A stretch of DNA of 64,000 nt from Polytrichum commune (taxonomy: Eukaryota > Streptophyta > Polytrichopsida > Polytrichales > Polytrichaceae), in contig OX485804.1 of NCBI GenBank assembly GCA_950295325.1, positions 8,122,001 to 8,186,000 on the forward strand, written 5' to 3'. Position numbers and translations under genes: made by a program. Of the stretch, positions 1 to 64,000 are shown piece by piece (position 1 is the stretch's first letter; each line of letters opens with the position of its first letter). The notes under the pieces were generated by a model. The model ran no database searches, had not been told where the DNA came from, and saw only the letters and a list, made by a program, of their open reading frames with translations.

Positions 1-899
1 TCCCCAGTTATGTTGAACCCTGAACCTATAACAATCAATTATAATTTGAAGAAGTCATCCAATCTTTTGTGAACACGTGTTTTTGTAAGTGCGCATTCTT
101 AGATCCACAAACAACTCAAAACCCACCAATCAAACTTTGAACCTTCATAACTTTTGCAAATGAACTCCAAATAAAGCATACTTTCGTGCATTGAAATCCA
201 CTCTCAATTGCATACAAGGGGGGGGGGGAGCATTTAGAACATAGTCAATAGAATACTACTATACACACTCGACACTTTATGTGTTGGTATTCACACCATC
301 TACCTTAATTCGAGAGCCCGCGATGAGTAAGTTAAGTTACCTCACCGAAATCTTCGTCGTAGTAAGCGTTGTTTGGGCCATGTGTCCCGATGCTAGGCCA
401 ATAACCTAGTAGTGTACATAGACACAAGCGCCCATGGAAATCACATGGGACTCCCCTATGCCCCTACGAAATGTACCCTATTTGTAGAGTTTGCTAGGGG
501 TAGGCATTTAGGCTATGTACATACCTTGTAGATGTCAGAGTCCAAGCCAAGGGACTTGTAGCCTTGTAGGTAGGTAGGTATGGACTGACTAGAGAGCCTC
601 GGCAAGTGGAGACAACTGGGAACGTGTGGGGAACGCATGGGGTTTCTCCCAAATATCTTAGAGTTGGAATTCCTTTCGGGCGAGGCCTTATCTCCTCTTC
701 CTATTCCCCCACACTCCCCCCTTGTTTAATGCGGATGTTCGGATTCCCCTAAAGAAAGCTTGCGGGTGGGAGCTTGCTTTCCAATTACACCATTATACCC
801 GAGGGGGGGTTTTATTTTATTGGGATTGTCATCATCTTTGCGTTTGGTGATGATTGATAAGCTCCTTGCATTTGGTAGAAATAAATGCACTCAAACTTC
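1..899. other. Intergenic, no gene seen
   Basis: No reading frame here has recognisable protein features. A short stretch near 75-110 resembles the reverse strand of the dispersed R family (see 21700-22063). A G-homopolymer lies near 220-230. The region 300-720 is moderately GC-rich without any structure I recognise. Confidence 0.5.
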
Positions 900-1075
900 A
901 ACACTATTTATGGTACTAAGGTACGAGGGTGTGATTTGGTTCATTTTTCATGTTCTCCAACTTCTACCGATTGGATTTACACGATAAAGCTTGTGTTGCA
1001 TTAGCAAATCTGCAATGAAACATCTGGAAGGAAGAAAAGGAAAAAAACGGATTGAAAACCAGACTTCCCTTGATT
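900..1075 (+). repeat. Dispersed repeat family X, copy 1
   Basis: About 170 bp shared with 37492-37650 (same strand) and 29683-29832 (opposite strand). The most conserved core is CATGTTCTCCAACTTCTACC, followed by a segment reading roughly GATTTACAC and GTTGCATTAGCAAATC. The outer ends are ragged and no target-site duplication is visible, so the element class is unknown. Confidence 0.7.
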
Positions 1076-3091
1076 GTGAAAATATTTTCTTACATGGGTG
1101 CTCTTGATTGTCTTCACTATCACATGAAGAGTAAATATTGATATTTAAAGACACGGTCTAGTTTCTTTCAAACATGTTGTCTTGACAATGGTTGCTCTTT
1201 GATTCTCACTAAACCACATACTGATCAAATATATGGGTCCGATTAAGAAAACGAGCCACTTAAGACTCGTGTGCCTTTAGAGTCACCTAGTGTTTGTGAT
1301 TTCACATTGCTAAAACTTCTTATTGTATATTTTGTTTCTTCCAAGCAAAGTACGGAAGTTGAAATTAGTCCCTCCCGAGTTTGTTGTTAATCGCTCGATT
1401 GGCTCCCATTGCACTACATTTGGGCCCCTAACCCTCAACCATGGGTCAATTTGTCGAAAGAAAGAATGAAGCCACAGTGGGATAAAAAGTCTATTTGCGC
1501 TTTCAACTACCCCCCAACCCTCCTCCCCTCTTTCTTTTGGACAATGTAGATTTACATAACTCTTTACTTTGCAAAAACTCACATCCAAAGTGAATAGTTA
1601 CAAGAATGTGTAGCTTTGAATACTAAGTGACACTACATACCATAAAACGGGGTTTACTTCAAGGTAGTCTGGATTATTGTTTGGAAGTACTTAGCTTGCT
1701 TAAAACTTCTTCCCAAAAAAGGTAATTCCCTACGAGTACCTATAAACACGGAGCAATGTAACACACTTCATAAAATCATACGAGAATTTGATGAGAAAAG
1801 CATACACTTTGCAAAGGGTTATAGCATTGAGTAAATTCACATGGAAATCCATATACATCAAACATATAATTTAGTGTGACATTAAATTTGGCATGTGTCA
1901 TATTAAATAGAGTGGTCTTCAAAATTTGTCACCCAACATCAAGTGTCATATGACACCCTCTCTAGCGACTACAAGACCAATAGTGTGGGTTGATATCGGG
2001 GACTTCACTCGCAACAATCGTAGAAACAATGTGCGATAAAAACATGGGGTCTAACATATCCATTGTAGATAAATTTGCAAAAAACATACATAAAACACGG
2101 GGGGTTTTAAAACAATGAAACATGTTTACATGTAAAATACCATCACATATAATGGAGTCTTTTATTTAGTCAGTTAATGTAAAACGAAGTGGAAACAATT
2201 ACGAGGGGTAGCAGGTCTAGGACAAGGCTTGTGCTAGTGGATGAAAATAGGTAATTTTTTTGTTGAAAAAGTTTGGATTGATGACTTCACATGCTGGTTA
2301 ACTTGAACGTTATTGAACCAACGTATCCAATGTGGACTTAATGGTCTCTACCTACATGCCAAGAGGGAAAACTTTGGTGCGTTGTTTGAATTGCAATCTT
2401 CTTTCCCAATTTCTTTTGCAGTATGAGTAAAACATGATATTTTAAGATGATTCCCCCAAAAAATATAATTCAAATACAAGCATTTACCTTTATTTTGAAA
2501 AACACCATACCTTATAATATTTCATGCAAAGTGATTAGCCCCCCTAATAAACAAGTCATGAGCACACGTGTATGCATTAACATAAGAGGGAGTGACCTCC
2601 CCAAGGGGTTGATGATGAATAGTATGGACCACACTAAACAAACAAGATGGTTAGTGTTATTAGAAAACAAACTTGACCCAAATTCACCAACTTTTGCTTC
2701 AAGGTGAACTCGCCATGTCTTCGGAGTTAAAAGTTCAAATGTAACTTTACATTTCATGAAGAAAGTACTACGTGAAATTACCGATTAGGATAGACACATG
2801 TAATCACCGCATTGGTTGATCCCACCTGAAAATTGCACTCAAAAGTGTTGGGACCGAAAAGGGGAGGAGGGGGCCAAGTCCTATAGTACTAAGGAGTTAC
2901 CGGCTTTCTCGACTCCTCTCTTCATCATGCACATCCGTAAGGTGAAAGTGAAAAAAATGTGCAAAGGCATGTGGGGAAAAATCCCTCCTTACAAAACTTT
3001 TTACACGGACACACTTGTTTGCTTTTCCCAAGGGTGTGTCACGTTTTGGTTGTCCTTCACCGCCCGTTAACAAACCCCAACCTTTGCTACA
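1076..3091. other. Intergenic, no gene seen
   Basis: No supported gene. About 1195-1275 resembles the start of an R-family copy in reverse orientation (ACCACATACTGATCAAATAT). The remaining short open frames show no domain, signal peptide or repeat support. Confidence 0.5.
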
Positions 3092-3306
3092 CTAAATATT
3101 GTATTTGATATCACTTGCTATTTGGAGTTACACTATGTCTCTTTTATTTTCACGATGTAACTTTGTCACACAAAGTAACGATGTTAGTAATCTATTATGT
3201 TCAAACAAACACTTTGACCTTTGTTGGTTTAAATATGAGATATACAATAAATAGTCATAGTATTGCGTAATTCCGGATAGTGATTGACACTAAATACAAT
3301 AGTTGG
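3092..3306. mobile_element. Short TIR element (MITE), family Y
   Basis: About 215 bp. The left end reads TACACTAAATATTGTATTTG. The right end, reverse-complemented, reads TACACTAAACCAACTATTGT and continues with TATTTAGTGTCA, so the ends form an imperfect inverted repeat of about 35-40 bp. An internal segment with CTTTGACCTTTGTTGGT is shared with the copy at 54474-54668. There is no coding capacity, and the target-site duplication was not resolved. Confidence 0.65.
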
Positions 3307-4797
3307 TTTAGTGTACCTAATCAAAGCAAAGAGTTCAATGTGCAACCATATCAACTATGTGGGTGGGTACGATAAGCATGTGCATATCATCCAAGGGTTA
3401 GTTAGCCAACCTAATCATTATATCAAAAGCATTTGTACTTTTCTTTCTCACACACAAATTCTTACTCTTGAATGGGTGTGGTCGCATCAAAAACCATGAG
3501 CAATTCATCTAATGCGTTCTCATTCATCAAAGGATTCTAGACTTTATGATATTAAACATTGATTTTGTGAATACACAGTTTTCTCTTTTTGTTTGTAGTT
3601 GGAAATTGAGCATATATGGTTGGGACGACCGTTACAATTGTCGGATGTAGTACTAGAACAACTTGTAAGTTCCCTCGCTAATTTACACATACATACCTAA
3701 GTTGCATGCTTTTTAGCATGTCTCTTGTCCACAATAATAGTGAAGCCATAACAATTTGAGCAACTACATGATGGTCTCTTTCCAAAGAAAGAGGTTGTAA
3801 TCAAAATACTATGATAACTTACATTTGATTATCAAAATGTTCACAATACACATTCTATGTGCTCCCCTAAAACGGGGAACCCCACAATTAATAAAGAAAT
3901 GTGCTCTTGTGATACATGGGTCCCATGGAATGCATCCAAAGAATTGTGAAATGTTATGACATGAATTTTCACCATAGACAATTGTTGTTGGGCTTTCGAG
4001 AAGTCGTGTATTTGCTTAAATTCGTGCTGATAGTCCGTGAACGAAGGCTAAGTTGCGTGTAACACACAAATATCTCAACTTAGTACTTGCAGTCATGTAT
4101 GTAGTGGTGTACTCCAAAGAGAATGCTTCAGTTTATTGTTTAAAATAACAAAGTCATCATATATGTTTCCTTCATATGCATAGCTACAAAAAGGTAACCA
4201 AAACACTTAACGACTTGAAAGGAGAGGAGGCGTATCAAGCAACCCCCAAAAAATCACACTTCTTAATATTGTGTGGTGAAGAGTCCGTTGAAAGGGTCAC
4301 CATTGATTGTTGTCCTAACTCCTACTAGCCCTAGTCGAGCTTGAATTAACATTAGAACAAGAAGGAGGTAGTACGTCCAACATGGGCCTCCCCCTCACAC
4401 CTTAACTTACTAGGTATCATATCACTTCTTTGTCACAACTCGTAGGCATGCAATCTCTTCGAAAAATCTTCCCCGGGTGTAGATTTGACCCGCTCTAGAT
4501 GATGGATGCTTGCCTCGGGAAGCCGGGAAGAGAGAGAGAGATAGAGAGAGAGAGACCCTTTTTGGGTAAATTATTTGTATCCTTGTCATCACCTTATCCA
4601 AGGGGTGTTGAAAAAACCGGAATTTTGCCCTCCATTTCATGCCCAAAGTCCGGAAGCGGCCCCTTTTTCCTCCCCAAACAAAACGGGCAACTCACATGGA
4701 CTCGAGGACAAAAGAACAACAATCGCCACATAATATAAAACATGGTCTCGGGAATTCCCATCGTGGAATCAACGCAAAATCTACACCGCGCATACAT
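3307..4797. other. Intergenic, no gene seen; GA microsatellite
   Basis: No supported gene. A purine tract of GA dinucleotides interrupted by one T lies at about 4529-4554. The ORFs covering it on both strands are low-complexity artefacts. Confidence 0.5.
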
Positions 4798-5021
4798 CGG
4801 GCCCAATGATCGGGGAGATTTTTGGGCATAGTGTTTGCAAGTCCAACCGGTTACATGTTGACATCCTTCGGTTTTCCTTTATTAATTTGAGGCATATTCC
4901 ATAAATTCCTCTAAAGTGATTGGTAATTCTCTTGCACTCTTGAACTTCAACCGGTTATTTCTCAAACTCAACCGGTTCATGTGTTACTAACCGCCGGTTC
5001 TTCCCGATCCTAGATCGGGCC
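4798..5021 (+). mobile_element. Non-autonomous TIR element, family M1, copy a
   Basis: About 224 bp. The left end is GGGCCCAATGATCGGGGAG. The right end, reverse-complemented, begins GGCCCGATCTAGGATCGGG. The body contains the diagnostic CCGGTTACATGTTGACATC and two CAACCGGTT boxes. Seven further copies or fragments occur at 16801-17033, 31334-31562, 43461-43667, 55317-55540, 55690-55905, 55918-56080 and 57194-57265; the last two are halves of one copy. No ORF. Confidence 0.75.
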
Positions 5022-7020
5022 ACGGTGGTGGTCATCCAGACACGTTTGACCAAGAAAAAGCACTAGCCGTACCTCTTTATTTCTTTCTTTCTCTCTCTCC
5101 CTCCTCGCCTTTATTATCTCTCTTTCTCTCCCTTCCTCTAGTGCATTGCCGACATTGTGTGCATGGCACCAAATTTATCTTCCTTCCATGCACTACCTTC
5201 ACTAAACATCTAATTTGGTGTGGTCCACACTATTCATGATCGACCGATATTAGAATATTTGTCTAGCAATCACTAGGTAGCAGGTGGAGAGGGTGTCACA
5301 TGACATTTTGTGCTACATGACAAGTCACCATCACCGCTTGAATTGACATGACATACAAATTTCGATACCATACTATGCATTCCTACTGACCTTCCCATAC
5401 ATACATGCTAGACTATGTGACTTACAAATGTATGTGACCCTTCATATCTCATAATGCAAGTGGGGCCCATTATGGGAATTGCACCTATAATTGTCTTTAC
5501 CATTATGGTGATTGCATACGGGCACACGATTATTATCAAGTTATCTTAGTTTTATTAGGTATTATTATTGATTGAAAGAGGATTGCATGTTATTGTAGGA
5601 TGTGTTTTTGGGATACCACATGAATGAAATATGATATTTATAGTGTTGATTGAAAGTGTGTCCCAAACCGATACAATGTCCTTGCTCCCAAATTGTGTTC
5701 ATTTTAAGTAAGAATCTATCTAAGTCACTTTTGGGTTAGGGTCATAATTAGGTGTAAGTAATTGGTACACTAGAGAATTCAATTAGTGTGGACCACCATA
5801 AGTATCTAGAACCCACCTGGATGTTTGATCCACCCCATATTTATAGATTAAAATGAGCATGGACCACATTACTTGCTTTTCCTAAAGATCGACGTGGATG
5901 GGTTTTTTTATTTTATGCTACATTTGATATAAGGTGAATATTGTATTTATGTAAGGTGTTACATGGGAGTCTTGGGAAAATGAGCGAAAGACCTTGAGTC
6001 TTGGACCCACATCCTTTCCACCCCGACTAGACATCCATTGCAACCCGTGTTGATTATTTCCACGCTAACGTCCCACCCACACTAGTAGGAATAGTTAGTG
6101 CAGTTACCATATACCTAGTGTATGTATACGAGAGTCTGAATTTGGACCCAAATGCATCGTCATGTTTGATTTGTAGGTACACATTGGTCCAAGAGACACA
6201 TAAACCTTTGGAACAACTTTTTGGAAGCATGAAAAAAGGAGGGTTGGTTTTTAGGCGAACATGGGGAGACGCGCATTTGTTGCGTTAGATTTGAAGCAGT
6301 ACCCTTGTGATGTTTTGTTTGATATTGACACCGTTGCTAGTCCACCCTCCATAATATGCCATCTTTTGGGAAATGGCAAAAGATGTTGTATTCTTAAGAA
6401 GTCCCAATTTCAACAACATTGTGACCTAACTTACAAGGGTTGACAACTTACCATCATGTCAAGTTAAGTTAGGTTGACAAACACAAACATAAAATTGATA
6501 ACCTAACCTAATGAAACCCTTGAGGTTGGCAACAACTCATCTCAATGCCATTGCAATTTTTCATCCATGAAGGCACAATATCATTCATAGTTGTTTAATT
6601 TTATCCACAAGTTTACAATTTATGACTAATAATTAACTCGTCATATATTCTCTTCTTGTTGGTTATTTAGCCCATCAAGTTTGATAAGAGATTCTGTTTG
6701 CTCATTAACATCCATCATTTCAATCAATATATCAAATGTTATGGTTGTCTCTTCAATACCATATGCCTCAACTAATGTCCTCTCCAACCATCTCCACATA
6801 TTGTTGAATGGGTATTTCCTCCTCTCCAAGATTTAGAATTGTAATAAGAATTGCAAGGTGGGTGCAAATTCTTTCATTTGTCTTTGGTCATTTTTGGATT
6901 TCATAATACACTAGATGAGTTCTTAAAGGGGATTGTCATATTGGAAGAATGTTGGACCTTAGTTTCCCTATATACTTTACTCCAATTCCAAGGTGTCAAA
7001 ATTCACATAAAGGAAGCTAG
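5022..7020. other. Intergenic, no gene seen
   Basis: No supported gene. There is a pyrimidine-rich CT tract at about 5078-5140. A small inverted arrangement of AAGGGTT/TTAGGTT motifs lies at about 6436-6535. A 60-codon frame at 6261-6443 has no recognisable feature. Confidence 0.5.
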
Positions 7021-7021
7021 A

Positions 7022-7098
7022 TTCTTCTTCTTCTTCTTCTTCTTCTTCTTCTTCTTCTTCTTCTTCTTCTTCTTCTTCTATTTTTATTTTTATTTTTC
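7022..7098 (+). repeat. (TTC)n microsatellite with TTTTA tail
   Basis: About 19 uninterrupted TTC units to about 7079, followed by a T-rich TTTTA-type tail. The poly-Phe frame across it is an artefact. Confidence 0.95.
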
Positions 7099-9595
7099 CC
7101 TAGTACCTCTAGCACTTGATGTACTTGTGTACAATATACCATGTTTGGTAGGGGTTGGTATGTTTGTGTAAAGTTTACATCTATTCATTTTATACGTTTC
7201 TTACTTTATTGGTGGATAGCATGTCCTACCATTACACATACATTATGTGTCCTATAAATGTGTGTTTGTAACCTATGTTTTGTGGTAGAATCACCTATAA
7301 TCATCCCTATTAAGCAACTAAGCATGGTTTGGTTTAAAGGGAATTCTCATGCACATTATCAAGCATCATACATATATTAGAATGAATGACTCTCAAAGTG
7401 CAATTCACAAGTGTAACTATAAGTTATCTTCAGCTCTTCCATGACAAAATTTTAGCAACTTATGGTTGTTCGTTCGGATCAAGCGCATTGGATGCCAATA
7501 TTCTATGTTGCGTGATGTGAATTTGAACCTCTTTGCCTCAAGCTCATTGTTTGAAAATATTGTTTTTATCAAGAATGACTAAGTAATCACGCGGTCTTAC
7601 TAAGAATTGCTTTTGTTCCGCTATGTAGTTTTACGATTTGCTCAACTTAAATAGATTTTCAATCCTTATTCAAACAAATTAGAATTGCCTAGTGTAAGGC
7701 CAATGGTAAAACTATGCAATTGCAATAATGAATATTATGTCATTAGCTTCTATATTACGACCACGTAAGTTGCATCTATGAAATAAACTTATACATGTGA
7801 AATAAAAAGATGTATGAAAATATATACATATTTGATGAAAATTTAGGATTCACTCTTGCTTCAAGCTTCCAAGTATTCCTACCTTATTATGCAACCAACT
7901 ATGATGTATTGTTTGAGAGTGCTTCATAGGCATCCTATCTTGTGGTCTAGCTTAGTGGGAAACTGGCATAGGCTACTAAGGCTAAAGCTATTCAACATGT
8001 TGGGAATTTTTCACATATAGTGAGCCCGATTTTCATCACTTTTCCCGTGTTGTTCAACTATGCACTCAATTGCTCATCATTGCAACCCCACGAATAGCCT
8101 ATCATTGCCTACATACACTCGTCTTGCCAACAACTTCGAGGAACACCAACACTCCGAGTCCCCATTCCTCGTATCCTTTCTATACATCTACCAAGTAGGA
8201 GGCATATAAGTCCAGGGTTGATGTCGTATATTCACACATATATTTAAAACATTTGTATTCACCCCCACCATTTTGTGGTTAAAGTTTCATGACACCTACC
8301 AGTCAGGCGGGGTGGAGGGGAAAAAAATCCATACAATATGGTCATTTGACACAAAGAGAAAGAGACAATGCTTGCCCATAGGGCAACAAGAATTTGGGAC
8401 GCTTTATATTGATCACAAACGCGAGCTCATATGTGAACCCGTAGTGGGTTTACTAGCCACCTAGCACAATCTCATGCTCCAATGAATCAATTTTTTTTTA
8501 TCAACACATGTCTTTATGAGCCTCTTTCCCCTCACTTTGTGTATTATTGTTGTTGATATGGTTGTAAAGGTCTTAGGATTTGTGGCACTTGTGTCAATAG
8601 GTCTAGTAAAAGATCACCTCCTATAGGTTTGTGGTTAACCCGTGCCAACTCGATCTCACGAAACTACCGTCATACCCAGGCTACTTCAATGGAGATTACA
8701 ATCTTTCATACAATATCAAAATGCATGAAAATAAATTTCTTGTAAAAATAAAAATTAACAAAGAAAAATCGAGAAAACGTCAATCCTCAAGTTTGTCAAA
8801 ATCTATTAGATGAAAATACACTAAATATTCAATTCTTAGATTTGAAACCGTCCAAATTTGGTTGGTAGTGTGGGGACTTTGATGTTAATTCTATGATCAA
8901 ATAAGCCTAAAACTTCCTTGAGGTTTTCAAGGGTTCCCAACGTTTTCATTTCAACTCACATGGATGTCACAAACCTTTGGCCATTATAAAGAGTTGTACA
9001 TATTCATATGGTCCAAACTGTCCTAGTTGGATGCCAAATCATGTCCAAGTCATCACATCAATAGTACCTTAACTCACATTTACTCGTGAAAGATGTCCTT
9101 GACGGTTCCCGACTCACTCCACAACTGACTATTGTTGTTAGGCAAATAAGGTGAAACCTAAGCACATATTGTAAAAAGGCTCCCTATTTTGACAAAAAAA
9201 AATTACATTTCCTTCCAAATGATGCATGGGTCATGCTCACATTGGCTAAGACCACTCGTATCCCATGAGGAATCTACATTTGGCACTAGTAAAGCATCTA
9301 CGTTATCTTCAAACACTAGAGTTGATTTATTTCATTTTATTTCAAGTTGTAATTCACCAATGAATTGGTAGGTAAAGAGTAATGTAGAAGTGATTGACTC
9401 CATTGGTGACCCAAAAATTTGACACTTTGTTTTTGCATAACATTACTCAACACTAGGAAGTTGCACCCTTGGCGTTGAAATTATGTAAGTATCATTCCCC
9501 CTTATGTTGGGCCACCCTTGCAAAAATGAACAATACTCAACATGGCAACTATTTATTCTTCAAAGGTGAAGGGGTTTTGGTTTTTGGAGCAATTA
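7099..9595. other. Intergenic, no gene seen
   Basis: No supported gene, RNA or bounded element. A short string GACACCTACCA near 8290 also occurs near 15617 and, reversed, near 35995, so small repeat debris is present. Confidence 0.5.
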
Positions 9596-10235
9596 CAAAC
9601 CACCCAATGGTTGTTCTCTATTGGAAATGCAATCACTTTTGGGGTTTCTGGAAAAGCAAATGGAAACCACCCAATGTTTGTCCTCTAATGGAAGAGCACT
9701 ATTGATCTTAGTTGGTTATGTCAAAAGCAGTTGCATCTAAATGCAACCAATTTAGCAAGCATTCGACAATGCATCATTGTCATCGCAATTGTATGATATG
9801 TATGTGTGAGTATCTAGGTGTGGATGTGCGTATGTGCATATTAAACCAGTGTGAGTGTTCTACATGTCAAAATTAGCACCATCTAAAAGTAGCACATTTA
9901 GCAAGTCTATGATGATGCATTAATATCCTCTAAACCACATGATGTGTGTGTTGCGCCAACATGAGTATCTTTCCACACATGGGACATGGATAAAGTTGGT
10001 GGGTGACTTGGGATGATTGTGCATCGAATCCTTTGTAGTTTTGAAATTGTTTTCATTTAGAGCACGTAACGGCGAATTGTGGTACCTATTAAGATTTTGA
10101 CCTTTTTTTAAAGTCTTAAAGTGGGCAACCACGAATCGAATAATTGGCCTATCGTTAGCTTTAGCTAAGTTACAGGTGGTCGTGTGCCATGTCCACCCAA
10201 TGGTTGTTCTCTAATAGAATACACCATTACAATCC
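9596..10235 (+). repeat. Local tandem and near-tandem duplications
   Basis: ACCACCCAATGGTTGTTCTC or close variants occur at about 9598, 9665 and 10195. A second unit of about 120-150 bp, beginning CATCTAAAxGxA and containing TTTAGCAAG, is seen at about 9731-9850 and 9880-9990. Divergence is high, so the duplication is old. No gene. Confidence 0.6.
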
Positions 10236-10281
10236 ATAATAATCACGTTTGACATTATCAACTAACAATAACAATAAGTAA

Positions 10282-10760
10282 TTATGAACACCTCCACATA
10301 ACACATTCAAAATTTTTGGACCCTTTAAAATAAAAACACAAATGGTTCGATGCACTCTCACCCTCCATTTTGCCTGATGCTACACGTGTCATATGTGTTA
10401 ATGGACCTTGGATTGGTGCATACAACCCCCCTGCCCTGCCCTGTCCCAACACACACACACCACATACTGGATATAATGCCATTAGTAGATGGGATCACTT
10501 TTGACACTTTCAACTTGAGATTAACAAGAAGCAATCTTAAACACCTCCACATAACACCTTCGGGGCTCTGGAAGCTTGACGGGTTAAACACACATTTGAC
10601 CATCAGATAAGACCCAATTTTCTTCCTTACCTTTTTTCTTTTTCTTTCCGTAATAATACAAATGGTTCAATGCACTCTCACCCGCCAATTCACCCAACTC
10701 CACCCGTGTCTTACGTGTGAAAGGACACTTGGACCGGTGCAACACACCAACACCAATACT
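10282..10760 (+). repeat. Duplicated segment upstream of RR-TZF gene 1
   Basis: Two diverged direct copies. ACACCTCCACATAACAC occurs at about 10290 and 10541. AAATGGTTCGATGCACTCTC at about 10339 returns as AAATGGTTCAATGCACTCTC at about 10661. The second copy carries about 65 extra bases. This segment lies 0.7-1.2 kb upstream of the start codon, so it may be part of the promoter. No equivalent is visible upstream of gene 2, though that flank is cut off at 64000. Confidence 0.65.
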
Positions 10761-10764
10761 TACC

Positions 10765-10825
10765 CTCTCGCTCTCACTCGCACATTCACTCTCTCTCTCT
10801 CACACACACACACATACATAGCATG
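10765..10825 (+). promoter_or_regulatory. CT/CA-rich patch, possible core promoter of RR-TZF gene 1
   Basis: A pyrimidine patch of CT repeats runs directly into a CA repeat about 700 bp upstream of the start codon. Such Y patches are common near plant transcription starts. No clear TATA box was found, so this is only a candidate. Confidence 0.3.
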
Positions 10826-11496
10826 CAGTTGCGATGATGATGATGCATCACCAAATCGAGCTAAGCTAGGAAGGCCCGGACCGGAATTGAATCGGCACCG
10901 TCGAAGAAGCCCATCCATCGGTGGCGAGCGTTGGGGTCGCAGCAACCGGTCTAAGTTGCCTACTTGTTGTTCTGAGCAGCCTTGGGCACACGCTTGTCTT
11001 CATATCTCCATCTCCCTCCTTGTTTACCCGCAGGCTGCTTCGAAGAAGAAGAAGAAGAAGAAGAAGAAGAGGAGGAGGAGGACGACGACTCACAAAGTTC
11101 AACAGGAGAAACAGAAACATAAGGCCATTCAAAGGTCCCATTTTTGGGGTGCAAGATAGGCAGACAAAGAAATCAGCCGAAGCGCCGGGCTTGTTTGGTG
11201 GGATTCATTGTTGGGGGGTTTGTTGTTTAGGGGTGGTGTTGATGTGGACGTCGGCCGCGCGGTTGTTGTGTGTCGGCTTGGTCAGGGGAGCGGCCGTAGG
11301 TGTTTCTTGAGGCGGGTGTCAATTTGTTGCCTGTTTTTGGGTTGAGGTGGGTTGGGTTTCATTCTCAGGTGTTTGGGATTGTGTTGAGTGGCGGCGGTCT
11401 GGGTTAGAAGATGGTGGCGATGAGGAGGTGAAGTGGTGGGTGGTAGGTTGGGGAAGAGACTGTTTTGGGGAGTGGTTGAGGTAGTGGTGGGTTAGG
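10826..11496 (+). promoter_or_regulatory. Probable 5' leader of RR-TZF gene 1
   Basis: A GC-rich stretch with GAAGAA and GGAGGA repeats at about 11040-11085 and several upstream ATGs. From about 11235 to the start codon it is clearly homologous to the leader of gene 2 (63456-63735). Upstream of about 11230 the two copies no longer align by eye. ORFs inside it, such as 10921-11310, are low-complexity and unsupported. A leader intron is possible but not demonstrable. Confidence 0.45.
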
Positions 11497-13458
11497 ATGC
11501 CGGGAGTGCTGCAGGATGAGCAGCAGCGGTGGTGTTTGGAGACTGTGAGCAACGGAGGAGGAGGAGCGTTGTACGATTCGATGGTGGATTACGAGACGAT
11601 GGCGGTGGCGGCCGCGCATCAACAGCAGCAGCAGCAACAGCAACATCAGCATGGGTTGCAGTCGCCTTCGCAGCATGCAATGCGTCGGTTGAGCTCGTTC
11701 TCGGCGGGGATGAAGGATACGGAGCCAGGGTTTGGAGGGTTAGCCCAAGCCTCACCGCATTTGTTCCAGCGGAGCCATAGCTTTGGGAGTGGAGGAGGCG
11801 GGTTGCACTCGTTCAACTTCTTTGGGAGCCCGCCGAGCTCCCCTGCGGCCAAGTCTGAGATGGGGTTGTCGCTTCTTGATGTAGTGGACGAGGCCGACCT
11901 GGGATCAGGGAAAGGGGGGTTTTTTGATGACACTGGCAAAGGCTCAGGCAGGCCTGAGCTTCGGGGACTCACATTCTCGAGCTCTTCATTGAGCGGATCG
12001 GTCATCGGCTCACCGACATTTTCTGACTCGCTTCAGAGCTTTAACAAGTTCCTGCCTTCGAATAATGAGGATGAGGATGCATGGCCGGCAGTGGACATGT
12101 ATGGGTGTGATCAGTTCCGGATGTTTGAATTCAAAGTGCGTCGGTGCATGAGAGGCCGTAGCCATGACTGGACGGAGTGCCCATTTGCACACCCTGGAGA
12201 AAAGGCTCGCCGCCGCGACCCCCGTCGGTTCCATTACTCTGGAACGGCCTGCCCTGACTTCCGCAAGGGAAGCTGCAGGAGGGGAGATGCATGCGAGTTC
12301 GCCCACGGTGTGTTCGAGTGCTGGCTTCACCCTGCACGATACCGCACCCAGCCATGCAAGGATGGCCGTAACTGTCGCCGCCGAGTCTGCTTCTTCGCTC
12401 ACACTCCGGAGCAGCTGCGGCTCCTGCCGGCGGCAGCGCAAGCGGCCACAGCGGGAGTTCGTTCTACCAGCCAAGGATCGCCCCTTAGAGGATCCTACGA
12501 TGGCTCACCTCGATCCTCTGCGGCAGCGGCGTATGATGGAGCATATGGGTACGAAGGGAGTTCGTTCGACGGAGCATCGGCCACCCACGTTGGGTCCCCT
12601 CTGGGCCATTTCTCAGGATACTCCGCCGCCGCTCACTCCCATTGTTGCGTGCCATCGCAGATATCTTCTCCGACTTCTACCCTTGTGGGTCACGCGCACT
12701 CTCCTCCCCCTCTCTCCCCCCCTCTCTCCCCTTCAGCATCGCCCCCTTTGTCGCCGTCCTCGCCTAACGGCTGGGCTTCCGAGGTGCTGCCGAACAACTA
12801 TACTTCCATGTCTGCTCAAGGGGTTATGTCACAGGCTGCTCTGCAAGCCACGATTTCTCAAGGTGTGTACTCTCGATCGCAGAGTTCGCATTCCATGGGG
12901 GCAACGGGGCATGTTCACTCTCCTACCCAGCCGGCACACCGGCGCCATTTGGACCGTCTGAACTCGATGCCCACTTTATCAATTCCGTCGACCGGAGAGC
13001 AACATCGCAGCGTGCACAGCAGCCACGTGGGGATGACAGGATCGGCTCCTTCCTCGCCCTCTGGGGTGCCGCAGAAGTCCATGTTAGAGCTCATCGCAAC
13101 TCTGCAGCAGCTGGAGCTTCGCAACCAATCCCCTCCTCCTGCGACCACTCAATGGCTCCAGCAGCAGCAACAGCAATACACCTCGGGACCTTCTCCTCTG
13201 CGCCGATGCTCACAGAGCGTCCCTGGCACACCAACTAAGGTGAGGTGGGAGCAGAAGGAGCGATGGGAGATTGACGAAAACGAGGAAATGGAACCCATGG
13301 TGATGCGTGTGGAGTCGGGCAGAGACCTTCGTGCCAAAATCTATGGCCGGCTCGGCAAGGAGAGTCCAATGGACGCTGATGCTGTTGGAGGCGATGCCCC
13401 TGACCTCGGGTGGGTGAATGAGCTCGTGAGGGAGGAATCTGAGCAAGCTGTTTGGTAA
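11497..13458 (+). CDS. Arginine-rich tandem CCCH zinc-finger (RR-TZF) protein, paralog 1
   Basis: Complete intronless gene, 653 residues. RR-TZF proteins bind U/AU-rich mRNA, promote its decay and move between nucleus and cytoplasmic P-bodies or stress granules (family knowledge). Seen in the protein: poly-Q/His tract at 42-52; Ser/Gly-rich region to about 185; acidic EDEDAW at 191-196; RR motif C217-X10-C228-X3-H232; then C252-X7-C260-X5-C266-X3-H270-X16-C287-X5-C293-X4-C298-X3-H302, the exact plant RR-TZF spacing. Further on come an SP-rich stretch at 401-423, an export-signal-like L532-X3-L536-X2-L539-X-L541, poly-Q 555-560 and the C-terminal DLGWVNELV at 636-644. No ankyrin repeats are visible. 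The start is fixed by an in-frame TAG at 11482-11484 and by the identical MPGVL start in paralog 2. Targets are unknown. Confidence 0.96.
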
Positions 13459-14560
13459 AAGGAAGTGCATTGACATTGTGTGATACCCCTTTCAAAGGCT
13501 TTGGGGAAATTTGTGGGAGGGGCCGTGCAGGTTGGGTATTCGTCACTGGAAACTGGGTAGGAGGTTAGGGGATGGTGAATTGCATGATTTTGTATTGGTG
13601 GGGACTGGAAGGATGGGGTCAAGGTTAGGAAGATGAAGGCGTTCCGATTGTACAAGAGGTGGGGATGGGAAATGATGAACGCCTGCTTCATCGTGATTGG
13701 GGTCGGAGGGGGCTAAGGCATCAAACAAACAAACAGGTTGTGGCCGTAGGCAAGAAGCTCGCCGTTAACGCAGCGGCCGTGGCTGTGCCGCAGATAAACC
13801 ACATAGAAGAAGAATCAAAATTCATTTTTTTGGATACGTAGGCCATACATTTGCTTAGGAGATAGTAACAGTCCGCTGATACATGACGATACGTTCTGCG
13901 ATGCCCTGCTGTGCCGGCCGACCTCATGGTGTCCATTGGAAGTAGATGGCAATATTGATGAAGGAGCTGGCTTGGGAGGGAGGGAAGGAAGGAGGGAGGT
14001 TGATGACACGTTGTTTGGTTATAAGGATAGTGGTGACAGCAATTGTGTTAAAACGGAGACGATGCACATTAAGACAGTATGATATACATATTATTGAATG
14101 CACTGCAGAGGAGCAAGCAGACAGTGCGGTGATATTGAACAAGTGCGATAGTCAATTATTATTCTACCCGGTTTTGGTCGCCCCTGATGAGAAGACTGGA
14201 AGCTGGAGGGGGGGGGGGGGGGGGGGGTTATCCTGAAGCAATTTTTTGATTTCTCACTCAAAATTTGTGATTGTAGCTAGGCTTTTGTGATTTATTAACA
14301 GCAGGATGTAGTGTAGGCAAAAGAGGGAGCATGCATGTGGACTTTTGTGTAGATGCCACGGACAAATGACATTGTGAACCCAAGGTCACCAGAGCAGACC
14401 TACCACAGGAGAGTCATTTCATGACTGATCGGCGTCCATTTTGAAAGACATATGTCGATCTAGTGCCTAGGATTAATTTGTAAATTCATTCATGATGTCA
14501 TGATGATGATGGCTTTTGTAATATACGTTCCTCTGCCCTACTCATTTCATTTAATTACTT
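13459..14560 (+). promoter_or_regulatory. Conserved 3' untranslated/flanking region of RR-TZF gene 1
   Basis: About 1.1 kb that pairs with 60415-61511 downstream of gene 2. The parts 13459-13925 and 14040-14545 are very similar between copies. About 13935-14030 is clearly more diverged. The last 300 bp differ at only a handful of positions apart from a poly-G expansion. No ORF is supported. It probably covers the 3' UTR; no exact poly(A) site can be named. Confidence 0.6.
14208..14227 (+). repeat. Poly-G tract (20 G) in the 3' region of gene 1
   Basis: A run of 20 G. The matching position downstream of gene 2 has only five, so the tract expanded (or assembly noise entered) after the duplication. 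Confidence 0.9.
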
Positions 14561-15045
14561 GCATTTTGCATCCCTTGTGCGCACTAGGCTACCTGTTCTG
14601 CTGTGCTCTCAAAATTTTGTTTGCATAGGTTTGTTTTGCAGGAAATGGGCATTGAGTTTCTGTGTGTGGTCTGGCTGCATGTGGAGGACAAACTTGACAT
14701 CAGTTCGTGTTATATGATGTTAGAAATCCACACCTGTTATTTTCAGGGATCTCTTCTCTACGTCTGCGATCTTTGTAGCTTTTGAAGTTCGGCTCAATTC
14801 ATGCCTGTCTGTGTCATATTCCTTTTTATCATTGTGATCCTCTGGATTTGCTTCAATCACAAAAGTTGTAATTGTGAAAAGTTGTAATTGTGATTCTCTT
14901 GGATGAAAGTTGGCCTTCTTTGCACAGATATGATGTGTTTCTGGAATGTTGCAGCAGGTGTGGCAGCCTTGACGGATACAGGTGCCCTACCTGTGCTCCC
15001 CTTGTGCTTCTGAGATTGTTTGTTGGTAGGTCTTCCATTTAGGTA
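14561..15045 (+). other. Distal, decayed part of the duplicated block
   Basis: Most of this stretch no longer aligns with the flank of gene 2. Islands remain, such as GTTTGTTGGTAGGTCTTCCA near 15020 against GGTTGTTGTAGGTCTTGCA on the reverse strand near 59925. The original duplication therefore probably reached at least here. No gene seen. Confidence 0.45.
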
Positions 15046-15930
15046 ATCGGAAACTTTGTCTGTGTACCGCTAAAATAAATGGACTTATGTTTGTTGTGGA
15101 AATGTGGATTGACATCTTCTAAGGTATGGAGCCTAAGGGCACTTTTCAGTTCCATAACCAGATTTCCACCCAACATCAAAGCCTTGAAATAGTATGCAGC
15201 CTGGAGGCTGCTTTTCTAACTTAAATCGACATTGGAAATAGCTTCGAGACTGCTGGTTCGGAGTGGAAGTTGTTTCATCGGGTTAGCAATGGTGAATCTT
15301 GCAGATTGGGAGCTCAAGTTTTAAAATTGGAGTCTGAGACGTAAAAGTCATCGGAGGTCAAAGTGAAGGTTCTCTTTCTTTGTATGTGATCATACAAGTC
15401 CTCCTAATTGTTGTGGTGTGTACATTTTGAGTGGAGAGTCTATTCTCACTGTAACATGTGTTTTTGGTGGGTGTTCTCGAGAACGATCCTTCCCATATAT
15501 CATTGAAACATAGTTGTTTGATTGAGAAGAGTGACCACATAAGGTCCACATAGCTTAGGTCATTGGCCAAGTCCAATTTTGTCCATTACCTAATGTGAGG
15601 GATAAAGTTTTGTGACACCTACCATTGAGAATGCGGTAGCAAAACTTGGATGAAGGCCATCCCAAAGGCCATCTCATGGCAAGAGGGAGACATGGTGCTG
15701 GTTCGAAGGAGTCTATTGTGAGCAAATGCACCAAGCATGCTCCAAATCTCTGGGCTATGCTAAGAGCAAGGTTAGTGATCCTTCATTTGGGTCTGCATCC
15801 GGGGAATGGAGAAGTAGCCTCCATATGAGATGCAAATGTAGATGTATATAATCCACGCCTCTTAAAATGTAACATTCTATTTTTAGATGCCACATTTAGA
15901 TAATATAAGGTTTCTTGGACGTTGAAAATA
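15046..15930. other. Intergenic, no gene seen
   Basis: No supported gene. GAAGAGTGACCACATAAGG at about 15525 recurs in the same orientation near 59246, too short to classify. Confidence 0.5.
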
Positions 15931-15933
15931 AGA

Positions 15934-16470
15934 AGTGAATGTTTTGTCCGGAACGTTGTGCAAATGTGTCATTGGAGGTGTTCTTTATTATGACACTATC
16001 ATTGATGACTGTTCGTAGAGTCGTAGACCCAACCTCATCGTCGACGATGCCTAGTGATGCCGTTCCAGTTTGTTGAGATAGCACTGCGCGATTTTATTGA
16101 TTCAGTTCTCGATCCATAGCGAAGTCAATTGGCAAAGTTTTGGCCCGATGAGAAGATCGATTTCATTGAACGACGTCAACATGAACTTTTCAATGCTTAC
16201 AAGAGGAACCTGACTCCAAGCTTCTCATTGATAGGTAGGATCATACAACGTTCTTCAATACGGGATGGGATGATATGAAGGGACGCTTTGAGCATCTACG
16301 AATATTCTACGGTGGATTGGCAAATGCTATCGCCAACACAACAAGCGTTGTGTCGGATTTTAGCATTTTGAAATGGGAAAAAAATGACTTTTGACAATCA
16401 ATGATGAACTTGATGCTGGAGGGCATCTTTTAGACCAAGCAACGCCGTGTTGTGATGGGAATTCTTGTCC
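15934..16470 (+). pseudogene. hAT-superfamily-like transposase, C-terminal relic
   Basis: Conceptual translation with stops and frame changes gives family-like blocks in order: TLCKCVIGGVLYYDTIIDD (about 15950), then ALRDFIDSVLDP-stop-RSQLAKFWPDEKIDFIE (about 16080-16180), then WDDMKGRFEHLRIFYGGLA and SDFSILKWEKNDF-stop (about 16270-16395). The last block resembles the C-terminal region of hAT-like, BED-associated proteins (LRxFxGGLA...SDFSxLxWEK). At least three in-frame stops make it non-functional. No terminal repeats were found around it. The family call rests on remembered motifs. Confidence 0.6.
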
Positions 16471-16800
16471 TGACTAGGTTCGATGATGGCGCTGGGACCC
16501 AATAAAATGAGCAACTCACATTTTTACAACTTACGTCACGAAAATTGATCAAAGTCAAGACAATTTGCCACTTTTTGTATATTGCCGAATTTGAAGATTT
16601 TTGGATGCCGAAGTTAAACTAAAAGCGGTAAAATTGATGTTTGCCATATCTTAGGAGGCCTTAACTCATTGTAATCCCTTAACTCATAGTGCATCTCGGC
16701 TTGGAGCTTTACCTCCGCAATTCACCCTCCAACTACCTAAAGTACTTGAAACTTTGGGATGTGACTAATTGTGGGTTTGTACGTAAGTACATCAACTCAA

Positions 16801-17033
16801 TAAGTGTCTGGGGGAGATTCTTGGACACAATCGGTCGAGACTGTAGTGTTTCTGAGACTGACCGGTTACATGTTAACATCTTTTGGTTTTTCTTTATTAA
16901 ATTGGGGAATATACTGTAAAATTCCTCTAAAATGGAGCGGTAATTTTCCTGAACTCTTGGATTTGAAGTGGTTATTTTTCAATTTCAGGTTCATTTGTTA
17001 ACTAGCGGTCGGTTCTCCCTCGTGCATTGAACC
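16801..17033 (+). mobile_element. M1 family TIR element, copy b
   Basis: Same order of blocks as 4798-5021: GGGGGAGATTCTTGGACACA, ACCGGTTACATGTTAACATC, CCTCTAAAATGGAGCGGTAA, and CGGTCGGTTCTCCCTCG at the right end. No ORF is supported across it. Confidence 0.7.
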
Positions 17034-18493
17034 CAATTTTCTTGTTGACTTTCGATTGATTTATGTCAATTGTACCTGGATTTCGTCAATGCACTTGATT
17101 TTGTTTATTAAGTTGCTTTAGTTGATTTTATTAAGTTCATGTAGTTGATATGGTCAATTAGATTTGGACTAGGGACATGTATTCTTGGTATTCATTTCTG
17201 AAGGCAAAGCACGTTGAAAAAAAAATTGTACTTTCGCAATTATTAACTACACTAGATGTTGTAGTTAGTATCATATGGTATTTGGTGTCACTGTTGTAAA
17301 TCTTGCACTAAAACTTATGAATAAGTTTACAAATATTGTCATCCCAATTCATTTCTAGTTTAGCCACTTTTAGAACGGCATATGCTGCATCCTAACATTT
17401 ATGTCATAAAATATTGTCATAGACGATTGAATTTAATACCCATCCGACTTCACATCAAAGACTTAAATAATGATATTATTATATTCAAATAACACATACA
17501 ATTACATAGAAAAGAGACCACGGCCTTCGTTTAGAGTTGCAAATCATTTTGTACTAATTATGTGTTTCATATCATAGGCGAAGTGGGATAGGTAGATAAA
17601 TTACCTGATTAAGCCCCACTTAGCTTAAAGCAAGCCCACCAAATTTAGCCATAATTAAATTGATTTATTTTTAAATGAAAAAAAATCATCATTTGTGCCA
17701 AAATTGTGGAAAACTTTACATGAGATTGGCATTCCAAATTAGTACCACTACCATTGCAAAATTATAATACTTATGGATGTTTGCAACCATGTTAAATCCA
17801 TATGTCATTAAGAAAAATATTACAAAATAAATACAATGTCCATATCAAAATAAATTTCCAGCACAACCTAGTAACCCTAAACAATATTGATATCATAAAT
17901 TCCCCCTCCAATACCATAAATGCTTTATAGAGTTGTTCCATCATTGAAAATGCATTTTCAATGATTTACAATCGCAAACCTATACAACACTTAAGGAAAG
18001 ATGTTCCTTGACAAATTTTTTATATATATATTATTTAAAAATTAAAATTACATAAAGTATCATAAAATATTCATATTCACTATATGGACCATTTCATTGA
18101 CAATTTCAGAATTAAAAGCCTTAAGTCCGTAATAATTATTTCAAAAGTTTTATATAAGTTTTATGTAGCGATTTAAAAGGAAAAGCAAGATAATGTTTAC
18201 TTTTAATAAACATATAATAAAATTATTAATATTTAGATGATATTCTTGCTTGTACTTTTATATAAAAATGTGGAGATGCGGATCTATTATTCTAATTTAT
18301 GCACAATTTGTTTGCCTACCATAAAAAATTGGAGAGGTTACCAAGTTTGAGTGGAATTGTAGGTAAAACATTTTATTCAAAGGGGATTGTAATTTGTTTA
18401 CAATCACCATGTGAACATAAAGGCATTGAAGGAATCATGGTCAACCGAAGAATACATCCAACACAAGCCAGCTCATGTACAAAGAAGCCCAAA
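17034..18493. other. AT-rich intergenic DNA with an R-family fragment
   Basis: Very AT-rich, especially 17960-18300 with (TA)n near 18020. About 17495-17600 (ACCACGGCCTTCGTTTAGAG ... TGTTTCATATCATAGGCGAA) matches the 3' part of the R family. No gene. A 66-codon frame at 18299-18499 abuts the hairpin and the copia relic and may belong to that element, but it is not recognisable. Confidence 0.5.
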
Positions 18494-19003
18494 AGGTAGT
18501 TCTTGACAAAGTTGGAAACCCAAAAGAGAACCAACCATTCAAATTCATGCATTGTTATTTTTATTTGAGGGATCTCTCCCAATGGTGGTATAGGGAACCC
18601 TTTAGAGGAGAACAAACACCTAGTAAACAGAGAGTGGATGATATATATTTGATTCTAGGAGAAAGAAAAGTGGATCAAGGCTTGAAGGAAACATGTTTGC
18701 AACACTCATAAAAATAGCCATTTATAACTCTTGGTTTACCCTTGCTAATTTAGAAGCTTTTTGATCTTTGGGTCGTTGAAACCGAAGCCATGAAGTATCT
18801 TCCGAGCCTTGATCCATTTTCTTTCTCCTACCATTTGAAAAATCTATATCAACCACTCTCCATAGACTAGGTGTTTGTCCTCCTCTAAAGTGTTTCTTAT
18901 ACCACCACTACAAAAAAAAATCCCTCAAAGAAAGCCAACAATGTATGAACTTGAACAATTTTCTTTAAATCAAAAAGGTTTCTAGCTTTGTCAAGAACTA
19001 CCT
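18494..19003. repeat. Large inverted repeat (about 200-bp arms) next to the copia relic
   Basis: The left arm, about 18494-18690, is repeated in reverse complement at about 18796-19003, leaving a loop of about 105 bp. Matching anchors include CTTTGTCAAGAACTACC, CCTCTAAAG, TAGGTGTTTG and GCCTTGATCC. Arm identity is roughly 75-80% by eye. It ends about 50 bp before the integrase homology begins. Confidence 0.8.
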
Positions 19004-19049
19004 ATGCTGATTTGGTAGCTTTTAGAGCAAGGCTAGTGATCTTGCCTAA

Positions 19050-20760
19050 TTGAGAGAGGAAAAAGCTTATTTGGAGTTCCACAATCCTAAACCCTATATC
19101 CTAGAGTTCATTTCCAAGGCATTTGAGCGGTTTTTGAAGGACCATGGCATTGAGAAACAAACATCCACCCCGTACATGCCTCAACAAAACAGAGTGGCGG
19201 AGTGTGCAAATCGCACCATCGTGGAGATTACGAGGAACATGCTTCATGCTCAAAATCTCCACAAATTATTTTGGGTGGAAGTGGTGGCCAATGCGGTGTA
19301 CACATGAAACCAATGTGTAACAAGGGCATTGGACTCAATTACACCCAATGAAGCGGAATGAGGCCTTGCATTGCACACATGCGTGTGTTTGGACACTTTG
19401 TGTACATAATGATGCAGGATGAAGAAGAGGGTAAGCTCGATGCAAGGGAAACCAAATGTTTGTTTTTGGGTTCTTGTGAGAGAACTAAAGCCTATAGGTT
19501 GATGTGTTTGCAAATTAAAATGATTATGAAAATAAAGACATGATATTCATAGAGGATAACACGAGCATTAAAAACGATTTGGAGATGCATCAAAGTAGAA
19601 GAAATGAAGACCCTATGGTGATCGTTGTAAATTAATCTTCAAAATCATCTTCATGTGATGATGGTGAGGAGTGCGAGGAGCAAATGAGAGATCGCTTGGT
19701 TGCAAATGAAGAAGAAATCGTAAGACCCGTGGGAATGAAGGCCGCCTCAAGAGATTCAACAAACTTGGGAAATATTCTAAGAGGAAGCAGCGCCAACCTG
19801 GAGAGTGGTGATAGAATCACATTTTTTCTCAACATAGTGAAGAACGGACCAATGTGGTATTTTTAGATGAGCATTTGAATTCGTGCGAAGCGTTGAGATC
19901 CGAAGATGCGAGTGAGTGAGAGGTTGCAATGCAGGAGGAGTATGACTCGCTTATGGCCAACAATATGTGAGATAATGACCAACGTTCTAAAGGATCAGAA
20001 TAGTGTAGGATGCAAATGAGTGTTCATACTAAGAGGGATGCATCGGATAAAATCGTTAGGTATAAGGTGCAGTTAATAGCAAAGGGATATTCTCAAATGA
20101 CTGGAGTGAATTTCAACGAGATCTTTGATCATGTGGCCAAATTTATCACCACTAGATGCATTCTCGCAATAGGAGCAACCATGGATTGGAAAATCCACCA
20201 AATACATGTAAATACAACATTTTTGGATGGAGTATTAGAGGGGGAGATCTATATGGATCAAATTAACGGTTTCGTACAAGAGTGGAATGAACACCTTGCG
20301 TACAAACTCAAGAAAGCTTTATACGGGCTCAACCAATTGCCGAGGGCGTGGTATTAATGTATCCAATTGTTCTTTATCAATGAGGGCTTTTACAAGCCAA
20401 GTGGATTATTTGTTGTACGTCAAACAAATGGGTGAATTTGTGTTGGTGACAATCCTCTATGTGGATGATTTGATCACATTGGCATATAATGTAATCTAGT
20501 TGAAGTGGCTCAAATTGGAGCTCGAAAAAAAATTGAGATAAACCATCTTAGAGAGTTGCATTATTGCTTATGAGTGGAATTTGGGAGGAATAAAGAAGCC
20601 CGTACCATCATCATGAACCAAAGAAGCTATATTAAGAAGGTCTTCAAGCGTTTTAATATGAAAGAATGTAAACCGGTGGGAACTCCGTTCGATGCAAATT
20701 CAAAATTGTTAAATCTTTTGGATGAAGAATTTAGAAATTTGCTCCAAATATAAATATGTT
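19050..20760 (+). pseudogene. Ty1/copia retrotransposon pol relic (integrase and reverse transcriptase)
   Basis: Several frames of one decayed copia polyprotein lie in the normal order. Integrase core with FLKDHGIEKQTSTPYMPQQN is at about 19130-19190, in which the usual NGVAER is NRVAEC and the preceding GGEF region is lost. The MRVFG and TKCLFLG boxes follow at about 19380-19475. Reverse transcriptase is at about 20040-20355 (LIAKGYSQM, ALYGLNQLPRAWY), and the YVDD active-site box at 20458-20469 is still intact. A frame-shifted tail with KPVGTPFDANSKL is at about 20670-20705. RNase H and long terminal repeats were not found. Multiple stops and frameshifts make it dead. Confidence 0.88.
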
Positions 20761-21009
20761 CAAGATTGGCCTATATTACTCAACATGTGGTCAATGAAGA
20801 TAGGAACCAATCTCTCAAGGGAGGGAATTTTGGCGTTTGAGGATGCCGGGTTCCAAATGCACCAAAGGGAGGCACTTTCGCCATGTTGTAGACTTTTAAA
20901 TTTTTTATCCCCACCCATCCTGTGGTCACATTTTCATGTGCCACCAAACCTACATGCGTACCTAACTTCCACATTTTTGAAGACCATGCATCAACATTCA
21001 ACAACAACA

Positions 21010-21340
21010 ATCGCAATTTACAAAAATAGGTGGAAGAGCACCAACCTTATGGACGGGACCTATGTTATTGAGTCACTGCCATTTCATTTGTAGGATTTGG
21101 AGCAGTCATCAACATCATCTCAAAGGAGGACAAGTCCTACTGTGTACAATTGGTGACGTGCCACAATGCACATACCTTGACTTCACCAAAATATTTTCTC
21201 GGGCTTTGGGAAAGAAAGGGAAATGGGTATACTAAAATTACCTTTATTATGTGTTCAAATTTCTAGGTAAGGTGGATTATGACAAGGACAAGTTCATTCG
21301 TACTCCAGTATATTCCTACAAGTTACAACGTGACCATGCA
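21010..21340 (+). pseudogene. SWIM-type zinc-finger protein fragment (transposase-like)
   Basis: One frame from about 21080 to 21325 reads GAVINIISKEDKSY, CTIGDVPQCTYLDFTKIFSR, ALGKKGKWVY-stop-NYLYYVF and KVDYDKDKFIRTPVYSY. This matches the layout of plant SWIM fingers (CxC...CxH, usually CTCPDFTK and WxxCKHLYYxF). Three of the four zinc ligands are lost: the second Cys is Tyr, the third is a stop codon and the His is Tyr. SWIM fingers occur in MULE transposases and related host proteins. It may belong to an element distinct from the copia relic just upstream. Confidence 0.6.
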
Positions 21341-21699
21341 AATTACTTGAACTTGCCGGTGTTGCTGAGAACGAGTAATGATGATAGTGAAATGTTCACC
21401 TAAATGTTTGAATATGTCAGAACATGATATCATATGTTTTTAATCTATTTTATGGTACACAATAATGTTTTGGATTATTATAATAGAATTTGCATTTGAC
21501 TAAATGTTTTTCTAGCAATCTATGATAATAGGCTCATTTTTTGGGGGATTTCAATAATGTTAATACTATACAAATGAATAAATTCAATTGATTCAGTGCA
21601 AATTGTAGAGTGTGACCCCAATACATGTGAGATTTACTATGTGTGTCATCATTGCTTACATGTTGCTCACTGCCCACATATTACTGCGTATCACGCATT
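21341..21699. other. Intergenic, no gene seen
   Basis: AT-rich spacer between the SWIM relic and the first R element. Nothing recognised. Confidence 0.5.
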
Positions 21700-22063
21700 A
21701 AGGTAGATGGGTCTTAAATGGTTACTTTTTTTTATTGGCGCTTTTTTTCTAGGATATGAAACATGTGATTAGTACAAGATGGTTAGCAAATCCAAATCAA
21801 GGTTGTAGCTGCTTTTCTCATAATCGTTAATGCTCGTATGAATATCTTATTCATTATCAAAATGTACAATCTTGTCCTCATAAAATGGTCATATAGGTCC
21901 CCCGGCCCAATTAAGTTGATAATTGACACTAGAATGGTTATATTATTATATCACGTAGCCCAATCTCTTTTTGGTATCCGTTCTTGGAGCCACACCAAAC
22001 CACATACCACTCAAATATAGATGACTGAATAAGATATGTAATTTCATTAGCCACCTCTACCTT
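21700..22063 (-). mobile_element. R-family TIR element, copy 1
   Basis: About 364 bp. The left end is AAGGTAGATGGGTCTTAAAT. The right end, reverse-complemented, is AAGGTAGAGGTGGCTAATGA, so the ends are diverged inverted repeats. On the minus strand it carries the family signature GAGTGGTATGTGGTTTGGTG-type (here GAGTGGTATGTGGTTTGG) followed by ACCTATATGACCA and CATATCCTAG. No ORF. R copies also occur at 22370-23250, 28705-29050, 29135-29883 and 47445-47700, with fragments elsewhere. Confidence 0.7.
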
Positions 22064-22369
22064 CCTCACTACACAATGCTCATGTTTTATTTCAATGACT
22101 TTATATTATTTATGTTCATTCCCTACAATTATCTCTTAAATGTCACTTTCAAACAAAGGTCTTTGATTCATATTTCATAATACATTCTTAAGTTGAGAAG
22201 GTGATTTACTCTAACCTCCCTAATATTATGCTTGTAGTAATCAAAGTACATGTGATATTAAGGAGATTTGTAGTGTTAACATAATTCTTCAGTTTGTCAA
22301 TATCAAGAGTGTGTTATGTTAGAAGGTCTTGTTCACTCCAAATTCAAATTGCACCCATTAAGGTAGAGA

Positions 22370-23250
22370 CCCTTATTTGGTTACTTTCTTATTAGGACAC
22401 CTCTATTTGAGTGGTATGTGATTTGGTGTGGCTCTCAATGACAAAAGAATAGATTAAGAAGACACGTGTTTAGAAGAGACTCGATTGTGTGCTCAAAAAT
22501 ATCATAACCATGCTAAGCGCAATAGACAACAAATTATGAGGGCCGCTTCACACTATGGCTGTCCAAGTCGAGAGGCCGTGGGATTGAATGGCCAAACTTT
22601 GTTGAGAGTCCAAAGAAATGGGTTGAAAATAGCGAATAAAATATAGGAATTGGAGCCTTTAGTTGGGCACAGTGTGAAGCCTCCAAAGGCCAAGCCCAAA
22701 TTAAGTCCAAACCCATATCATTTGTTCGGAGCATCCCACTTTATTCCTTGCCCAAAACAACCCCTCCAATCTAACGGCCCGGATCTTGTCAAGTTTTTAT
22801 TTTTTATGAAGAAGAATCGATGGCCTCTAGACCATAGTTTGGGTTTCCATTCTTGTCCAACCCAAACTCCCTTCAAGAGTCTGTCACCTTGGTGAAAAAA
22901 CACTGCCATGTAGGCATTTTGAAGAACGACGGCCTTTGGACTTTGGCCTCTGGTGTGAAGTCTCGAGAGGCCGAATCCTTGGTCTCTTGCAATCTGATTG
23001 GTGGAAATCAACGACCTCTCGACCTTCGGCCACAGTGTGAAGCAGCCCTGAATCTATATGACCATTTAACGAACACTAAAATCTTCACTTTGATAATGGC
23101 TAAGATATCCATATGAACTTCAAAAACGACAAGGAACGTGGCGATGGCCTCGATTTGGATATCGTGACCATGTTATACTAATCGTGTGTAACCATATCCT
23201 AGGAGATGTGGGCTCGTTAGAAAAAATTCACCATTCAAGACTTGATATAT
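22370..23250 (+). mobile_element. R-family element, copy 2, interrupted
   Basis: Begins AAGGTAGAGACCCTTATTTG and ends near CACCATTCAAGACTTGATAT. It is split by a complete Harbinger-like element at 22540-23048: the left half stops at AACAAATTATGA and the right half resumes with ATCTATATGACCATTTAACG, which are continuous in other R copies. Confidence 0.75.
22540..23048. mobile_element. PIF/Harbinger-like non-autonomous element H1
   Basis: 509 bp. TIRs are GGGCCGCTTCACACTATGGC on the left and GGGCTGCTTCACACTGTGGC on the right (reverse-complemented). Flanking direct repeats TGA (22537-22539 and 23049-23051) fit a 3-bp TSD. The superfamily norm is TAA/TTA, so TGA is a variant. The interior repeats the TCGAGAGGCC motif. 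No transposase ORF. It is nested in an R element and therefore younger than it. Confidence 0.8.
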
Positions 23251-23272
23251 TGCAACGATTCTTTGATAATTT

Positions 23273-23958
23273 GAGGAGCCTGCGCCTATGTTCAGGGAAA
23301 ACCGATGGCTAGTTCATTATCAGCCGATGGATTTCCCCTCATGGCCAGTCCAAATTTCCAACCATCGGATGGCAATCCGACTGTAATTTCAATCCTCCGG
23401 CAATTAGCCGATGGACCAGAAAATGTGCCGGAAATGTAGCCGGTTCTTCTTGTGAGTTACTGGAGTTCAGCCGGAAGCATCCATAGCACTATTTGTCTGG
23501 GGCATCTAATGATGCACTTGAGGAAGTACCCTAAACCTTAAACTTTTTGAATTATGCAACCTTTCCATGACCAAATCCAATTGCTTCTATGAAGAATTGG
23601 GGGACCCTTGGCCTTCAAGCGGTGAAGGCATTGCTAGGTTCAATTCCTGCCAAGGATATTAACTCTTCAAATTTAAAGTTTTGAACATGTCTTTCTTTTC
23701 ACTTATTCAAGATTTTGTACTAAGAAATGATTTCTAATAACTTTTCATACATTTTTAAAGCAATTAGTGCCGATATGAATTCCATTTAATCGGATATTGG
23801 CCAATGAAAATGTGAAAATATAGGCAATTGGCCGATTGATTTTACAAAAGACTGGCTCTTGCCGATGTAAATTGGAAAAAATCTGACCCTTCGTAACAAC
23901 TACCGGCAATTAGCCACTAAGGCTTCAAAAACTTCCCGAACTCTGGCCTGCGCCCCTC
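23273..23958. mobile_element. Candidate TIR element rich in GCCGAT/GGCAATT motifs
   Basis: The left end GAGGAGCCTGCGCCTATG and the reverse-complemented right end GAGGGGCGCAGGCCAGAG are similar. Many subterminal copies of GCCGAT(G) and GGCAATTAGCC lie inside both ends, as is common in DNA transposons. No TSD was resolved and there is no ORF. Class uncertain. Confidence 0.45.
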
Positions 23959-24551
23959 GATCTCTATCATACCTAATTGTGGCTAGTTGGTTGACCAATG
24001 AAAGGCCACGACCTTGAAGATATCTACTAGGGCTCCTCCATTCCATCATATGCATGTGCACGGCTCGTTATAGTGGGAGTGGAAAGTGGCTTGAGTTCAA
24101 GTCCGAGTGGGTGTTGCCCGAGAACTCGACAAATGTCATGGCAAGTCAAAGTAATGATATTCAACATTGGCAATTGAGTGTGGGCGAGGGCGTCATGTGG
24201 GCCACTCCACCCCACCCCATGCCACCCCACGCCAAGGGTTTGCAAAGTCCGAACAAAATACTACTATAAATTGGTGATTAAATGCATAATTTAGGTCCCG
24301 CTTCCCCAACGACGCTTTGGAGTACACTCACTTTGTTGTGCATTGGGGTTTTATTTAAGTGACATGCCACTTTTGGGATTGGTTGGGGCCCTTAGGACAC
24401 ATGAGTAAGAAGTTGGGGTCGAACTATCCTCCTCCTCGTGATTTTGGAGTGAGTTTGAGTTGTTAACACTTCTCAGTTTTCAAAGTTAGTTCAATTCAAA
24501 TTGGTTAAACTATGATATGTAGTGCTTGAGGGTAGAATCAGATCTAGGAGT
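23959..24551. other. Intergenic, no gene seen
   Basis: No supported gene or bounded element. Frames at 24027-24269 on both strands are unsupported. Confidence 0.5.
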
Positions 24552-25197
24552 TATCGTAGACATGCTACTAACCGTGCATATTTGGGTTTCAAATGGTTTT
24601 CCACAAGGTGGGTTAAACCCTTCCTATTTATTTTTTAAAATTTGTAATTAGTAAATGAGATGAGAGTATTGTGGTAAAATGAAATGACAATTGTATTTGA
24701 AAAGTTGTAACCTTTCTACAATCAAGTTCACAACTATATGCATCAATGTGTGATCAATGTGCCATTCACTAACCATGCATGTTAGGTTTCACTAAAGGAG
24801 CTACAAATGTTGCCCTATTCTTTGTAGGCATAGGAAATTGATGAGGTTTTGATATTGTCCTTTTGACTTGTGTAGCCATTTTCTTGTCAAGTTGTTGTTG
24901 AAATTTTTGCTTCTTTTTTGGCCCTGGCAAGGTCTGCTCTTTTCATCTTCATCAAATTGCTACATCTACACCTTGCTATGTGATTCAATTGAAGGAAACT
25001 CCATGATGAGTGTGAGTTGACAGTGATGTTTTAGGTCATTGGCACGGTCATGATTGAGTTTGAGAGACATCGGACGGTTGAGATTGCATGTGATATAATT
25101 TGACGGCCGAGATTATAAGTACACGGTAAGTGGCATGGTGGAGTATCGTGACATGCACGGTAAGTGGTGCTGCACGGTTAGTAGCATGTCTACGATA
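24552..25197. mobile_element. Element bounded by a perfect 27-bp inverted repeat
   Basis: 24552-24578 (TATCGTAGACATGCTACTAA plus CCGTGCA) is repeated without mismatch in reverse complement at 25171-25197, 646 bp end to end. The right subterminal part has extra CACTTACCGTGCA motifs. In such a decayed region a perfect match implies a young element or recent conversion. No TSD was resolved and there is no ORF. Confidence 0.65.
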
Positions 25198-28100
25198 GTA
25201 GTAATTATTCTCAAGTGTTACATATCGTAGTTTATCCAATTAGATGAAGGGATTTAAAATGTTGGATGGATGATGGATGATCAATGTCTAATACACATCA
25301 TCGGTGTGAAGGGAGCCCACTTACCGGAGGGATTTTGGAATCAACGGCATTTGATTTAGCAATTAGTTGTTCACTCCTTCCTCATCGAATGCAATTTCTC
25401 TTAAGAGAAATTAATTTGGACTCTATAATTAAAGTGGAGGGGTTCAAAAAGAAAAGACCTTAATCCATAAAGGTTATAGAGATCCAGTTTGGATCTCAAA
25501 ATGCCATACATAGGTGTTTTAGGCCATTTAGTCATGTGAAAATTGACCTCATGTAGAAAATTTCAACATTCAATTTTTTGTTTTCGATTTGGATCAACAC
25601 ATGCAACAAAAGAATTATAGATAAATATAACTTGTACAAATGATCAAGATTCATAGATATTGTAAATATTTGAACACCAATTTGATTCGTCGCACACAAC
25701 TATTCTGAAATATGTTTCCAATTTTATAAAGGAAGTGGAAGCTAGCTTGTTGGGAACTTGTAGAAACAATCATGTAGACCATGCAATGATGCCTTGAAGC
25801 CTCTAAATGTTTATGGAAAAGGGACCTTTCACTCCCTAATGATGCCATACCATTTGCAATAAACACTTCAAACAATATGGATGAAGATGAGCACACCCAA
25901 AATCAAGAGTCTATTTACCGTACATTATAGTAGACCAAAAATTCAAGGTGTGTACATAAACTCATCTGTTAAGAAAGCCAAAACACAACGATGTAATTTA
26001 TAGTTCGTAATGTTCGTTTTTAAATGCCTTGACTTAACAAATGAAATCAAAAGCCTTGGTTTAGTCTAGTAAGATATAGTTGTAATGAGTTGGCCTCAGC
26101 CTTATAGGGGGTTTGTTATTAATGTTATTGTTGCATACAACTCATAGACCTCCATCAACAACAGTAACATGAAGTACAAGGAGGAAGCTTGAACGTTTTG
26201 GAGGGAGGTAGGGAAGGATCCAAGAGAGCATGAAAGTTAGGGAAGGTCAAGACTAGTATGAACAGGCCAATGTGGCCATTTAGGACTAGGGAAAGGAGGG
26301 CCTTAACTCGGTATCCCGAGGGTAGCATACCATAAGCCATGTATCCCGAAGGTATGGGATGGTACCTAACATGACATCAGAAAGGTACAACCACTAGTCA
26401 CACCTCACACGTGTAAGCCAAGGTGTCGTCAAGCCACCTAGGAATGGCCTCTACATGTCTAAATCCTAGCCTATTAAAATTTTAGCGAGACATTTAGCAA
26501 TTATTAAATGTAAGCAAGGCACTTCGCTATTAGTAAGCTACTTGAACAAATTAATGAGGCATCACTCAATTAGTGAGCTATTTAGAATCTAGTAGGCCAC
26601 CTAGCAAGCCACTTAGGATTAGTAGGCTCTATGTTTGATTAATACCACTTAGGCCATATAGGTGAGGAAATGAGGAGGTGAAGAGAGTGAAGGCCAAGAA
26701 TCAACTTCTTGGTTATCCTTATAAATGCCCCCATGCCTAGATAGTGAATAGGTAAATTTTAGAGCAATATCTACCACATTTTGAATGGAATTCTTTAAGA
26801 AAAAGGGGGATCCTTTGTAACTTTACCATTTTTTAAATGCAAGAGCTTCAAGCTCAAACTTTCTCCATGACTATTCAAGCTAGAGGTAAAGCAACTGATA
26901 GCAAAGATATCATCAAATTAAGAGGTTGTGCAAAGAGAGGTTTTTTTTTGCTTGATGGATGCTATAGAAACTCACAAGAGATGAGAATAGTTGAAAGGGT
27001 CAAGCAAAGTGACTTATGTGAAGAAGTTGTTATATGAAGCAAAACAATTGAAGAAAATTGAACACTTGAGAGTTTTGTGTTTGCTTAAGAAATGATACAT
27101 ATACAAATGATGATCAATTGTGAGAGAATTATTTTGAGTACGAAAGCAATTATAGACATGCAGAGATGTCTCAAGAATGTTGGTATAAGAGAGGAGTTGT
27201 GGTAGTGATAGATAGTATTCATAAAGAGAGGATGTATGAAATGAAGAGTAGTGTGATATATAAATTATTCTAAACTAAAGGAAGATTTTATTATTATAAT
27301 TCAAGAGATATCATGTTTTCAACATAAATCAAACATAAATGATCACTCATGTGTCTAAGCTATCCTATCATTGTACACTCTCTATAAATAATCCCCAGTC
27401 GTATCATATTTAAGCTACTAAGTTAATTGGTTGATTATGTAGGAAAATTAATGAAAATAAACATATACAATATGCTCATAATATTTGATGCTATGGATAT
27501 GTGATAAGTTGCATGCCACTTATATACAACTAATAAAATTATATCAATACATGGTCGTATTTCCTTATGAATGCGACTCCATACTAACCTTATTATAGTG
27601 AAAGAATATTATGAGAAATAACTATTTTATAAGGAGAGGTTTGAGGAATTGAGAATGATGCTAAGAGTGATATGAGGATACCTCCTCAAGAAATGAGTTC
27701 AAAGAAGTTAAGAATTAGTCGAGGTATTGTCATACATGTAAAGAGAAAGTCATTTTTACATAGTAAAAGAGTGTCTAATATCAACTTGGTGATTATTAAA
27801 TTGATTGCTACCAACACCTCACTGGGAAACATTTCCAATAATAAAGAACAAGAAGTAGAAGGATAGGTAATGAGAGAAAGAAGGAGATGCTCAAATTGTG
27901 AAAGCTACTAATGAGAATAGATCAATTGGTTACTTGGAGAAAGTAATAGTTCACCACTTTGAGGAGAACGAAGAACTTGGCTACTTGCTATTTGGTTACT
28001 TGGATAATTTAACACTTGGTTGCTTGGCTACTTACTACTTGGATATGGGGTGCTACATGTCACCAGAAGAAGTAGCATCCAACTCCAAGGAAAGACTATG

Positions 28101-28704
28101 TTACAAACTAAGAGAAGTCCAATGATTAAGAGAAAACAAACTTCTATCATTATAATTGAATTCCAAAATAAGAGAAGAAGAGACAATTATGGCATATGAA
28201 GAGTTACACATATTCGAGGAACAATTGTGACCTCAATGAACATTAAGGAGTTTCCATTGAACTAAAGAAGACAATTACAACATATGAAGAGCTTTATCAC
28301 TCGAAGGAAATTTGGTTCACCCAAGTTAAATTATCTCAAATAGCATTTAATTGGGAGAGAGAGATTGCTTGAACAACATCATCCAAGGAGGAAGCCAACT
28401 TGACGAAGTACCTCCACAAAAGATCGGAAGTTCCATCATTAAACTACAAGGTAGAATAACTTCTAAAAGAACTTTACATCACCAACAACACAAAAGAAGA
28501 AATCACCGACGTTAGCTTGAGGAAGAATGGTAAGCGATTGATGAGGACAACATGTAGTTTAATCAACTCAATTTGGATAACACTCTCCGTCATCATGATA
28601 TGATCAACCCTAGAAACAAGGAGAGGTAGTTGGGCTCTTCAATAACCCCTTCGTTCATGAGGAATGAGTTTACACGAGGTAGACATCTAGAAATTGAATG
28701 TACA
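25198..28704. other. Long AT-rich stretch, no gene established
   Basis: No recognisable gene. At 26470-26640 there is a run of loosely repeated phrases such as TAGTAAGCTACTT and AGTAGGCCACC. From 26840 to 28560 both base composition and frames (for example 26837-27037 and 27898-28125) have the look of old retroelement coding DNA. I found no diagnostic domain, so no call is made. Confidence 0.45.
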
Positions 28705-29050
28705 TAATTAATTTGGACACCTCTATTTGAGTGGTATATGGTTTGATGTAGATCTAAGAATTGGCACCAAAAAGACATGTGTTCAAAAGCAATTGGACTA
28801 TATGCTTAAATATGCTAGTCATTCTAGGCTCAATAGTCAACACAATTGGGGAGGACCTATATGACCACTTAATGAACACGGTTTTTTTCTTTGACAACAA
28901 ATAAGGTATTCATCTGAGCTCCAAAATTATGAGGTAAATGGCCACAAATAGAATCTACATTTGCTAATCATCTTGCATTAATTGCATGTTTCATATCCTA
29001 TGAGAAGTGGGTGCAAATATAAAGGTATTCATCTACGGCATGTCTACCTT
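28705..29050 (+). mobile_element. R-family element, copy 3
   Basis: Carries ATTTGAGTGGTATATGGTTT, ACCTATATGACCACTTAATG and TTGCATGTTTCATATCCTA in the family order and ends at ATGTCTACCTTAG. The left TIR is poor. No ORF. Confidence 0.65.
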
Positions 29051-29134
29051 AGACGCCATGAAACCTAAGCCTTCCAAAATAGGGTTCACTCTATTGAAAA
29101 GATCACAAATGAAGCCATCCATATGTTGTTACCT

Positions 29135-29883
29135 AAGGTAATCTACCCTCATTCGATTGCTTTTCTTATTAGGTCCCTATATTTGAGTGGTATGTGGTAT
29201 GGCACGGCTCCAAGAACGGATACCAAAAAGATATATGTTTAAAAGAGATTGAGTTGCACGCTTAAAATATAATGACCAATCGAAGCTCAGTAGTCAACAT
29301 AATTGGGTTTACAAGGGGAACCTATATGACGATCTAGCGAGCATGCGAATCTTCACTTTCATCATGGACAAGATATTCATATGAGATCCATAAATGATGA
29401 GGAAAGTGACTACGGCCTTGACGCTGATTTGCGAATCACCTCGTACTAAGGTATGCAAGTGTTATGCAGGTACCTTTCTTAATCAAACCCCTATATTTGA
29501 TTGGTATGTGGTTTGGTAAAGGATCAAAGAGCAAACATCATAGCGACACATGCTTAAAAAGAGATTGGACTTCATCTTCAAATAGCAATAATTGCTCCGC
29601 ACTCAACAGTGAACACCATTGGGAAGACCTACGTATTCAATTAAGAAATCGACAACCATTGACTTCTATCAACCATAACTAAAGTATGGGAGGCCCGGTT
29701 TTTCCATACGTTTCATCGTAGATTTTTAATGCAACACACAAGACTTTGTGTAAATCTAGTCGGTAGAAGTCGGAGAACATGGAAAAGGAACCAAACAACA
29801 CCCACATACCTTCATTGCACGTGTCGTATCCTAGGTGGCATTGGCTAGCCGGGAAAATTAACCATTTAAGACCCATCTACCTT
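29135..29883 (+). mobile_element. R-family element, copy 4, with internal insertions
   Basis: The left end AAGGTAATCTACCCTCATTC and the right end AACCATTTAAGACCCATCTA (followed by CCTT) bound the unit. The R sequence runs to about 29450, is then interrupted by a second R fragment (about 29465-29650) and a reversed X repeat, and resumes at about 29815 with CACGTGTCGTATCCTAGGTG. The exact insertion points are unresolved. Confidence 0.55.
29683..29832 (-). repeat. Dispersed repeat family X, copy 2 (inverted)
   Basis: The reverse complement contains CATGTTCTCCGACTTCTACC and GTTGCATTAAAAATCTACG, matching 900-1075 and 37492-37650. The outer end GGGAGGCCCGGTTTTTCCAT is the best-preserved end of the family. 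Confidence 0.65.
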
Positions 29884-30059
29884 AGCTCTCACACTATCCC
29901 AAAAACCCCAAGTGGAGGCACTGATTAGGGTGTTACCTATGGTATATTTTAGGTAAAGCCGTGGCCATAGAAATCCCAAATTTAATAGTCCGAGTATTCA
30001 ATACAACTAGCAAGAAAGATCTTCGAGTTTCGTGCATGTAGCTCCCGATATTCTTGGGT

Positions 30060-30290
30060 ACACAAATTGATGTAAGAGCACAAGGAGGGATTCTTGGACA
30101 TGGGCATGCCGGGCCCCGCCACCCTCGCCACATCAGCGAGGTCCTTGGGCGGACCGCCTTATCGCTCCATTCCTTGTTAGTACCACCGCCCCCCTCGCAA
30201 AATAATAATGCCGGCCAATTGGGGCCCTCAAATTGGCATGCCCGGGGCCCGTCCTTTGAATTTCTATGATGAATGGCGCCGGCCGGCACT
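30060..30290 (+). repeat. GC-rich dispersed repeat W, copy 1
   Basis: GC-rich island sharing blocks with the minus strand of 57330-57570 in the same order: TTCTTGGACATGGGC, CACATCAGCGAGG, GGACCGCCTTATC, CCGGCCAATTGGGGCCCTCA. The ORFs inside are not conserved between copies. Confidence 0.65.
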
Positions 30291-30580
30291 TGATTGATGA
30301 TGCACATGCATTGGGTGCTAGGCACGTAGTAGTCTAGCAACTTAACAACTCCAAAACACAACAACACCCTAGTACCTTTACCGCTTCGGCACTAATTAAA
30401 CTATTTTTGGGAAACTCAAGATTTTGGAAATTGTGTTTTGAAAATCTCGAACATTAATATGGAAAATTTGATATCCTTCTTCATCTCCGGGATTGCTGTA
30501 TCTAAAGTAGAAAAATGGTATTATTAGTTGACTATAAATAGTCGAAGTGGTAAAGGTACTATGATACTTCATCATCCCCA

Positions 30581-30950
30581 GAGTTGAGGCCCCGGGCTAA
30601 ATCACATCTTTCTTCGGTTGGTTCCCGCTCCTCTCACGCCTCTTTCACTGCCCGGTCTTCCTGTTTGCACTTGCGTGGGAACTCTTCCTCGTTGGGAACC
30701 AATGTGATAATACCCGGTCACTGAAGCCATTAAGCTTCTTTGGCATAAGAAGGAACTCCATCAATTAACTTGGGAATAATGAGAGTGATGTCAACTTGAA
30801 TATATTTTTGACTAGGTATTGTCACATTGGTTCTCAACGAGGAGTTCCCATGCAGGTGCATGCAGGAAGACCAGGCAATGAAGGAGGCGTGGGAGGGGTG
30901 GGGTTTAGCCAAATGACGATGTGATCTAGCCCAGGGCATAGTTGAGTCAC
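30581..30950. mobile_element. Foldback element with arms of about 140 bp
   Basis: The arms 30581-30722 and 30811-30949 are inverted copies separated by about 88 bp. Matching anchors from the outside in are GGGCTAAATCACATC, TCCCACGCC/TCTCACGCC, TGGTCTTCCTG, TGGGAACTC and GAACCAATGTGA. The outer ends carry a GTTGAG core. No ORF. The element abuts a Z repeat at 30951. Confidence 0.8.
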
Positions 30951-31140
30951 TACACTAAATATTGTATTTAGTATTACCAATTCTATTTGTCTTGCTCAAC
31001 ACTAATTGTAAACCGCCCATGTAGGGTCACCAACACTAAATGTCAACCTAACATTATTTGTCATCCCTTGTTAAAAGAAGTGGACATTATAGATTTACAA
31101 TGTTGCAGTTTATCGTCACTTACTAAGTGATTGTTTATCC
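30951..31140 (+). repeat. Dispersed repeat family Z, copy 1
   Basis: Shares with 32170-32360, in order: TTAGTxTxACCAATT, TTGTCTTGCTCAACACTAAT, GGGTCACCAACACTAAATGT, ATTTGTCATCC and TTACAxTGTTG. Its first bases (TACACTAAATATTGTATTTA) resemble the Y-family TIR, so Z may be a relative of Y. Confidence 0.65.
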
Positions 31141-31333
31141 AAATTTCAATCATCCATGTCAATATATTCATTATATGGATGTTAGGATGCCAAACGACAC
31201 CAAAAGTGGATGAACTCAAGTACGTTAGTAAGACAATGTTTGTAGACCTATTCATAAGAAGTGTCATAATATATGTTACCACAGTGACATTAAAAAAAAT
31301 GCCATATGACATCAAATACAATATAATAGTGTA

Positions 31334-31562
31334 GATTAATCAACAGGAAGAATGGACCACTAGTTACAAATGAACCGGTTGAGTTTGAGATATAACCGGT
31401 TGAAGTTAAAGACTTAAAGAAACCAATCATCTTGGAGGAATATGTGGAATATACCTCACATAAAGAAATAAAAACCGAAAGATCATAACATGTAACCAAT
31501 TGGACTGGGAAACACCAGGAATTTGACCCGTTATGTCCAAAAAATTCCCCGGACATTGCACT
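31334..31562 (-). mobile_element. M1 family TIR element, copy c
   Basis: Reversed copy. AACCGGTTGAGTTTGAGA and ATAACATGTAACCAATTGGA mark the body, and AAAATTCCCCGGACATTGCA marks the outer end. No ORF is supported. Confidence 0.7.
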
Positions 31563-31924
31563 AGATTGGTTCATCTAAGGTGCCCCTTGTCCATGTAACA
31601 TAGAAACTTGATTCCCTATAGGTTTGTGATGAACCCTTGTCTCAAATGACTTGGCCATGGTTAGACATCCACCTCTTCTAGTTGGGTTCTTACAACTATT
31701 ACTTCAGGTGAAAACGTAAGAGATTATGTTATAGCATGCATATTTTCTTTTGTTTTGGGGACAATTTGATCTCGAAATTAGAATTAGAGGTCCCAAATTA
31801 TTTTCTAGGGATCCATTTGAGATGAACAAACAACAAAACTATGGGGTCATTTTTTTACTAGACTCCCTTTACATTGGTAATGTTGGTAGGGGTCCAACTC
31901 AAAGGCGGGCGTTTAGTCCCCTGG

Positions 31925-32050
31925 GGGCTAGACTCTTCATTGGAAACCTAAATGATGTGTGTGGGTGACTATGAAATGAAACTCCCTATATACGAGGATT
32001 CTATAGAGAGAAACAAATATATACGTACTAACAGTAGGCTACAAAATGAA
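31925..32050 (+). repeat. Dispersed repeat, inverted partner at 42625-42750
   Basis: GACTCTTCATTGGAAACCTA, GACTATGAAAT and ATTCTATAGAGAGAAAC match the reverse strand of 42625-42750 in order. Confidence 0.55.
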
Positions 32051-32169
32051 CTCATGTAATTATATTAATATTTTTCTAATTTAATGTGATTAATGCCTCC
32101 ACTACATACACAAAGTATAAATCATGAAATGAATAGGCCTCTATTACACATACAAGTCATTGGAAACTA

Positions 32170-32360
32170 TACTGAAGATGATATTTAGTGTCATCAATTA
32201 TAATTGTCTTGCTCAATACTAATTATAAACCGTGGTGTAGTGTCACCAACACTAAAAGTTAACCCAACATAATTTGTCATCCTTTGTAATCTTTTTTGGC
32301 GATTAGTGATTACAGTGTTGGAATTATTGTCGCTTACCAACTGTTTTCATCCATGACGCA
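32170..32360 (+). repeat. Dispersed repeat family Z, copy 2
   Basis: Second Z copy about 1.2 kb from the first, same orientation, with TTGTCTTGCTCAATACTAAT and AGTGTCACCAACACTAAAAG. Roughly 75% identity by eye. Confidence 0.65.
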
Positions 32361-34547
32361 TTGAAAACATGAATGCAATTATTGAATGTTAATGTCTTAA
32401 GTTGTAGAAGGTACACATTCTTATGTCTTCTTTTAACTCAAGTGTTACCACTTTAAAAATATATATCATGCTTATGACATGTTCAACTACATTGACATAA
32501 TAATTAATATAATGCTTCACATATTTAAGCACATAATTCCACAAGAACCTCATGTGTGACTCAAAGATGAAAAAACACCTTTTTAATCTCTGAAGTGATT
32601 AAACTTAAAAAAAACGTCAACTTAAAGTAAGTAAGTTCTCATAATTAAGACATTCACTTGTTAATTCTTTTTTTTGAGGAGTTTCAAATCAAAAAGAAAA
32701 GAAGAATTCATTACTTATTCTCTCAAGCTTCAATATGTATTGATGTTCATTCAATCATCATGTTGATTCAAAGTCCCAATCATTCTTTAAAACCTTGAGT
32801 GTTTGTATCTCACCCTCACACTATTCTCTTGAGTGTTTCCTCAAAAGAGGCTACTCTCCTCTCAATTGATAACTCATTCAACTATCATGACATCCAATAA
32901 CACACAAAGGATTTGAGAGAGAAGGAGATGTCACAATCTTCAATAAAGAGTAATTGTAAGTATAATCCGAAAGAGGGTCTTCAAGAGGAGAGATACAAGG
33001 TAAGCTCAAGTGTTGTTTGACATTCAATCTTAACATAACTTTGTTGCTATGAAAAAACGCTTGTCTCCCAAACACATCTTCTTTTGTATAGTCTTTTCCC
33101 TTCTAACTAGAATCTACACTTCCTATAACCACTATCCCCTATTGCTAAATCTTGAAATCTATGACTATTGTAGATGAGAGTTGACTTGAATGATTATGAC
33201 TGTCAAACTTCTCATGTTCATATTTTAAAATTTTATTCATATTTATTTGGGGCCTACATATATGTGTGGATGTAATAAACTTTACTAATACTTCAATTGA
33301 GAATTGATTCCATCCTCACGGCATAGTTGAGGTAGCATAATATGATTGAATTGTAAGCAAACATTCTCAATATCTTCATGCGTGCGAAATATAATACACT
33401 CATTGCTAATAATATCCTCATAATTTGATCCCCAAAATGATGGCATTAATGTTTCATAATCTCCTTTGTTCATTTAGAAATTCCATATTAATGTCTTCTG
33501 CCTACCCTATCACCATGGATTATCTACCCTATTTCCATGACTTATTTATCCTAAAACCACACGATTTCCAAGTATTTCCATGTGGCTCATACCTTCATGG
33601 TCGCGATCCCCTTGGTTTTGTTCCGAATGACCCATCAAGCCTTTGTTCCCCACCTGCTACCTTCCTTGGGAGCTTCAACTTTTGTTGTTGGCTCCTTGGC
33701 TACGGTGACGTGGCCATTTTTCCCTAGGTTGTTGCCGTTGTCGATTGCTTGTTATTGCTACCGAACTCTGGTTGCTTGGCTATGGCAATGCTGACGTTTT
33801 CCTGTTGTGATCCTATGGTAGTTCGCTTGAATCCTAATTTCGGTGTCATCATGCATAAGTAATAAGGGGTCCGGATTTTATTTATAGATGACCCAAAATC
33901 AACAAGGAAGCCTATTGTCAGGGTGGTGGACAATCTAAAAAACCAATATGTACGTATTGTGCAAGGTTTTTGGGCGTTAGTCTTGGGTGGTGTGTTGGGG
34001 TTATCATTGATTATATCTCCTAAAGGTGTATTGGTCACTATATTTCATTTGCAATGCATAGTCCAACTCATCACAAGGAACATCATTGGCCTACATTTGC
34101 TCTTCCTTAATATCACAAATTACTCCGGTGCTCGATGCACATGCATTGCATTGCATACTAGCTATATGCATTACTACTTCCCCCAAGTCGAGTCACCAAA
34201 AGTTGAGTCCTAAGTATATGTATATATAGTCTAAAGTGTTTTCTAAAGGCATATTTGTCACTGTATTCCACTTTGCTATGGATAGGCCAAGTCATCACAT
34301 GGAACACTGTTCGCCGAAACTTGCTTAAATTGGGCACAAATTGTCCCCAAATTGTTGGCAAGAAAGAATGCTTTTTTGCACACGAGTGTACCTCCCCTTC
34401 ATCCATGGCCGGGGATTCATGGTGCCTACATAAAACTCATCTATTGCAAAGGTAAAAAAAAAACATAGTGAACTGTTGAATCGCTTGTAAATGATTCTTT
34501 TTGGAATTGATTGACTTCGGAAATGCCAACAAAGATGTCTTATTAGT
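32361..34547. other. Intergenic, no gene seen; one local duplication
   Basis: No supported gene. About 90 bp starting CCTAAAGGTGTATTGGTCAC at 34019 is repeated in diverged form at about 34242 (TCTAAAGGCATATTTGTCAC). Open frames at 33425-33794 and 33724-34038 overlap on opposite strands and have no recognisable domain. Confidence 0.5.
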
Positions 34548-35103
34548 CCACACCGTTTATGGTATTTAATGTCACATGTGTAACAATGTCATTTATCTTA
34601 TTTTGTGGCGTTTTCTAGGTTACACTAATGATAAACAACTTCACCATTAGTGCCACCTTATGACACTTGCCGTTCAAGTGCGCTTACCGATATTTTGGCA
34701 TGAGTATGTTCAATAATGTTATGAGATGCATGCCTATGTTACACAATGGTCTACAAGTTCATTGAAGTCTACACAAATGACACTTGCCATTAGTATGCTC
34801 AAGAATATCTTCCTCTTGCATACTAAAATGTACACAGTTGACAGTTGCCAATAGTGCGCTCAAGAATATCTTCCCCTTGCATACTAAACAACAAGACTAT
34901 CATCTAAAGTATCCCAATGTGCTATTCTAAATGTCATAATGAAGATATGTGTTTCACTTTAAAAAGTTACTTATGTTGACGAATGGAATCATATTGGTGA
35001 TTAGCGGGCATGACAATCTCAGACCTCTAGGCATCTAGTTTAGGCCCTTCACAAATAGTGTACGTGACACTAAATACCATAAACGATTTAGTGGAGTCCA
35101 TAA
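34548..35103. mobile_element. Candidate Y-like TIR element with internal tandem repeat
   Basis: The left end CCGTTTATGGTATTTAATGT and the reverse-complemented right end CGTTTATGGTATTTAGTGTC (35065-35103) form an inverted pair about 550 bp apart. Inside, about 34776-34905 holds two near-identical units of about 68 bp with CTCAAGAATATCTTCC and CTTGCATACTAAA. No ORF and no TSD resolved. Confidence 0.5.
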
Positions 35104-36280
35104 GGAATGCATCCGACTCAACCTTGTAGAGGACTTGTTCTTACTAGAGCCCCTTCATCCATGATGAATGAGTTTAGATAGATGCCACAAACTTCAAGTC
35201 TTCATCCATGATAGGGGATCCGCCATGGACCTATAGGAACTCATCCATTAGGAAGGTGAGTTTTTTTTTAATAGATTGTTATTGACTACTAAAGGTTTAT
35301 TTGACTTTGGAAATAACATCAAAGATCTCGAATCAGTCTAGTTGGGTCCAGTTTCTATGATAGGGCCCTCAACATGCAGGGGACTTGTTTCTACTAGAGC
35401 CCTTTCATCCACAATGAATGAGTTCACATGGGCTCCTCAAATCCCAAACCTCATCAATTTTAAAGGCATCCTGAAATAATAGTCAGCCTAGAGTGTATGT
35501 TTCTAATTTGATTTGATGGAATTAGCTTCAAAGGCCCCCATTAATTTTGCGAGGCACATTTGAGATGATAATCACAAATATATAGAGTCATGTTCTAAAC
35601 ATGCAAGAATGAGAGGTACACTAGCACCCAAATTCTGCACACCAAGGAACTCTTGAGCAAGGTAGGGCCAATGGTAAAAACCCACCCCTTCCCAAGTTTT
35701 AATGTTGATATGTTCCAAATTGAATCTCACAACTACATTGTTCATGGTATTTATTGTGATGCAAAATATTGGCGAACAATTTAAACTAGATGACAAGAGG
35801 TTTCAAAGTGCCATGTCCATTAATTACATGAAACTACTCGTCAAAATTAGTAACTTTGTGAAGTGATAGACACTAAATACCATACAAAATGTAGACTAAA
35901 GCAAGGTCCTCAACCTTAATTCATGAGTCAATTTGACTTAAAATGTTAGTATCCATGCTATACAATGTTTTAAATGTGTTTTCACCCTTCTCCATGGTAG
36001 GTGTCACAAAACTTTGCTAAAAAGTGATAGTCTAGGGTAACAATTTGACATATATGGGGTTTATTAAGGTAGGCATAACGCACATTGGGGTTGTATGTGC
36101 CATTAAAATACATTTGGTCCGATCATGGGGCATAAAGCACTTTAATGATCACATCCTACAAAGAAATTGTTTTGGCATTAACACTGAAAGACTTCTTCCA
36201 TAAGATATATTGAGGCACCAATTACAGGCATAGGTATCCATGGCAATTAACATGTGTCACTAGAGAACCTTTAAATCTAA
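35104..36280. other. Intergenic with small repeat debris
   Basis: A phrase around ACTAGAGCCCCTTCATCCA is duplicated about 250 bp apart (35143 and 35394). 35634-35672 matches the 3' part of the SINE at 51975 (TTGAGCAAGGTAGGGCCAAT). 35860-35890 has a Y-type end. No gene. Confidence 0.5.
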
Positions 36281-36663
36281 GGGCCGGTTCACACTATGCC
36301 CAAGTCGAGAGGAGAAGCATCACTTTTCTGGACCAAACTATGTTGAGAGGAGAAGCCTTTGGGCTGAAAAAGTATATGAAAATAATCCTTTGTCAGATTT
36401 TGAATATTTTAATGAAAAAAAAGTTCGGCCTCTCGACGGAAGTTTGGGTTAAGCATTTTGCTCGACCCAAACTTCGCTCGAGAGGCCGAACTCTTAGCGC
36501 CATAACTTCCTAAAAGTATTGCCACCTAGGCTCTTTTGGAGGCGACGTCCTTTGGACTTCGGCCTCTAGTGTGGAGGCCGAGAGGACGGACTTTGGACAT
36601 TTCTGCATTTTCATTGGTCCAAACGCTTCTCCTCTCAAGTTTGGCCATAGTGTGAACCGGCCC
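36281..36663. mobile_element. PIF/Harbinger-like non-autonomous element H2
   Basis: 383 bp. TIRs are GGGCCGGTTCACACTATGCC on the left and GGGCCGGTTCACACTATGGC on the right (reverse-complemented), extending through GAGAGGAGAAGC. The TSD is TAA at 36278-36280 and 36664-36666, the superfamily hallmark. Its TCGAGAGGCC-type interior resembles H1. No transposase. Confidence 0.88.
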
Positions 36664-36673
36664 TAACACGGTT

Positions 36674-37060
36674 AAGGTAGGGGTGGCTATTTCCGTCCAA
36701 ATTTCAGATGTGCCTAGTTGGGATGCTGAAACCATTTTTTTATAAATTTTGAGCGCTTTGCAAAGCTGGTGCAAGAGCAACTATGAAAAAATCAAAAATT
36801 TCCAGCATGTTTATGATTTCCTACAAATTTTTAAAGGAAACCTTGTAGAGTGACCAACACTTGCACATAGGGTACGTGGTATATCCACAGGGTGGATTTC
36901 TAAAACCGACCGTTGGCAACCAATGAAACGATGGCAGTGCTGTGAACGGTAAAAGCACCTTGATAGGTGCTTTTGTAAACCCATGTAAAAGCACCTAAAA
37001 AGGTGCTTCCGACATAGGGGTCAACTTTAAGATCCGCACGGAAATTGCCACCCCTACCTT
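36674..37060. mobile_element. hAT-like non-autonomous TIR element
   Basis: About 387 bp. The left end AAGGTAGGGGTGGCTATTTC and the reverse-complemented right end AAGGTAGGGGTGGCAATTTC continue with CGT, giving about 24 of 25 matches. The GGGGTGGCAA-type terminus is common in plant hAT MITEs. The flanks CACGGT and CACAGT are similar but no clean 8-bp TSD exists. Two palindromes of AAAGCACCT/AGGTGCTTT lie inside. It starts only 10 bp after H2. Confidence 0.65.
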
Positions 37061-37491
37061 ACACAGTGGTATATCTGCATATGTCTTTCAATGACACAGG
37101 TCATTTGTCTAGGACTTGAATGTTTGTCATTACTGACAGCAAAATAACCACGAGCCCATGCAATTAGGAGTAGAAAAGTGTAGTTTAGATTAAGCTTCTG
37201 CAAACTTGGTGAGTAAATGGAAAATAGTCTTGTAGTGAACCAATGTCATGACCAATTGTTTTTTTCCTTAACTTAGAAGACAAGTCAAATTTGCCATATA
37301 GAATTTTTCTTTTGAATACCAAATGGTGTATTTTTGTAAATGGTACAATTAGAAGGATTGAAAACATTGTTGTACAAAACGTATAGACTGATTGGAGGGT
37401 TGGATTCATCAACTCTAGTTGTGAACACCCTATTCTTGGAAGGAAGTACACTATTCTTGGTTCATAAAAATCACTTTGTAAATGCATTAGG

Positions 37492-37650
37492 TAGTTGTAT
37501 TTATTGTGTAAGGTATGTGGGTGTTGTTTTCTTCCTCTTTCATGTTCTCCAACTTCTACCGATTAGAATTATACAACAAAATTTATGTTGCAATAGCGAA
37601 TCTACAATGAAACATTTGCCAAAACCAGGTTGAAAATCGGACTTCCCCTT
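37492..37650 (+). repeat. Dispersed repeat family X, copy 3
   Basis: Contains CATGTTCTCCAACTTCTACC, GATTAGAATTATACAAC and GCGAATCTACAATGAAACAT in the order seen at 900-1075. Confidence 0.7.
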
Positions 37651-37748
37651 ATTTAGTTATGGTTATCATAAGTGCATGTTTGTTGATTTCTTAACTGGAT
37701 ACATAGGTCCTCCCAATTGTGTTCATTAGTGACAGTAGGGTAGTTAAC

Positions 37749-37877
37749 GTATGCTCAAAACCACCACCAAACCTAAAAACTGCCACTATGTACCACATGC
37801 ATACATTTGAAAGCAACAAGTGTAAGCATGTAGTACATAGTGGAGATTTTAGGTTTGATGGCGGTTTTGCGTATACA
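37749..37877. repeat. Near-perfect hairpin with arms of about 60 bp
   Basis: 37749-37809 pairs with 37817-37877. CACTATGTACCACATGC and CAAACCTAAAA in the left arm meet GCATGTAGTACATAGTG and TTTTAGGTTTG in the right arm, leaving a loop of under 10 bp. It could be a tiny foldback MITE or a small-RNA precursor. No TSD was resolved. Confidence 0.75.
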
Positions 37878-39317
37878 CACCTTATATGCTACACTTGCTT
37901 ATAATGCCCGAGATATGTTGCATTGAAATGGAAAATTGGCCCAAAAAGCCCAAGGTCTTACCGAGGTCCCACCTACACACTTTTGCCTTTGACATGATGT
38001 GGTGCACAACGGACGTGCTTCATGTGTATATAGGTTGTGCTATGCTTGCACTTGATTTTTTTATTCTTTAAGTTTTTATAGAACATATATTATGTGTCTA
38101 AATTACTCTTTAAAATAGAAATTTTGAATAGGTCACAAACCGAAAGAGGTGCACAATTGTTTAAAAAAAACAAACCCAAATAGGTGCACACTGCAATAGA
38201 TCCCACTATAGCTCCAACTTCATAGAAGCCAACATGAGGAAAAAAACTTAAAGGCTCTTACCTCCTTTTAGAATTGGACTTTATCTCAAATTGTAGAACG
38301 AAAGTGTGAATAGCAAAAGTTGGCCACTTGAGCTAGAATAATATGTCCTATAGATAGTTCACACGACTAGAATTGACTTTTGTGTCAAGAGCTCACTATA
38401 CGGAACCTTAGACACTACACTAAATTGTCCAATAAGTGTGGGTTACTATCCAGAGTTACATGTTGCTATAACATTTTACCCTTGTTATCTTTCTTTTTTT
38501 ACCAGCTAAGTTATATCATAATCTTCGGTGTGCTACTAACTACTTCTGTTATTAGGGTTAAAAATGAACCTTAATAAAATGTTATAGCAATGTGTAACTC
38601 CAAATGACAACCCACACTATTTAGACCCCAAAAAAGCATAGTGAGTATCATGGTTGTGAGAAATCTTTTACGAAGCACCCAACATTGAATCTCAAATCAT
38701 CGTGGCATTTCAAAAGATGGACAATCTACTACCTTTCCCAATCTCGATTTTCAAGGGTCAAATTTGCATAGGCACTATAGCACTACGACTAAGCCTCATG
38801 TGTCAAACGTAAGGTCTTTCCCCTTCTAAGGTGTTGTCACTATAGTGCCCACCCCGAGAGGCTTAGTAGTCCTGCACCACTGGTATTATGCCCTGAGGGT
38901 TTAATGCCAAGGGTGGGTCGAACGGGCATTCCAATCACGCTGATCACATGATCAGTGTTTCTTCTTCTTCTTCCCGCGCTTCGGAAAACAACACTCTCCA
39001 AGATCTGCTCATAATGTTCGACTGAAATTGTGAGAGTATTAGAGTTTGAACCAAATGATTCGAGCATCGATCTCCATTCAATTTGTGGGTCAGGTACCCC
39101 ATGTACATTGGCTTCACCAACATTTTGTTATGATGGAATGTACTTCAACATGCATAATATCATAGTTCTTGACTAACTTAGCAAGGAAGCAACTTCTCAA
39201 CTGTAGAAGCCACTTTATGTTAGTACTTTTGCTTCGCCATACTTCTATTTGTGGCAGAGTCTCCAAACTTTTCATGTACACGTGCCCAAAACCAACACTA
39301 CCTTTGTTTATGTGACT
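37878..39317. other. Intergenic, no gene seen
   Basis: No supported gene. Near 38385-38640 there is a loosely inverted arrangement (TTACATGTTGCTATAACATT and AATGTTATAGCAATGTGTAA), spanning about 150 bp, that may be another foldback. Confidence 0.5.
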
Positions 39318-39972
39318 GGGATTTAAGTGAATATGAACAAAAGACTTGTTCACAATAGACGATGCATATGAGAGTATTTTTTCCGTAGTTGAGACATGCA
39401 CAATGCACAATAAATTATTTGAAGGAAGATATTAGAAGAATATGATGAAACTCTCAATTATAGATAATTTGAGCAGCATTATGTTCAAATGTTCCTTTTA
39501 GGTGTGTTTTTTTAATACAAATGATACAATGTACATGCCCGCAATCCACAATGCCAATTTACAATGCACCCCCCACTCTTGGCTAAAAATAAGATTGCGT
39601 CCAAGCTCTCGCCAAGCAGATAGTTTTCGATCAAGCAAAAAGGTACGTAAAGATAACCAAAAGCCGACCGGTGTTGTGAAGAGCAACCCATGGCATTTCA
39701 ATGCACAAAGGTACAAAACAAAATCAAACCCTAGAAGACGTGCAATGACTCTAAGAATGCCAAACCGAGCACGCCAACGACTACAACAGAAGATGAGCTT
39801 AGGCTCCATGAAAGAGAAGACCATTGTTGAGACAACCAACTCCCTTGGCTCACCCAAAACCCCAGAGCCACAATTCATCTACATAAATAAGCCAGATAAA
39901 AGTAATTTTCATCCATCTCATTTGAGCCTACATAGTATTTAAGTTAGGATACCCTTAATCAAGGATATATAC

Positions 39973-40005
<33 letters not shown>

Positions 40006-40345
40006 TATACACATGTTATATTGCATGATATTTTGATAAGAGGTTTCCATCATTAATTCGCCCCTTATATTTTATATAGAATTCTTCTAAATTTTACCTC
40101 GAATGAAAATTGAATACCCTATATTTTTTCGCACATCGTTTCTAAAATACTGCAAGTTACCCCCCCCCCCCTTCCCCGGGTGTACATGCAGCTAAGATGT
40201 GTTACAAAAAGAGAGTGTAATCTACATCTAGGAGTAGTTGTTGTCATTTCCATCATAGGGCCTATCGGTACAAGTGCACACATAAAATTTCATTTTGTCT
40301 ACAACTCATGAATAATTCTAGATTCACTTAAAACATAGTTATATG
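39318..40345. repeat. Dispersed repeat interrupted by a 643-bp insertion
   Basis: 39318-39538 and 40182-40345 together match the uninterrupted 47905-48262, with anchors GGATTTAAGTGAAT, TTGAGACATGCACAATGCA, CATGCAGCTAAGATGTG and AAATTTCATTTTGTCTA. It lies directly downstream of the LINE-like ORF on the minus strand, so it may be that element's 3' UTR. Confidence 0.7.
39539..40181. mobile_element. 643-bp insertion with 8-bp target-site duplication
   Basis: Flanked by GTACATGC at 39531-39538 and 40182-40189. The empty site at 48116-48123 has a single GTGCATGC. The contents include a (TA)n(CA)n tract at about 39966-40010 and a C-homopolymer at about 40161-40171. Two overlapping open frames (39502-39942 on + and 39498-39878 on -) resemble nothing I know. 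Clear TIRs are not visible, so the class is open. Confidence 0.7.
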
Positions 40346-40423
40346 TACCACAATGACATGAAATTGATTTTAAAGTCCAGGAACTAATGGGACTGAAAGT
40401 ATATCATGATGGTTTCAAACTAG

Positions 40424-40630
40424 CTAATTCTCTAGAGTGGCGAAGTGAGGTAGCCTCCATGAGATTGAGGTAATGTCAACTTGGTGGTCCAATTGAAAGA
40501 AAGACTTGAAGCTCCTTAGGACTACATTCTCAAATAATGATGAAAACTTATCTCTAATGAACTTATATATAGGACATTCCAACACAAAATGTGACTCATT
40601 TTCAACTGTATTATAGGAGAAAAATGACAT
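40424..40630 (-). pseudogene. LINE-type reverse transcriptase, C-terminal zinc-region fragment
   Basis: The minus-strand frame reads ENESHFVLECPIYKFIRDKF followed by about 30 residues. This resembles the C-terminal block of plant non-LTR retrotransposon proteins (CxxC...ESxxHFLxECPxYxxIR). The upstream reverse transcriptase domain is absent. The first part is also contained in each of the adjoining 335-bp tandem units. Confidence 0.55.
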
Positions 40631-41567
40631 AGTCTAAAAGCCACTAAACATATGAGTGTGGACCATGGTGCATATAGTCGGTTCCATATTCAATGTCGGT
40701 TGTGAGAATACATACCTTAGATGATGTAGATGATCTCCTTCAACGTTCACAAAGCAAGAATGAGCGTGTGAGGCAATATCCACACACATGCGACCTTATT
40801 CTTGATAACATTTCTATGCAGAATTAGGGTGTTGGGGGGGATGAAGGGAAAAAGTGCCTCCAAGTACGAGCCAAACCTCAATGGAATCTACAAAAACTTA
40901 TATAGAGGACATTCCAACATAAAATGTGACTCATTTTCAGTTGTATTATAGGAGAAAAATGACATAGTCTAAAAGCCACTAAACATATGAGTGTGGACCA
41001 TGGTGCATATAGTTGGTTCCATATTCAATGTCGGTTGTGAGAATACATACCTTAGATGATGTAGATGATCTCCTTCAACGTTCACAAAGCAAGAATGAGC
41101 GTGTGAGGCAATACCCACACACATGCGACCTTATTCTTGATAACATTTCTATGCAAAATTAGGGTGTTGGGGGGGGATGAAGGGAAAAAATGCCTCCAAG
41201 TACGAGCCAAACCTCATTGGAATCCGCAGAAACTTATATAGAGGACATTCCAACACAAAATGTGACTCATTTTTAGCTATATTATAGGAGAAAAATGACA
41301 TAGTCTAAAAGCCACTAAACATATGAGTGTGGACCATGGTGCATATAGTCGGTTCCATATTCAATGTCGGTTGTGAGAATACATACCTTAGATGATGTAG
41401 ATGATCTCCTTCAACGTTCACAAAGCAAGAATGAGCGTGTGAGGCAATATCCACACACATGCGACCTTATTCTTGATAACATTTCTATGCAGAATTAGGG
41501 TGTTGGGGGGGATGAAGGGAAAAAGTGCCTCCAAGTACGAACCAAACCTCAATGGAATCCGCAGAAT
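40561..41567 (-). repeat. Three tandem units of 335-336 bp
   Basis: Units start at about 40561, 40896 and 41232 with ACTTATATA(G/T)AGGACATTCC and end near 41567. They differ by only a few bases, so the amplification is recent. Each contains the ESHFVLECP frame on the minus strand plus GGACCATGGTGCATATAG and a G7-8 run. The first unit grades into the LINE-like ORF at 40424-40630. Confidence 0.92.
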
Positions 41568-43460
41568 TCAAACATTCTCTACTTTTGAGAGGCATTCAAA
41601 TTGTTGTGTATCCCTCTTTGACATTGCGGACCTAAGATGGCATCTCGTGTCTCGGTGAAGAATCTAGGAAGGATGAAGATTTCTCTTTGAATAAAGCTTA
41701 ACCCAATGCATGATGTTGGGACTGAGGCATGTGTTATTAAGTATATGCTTTTTGCCAAGTTCAAGTCAGTTGCAAGTCACATATAAAGATTTGCGACACA
41801 TAAAGCGGTTTCAAGTCTACGATCATTGTGTCTAATTCTTCTTGATGTTCTCAAAGCCATCTTTGTATTGGGAACATAACATTCTTAAGGAGGGGAAGAG
41901 GCTCACACAATCATTTCAAAATAGGTTTGAATTTATTCTAGAATGTCATACCCCATCCCACTTCCATCCATTAGGACACGCATCCGCATCATGTTGTTGG
42001 TGAACGAGTCTCTCTCTCCACCAATATGCACATCTTGCACGGGAGCTTTAGATGGAAGGGGGTGTTGCTCCCTAGGGCTGGACTCTTCATTCCATGTACA
42101 AACTAACGTGAGTGTAAAAGAGATATTATTTAAAGGCATTAGCATACATTGTATACATAAGGGAGAGGAATTATTTTTCTCTAGTGCGACATTTAGAAAG
42201 GTTTTTTTTTTTGGGAAGTATAGGTAGATATACAAAAGGGGGCCCTAAGATTTAGAGAGAAAAAAATATCTACAATAGATTTGTTGGTTTCATCTAATTC
42301 ATGTTTTCATCCATTGTTGTCATATGGTCATAATTCTTAATGACTAACATGTATGTTCTTGTTGGGGTTTGCATTTGCGTTCTAGGTTTTCATAAACAAG
42401 AGGCCCTTGGAGCACTCATGGGCTTTCTTGAGTTTCTCTCTCTTTGTGTGTTCAATGTATTTATTGAGTTACATGCTATTGATGAAAAAGATTCAACAAC
42501 TTCCTCATCGGAAAGTGAAAGTGAAATTTTATTTGTAAGAAAGGTATACTTAATTCATGATTTAAATTATGTAGTGGAGACATTTGTTGAATTAAATATA
42601 AAATCTTGGTGTACATACATGAGCCCGAATTCTAGCATGCCATTAGTATGTACACGTATGTTTTTCTCTATAGAATTCTCAAATATAGGGGGTTTGATTT
42701 CATAGTGACCCATGCATGTCATTTAGATTTCCAATGAATAGTCCACCCCACGGGGTGTTGCTCTTGTAATTAAGATTTTTATGTGCACAAATTCTTAGAT
42801 TGTAAGTTATGTGTTGTGACACACTTCATTGCTCCACAACAAAATTAATTTCATGCATGCATATGCATCATATGATACACTCTATAATATCAACCTACTT
42901 AATGTCACTCCTCTTGTGTCCCAAAACCCTAGGGAACAGATGTTCTTAGTTTAAATTTTACTCCTTGTTGTCAAGTTTCCCTACCATATATCATGGGTTT
43001 TGACATTAAACTGAACCACCAAAGATTTCAAACCACACGCTCCCTCGCATCATGTTGTCATCATTATAATTATTGCCATTTTGCAATGTTGACTTGATGT
43101 TATTCCATAATGTCACCTGCTACACTAATTCTCTTTTATCATGCATCCATGTCAACACTATATAACTCCAAAGTACACGTGCACTTTGGTTGCCACAAGT
43201 GTGATATAACGGAGTTTTAAGTGTATAACATACTATCTTATAATAACTGATTATAACATAATAGCTGTAAACTCACATGGTAGTTAATCTACATACACTT
43301 CTGTGATTTCTTTTTAGGTCAGAATTCATTTTTATCAAATCGATTGATTTTCAAGTAAAAATATCGTCAGCTGTTCTGGAGGAACTTAAAACTATATTGT
43401 CCAAAACTAAGACACTTTGGACTTGCAACATGTGGATATTGGTCATCAACATGACAAGGT
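41568..43460. other. Intergenic, no gene established
   Basis: A 121-codon frame at 42340-42705 has a hydrophobic start and an STTSSSESESE stretch, but its end overlaps the dispersed repeat at 42625-42750, so it is not called a gene. 41579-41764 on the minus strand may continue the LINE relic. No domain found. Confidence 0.45.
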
Positions 43461-43667
43461 ACCAGTGCCTGGAAAGCTTTTGGGCATAATCGGTCCAGAT
43501 CCTAGCGATTCTAGATCCAATTGGTTACATGTTGACATCTTCCGCTTGTGCTTTAATTCATTTGAGGTATATTCTATAGATTCCTCTAAAGTGATCGGTA
43601 ATTCTCCTGAAGTCTCAAACTCAACTGGATCATCTGTAACTAACTTTCAGTTCTACCCGGACATTGC
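43461..43667 (+). mobile_element. M1 family TIR element, copy d
   Basis: CTTTTGGGCATAATCGGTCC, TTGGTTACATGTTGACATCT, CCTCTAAAGTGATCGGTAAT and an end reading TTCTACCCGGACATTGCA. About 23 bp of the CAACCGGTTATTTCTCAAAC segment is deleted between short direct repeats. Confidence 0.7.
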
Positions 43668-44047
43668 AAGGTACTCTTTGTACAATGCATAAAAATCGGA
43701 ACATAATTCAAAGAAAACAAGATGCCAAATCAAATGATTCAACAAATACAGTCTCTACTACACTATCCTCGGGGATCTTGACATGTGAAGAGTTTCTTCC
43801 AGAATCCACTAAGTATAGTAAATTAAATTGAGCCTAGTAGTTCGATCTATTGTTTGCAGTTATCAAATTTATACATTCTTATTTTTCTTGTACAAGATCA
43901 AGAGGATTCAACGTGTGTAAGAACACATTGTTTGGATAGCCGATGCCAGAAGTTATAAAGAGTTCAAAGGTTCAGTTGTAGGCAACTGAAAAGCAAGAGA
44001 TAGTGCCTATTCCAGTTGCCTATCTCATCTGGGAACTCCCAGACTTA

Positions 44048-44551
44048 GGGCCACTTCCCACACAAGACTTGAGAGCCCTTGACCATTACACTTCAAGCAC
44101 TCTCATTGGGGGATAGGCGGAGCCGGTCCAAGTTCACTTCACACTACGCTTGAGGGACCAACGGAGTATACAAGTGAATGCAAGATGGATGTAAAGTCTA
44201 CATGGATTCCTACACGGCATCGAATGGACCATATTTCATGGTCACTTGGATTATTTTCAAAAACCACCTCTTGAAAGAAGGTCTAATACAAAACCGGAAG
44301 ACCATGACAACCCAAACACTCACAACTGTTGATGTATTATATTTTAACATGTGTGAGGATCCCACACAAATAGAAAATCATTGAAATAGCATTTGGTTGA
44401 TGGCCGGTCACATATGACTTCACACTACACTTTGAGGGCGTGTGACCACAATACATGACTTTGGAAGTGTGTTGGGACGGCCTTTGGACACTTTCTTTTG
44501 GGCTCTCACAATTTCATGGTCACGGCTCTTGGCCCTTGTGTGAAGTGGCCC
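44048..44551. mobile_element. PIF/Harbinger-like non-autonomous element H3
   Basis: 504 bp. TIRs are GGGCCACTTCCCACACAAG on the left and GGGCCACTTCACACAAGG on the right (reverse-complemented). The TSD is TTA at 44045-44047 and 44552-44554. No transposase. Confidence 0.85.
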
Positions 44552-44606
44552 TTAATACTTCTCTCATGCAGTGTTCACGGCACGAAGATGATTATTACCG
44601 TGTGAG

Positions 44607-44682
44607 TTTGGGCAATTTAGCACCCAGGAAAACGTGCGGGAAAGTCCACGGATTTGTGTCCATGGGTGCTAAATCTCCCAAA
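44607..44682. repeat. Short hairpin, possible mini-MITE
   Basis: TTTGGGCAATTTAGCACCCA at 44607-44626 pairs with TGGGTGCTAAATCTCCCAAA at 44663-44682, leaving a loop of about 36 bp. No TSD resolved. Confidence 0.6.
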
Positions 44683-45210
44683 GTTCCTTTCGGAACTGTA
44701 GTCATTCGCCAAAAGTTTCCTCCGAATCCCTGTGTCTACAAAGTGCGGATACCAAAAAGACGTGGAAATTCGTCGCCAAAGTCGGATCATTTGGCAACAG
44801 GCCGGCTATAAGTTGATGTACTTCTTTCGACTCCTGATTTGCAGGTACAACAATGGGTAAACTGTAATGACATGCGGCACCCATGCACTTGACACAGTAC
44901 AGGAAGGAGGATGAATGCACAGGAAAGAAATTGAGGAAGATTATAGTAACCTCCGAAGACATCGGATTGATAAAGCGGGTTTTTTGTCACGATGCTCAGG
45001 ATCTTGACTGACTTGCATCTGAAGAGCATCTTCAACTACTACCTTTTAGGGAAAGGACGGACGAATCTCACCTGCAACATGATCTGCGAACTGCTCTCGT
45101 CTCAACCCTCTCATGCAAGTAGTTATGCTGTAACCGATTATAAGAATTACATGCACGATAGGTCTAGCGGCTTGTGACCAGCAGAATGTCCTTCGAGTCC
45201 TTAAAGGGTT

Positions 45211-45668
45211 TTAGTGTTTTGGTCCTGGAGGATGAGGATCCTCGCGACAGTCGAGTCGCTGCCACCAATTGCTCGGGCTCTACGACTGATGCAGGGCTAC
45301 TTAATGACGACGGGTGCCGACTGAATATCCAGATCAGGGCCAGGGGAGTGGGGATCCTCACGACAAATTGGGATCCTGCCAACACGGGGTGGGCACCAAT
45401 CTGTCTTGCTGTACTACTACAGTACCTGTGCGTGTGATATTGCAGCAGAAGCATGAGGATTCTCACGGCAATTCGGGTTTTGGCAGCATGGAGGGGTAGG
45501 CAGCAAGCGCTCGGGAATGATTACTTGTGGTCCAGGAGGATGAGGATCCTTGCGACGCTCCAGTCATTGCCAACACGGAGTGGGCACGGGTCGAGACTGA
45601 GCGGCGAGGATGAAGAAAGAGTAGATTGCGAGAACAAACATCGTCGCCGTTGCTCGGTGGAGATCCAT
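45211..45668 (-). pseudogene. Decayed gene for a secreted, Cys-containing repeat peptide precursor (unrecognised family)
   Basis: I do not recognise this gene. The ATG at 45668 opens a frame with a signal-peptide-like start: hydrophobic core at residues 10-23 (MFVLAIYSFFILAA), possible cleavage after AAQS. The sequence RPVPTPCWQ follows, then a TGA at 45564-45566. In the same frame come RRKDPHPPGP (unit 1), CCQNPNCRENPH (unit 2, about 45441-45504) and CREDPHSPGPD (unit 3, about 45331-45396). A shifted frame gives WWQRLDCREDPHPPGPKH and a stop (unit 4, 45211-45268). The TGA aligns with CGA (Arg) of unit 4, so one C-to-T change explains it. Stops and shifts lie between units. A TATA-like TATAAT sits near 45746. 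Another, open frame crosses unit 1, so coding is inferred. Confidence 0.4.
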
Positions 45669-46515
45669 GATCACGGTCACCTGTACACAACATCGTGGAC
45701 ATGTTCTTTGCAATCCTACAAGTCATACCGTGTCACATATTATACCTAGATTTCTTCGGTAATTATCTATTGCGAAAAAGGAAGATCTCAGTTCCTTCAC
45801 GAATTAGGCCAGGTGGCCCTATAGTCTCCATGCAAGAACTCGTATGTGAATTTCTTTCCGTCAGCAGACTTTCCTTGCGGACATGAAAAGAATTGATCCA
45901 GCTGAAATTCACAGACATCAACCAGAAATCAATGACGTGAACCTCACCTTGATTAACATGTCGGCCATTGTCAGGCCTAAAGATTGATTCCCTACTAAAT
46001 CACGAGGATCTCTCGAAAAGTTAGGTCAGGCTTGCTTGGAGTTGCAAGCCAAACACGGCCACCGGTGCTCGGTAGCGATCCATGATCACGATCACCTGTA
46101 CACAACATCATCCACATGTTCATTGCAATCCTACAAGATATGTGTCACATACACCTATATTTCATTGCGTAATCCAGCATCCTTGCGGAACGACGAGTTT
46201 CTTTAGGAATTACCTATTGCGAAAAAGAAAGATTTAGAATCCTTCCTGAAATCTTAGGCAATGTTCTGTACCTAGTCTCGAAGGAAGAACTCGTATGTGA
46301 CTTTTCTTTCTGCTAGAAGACATGGAAAGAATTGGATCCACCTGCAACTTTTCATACAATCACAGACGTCAACCAGAAATTAATTAATGCAACAAACCCC
46401 ACCTTGATGAACATGTCAGCCAATGTCGGGCCAAAAAATCTATTCGTCACTAAATCAGGAATCTCTAAAAAGCTTGGTCAAGCTTGTGCGGAGTCGATTT
46501 GCAATCACGAGGCGC
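45625..46515 (-). repeat. Tandem duplication of upstream region plus start codon (about 415-bp unit)
   Basis: Copy 1 is about 45625-46039 and copy 2 about 46040-46515. Shared anchors are GATCCATGATCACG, CACCTGTACACAACATC, ATTGCGAAAAAG, AAGAACTCGTATGTGA and CACCTTGATxAACATGTC. On the minus strand copy 2 also begins ATGGATCGCTACCGAGC at 46083, matching the start at 45668, but stops after 20 codons. The duplication therefore copied a promoter and the first codons of the 45211-45668 gene. Confidence 0.75.
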
Positions 46516-46799
46516 ATGGCACTTTTCACAGCGATAAACAACAGCGACCAAACAAATGACACTTCAGAGGGACGGACAGAAAACGCACCTTAGAACGATG
46601 GACCTATGCAAATTGTCCCCGAAGCTGATCCAGAGAATGAAGGTACGCAGCTGGGAAATTTTTCTTACCTTAAATAGGACACAACTGGGGTAGTAAATTA
46701 AAGAACACCTCGAGGCTGCTGGTTTCTCACCTTCCAATGAAGCAAACAGTAATGAAGAGCCATGTCACAAAAAGATGTTAAACAATTCTCGCCTTATGA

Positions 46800-47390
46800 T
46801 TCTAGTTATGTTAATTGTTGAACTTCACAATGTAGACAAATATGATCGATGCAATTTTAGAAATTAGACAGCTCGGGTCGAAGCAAATGTACTAATGATC
46901 CATAGGCATCCGAGGTTACAAGATTTATTGAAACCCCAATGGGACCTCGGTGAAACGATTGGAGAACACCGAACAGAGATGAACTTGAGTTAGGGAGTCA
47001 GAGAGATTGACAGCTTCAGATTCCACTTATACTGCTAGAAAATAGAACTCGTACCACTGCAGGAGGATCACTAACAGCGCACTTAGAAATTGAGCAAGAA
47101 TCTTCGGAAAAAGTGTGGCGGTATTATTCGAATCAAGTTCATTGTTGAACTTCAAGCTGATCAGTAAAGCATTTGCATCGCCAAAGCTGTCTGAATTCGA
47201 AAGCTATGGTCGATGCAAATGCATTCCTGATCCAAAGACCACATCTGAGATTACATAGAAAAGTTAAACCCCAATGAAACGATTGGAGAACATAGAAGAA
47301 CTTAAATTAGGAATTCGAAGAGATTGACGATAAATATCGCACTTAGAACTCGAGCAAGACAGTCGGGAAGTGCGAATGAAATGACATTTC
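46800..47390. repeat. Diverged tandem duplication (about 330-bp unit)
   Basis: About 46811-47130 and 47142-47390 share GTTGAACTTCA, TGxTCGATGCAA, TGATCCAxAGxC, AACGATTGGAGAACA and AGAGATTGAC. Like the preceding block this is GC-richer than the surroundings and not part of a dispersed family. No gene recognised. Confidence 0.65.
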
Positions 47391-47444
47391 ATGAACTTTC
47401 TTCAACCTTTGCTCCCTGCACTGCAGAGGTTTCAACTTCCATAA

Positions 47445-47700
47445 CCTAGATGGGTCTTGAATCATTACTTTTCTACTTTTTCCCACTTTCCCTACAATCT
47501 TAAGCACATGTTTAGTACGAAATTATTAGCAAACCCGAATCGAGGTTGTAATCATCTTCGTCATTATCTTTGGAGTTTGTATGAGTATGTTATTTTTTTG
47601 TTTTTGTCGAAGTGGAGATTCTCGCCTTTTATAGATGATCATATGGTACCTACATTGAATACAAGATCTAGAGTAATCAAAACAATTTGAGCTCATAGTC
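47445..47700 (-). mobile_element. R-family element, copy 5, partial
   Basis: CTAGATGGGTCTTGAATCAT, CTTAAGCACATGTTTAGTAC, AGGTTGTAATCATCTTCG and TTTGTATGAGTATGTTA follow the order of 21700-22063. The far end is missing. Confidence 0.6.
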
Positions 47701-47904
47701 ATAATATTTTCAGCAAGTTTAGCTTGCATTCTGGGACACAAAATTTTGGCCATCTAGTGCTTGAATCACTTGTAAAATAAATATATGACAGACTTTGATC
47801 TGTGGGTGATTCTAAGTGTTTATACTATGATGGGTGGACGCATGTGTGGATCCTTTTGTAATGGGGAGGGATCAATGAACCATGTAGCCCTAGCACTAAC
47901 TAGG

Positions 47905-48262
47905 ATTTAAGTAATTATGGACCAAAGACTTCAAGTCCAAAAGTAGTAATGCATCTGAGAGTAATTTTTGCATAGTTGAGATGCACATTGCATAACAATT
48001 CATTTGTAGGAAGAAACTAGACAAAATTGATGAAATCTCTAATTATACATAATTTGAGAACCAATATGGTCAAATGCTCTCTCTAGATTTGTATGGTTTT
48101 TACAAATGACATAGTGTGCATGCAACTAAGACGTGCTAGAACAAGAGATGCAATCCACATCTAAGAGCTTCATTTCTATCATGAGGTATGTCGATAGACG
48201 TGCAAAAATCAAATTTCATTTTGTCTAGATTTCATGAACAAGTCTAGATTTACCCAAAACAT
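47905..48262. repeat. Uninterrupted copy of the repeat at 39318-40345
   Basis: Contiguous match to both flanks of the 643-bp insertion at 39539-40181. It preserves the empty target at 48116-48123. Confidence 0.7.
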
Positions 48263-48871
48263 AGTTCATTGTAGATATACATTAGGATAGGGAGGTAGAT
48301 AGAAATTATAAATAATGATAAATACTTCACCCTACTTAGTAATGTTATATCCAATTTTGTGTTGGCACATGTCTTTTGGGGTCCATTCTTAGATCCACGT
48401 GTAACTACACACATGCACTCAAATAAAAGTGTCCAATACAGATGAGTAATCAATTCATGTCTACCGCTTTAATACCATGACAACTTCAATAGTTAATTTA
48501 TTCAATTTTAAAATGAAACTACCACATGTCACAAAACTAGTGATCGAAACTTGTGAAACAATGGATGTGGCGGGGATGTGGCACAAAAATAAACTACAAT
48601 TTATTATGTGAAGTGTTGTATTCAACATGATATTACATTATCTACACATGAAAGGGTTGGAGCCACAAACTCAGGATCAAAGGATTGAGCACAAACTGCA
48701 CTTAAATTGCAACTGTTGTTGTCAATTGTAATACCATAGTCCCAGAATGGTTTACATTATTCGTTGTCGAATCACTAATTTATTGTTAAGATTTGATGTC
48801 AACCAATAGTATACTTTACTAGAGCCTCACTGGACTCATATTCAAGTGAATCTAAACATAAATGCAAAATC

Positions 48872-49358
48872 CTCAGGGAGTGCACTATTCATTAAAACCA
48901 AGCATCACGTGCGTGCATGCCCCTTATTAAAATACCCCTATATACATTCTATTTTTGCTAAAATCAAGCAATATACTTACAAATCTCATTGCTTCAAAAT
49001 ACATTTCCATACGTACACAAGGGTCCAAAAACAAATATAGAAATTGTATATAACATGTGTACAAATGTTTGGAAATGCACCCTATTATATGTATAATATC
49101 AAATCATGGATTTTTAGTTATAAAGTCGTTACTTAGTGGATGAAAAAACACATGATTCTTGGTCCAGGTCTGACTTGAACGCGTAAACGCGTAAATGCGT
49201 ACTTTACATATATTTTTCTATAGCCTCATGTACATCTACTTCTTGCTTAATAGCAATATGTCTCTTGTAAGTACATTTTGTACATGTTTGTTTTAAATAA
49301 TACCCCTTTTGTGCACCCACGTGTATAAATACAGTACTTGAACAGTGCACTCCCTGGG
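48872..49358. mobile_element. hAT-like non-autonomous element
   Basis: 487 bp. TIRs are CTCAGGGAGTGCACT on the left and CCCAGGGAGTGCACT on the right (reverse-complemented). Perfect 8-bp direct repeats GCAAAATC at 48864-48871 and 49359-49366 fit the hAT TSD length. Subterminal inverted CACGTG and AAAATACCCC/AGGGGTATT motifs are present. No transposase. Confidence 0.85.
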
Positions 49359-49366
49359 GCAAAATC

Positions 49367-50429
49367 TGGACTTTTGGTTTGCTTCAGTTATAACAATAGA
49401 TCCATTGATACAATTCTAGAAATTTTATGAGATATGTGAACCCTTCATGAAAAAATATATTTTTTAATGTTAAATATATGTAGTATTATATGATAAGGAT
49501 TGGAAATATGATTAAAAGAAGACTGTCATAATATTATCATGATCAACTTTGCATATTCCATCATAGGATTCTACCATATTGGAGGGATCCTACAACATGT
49601 TATGATTCTGGACTTGGACCAAGGCTAGTTTTACTTAAATATTAGTTCTTGTTCTCTTTATTAAAAAAATTTGACAACAAATCACAAAATAATATAGTAA
49701 GTGTCAAAATTGCTATGGCAATGCAATTGTTGAATTTCCAATCCATCGCCCACTTACTGCCCACCGCCACCAATCTCAAATGCAAGAGATCACTTACATC
49801 TTTTGGTGGGTGGTTGAAAGGGGGGGGCGATTAGCTAGGGGCTAACTCAATGCACTCGAGTGAGCCTTCATAACATTGCTAAGCCTCAAGATTCCTCATT
49901 ATTTCTAAATAGAAGAGATTCCATGTTCCATGAAGACCTTGTTGCAACACTTAAACTTAGGTTTTCGTTTTTTGAGAATTATAACATGTTTATTCCCGGT
50001 TCTTGGCTATATTATTTTCCTGCCTAGGTGAGGGAGATGAAGCCAAACAATGTTATGACTTATGACTTGAGATGAAAAATAGTTTCTTGATCAAATGGTT
50101 GTCTACCATGAATAGCTTGAGTTCCCAACCCATCAATTGTTACCACTCAACGCTCTTAAGCACGTCCCTTGTCTTTGATCACATAGTGTTGCTATCAAGT
50201 GTTAGATCTAAACTTGAGTTAGCCCACTTGTAGGATGAAACACAATTTCTTTGGTCAAAAATTTTACAACTTGGGGGAATGAGCCCCCTCACTTGTACTG
50301 AGGATGGATGAAGGTTGGAAGCAAGTTTGGGAGGGATACCAAACTTATCACACACACCCCACATGTCTAACACCAGCCGAAAGTAAGAACCTCACTTTCA
50401 CATGCCACTTTGTTATCATGGGATTATTC
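49367..50429. other. Intergenic, no gene seen
   Basis: No supported gene or bounded element. Confidence 0.5.
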
Positions 50430-51080
50430 TGCTCCCTTTGCTTTTACCCTCAATCTTAGGCTCTCTTTATTTTTAATTATTTTCTTTTATCTTGAAGTTA
50501 AATTTTCTTTGTTTCTTGTCTCAAAGTTAGGCTTTCTTTGCTCTTTATTTTGAGGTCACATTCTCTTTGCTATTTGTTATTTGTTTTTAAGAATTCGGAC
50601 TCTCTTTGCTCTTCGTCCTAAGCTTAGGTCTTCTTTGTTCTCTGTCTTGAGGTTACGAAATGATGTTTTAAGTATTTTTGGACAAATCACTTGTTCAAAA
50701 ATAATAAGGTATGTGCACTTGTGAGGACAGAAACATCGAATGACAATAACAAAAGCAACAACATAGCAACCACAACTTTGATTGGTTATATTCCATGTTT
50801 CCAAACCACCATATCGTGTGTTTTGCAATCTAGTGTATGTCATATTGGTAATTAGAATTGTCTAAAATCTCATACATAAATCAACTTATAATTGAATCCT
50901 AGTTTTAGGTTCTCTTTGCTATAGCTTATTTGCTATGTTTTCAAGTTTGATAAGCTTTCTTTGCTCTTTGTCTCAAGATTAGGTTCTCTTTATTCTTTGT
51001 TCAAGTTATGGCCTTTGCTTATGGTCTCAAGATTAGGCTCTCAATGCTTTTTATTTCAAAAGTTGACTTTATTTTTCTTG
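50430..51080 (+). repeat. Degenerate minisatellite, interrupted
   Basis: Loosely repeated units of about 35-45 bp containing TTAGGCTCTCTTTGCTC and TTTGTCTCAAG cover about 50430-50660 and 50905-51080. Between them about 245 bp lack the motif, probably a later insertion. The hydrophobic frame at 50961-51242 is a by-product. Confidence 0.7.
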
Positions 51081-51974
51081 GTCTTCACCTATTTGCCATT
51101 TAATTCAAATTATCTTCAATACTTGTGTCATAACATCACTTGTTCCATAATGTTTACCTCTTCATATTGGAAATCCTTTGGAGTTTACAACCACCTTGAT
51201 TTAAACTTATGTATAAAAAAATTATTATGTAAGGGTTTTTAAACATGTTTTTATTTGGTCATTATGTTGTTGCACTCTCAATTTCAAACCATGGCAAGCT
51301 AATTTACATGTGCATCAAGTTTTGCATTACAAAGGAAACATGATCATGTTTTCAGGCTGATTAAAGGCTTGCAGGATGTATTGCAAAGAAAAAGAAACTC
51401 ATATGATTAAAAAAAAAATTAAATTAAATCTGATTAGATAAGATTTTTACCAAATAGATACTCATAATGGTATAACAATATGATATAAATTTGTCAATGC
51501 ATTCATTATTTCATTCTCATCTACAAAGCAAAAGCCATTAGAGCCCCGCCATAAAATTTATTGCATGTTCTCCACGTGGAATGTAATAGTACATGACATT
51601 GGGCGCCAAAACAATCAAATACAGATGTCCATTACCCTGCATAGGTTTAAGTGAAAGTGATTCAAAACTATGGATTAACTCTGAATTTTGTGAAGGAAGA
51701 AATCTTAAACATATGAGACAAAGACACGTTGATCTACAAAGCCAAGCAGTTTACGTTGCCAAAAAAATCCTCATAAAAAGTCTATATATGTTAGGAGACA
51801 GTGCAGTAGTGTGCAAATAGATATATTGAACACCTCATTGTCTAGAATTTCTTTAAAACGTGATAAAATTACATTAAATTGATGTCCTTATCAAAATATT
51901 TGTAATGGTGCCCTCAAGTTCATAATGATTTCAAGGATTGTGAAATAAAAATTACAACTTTAAAATATTTAATT
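51081..51974. other. Intergenic, no gene seen
   Basis: AT-rich. The 75-codon frame at 51593-51820 has no recognised feature. Confidence 0.5.
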
Positions 51975-52225
51975 GGTCCGAAATGACCCTAAACTACCGG
52001 ATGATAGTGGAGAGGTACCCAAATCCGAATGGAGTGGTTGGTAGTTCGATTCTCGGCTCTGAAATCTTCTCTTTACTTGACGGAAAAACCAAGAGCCCAC
52101 CCACCGTAAAGTAAGCAGTATACCCCACCCTGCACAAAGGGATCCTTGAGCAAGGTAGGGCCAATGGGCTCAACTTCACATCGGATTGCTTGACATTGTA
52201 TTTTTTATTTTTTATTTTTTATTCG
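51975..52225 (+). mobile_element. tRNA-derived SINE, copy 1
   Basis: About 250 bp. An RNA polymerase III A-box match TAGTGGAGAGG lies at 52005-52015 and a weaker B box AGTTCGATTCT at 52043-52053. The 3' part holds AAGAGCCCACCCACCG and TTGAGCAAGGTAGGGCCAAT, followed by a (TTTTTTA)n tail at about 52200-52223. The second copy at 57768-58264 shares the full order with a perfect B box. Confidence 0.8.
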
Positions 52226-52983
52226 ATGATTTGGTTCCCAATGAGATCAATGATAATATTTGCATTCTAGAATGGAGAGGCAATAAAATTTAACTTCGCT
52301 ACAAGGATCAACGATTGTTGTTGTTGTTTACCACTACGAGGTAGAATTTAGATATCCAAATGTATTACACTCATCCATATTTGCACACCTGAACTCTACC
52401 TCATAGTGACAAAGAACCAATGTCACGACATAAAATCTTTGTATTTTTTAGAACTATGTTGATTGTCGATTATTTTTTTTCATTGTAAAAATCAAACTCG
52501 CTTATGTGTGCATGACATGTCAATTTTTTGCCCAAATTGTTGTTTTCGAATAAGCAACATAATTTGAATTTTGTCAACTTGAATGGCACATGAAATTGTA
52601 CACAAAGTGTTGTTGCATGTATATATTAAACAGATTAAAAGGATATATACACAAAAATAAGAATCCGTCATAGGTTCGTCCACCTTAAGGAGGTGCAAGA
52701 GGTGTTTTGTGCTTTAAATAGATATGCTTTTATTGAAAGGCTAATCTAAAACAGTTTCTATTCCTTGCATGCATATTCAAGTCTCATGTGCATTGTTTGA
52801 GGAAATGTACGAGGAACACTTCAAGAATTCATAGGATATGCATCTTGAGTCCAAAAATTATAAGTTCAATGCTCATGTTCTTCATTTGAGTTTGCTACTA
52901 TGTTCAGATAATCTCTACATTGTTTTAGGATCTCTACATATGTTCAAACATTGGAAGCAATCATTATAGGCTCATCTATCTTA
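52226..52983. other. Intergenic, no gene seen
   Basis: No supported gene or bounded element. Confidence 0.5.
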
Positions 52984-53537
52984 GGATTGGTTTATACCAT
53001 GGACCATGAAATCAGATCATGGAAGATGGCCTTGTTCCTTGGTCCAACTTGATGGTCCAACATTCATGATCCAATTTCTTTAAAAAAATCAATTTACAAA
53101 GCCTTTGGGCCCCTCACTAGGTATAAACAAATGTGGATCAAGAGGAATGACCATGCACCAAAAGTGAATGTGCTGATTTTTTTTAATATATGCCCAAATT
53201 AAGTTTGACCATTCTCTTCTCTTCATCTTCTCTTCATCTTCTCTTCCCCAAAAGATATTTCATGATGAAATGATTATAACATCATTTCTCTACCATGGGC
53301 CTTTGCTTTTTCTACTAGAGTACATCTTTTGCCTCTCCCTCTGCAAAACCCATTGGACCATGTCAGTGGATAACATAGGCCTTAAAATATGCCTTTTGGG
53401 GACCTCGAACTCCATGGTCACTATGACATTTTTTTCCCTTGATGTAAACCGAAGTGGTTTCGGTATGAGTGCAACAGCCAATCACATATATTATAGGGCC
53501 TTGGGACGACTTCATGGTCCATGGTGTAAACAACCCC
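52984..53537. mobile_element. PIF/Harbinger-like non-autonomous element H4
   Basis: 554 bp. TIRs are GGATTGGTTTATACCATGGA on the left and GGGGTTGTTTACACCATGGA on the right (reverse-complemented), continuing CCATGAARTC. The TSD is TTA at 52981-52983 and 53538-53540. The 104-codon frame at 53270-53584 runs out of the element and is not supported. Confidence 0.85.
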
Positions 53538-53734
53538 TTAGATGTGCTTGGAGAAAACAAAAAATGAAATTGCTATTGAATTAATAAATGAAGCAACACC
53601 ATAATTCATGCAAACTATGCAATAAACATGCATGGTCCATTCCACTATATGGTCTAATGGTGTCCTATGATGGTCGATTTTAAATACAGAGTCATAGACT
53701 TCATAAGAATCTCGTGCAAGAAAACCAGTGCTAA

Positions 53735-54187
53735 GGGTGAGTTCCCATGTAGGATGCTCGCCCACTAGATTCTAGTGGGAATAAGGGCAAATCCATTCCA
53801 ATGTAGAGGGAATCTGGTGGGGTAGGGTTCGTATGTGCCAACTACTCTCATCTTCCCAAATATGGGCCCACCTACTAACCTCCTCCTCCATGTTAAAACA
53901 TCCTCCTCCTAAAACTTTCAATCCTTCAGTGACCAACACTTGTATGTTAAAAAGTGGTTTAGTGGGCGCATGGATGTCTAGTGGCATGTGTCCATGGCCC
54001 TCCACATTCTAGTAGGCCACCAAAATGTGGTTGGTTGACGGCTTGTGCTTATCTACATGCAAACTCCTCCAACCCACTATTATCTAGAATCTGGTCCATT
54101 TACTCGCTGACCCATTATGCAAAAGGTACGTTGTTAGAGTGGAAAGTACTGAATAACGAGACGAGCGGTCTACATGGAAACTCACCC
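53735..54187. mobile_element. PIF/Harbinger-like non-autonomous element H5
   Basis: 453 bp. TIRs are GGGTGAGTTCCCATGTAGGA on the left and GGGTGAGTTTCCATGTAGAC on the right (reverse-complemented). The TSD is TAA at 53732-53734 and 54188-54190. It lies 197 bp from H4 but its TIR subfamily differs. No transposase. Confidence 0.87.
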
Positions 54188-54473
54188 TAAGACCATGGAA
54201 TTTCCGTACTCAAATGGACTTTCAAAAAGCAATGTTTAGATGAAGAAAAAAAAAAGGAAAAGAACGTGAGGATCAACAGTGGCCCTTGAGAGGAATGTCT
54301 ATGACTTATCATGCCTTTCAAGCGCCCAATGCATGAGCCATGGTGAAATGTCTTACTCTTTGAGCTAGGCCCCCATCAACAACACCCAAAGTCAACTATA
54401 CTACATTATATAAATGATTTTGTGGGTTGATTCCACTCCAAAATTAGCATTAAATACCCCAAACTACTAAGTT
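54188..54473. other. Spacer, nothing recognised
   Basis: Includes an A-homopolymer near 54243-54254. No gene. Confidence 0.5.
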
Positions 54474-54668
54474 TATGGTATTCAATGTCACTATCTATTG
54501 GAAGTTACATAAAGCTATGCCTTTCTACTTTCTTACCAAGTCAAGTTGTTTAGGTTTTATGGTACAGTCTCCAAACACCTATTTGACCTTTGTTGGTCAA
54601 AATTGAAATGTTCAATATGGAACCCTAACATTGCATGATTCCATATAGTAAGTGGCACTAATTACAAT
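54474..54668. mobile_element. Short TIR element, family Y, copy 2
   Basis: The left end TTTATGGTATTCAATGTCAC and the right end GTGGCACTAATTACAATAAA are inverted. The interior TTTGACCTTTGTTGGTCAAA matches 3210-3240. A further Y-type end (CACACCGTTCATGGTATTTT) follows at about 54670-54700. Confidence 0.6.
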
Positions 54669-54701
54669 AAATATTGCACACCGTTCATGGTATTTTGTGT
54701 C

Positions 54702-55316
54702 ACTTATCATTCTAAACTAACCAAATCTACAACTAATTATTATATATTTCAATGTATAAAATTAGCATAAGGATGCACATAACATTACAAAACCTAGGGG
54801 TGTTGGTCCCTTTAAAAAAGGGGGAAGGCTATGTTCCAAGTTAATAGTTGGCCATGAATCTAGCATGTAGATACTTTGTTGCGTCATCGGTGACATGCAC
54901 AACTTGTGCCAGGCCCCACATATAGGTAGGCAAGTAGACAAGGTGCCATGTAGGCAATGGTTCACACTCTTCATGTTATTCAAAGAAACTCTTTGCACTT
55001 TGATAATTGAACCTTAGGTCCAACGTAGGTGCCAGTTTACCCTTATAAAGTGAATAGTTCCCAAGTTGAGTACTATTCATTTTGAAAGGGTAACCCAATA
55101 TAAGTGCCACATAATGCTCCCAAGATTTCCTGCACTAAGGATGCAACACCCAAGTGTTGAGTAATGTTATGTAATATGGACATTAAAGAGCATAGAAATA
55201 CCTCCCTTGATACAAGCTTCCATAATAAATAAGAAGTCTAATATTTACGTAACTCTAAATAGTAAGTGACATTAAGTACCATCGACATTGTAGTCTACTG
55301 AAAACCAATTCCATGA
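54702..55316. other. Intergenic, no gene seen
   Basis: A further Y-type end sits at about 55258-55300. No gene. Confidence 0.5.
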
Positions 55317-55540
55317 ACAGGGTGAACCAACCGCTAGTTACAGATGAACCAGTTGAATTTGAGAAATGTACAGTTGAAATTCAAGACTTCAAGATAATTA
55401 CCGATTGTTTTAAAAGAATCTATAGAGTATACATGATATTAACAACGAAAAACCAAAATCGCAACATGTGATCAGTTGGACTTGGAAACACTAGGATATT
55501 GACCGATTATGCCCAAAAATCTCCCCGAACACTAGCCCAA
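55317..55540 (-). mobile_element. M1 family TIR element, copy e
   Basis: GGTGAACCAACCGCTAGTTA, CAACATGTGATCAGTTGGAC and ATGCCCAAAAATCTCCCCGA in the reversed family order. Confidence 0.7.
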
Positions 55541-55689
55541 TTGGGGTGAAATAATCACAAGCATGTGGGGGACATGTTATCTTTATACTAGACCCCCTTT
55601 CCTACAACAATAACTTAAGATTGGTGAGGATGAGCCCAAGCTCAAAGAGCAAGACATCTATTCTACGCAATGGACGGGGAGAATGGGCA

Positions 55690-55905
55690 CGGGCCATTGC
55701 TTATGAATGAAGCAGTTGAGTTTGAGAAATAAGCAATTGAAGTTCAAGACCTCAGGAAAAGTATCAATCGTTTTAGAGGATTTTATAGAATATACCTCAA
55801 ATTAAGAAAGAAAAAATTGTAAGACGTCAATATGTAACCAGTTGGACTTGAAAATACTAGGATCTCGACCAGTTATTCCCATGATCTCCTCGGACCTTGA
55901 TTCTA
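55690..55905 (-). mobile_element. M1 family TIR element, copy f
   Basis: GAAGCAGTTGAGTTTGAGAA, CAATATGTAACCAGTTGGAC and TCTCGACCAGTTATTCCC in reversed order, ending in TCCTCGGACC. Confidence 0.7.
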
Positions 55906-56080
55906 TGTAGCCCCGGTCCAATGAATGCGGAGAACCAACCTCTAGTTACATATGAATTGGCTGAGTTTGAGAAATAATTGGTTAAAGTTGAAGACTTCAA
56001 GAGAATTATACATCGTTTAAGAGGAATCTATGGAATATACCCCAATTCAAGAAGGAAAATTTGATACATCATAACATGTA

Positions 56081-57193
56081 CAATCTTACCTCTTTAATAT
56101 GACACTCGATATTACGGCAACCTCAATATAATGACACAAATTTTGTAGACCAAATTCTCTACTTAAAGCATGCCTCTATATAATATTACGACTGTGACAT
56201 TGTTGATATGACACTCCTAGACCCCCAAAATGTCATACTATAAAGGTAACAAATGCGTGTATGATGGGTCACACACACACACACATATATATAAGTACAA
56301 AGTTAACGTTGAATTTATGTAACTTTCACATATGAAATGTGGATAAACAAAATCTTGATGTAAAATGATGTTAAAACATGGGAACTAAGGGAACTAGGTT
56401 CTCTATCTCAAAACCTAATCAAGAGACTCACCAGCTTCGAAACGGTTTTTCACCTAAACCCAAAACCAAGGTGCACACTATGTTTTTGAGCATTTTGAAC
56501 TTGATATTTTGATGTTGCTTTAATATGCATATTGTTGGAAAGCTCTCAAAATGCCACTTCTTTAGTGGTAGTTTTGTCCAACTTTGAGTTGTATTGGCAA
56601 GGTTATGAGCATTTGAAGACATGTTGAGTTTCTGCAATTGACTTCTAGACAATGATCTACCTTTTCATATTCTAAGGTTAGTTCTTATCTCATCTTCCTC
56701 ATCTACACGTTGTTGAAAAGCTGGTGAAATCGCACTTCAATTTGTGGTCACTTTGTTCAATTTTGAGTTGTCTTGGCAAAACTATGACATATTTGAAGGT
56801 TGGTCAAGTCTTAAAAGTTTATTTCAAAACAAAAATCTACCTTTGCACATTTTAAGGTCAATAAAGATCCGATCTTTTCGATCTACAATATTGTTCGAAA
56901 ACTATTGAAATAACGCATCATTTGGTGATAGTTTTGCTCGGTTTTGAGTTTGCTCTTGCAAACGTAATGAAATTGCAAGTCATACTGAAAAAGCTCAATG
57001 AAATATATGTAGCTAAAAATTTACATATTCACAAAGAAACCTGGAATAAATCCTCATTTTGTATACATGGCAAACTCTCTAACGTGTGTTTTCACAAAAG
57101 CACCTCGCTATTACAACAAAGAAGTCCAAGTTGTCATATCATTGAATATGTAACACCTCGGTAATATGACGGTTGTAAAGAGGTAGGGCCATG
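56081..57193. mobile_element. pogo/Tc1-mariner-like non-autonomous element (1,113 bp)
   Basis: Flanked by TA on both sides. The left end is CAATCTTACCTCTTTAATAT and the reverse-complemented right end CATGGCCCTACCTCTTTACA. Both start with CA and share TACCTCTTTA. The left subterminal region repeats ACCTC(A/T)xTATAAxGACA phrases, as in plant pogo-like elements (Emigrant/Lemi type, from memory). A CA microsatellite is at about 56272-56284. The interior holds three 180-bp tandem units. No transposase is visible. Confidence 0.6.
56525..56975 (+). repeat. Three diverged tandem units of about 180 bp inside the pogo-like element
   Basis: TTGTTGGAAAGCT at about 56532, TTGTTGAAAAGCT at about 56711 and TTGTTCGAAAACT at about 56891 each begin a unit. 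Each continues with a CACTT/GCATC block, TTTTGAGTTGTxTTGGCAA and TATGAxxATTTGAAG. Confidence 0.7.
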
Positions 57194-57329
57194 TAACTGG
57201 TTGGACTTTGGGAACACTATAATTTTGACCCATTGTGCCCGAAAATTCGCCCCGGACGCTGCCCGGGCCCAAAACATGGACACACACACACACAAAGCTC
57301 GGATGTAATTTGTGATGGGCAAGGGGTGG

Positions 57330-57570
57330 GCCAGGTGGCGACAATTTGAGGGCCCTCATTGGCGGGCATTATATGGGGAGGGTGGTAATGAAGGGGTGTG
57401 TCATCGGAGGGGTTTACTTTATTGTATTGTATTGTATTGTATTGTGTTGTATTGTATTGGAGTTTGGGGTGATAAGGTGGTCCACCCACAGGCCTTGCTG
57501 ATGTGTCGAGGAAGAAAAAGGGCCCGGCCCATGTCCGAGAATCCCTCCGTTCCCTTCAACGTCCGTACCC
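57330..57570 (-). repeat. GC-rich dispersed repeat W, copy 2 (inverted)
   Basis: Reverse-strand match to 30060-30290 (TCTCGGACATGGGC, CACATCAGCAAGG, GGACCACCTTATC, GAGGGCCCTCAAATTG). It contains the (ATTGT)n array, absent from copy 1. Confidence 0.65.
57418..57459 (+). repeat. (ATTGT)n microsatellite
   Basis: About eight ATTGT units with one GTTGT variant, expanded inside repeat W copy 2. Confidence 0.92.
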
Positions 57571-57767
57571 GGGCAATGGGAAGCAGTGCCCAAATATCTT
57601 TCTAGCCTTTAATGGGAATACAGTATACAGCCCTCAAATTTCAATGACCTCTGAATTCAAAATCGTTATTCTTCTTCTTTATTCAAAGCACCATTAATAC
57701 TATGATGCGACTAATAAGATGTGTGGGCCTTATGTGGTCATGCTCGTCGTAATGAATAAATAGCCAA

Positions 57768-58264
57768 CGTTGGGCAATCCGACGTGAATTTGAGTATGTT
57801 GGCCCTACCCTGTTCAAGTATTTGAGCTTCTTGGCGCAAGGTGGGGTTTACTACCTACCAGAGCCCAACATTTTCCTTTTTAATTGCACCCATACCCAGA
57901 CCATGCCCATCAGCAGTGACCTATGCCCACCCATGCTATTCAAATTGCGCCCATGTATTCAAAAATTGTGTAATGTGTATTGTGTAATGTGTCTTGTATG
58001 ATTGTGTAATTGTGCCCCACCCATGCCCACCCATGCCCACCCAAAACCCATGGGCATGGGTGGGCATGGGCATGGGTATGGGCACCCAATGTAGGGCTAT
58101 GCTGCCTACCTAGCGGTGGGTGGGCTCTTGGCTTCTAACTTACTTAATTAGTTTTTTTTGTCAAGTAGAGAGAAGATTTCATAACGGGAATTGAACCGCT
58201 GACCACTTCATTAATGAGTACCCCTCCACTATCACCCGGTAGTTTAGGGTCATCTCGGACCCAT
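57768..58264 (-). mobile_element. tRNA-derived SINE, copy 2, split by an insertion
   Basis: The minus strand has the A box TAGTGGAGGGG (58221-58231) and B box GGTTCAATTCC (58187-58197). The 5' half runs to GAGCCCACCCACCGCTAGGT, and the 3' half (57768-57860) resumes with GGTAGGTAGTAAACCCCACC and ends past GGTAGGGCCAAC. The order equals that of 51975-52225 once the insertion at 57861-58095 is removed. Confidence 0.78.
57861..58095. mobile_element. TIR element with CCCATGCCCA repeats, nested in the SINE
   Basis: About 235 bp. Inverted subterminal regions are TTGCACCCATACCCAGACCA on the left and the reverse-complemented GGGTGCCCATACCCATGCCC on the right. A near-palindrome of CCCATGCCCA units lies at 58018-58090. 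Similar short sequences flank it (TACTACCTACC and TGCTGCCTACC), a likely diverged TSD of 8 bp or more. ACCC-type repeated ends occur in plant hAT elements, so hAT is a guess. Confidence 0.55.
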
Positions 58265-59386
58265 GCTCTTCCTGATTGGATTTTAGCTCGGTTTTAGTGA
58301 TATATGGCAGTGTTTATATTGTATAGTTGAGAACAAACACTCGAAAGACACCTCTTACAATGAGACGGGAGTACATGTTGTAAGTATGTTGACTGTACTA
58401 GGTTCAACAATGGACACAACTTTGAGATAGTTTGATATGTGCGTGTTTGAAAGAAAAAGGAGAACTTTCACTCCAAATATGTATGCATTTTGCATCTCAA
58501 TCTCAAGTTTTGTAACTGAAAATGACAATCTCGATGGCTCGCAATTGCCAATCACCAATCACCGCCTAACCTAATCCAATGGTCAAAATTGTTTTTGGAG
58601 TTGCCCACAAGATCATACACCTTTCATTCTTTGCTCCGATTAGCATGTAGAATACTAGTTCGACACAACAAAGCCTTCAAGCCCCACACCCCACTCTCAA
58701 TCCTCAATTACCGAGGTTCGATATCATTACTTTGACCAACTACTCAAGCCGTTTTATGCAACATAGCTACTTTCGCTCATTGTCATAAACTAGAGGTTAT
58801 GAATGAAAGATTCTACGGATATTCAAATGTTGGACTACGATTCGTAGTATTGGTTTTAGGTTCAATGTTGGTTCTAGGGTATGCATACACCACAACCCAT
58901 ACACAAAGGAAGGACAGTAATTGCTACAAGTTGCAACTCCGACAAACATTGGAAATGTACGAGAACTTATTCTTGAAGAAGCAGAGAGAGGATGTATGTG
59001 GTCCTATTTGGGGCACTTCCACAAACAAATTCGGCAATTAGGTCAAATGTGAATATTATCCTGCTATTTAAGTGATTGCAGAGACCCTCCCAATCGTGTT
59101 AATTATCAAACTTGAATTGAAGTCTATATCATATTTTAAGCACATCGCCCATGCTCATTGTAAAACACGGTCATTTCAGTGTCCATTCTGAACTGCAGTA
59201 CAAAGCCTTAGCCATATTAAAATAATTGTCCAAATAAGAAGAGTGACCACATAAGGCCCCTCTCGTAGGTACCTTTTTGACAGCATGCTTGTCAGTCCAT
59301 TGATAACCAAAATCGTTCATTGTCAGCCAACTAGGTTTTAGAGGGCTCTCTTTGATGATAGCCAGGCGATTCGCACAATTCACTTT
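58265..59386. other. Intergenic, no gene established; one doubtful small frame
   Basis: An 80-codon frame at 58799-59041 (+) has a hydrophobic stretch at about residues 12-30 (LRFVVLVLGSMLVLGYAY) followed by a charged tail (LKKQREDV). It has no homologous copy in the window and no recognisable family, so I do not call it a gene. Confidence 0.4.
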
Positions 59387-59505
59387 CACTTTCACAATCT
59401 AGGGTATAAGATTTAAGTCTCGTATTCACCTTCAAAATCTAGGGCGTAAAACTGAAATCTCACATTCCACTTTCACAATTTAGGGCATAAAACTTGCACT
59501 CAAAT
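59387..59505 (+). repeat. Three tandem units of about 41 bp
   Basis: CACTTTCACAATCTAGGGTA, CACCTTCAAAATCTAGGGCG and CACTTTCACAATTTAGGGCA begin successive units. Confidence 0.8.
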
Positions 59506-60414
59506 GCATTGCGTCTAGTTGTGAAGCTTTCCCAACTACATACATAAAACCTCGGTAAATGCTGTAAACAGGATGCTCACCCCTGGGTTGTGTGAAATAG
59601 CAGATGGCTAAGTAGCATAGAAATGATGCCATGGTCCCACATAATTTCTCTGCCACACAGGATCAAAATTAGCAGTACCCACAAAGATTGTCTAGAAGAT
59701 TCGAGTGCAATCAAAGTACTGGTAACTGACCTGCTGATTGCCTGAAAATGCTGTGCACACAGCATTTGCGGAGCGTGCTTATAATTTAATCACATACCTA
59801 GTGTGCACTAGTAATCTTTTGACCTCCCATTGCCCATGCACAATTTGCAAACTCGTCTGCGTTCCACAGAAGGAATCAGGCAAGGTTCTACGAGCTTCGT
59901 TGGGTGATGCAAGACCTACAACAACCAATCTCTGAAATCCGCTCATTTGATATTTACGAAAGGAAATTTCAGAAGGACAAGAGATGCACATAGCCTTGTA
60001 TCTGCCACAGCTACTCCCCTACTAAGCTTACCTGCCAGAATCACATCATTTCAGTGTGCAGACAGAAGCCATAAAATTAACCAGCCAACCTGTACAAGAT
60101 AGCAAAGATGCCAAATCAAATGACACAAGTTTGCCAGTAAAGCCTGCTAGTAAGCAGTACAGATGGGCTGAAAGTACACAAGCCTCACAAAAAATCGGAG
60201 ACCTTGAAGGCCTTGGAGGACGAGGTTTGTGAGAACAAGAACATAAAATAGAACAGACCGATGGCAGACGTCTGAAGATAAACCATACAGCTTTCAACAC
60301 TACACATTAGGTTCAAGTTTCTCCCTTGACACTCGAAAAGGGTTGTGAATCTACAACCTAATCATTTCAACAGGAACTCTGGAACGAAATGAACAGCAGA
60401 CAAGCGATATGAAA
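59506..60414 (-). other. Distal flank of RR-TZF gene 2, partly alignable to 14561-15045
   Basis: Only islands (for example near 59915-59945) match the gene 1 flank. The rest has no recognised gene. The frame at 60046-60300 on the minus strand is unsupported. Confidence 0.45.
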
Positions 60415-61511
60415 TGCATGTAAATTAATGAAATGAACAGGGCAGAGGAACGTATATTACAAAAGCCATCATCATCATGACATCATGAATGAATTTACAA
60501 ATTAATCCTAGGCACTAGATCGACATGTGTCTTTCAAAATGGACGCCGATCAGTCATGAAATGACTCTCCTGTGGTAGGTCTGCTCTGGTGACCTTGGGT
60601 TCACAATGTCATTTGTCCGTGGCATCTACACAAAAGTCCACATGCATGCTCCCTCTTTTGCCTACACTACATCCTGCTGTTAATAAATCACAAAAGCCTA
60701 GCTACACTCACAAATTTTGAGTGAAAAATCAAAAAATTGCTTCAGGATAACTCCCCCTCCAGCTTCCAGTCTTCTCATCAGGGGCGAACAAAACCGGGTA
60801 GAATAATAATTGATTATCGCACTTGTTCAATATCACCGCACTGTCTGTCTGCTCCTCTGCAGTGCATTCAATAATATATGTATATCATACTGTCTTAATG
60901 TGCATCGTCTCGGTATTAACGCAGTTGCTGTCACCGCTATCCTAATACCAAACAACATTTGCGCCCCCTTCTCCCGACCCCCCCCACCTCCCTTCAACGC
61001 CGACATCTTCGTTCCGCCATCAATTTCCAATGGACACTTCCATGTCGACCGGCACAGCAGCAGGGCATCGCAGAACGTATCGTCATGTATCAGCGCACTG
61101 TTAGTAATCTCCTAAGCGAATGTATGGCCTACGTATCAAAAAAAATGGATTTTGATTCTTCTTCTATGTGGTTTATCTGCGGCACAGCCACGGCCGCTGC
61201 GTTAACGGCGAGCTTCTTGCCTACGGCCACAACCTGTTTGTTTGTTTGATGCCTCAGCTTCCTCCGACCCCAATCACGATGAAGCAGGCGTTCATCATTT
61301 CCCATCCCCACCTCTTGTACAATCGGACCACCTTCATCTTCCTAACCTTGACCCCATCCTTCTAGTCCCCACCAATACAAAATCATGCAATTCACCATCC
61401 CCTAACCTCCTACCCAGTTTCCAGTGACGAATACCCAACCTGCACAGCCCCTCCCACAAATTCCCCCAAAGCCTTTGAAAGGGGTATCACACAATGTCAA
61501 TGCACTTCCTT
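60415..61511 (-). promoter_or_regulatory. Conserved 3' untranslated/flanking region of RR-TZF gene 2
   Basis: Inverted counterpart of 13459-14560. The distal 300 bp (about 60437-60760) is almost identical to the gene 1 copy. A segment around 60955-61050 is clearly different and C-rich on the + strand. It probably includes the 3' UTR. No ORF is supported. Confidence 0.6.
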
Positions 61512-63455
61512 TTACCAAGCTGCTTGCTCAGATTCCTCCCTCACGAGCTCATTCACCCACCCGAGGTCAGGGGCATCGCCTCCAACAGCATCAGCGTCCA
61601 TTGGACTCTCTTTGCCGAGCCGGCCATAGATTTTGGCACGAAGGTCTCTGCCCGATTCCACACGCATCACCATGGGTTCCACTTCCTCGTTTTCGTCAAT
61701 CTCCCATCGCTCCTTCTGCTCCCACCTCACCTTCGTTGGTGTGCCAGGGACGCTCTGTGAGCATCGGCGCAGAGGGGAAGGTCCCGAGGTATATTGCTGC
61801 TGCTGCTGCTGTTGCTGGAGCCACTGAGTGGTCGCAGGAGGAGGGGGTTGGTTGCGAAGCTCCAACTGCTGCAAAGTTGCGATGAGCTCCAGCATAGACT
61901 TCTGCGGCACCCCAGAGGGAGAGGAAGGAGCCGATCCTGTCATCCCCACGTGGCAGCTGTGCACGCTGCGATGCTGCTCTCCGGACGACGGAATTGATAG
62001 AGTAGGCATCGAGTTCAGACGGTCCAAATGGCGCCGGTGTGCCGGCTGGGTAGGAGAGTGAACATGCCCCGTTGCCCCCATGGAATGCGAACTCTGCGAT
62101 CGAGAGTACACACCTTGAGAAATCGTGGCTTGCAAAGCAGCCTGCGACATAACCCCTTGTGCAGACATGGAAGAAAAGTTGCTTTGTGCCGCAGCAGACG
62201 ACCATCCATTAGGAGAAGACAGTGACAAAGGGGGCGACGCTGAAGGGGAGAGAGGGGGGGAGAGAGGGGGAGGAGAGTGCGCGTGACCCACAAGGGTAGA
62301 AGTCGGAGAAGATATCTGCGATGGCACGCAACAATGGGAGTGAGCAGCGGCAGAGTATCCTGAGAAATGGCCCAGAGGGGACCCAACGTGGGTGGCCGAT
62401 GCTCCGTCGAACGAACTCCCTTCGTACCCATATGCTCCATCATACGCCGCTGCCGCAGACGCTCGAGGTGAGCCGTCATAGGATCCTCTGAGGGGCGATC
62501 CTTGGCTGGTAGAACGAACTCCCGCTGTGGCCGCTTGCGCTGCAGCCGGCAGAAGCCGCAGCTGCTCCGGAGTGTGAGCGAAGAAGCAGACTCGGCGGCG
62601 ACAGTTGCGACCATCCTTGCATGGCTGGGTTCGGTAACGCGCAGGATGAAGCCAACACTCAAAAACACCGTGGGCGAACTCGCAAGCATCTCCCCTCCTG
62701 CAGCTCCCCTTGCGGAAGTCGGGGCAAGCCGTTCCAGAGTAATGGAACCGACGGGGATCACGGCGGCGAGCTTTTTCTCCAGGGTGTGCAAATGGGCACT
62801 CCGTCCAGTCATGGCTACGGCCTCTCATGCACCGACGCACTTTGAATTCAAACATCCGAAACTGATCACACCCATACATGTCCACTGCCGGCCATGCATC
62901 CTCATCCTCATTGTTCGAAGGCAGGAACTTGTTAAAAGCTTGAAGGGAGTCAGAAAATGTTGGTGACCCCATGACGGATCCATTCAACGAAGAGCTCGAG
63001 AATGTGAGTCCCCGAAGCTCAGGCCTACCTGAGCCTTTGCCAGTGTCATCGAAGAAACCCCCTTTCCCTGACCCCAGGTCGGACTCGTCCACCCCATCAA
63101 GAAGTGACATCCCTGACAAACCCAGGTCGGACTTTGCCGCAGGGGAACTCGGCGGGCTCCCAAAGAAGTTGAAAGAGTGCACGCCTCCACCCCCACCTCC
63201 GAAGCTATGGCTCCGCTGGAACAAATGCGGCGATGACTGGGCTAACCCTCCGAACCCTGCCTCATTGTCTTTCATACCTGCAGAGAAAGAGTTCAACCGA
63301 CGCATTGCATGCTGCGAAGGTGACTGCAAACCATGCTGTTGCGCCTGTGCCATCGTCTCGTAATCCGCCATAGAATCGTACAACGAACCTCCCCCGCCGT
63401 TGCTCACAGCCTCCAGACACCACGGCTGCTGCTCATCCTGCAGCACTCCCGGCAT
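61512..63455 (-). CDS. Arginine-rich tandem CCCH zinc-finger (RR-TZF) protein, paralog 2
   Basis: Complete intronless gene, 647 residues, convergent with the paralog at 11497. Same architecture and expected role in mRNA turnover: RR motif C209-X10-C220-X3-H224; TZF C244-X7-C252-X5-C258-X3-H262-X16-C279-X5-C285-X4-C290-X3-H294; export-signal-like L524-X3-L528-X2-L531-X-L533; C-terminal DLGWVNELV. Against paralog 1 the N-terminal poly-Q/His tract is reduced to AQAQQH, the distal poly-Q is eight instead of six, and GM is inserted near residue 115. The RR-TZF block is unchanged. The ATG at 63453-63455 (MPGVL) is chosen. The frame stays open ten codons upstream only to a TTG, and paralog 1 has an in-frame TAG there. 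Confidence 0.96.
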
Positions 63456-64000
63456 TCTCACCTCCCTGACCCTCCACCACCTCAACCACTTCCAAAGGCA
63501 CCCTTACCCCAACCTACCACCACCACTTCACCTCCTCACCATCATCTCCTAACCCTCAAACCCAGCCCACTGCAACAAAACACAACACAATCCCAAACAA
63601 CACAAGCGGATACCAATCCACCACAACCCAAAACACAGGCACAACAAAATTTACGCCTGCCTCAAGAAACACCCACGGCCGCTCCCCTAACCAAGCCGAC
63701 ACACAACAACCGTGCGGCCGGCGTCCACATCAACACCCGCTAATCTGGCCTAACCAAAAACCGAGCAAGCTCAATCGCTTGTGTGACTTTGCTGCTTGTA
63801 TCGGCCGTATGACTAGGGCCTTGTATCGGTTCTTCACCTGAAACAAAGAAGAACGAGGAGAAGAGACAGGAGGGAAAGAAGGAGAAACAGAGGAAGAAAA
63901 CTGAAGAACAGAAACGCGTGCAAAATGGGGAGAAAAAGAAGAAGAAGACGCAGCAGACCGCAGAAGCTGACGGGCTGCGACGGGCCGGGCGTGTGGGACC
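63456..64000 (-). promoter_or_regulatory. 5' leader and proximal upstream region of RR-TZF gene 2
   Basis: From 63456 to about 63735 it is homologous to 11235-11496 of gene 1. Beyond that the copies part. On the minus strand a CTTCTTCTT-rich stretch ends in TTTGTTTCAG|GTGAAG near 63840, which could be a splice acceptor of a leader intron or chance. The window ends before a promoter can be judged. Confidence 0.4.

Follow-up and report, generated by a model that had tools for sequence, protein, structure and literature searches.

What kind of product was once encoded by a stretch of moss DNA in which a signal-peptide-like start is followed by four copies of a cysteine- and proline-bearing unit in a broken reading frame? 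The question is raised by a locus on the minus strand of a 64,000-nucleotide stretch from Polytrichum commune (the window, in what follows), previously described from its letters as the decayed gene of a secreted precursor with four CREDPHPPGP-type repeats. On the evidence set out below, it is probably a land-plant pseudogene whose ancestor encoded a small secreted precursor of several units.

Layout of the locus and its lesions

The decayed locus starts with an ATG at 45668 and ends at 45211, the last base of the TAA stop after GPKH, on the minus strand, exactly where the preliminary description had placed it, and all four units that it had reported were found. From the ATG the order is a signal-peptide-like leader, four diverged copies of one unit with a consensus of about P-T-P-C-[W/C]-Q-x3-C-R-E-[D/N]-P-H-x-P-G-P, and GPKH followed by the stop. 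The leader, MDLHRATATMFVLAIYSFFILAAQS (45594–45668, minus strand), is in frame with unit 1 (45528–45593, minus), which reads RPVPTPCWQ, an in-frame TGA and LERRKDPHPPGP, with the core from CWQ through the TGA to the end of LERRKDPHPPGP at 45575–45528. Reading on past this TGA, with the frame unchanged from the leader and RPVPTPCWQ, gives LERRKDPHPPGPQVIIPERLLPTPPCCQNPNCRENPHASAA. The linker and unit 2, VIIPERLLPTPPCCQNPNCRENPHASAA (45441–45524, minus), are in the frame of unit 1 and hold the core CCQNPNCRENPHASAA at 45488–45441. The next linker and unit 3 (45336–45417, minus) read VVQQDRLVPTPCWQDPN and then, in a different frame, CREDPHSPGP; the core (45384–45336) consists of CWQDPN and CREDPHSPGP with one extra base separating the two parts. 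Unit 4 (45211–45280, minus) is read as EPEQLV followed by the frame-shifted WQRLDCREDPHPPGPKH and the stop, and is devoid of the PTPC head; its core WQRLDCREDPHPPGP (45264–45220) is without the first Cys. The gaps separating the unit cores are 39, 56 and 71 bases.

The heads of the units follow the pattern [V][I/V]xx[E/D]R-[L/P][V/L]PTP and the cores the pattern CWQxxxCREDPHxPGP. The C-R-E-D-P-H-x-P-G-P core, earlier described as conserved, is so in part, with C-R-E in three of the four units (R-R-K in unit 1) and P-G-P likewise in three (S-A-A in unit 2). Only units 2 and 3 have a complete C-x5-C pair; an Arg replaces the second Cys in unit 1, and the first is missing from unit 4. When the window was searched with a profile of the units, matches below E 0.39 were found only at the places of the units (five open pieces, E 6e-21 to 1.1e-5), a result that is informative only for the absence of other places in the window, as the profile was made from the very units it matched.

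The lesions comprise one stop inside unit 1 and at least four frame changes, located in the interval between units 2 and 3, inside unit 3, in the interval between unit 3 and the EPEQLV of unit 4, and at the unit 4 head. Decay by a single transition, as first proposed, therefore does not describe the locus. The TGA of unit 1 does align with a CGA in unit 4, but its ancestral codon cannot be deduced from this, because units 2 and 3 carry AAC and GAT there. TAG codons follow units 2 and 3, and are not necessarily separate lesions since another frame is open at these places. RNA editing or recoding of the TGA in unit 1 was considered on general knowledge and ruled out, as it leaves the frame changes unexplained. 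A living gene that only appears broken, through errors in the assembly or introns that escaped recognition, is hardly credible: one-base errors could mimic the stop of unit 1 or the extra base of unit 3, but there are at least five separate lesions within 458 bases, among them the absent head of unit 4. Gaps of 39–71 bases between cores are short for plant introns, and the lesions within units are beyond the reach of splicing.

By a simple measure distinct from SignalP (hydrophobicity over 12 residues plus a -3/-1 site), 11 of the window's 546 ATG starts with 34 open codons are as good as the leader or better, the leader itself counted. The putative cut between A-Q-S and R was chosen by eye, and the first site admissible by the -3/-1 script lies three residues earlier. 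Upstream of the start at 45668 there are ATGs in another frame, and a TATAATA noted by eye at 45738–45744 (minus), 70–76 bases upstream of the ATG, is a weak candidate for a TATA box. A tandem copy of the 5' flank, the start codon (46083) and about 14 codons is located further upstream (46042–46509, minus), with 67.6% identity, gaps included, to 45626–46057; it reads TATAGGT at the position of TATAATA and has no repeat units behind its start codon. The codons common to the leader and this copy differ by 4/2/1 changes at the three codon positions, a distribution without coding constraint. A scan for promoters of the bacterial type gave 3 promoter-like sites where 2.2 were expected, and was set aside as inapplicable to plant DNA.

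Codon-phase signature between the units

The four unit cores were aligned over 48 codon-aligned bases, after one base of unit 3 was left out and a gap placed in unit 4. Variable columns are distributed 8/3/14 over the codon positions, with 16 columns each (P = 0.0003 in 50,000 column shuffles with the phase left free). Pooled pN/pS comes to 0.32 for the CREDPH frame; the two other sense frames give 1.14 and 2.34, and the antisense frames 0.82, 0.50 and 2.50. When the heads are added, in an alignment where one codon of unit 2 is also set aside and two bases at the junction of unit 4 enter twice, the distribution is 12/6/20 of 23 columns each (P = 0.0001, 200,000 shuffles) and pN/pS is 0.43 versus 1.23 and 1.82 in the other sense frames. 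The phase signal is weaker in subsets, with P = 0.009 for the last 30 columns and P = 0.004 with unit 2 left out. Dropping the first codon gives a pN/pS of 0.35, a ratio reached in any sense frame by 4 of 3000 shuffles; for the number of synonymous codon pairs by itself, 87 of 3000 did as well. As a positive control, the window's pair of zinc-finger genes, aligned over 1923 bases, differs at 23/12/92 sites in the three codon phases; four pairs of repeats assumed to be non-coding served as the opposite control and show 18/25/17, 4/3/1, 14/14/7 and 14/25/21, with no phase bias of the zinc-finger kind.

The codon-phase bias, the pN/pS ratios and the controls together point to past selection on the CREDPH frame, and although the sites are few, it is very likely that, as the repeats diverged, selection for this protein frame shaped the sequence of the units. 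Equal dN/dS in every frame, one half of the outcome that was to speak against the locus according to the preliminary description, is not what was observed, and the signature sits in the frame proposed there. Another frame might instead be the real one, the CREDPH likeness then being an echo of a DNA repeat: stretches of 118 codons (45167–45520, minus) and 103 codons (45438–45746, plus) are both open, and an upstream ATG opens a competing frame. This is very improbable, as the five other frames all exceed the CREDPH ratio and the antisense frame at 0.50 is closed by stops in three units out of four. Neither stretch has a meaningful Pfam match, dozens of stretches in the window are open over at least 90 codons, and the frame of the upstream ATG compared with its copy shows 1/6/4 changes by codon position, without a third-position bias.

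Possible products and their relatives

The leader and units 1 and 2 share one frame save for a single TGA, units 3 and 4 are frame-shifted, and secretion is predicted. The precursor would most likely enter the secretory pathway, where the two cysteines of the unit (C-x5-C, still present in units 2 and 3) would close a small disulfide loop, presumably in all units before decay. The residue preceding the unit is Arg in three of the four cases and Gln for unit 4, and since the three Arg are written in three different codons (CGA, CGC and AGA), a protease site is suggested. Proteases cutting near the Arg would release several similar short peptides, which might, more speculatively, have served as signals or in defence.

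The main competitor of this scheme is that the units were parts of a larger folded secreted protein bearing cysteines and prolines, of a cell-wall or inhibitor-like kind, and were not released separately. The units are joined by short linkers, their cleavage is something we only infer, and selection on the sequence is compatible with both cases. We nevertheless regard such a protein as unlikely, with a basic residue ahead of three of the four units and no known domain found in the pieces searched against Pfam and NCBIfam; the loss of P-G-P in one unit should also be more tolerable in a multi-peptide precursor.

Precursors of CEP peptides have a signal peptide followed by at least one short Pro-rich peptide domain (PMC11276966, PMC5103176), which is given as 15 residues long (PMC11276966) with the consensus FRPToPGHSPGVGH (PMC11056954). 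The (D/N)-P-H-x-P-G of the locus resembles the NPGHSPG of that consensus, with N put at the variable position (PMC11056954), and a putative signal peptide ahead of repeated units has the layout of multi-domain CEP precursors (PMC5103176, PMC11276966). The units of the locus differ in having neither F-R-P-T nor a G between P and H, so that they fall outside the CEP domain as the consensus in PMC11056954 defines it, and in having cysteines, of which that consensus has none. The CEP-consensus scores of units 1–4 were reached by 2234, 3117, 345 and 1493 of 20000 shuffles, respectively, and the likeness of the tail to CEP is close to what chance gives, unit 3 being a possible exception. Of the earlier account, the decay of the locus and a probably secreted precursor with repeats are retained, and the resemblance to the CEP hormones is weak.

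Several cores per precursor are also found among plant RiPPs, and the review PMC11253845 lists cyclotides, orbitides, lyciumins and several cysteine-rich peptides with multi-core precursors. Its cysteine-bearing classes, which use the secretory route and carry disulfides, are similar to what would be expected of the locus, where repeated cores stand behind a leader and the units share one selected frame. The core is unlike those described in PMC11253845, with at most three cysteines per unit and no Pfam domain found in the pieces searched.

Against Pfam, with E values up to 10 admitted, eight of nine pieces matched nothing; the ninth, from a competing frame, matched at chance level (E 0.29). 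No match to NCBIfam was obtained with three pieces, and of two pieces searched against the PDB one had two matches at chance level (E 0.81 and 5.6) and the other none. A literature search by motif strings gave no relevant paper, CREDP matching only unrelated titles, apparently within other words, and one for secreted peptides of ferns brought up work on sulfated peptides. In contig collections of viruses and prokaryotes the degenerate core pattern was matched nowhere, and a piece of units 1–2 gave 24 pattern stretches in the viral collection with 0 confirmed; this absence tells little about plants because the collections are viral and prokaryotic by description. A new family is therefore offered as a proposal, with no match to the families in the searched libraries, and we stop just short of expecting the locus to be a member of a plant family not yet described, whose multi-unit secreted peptides would have a C-x5-C loop and a D-P-H-x-P-G-P tail, and of which intact members would be present in this genome or in related ones. 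Should such relatives exist, one could search directly with the unit motif for a family of peptides that may well escape gene annotation because its precursors are short. Otherwise what is left is a fossil peptide gene specific to one lineage, with past selection still legible between its own repeats.

The surrounding window

The window looks like land-plant nuclear DNA from its content, since it holds two AtC3H23-type CCCH zinc-finger genes and a fragment of a copia-type reverse transcriptase at 20004–20354 (RVT_2, E 1.8e-29). The zinc-finger genes, each a single ORF (653 and 657 codons), are located one in each copy of an inverted duplication of about 3.3 kb (11235–14578, plus, and 60400–63737, minus). 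The copies lie some 46 kb apart in blocks 85–97% alike, and the coding differences between the two genes are mostly at third codon positions. In bins of 250 bases, GC reaches 0.55 and 0.52 over most of the locus (two bins), and is 0.38–0.49 in the flanking bins at 44000–45249 and 45750–47249 and 0.35–0.36 at 43000–43999. A 335-base unit occurs three times in tandem at 40560–41566, with copies 94–99% alike to the first. Members of a dispersed repeat family, 61–84% alike, are found on both strands at 4829–5004, 16844–16920, 31346–31552, 43468–43621 and 55344–56080. Beside the locus, at 46781–47345, there is a repeat in two copies 317–335 bases apart.
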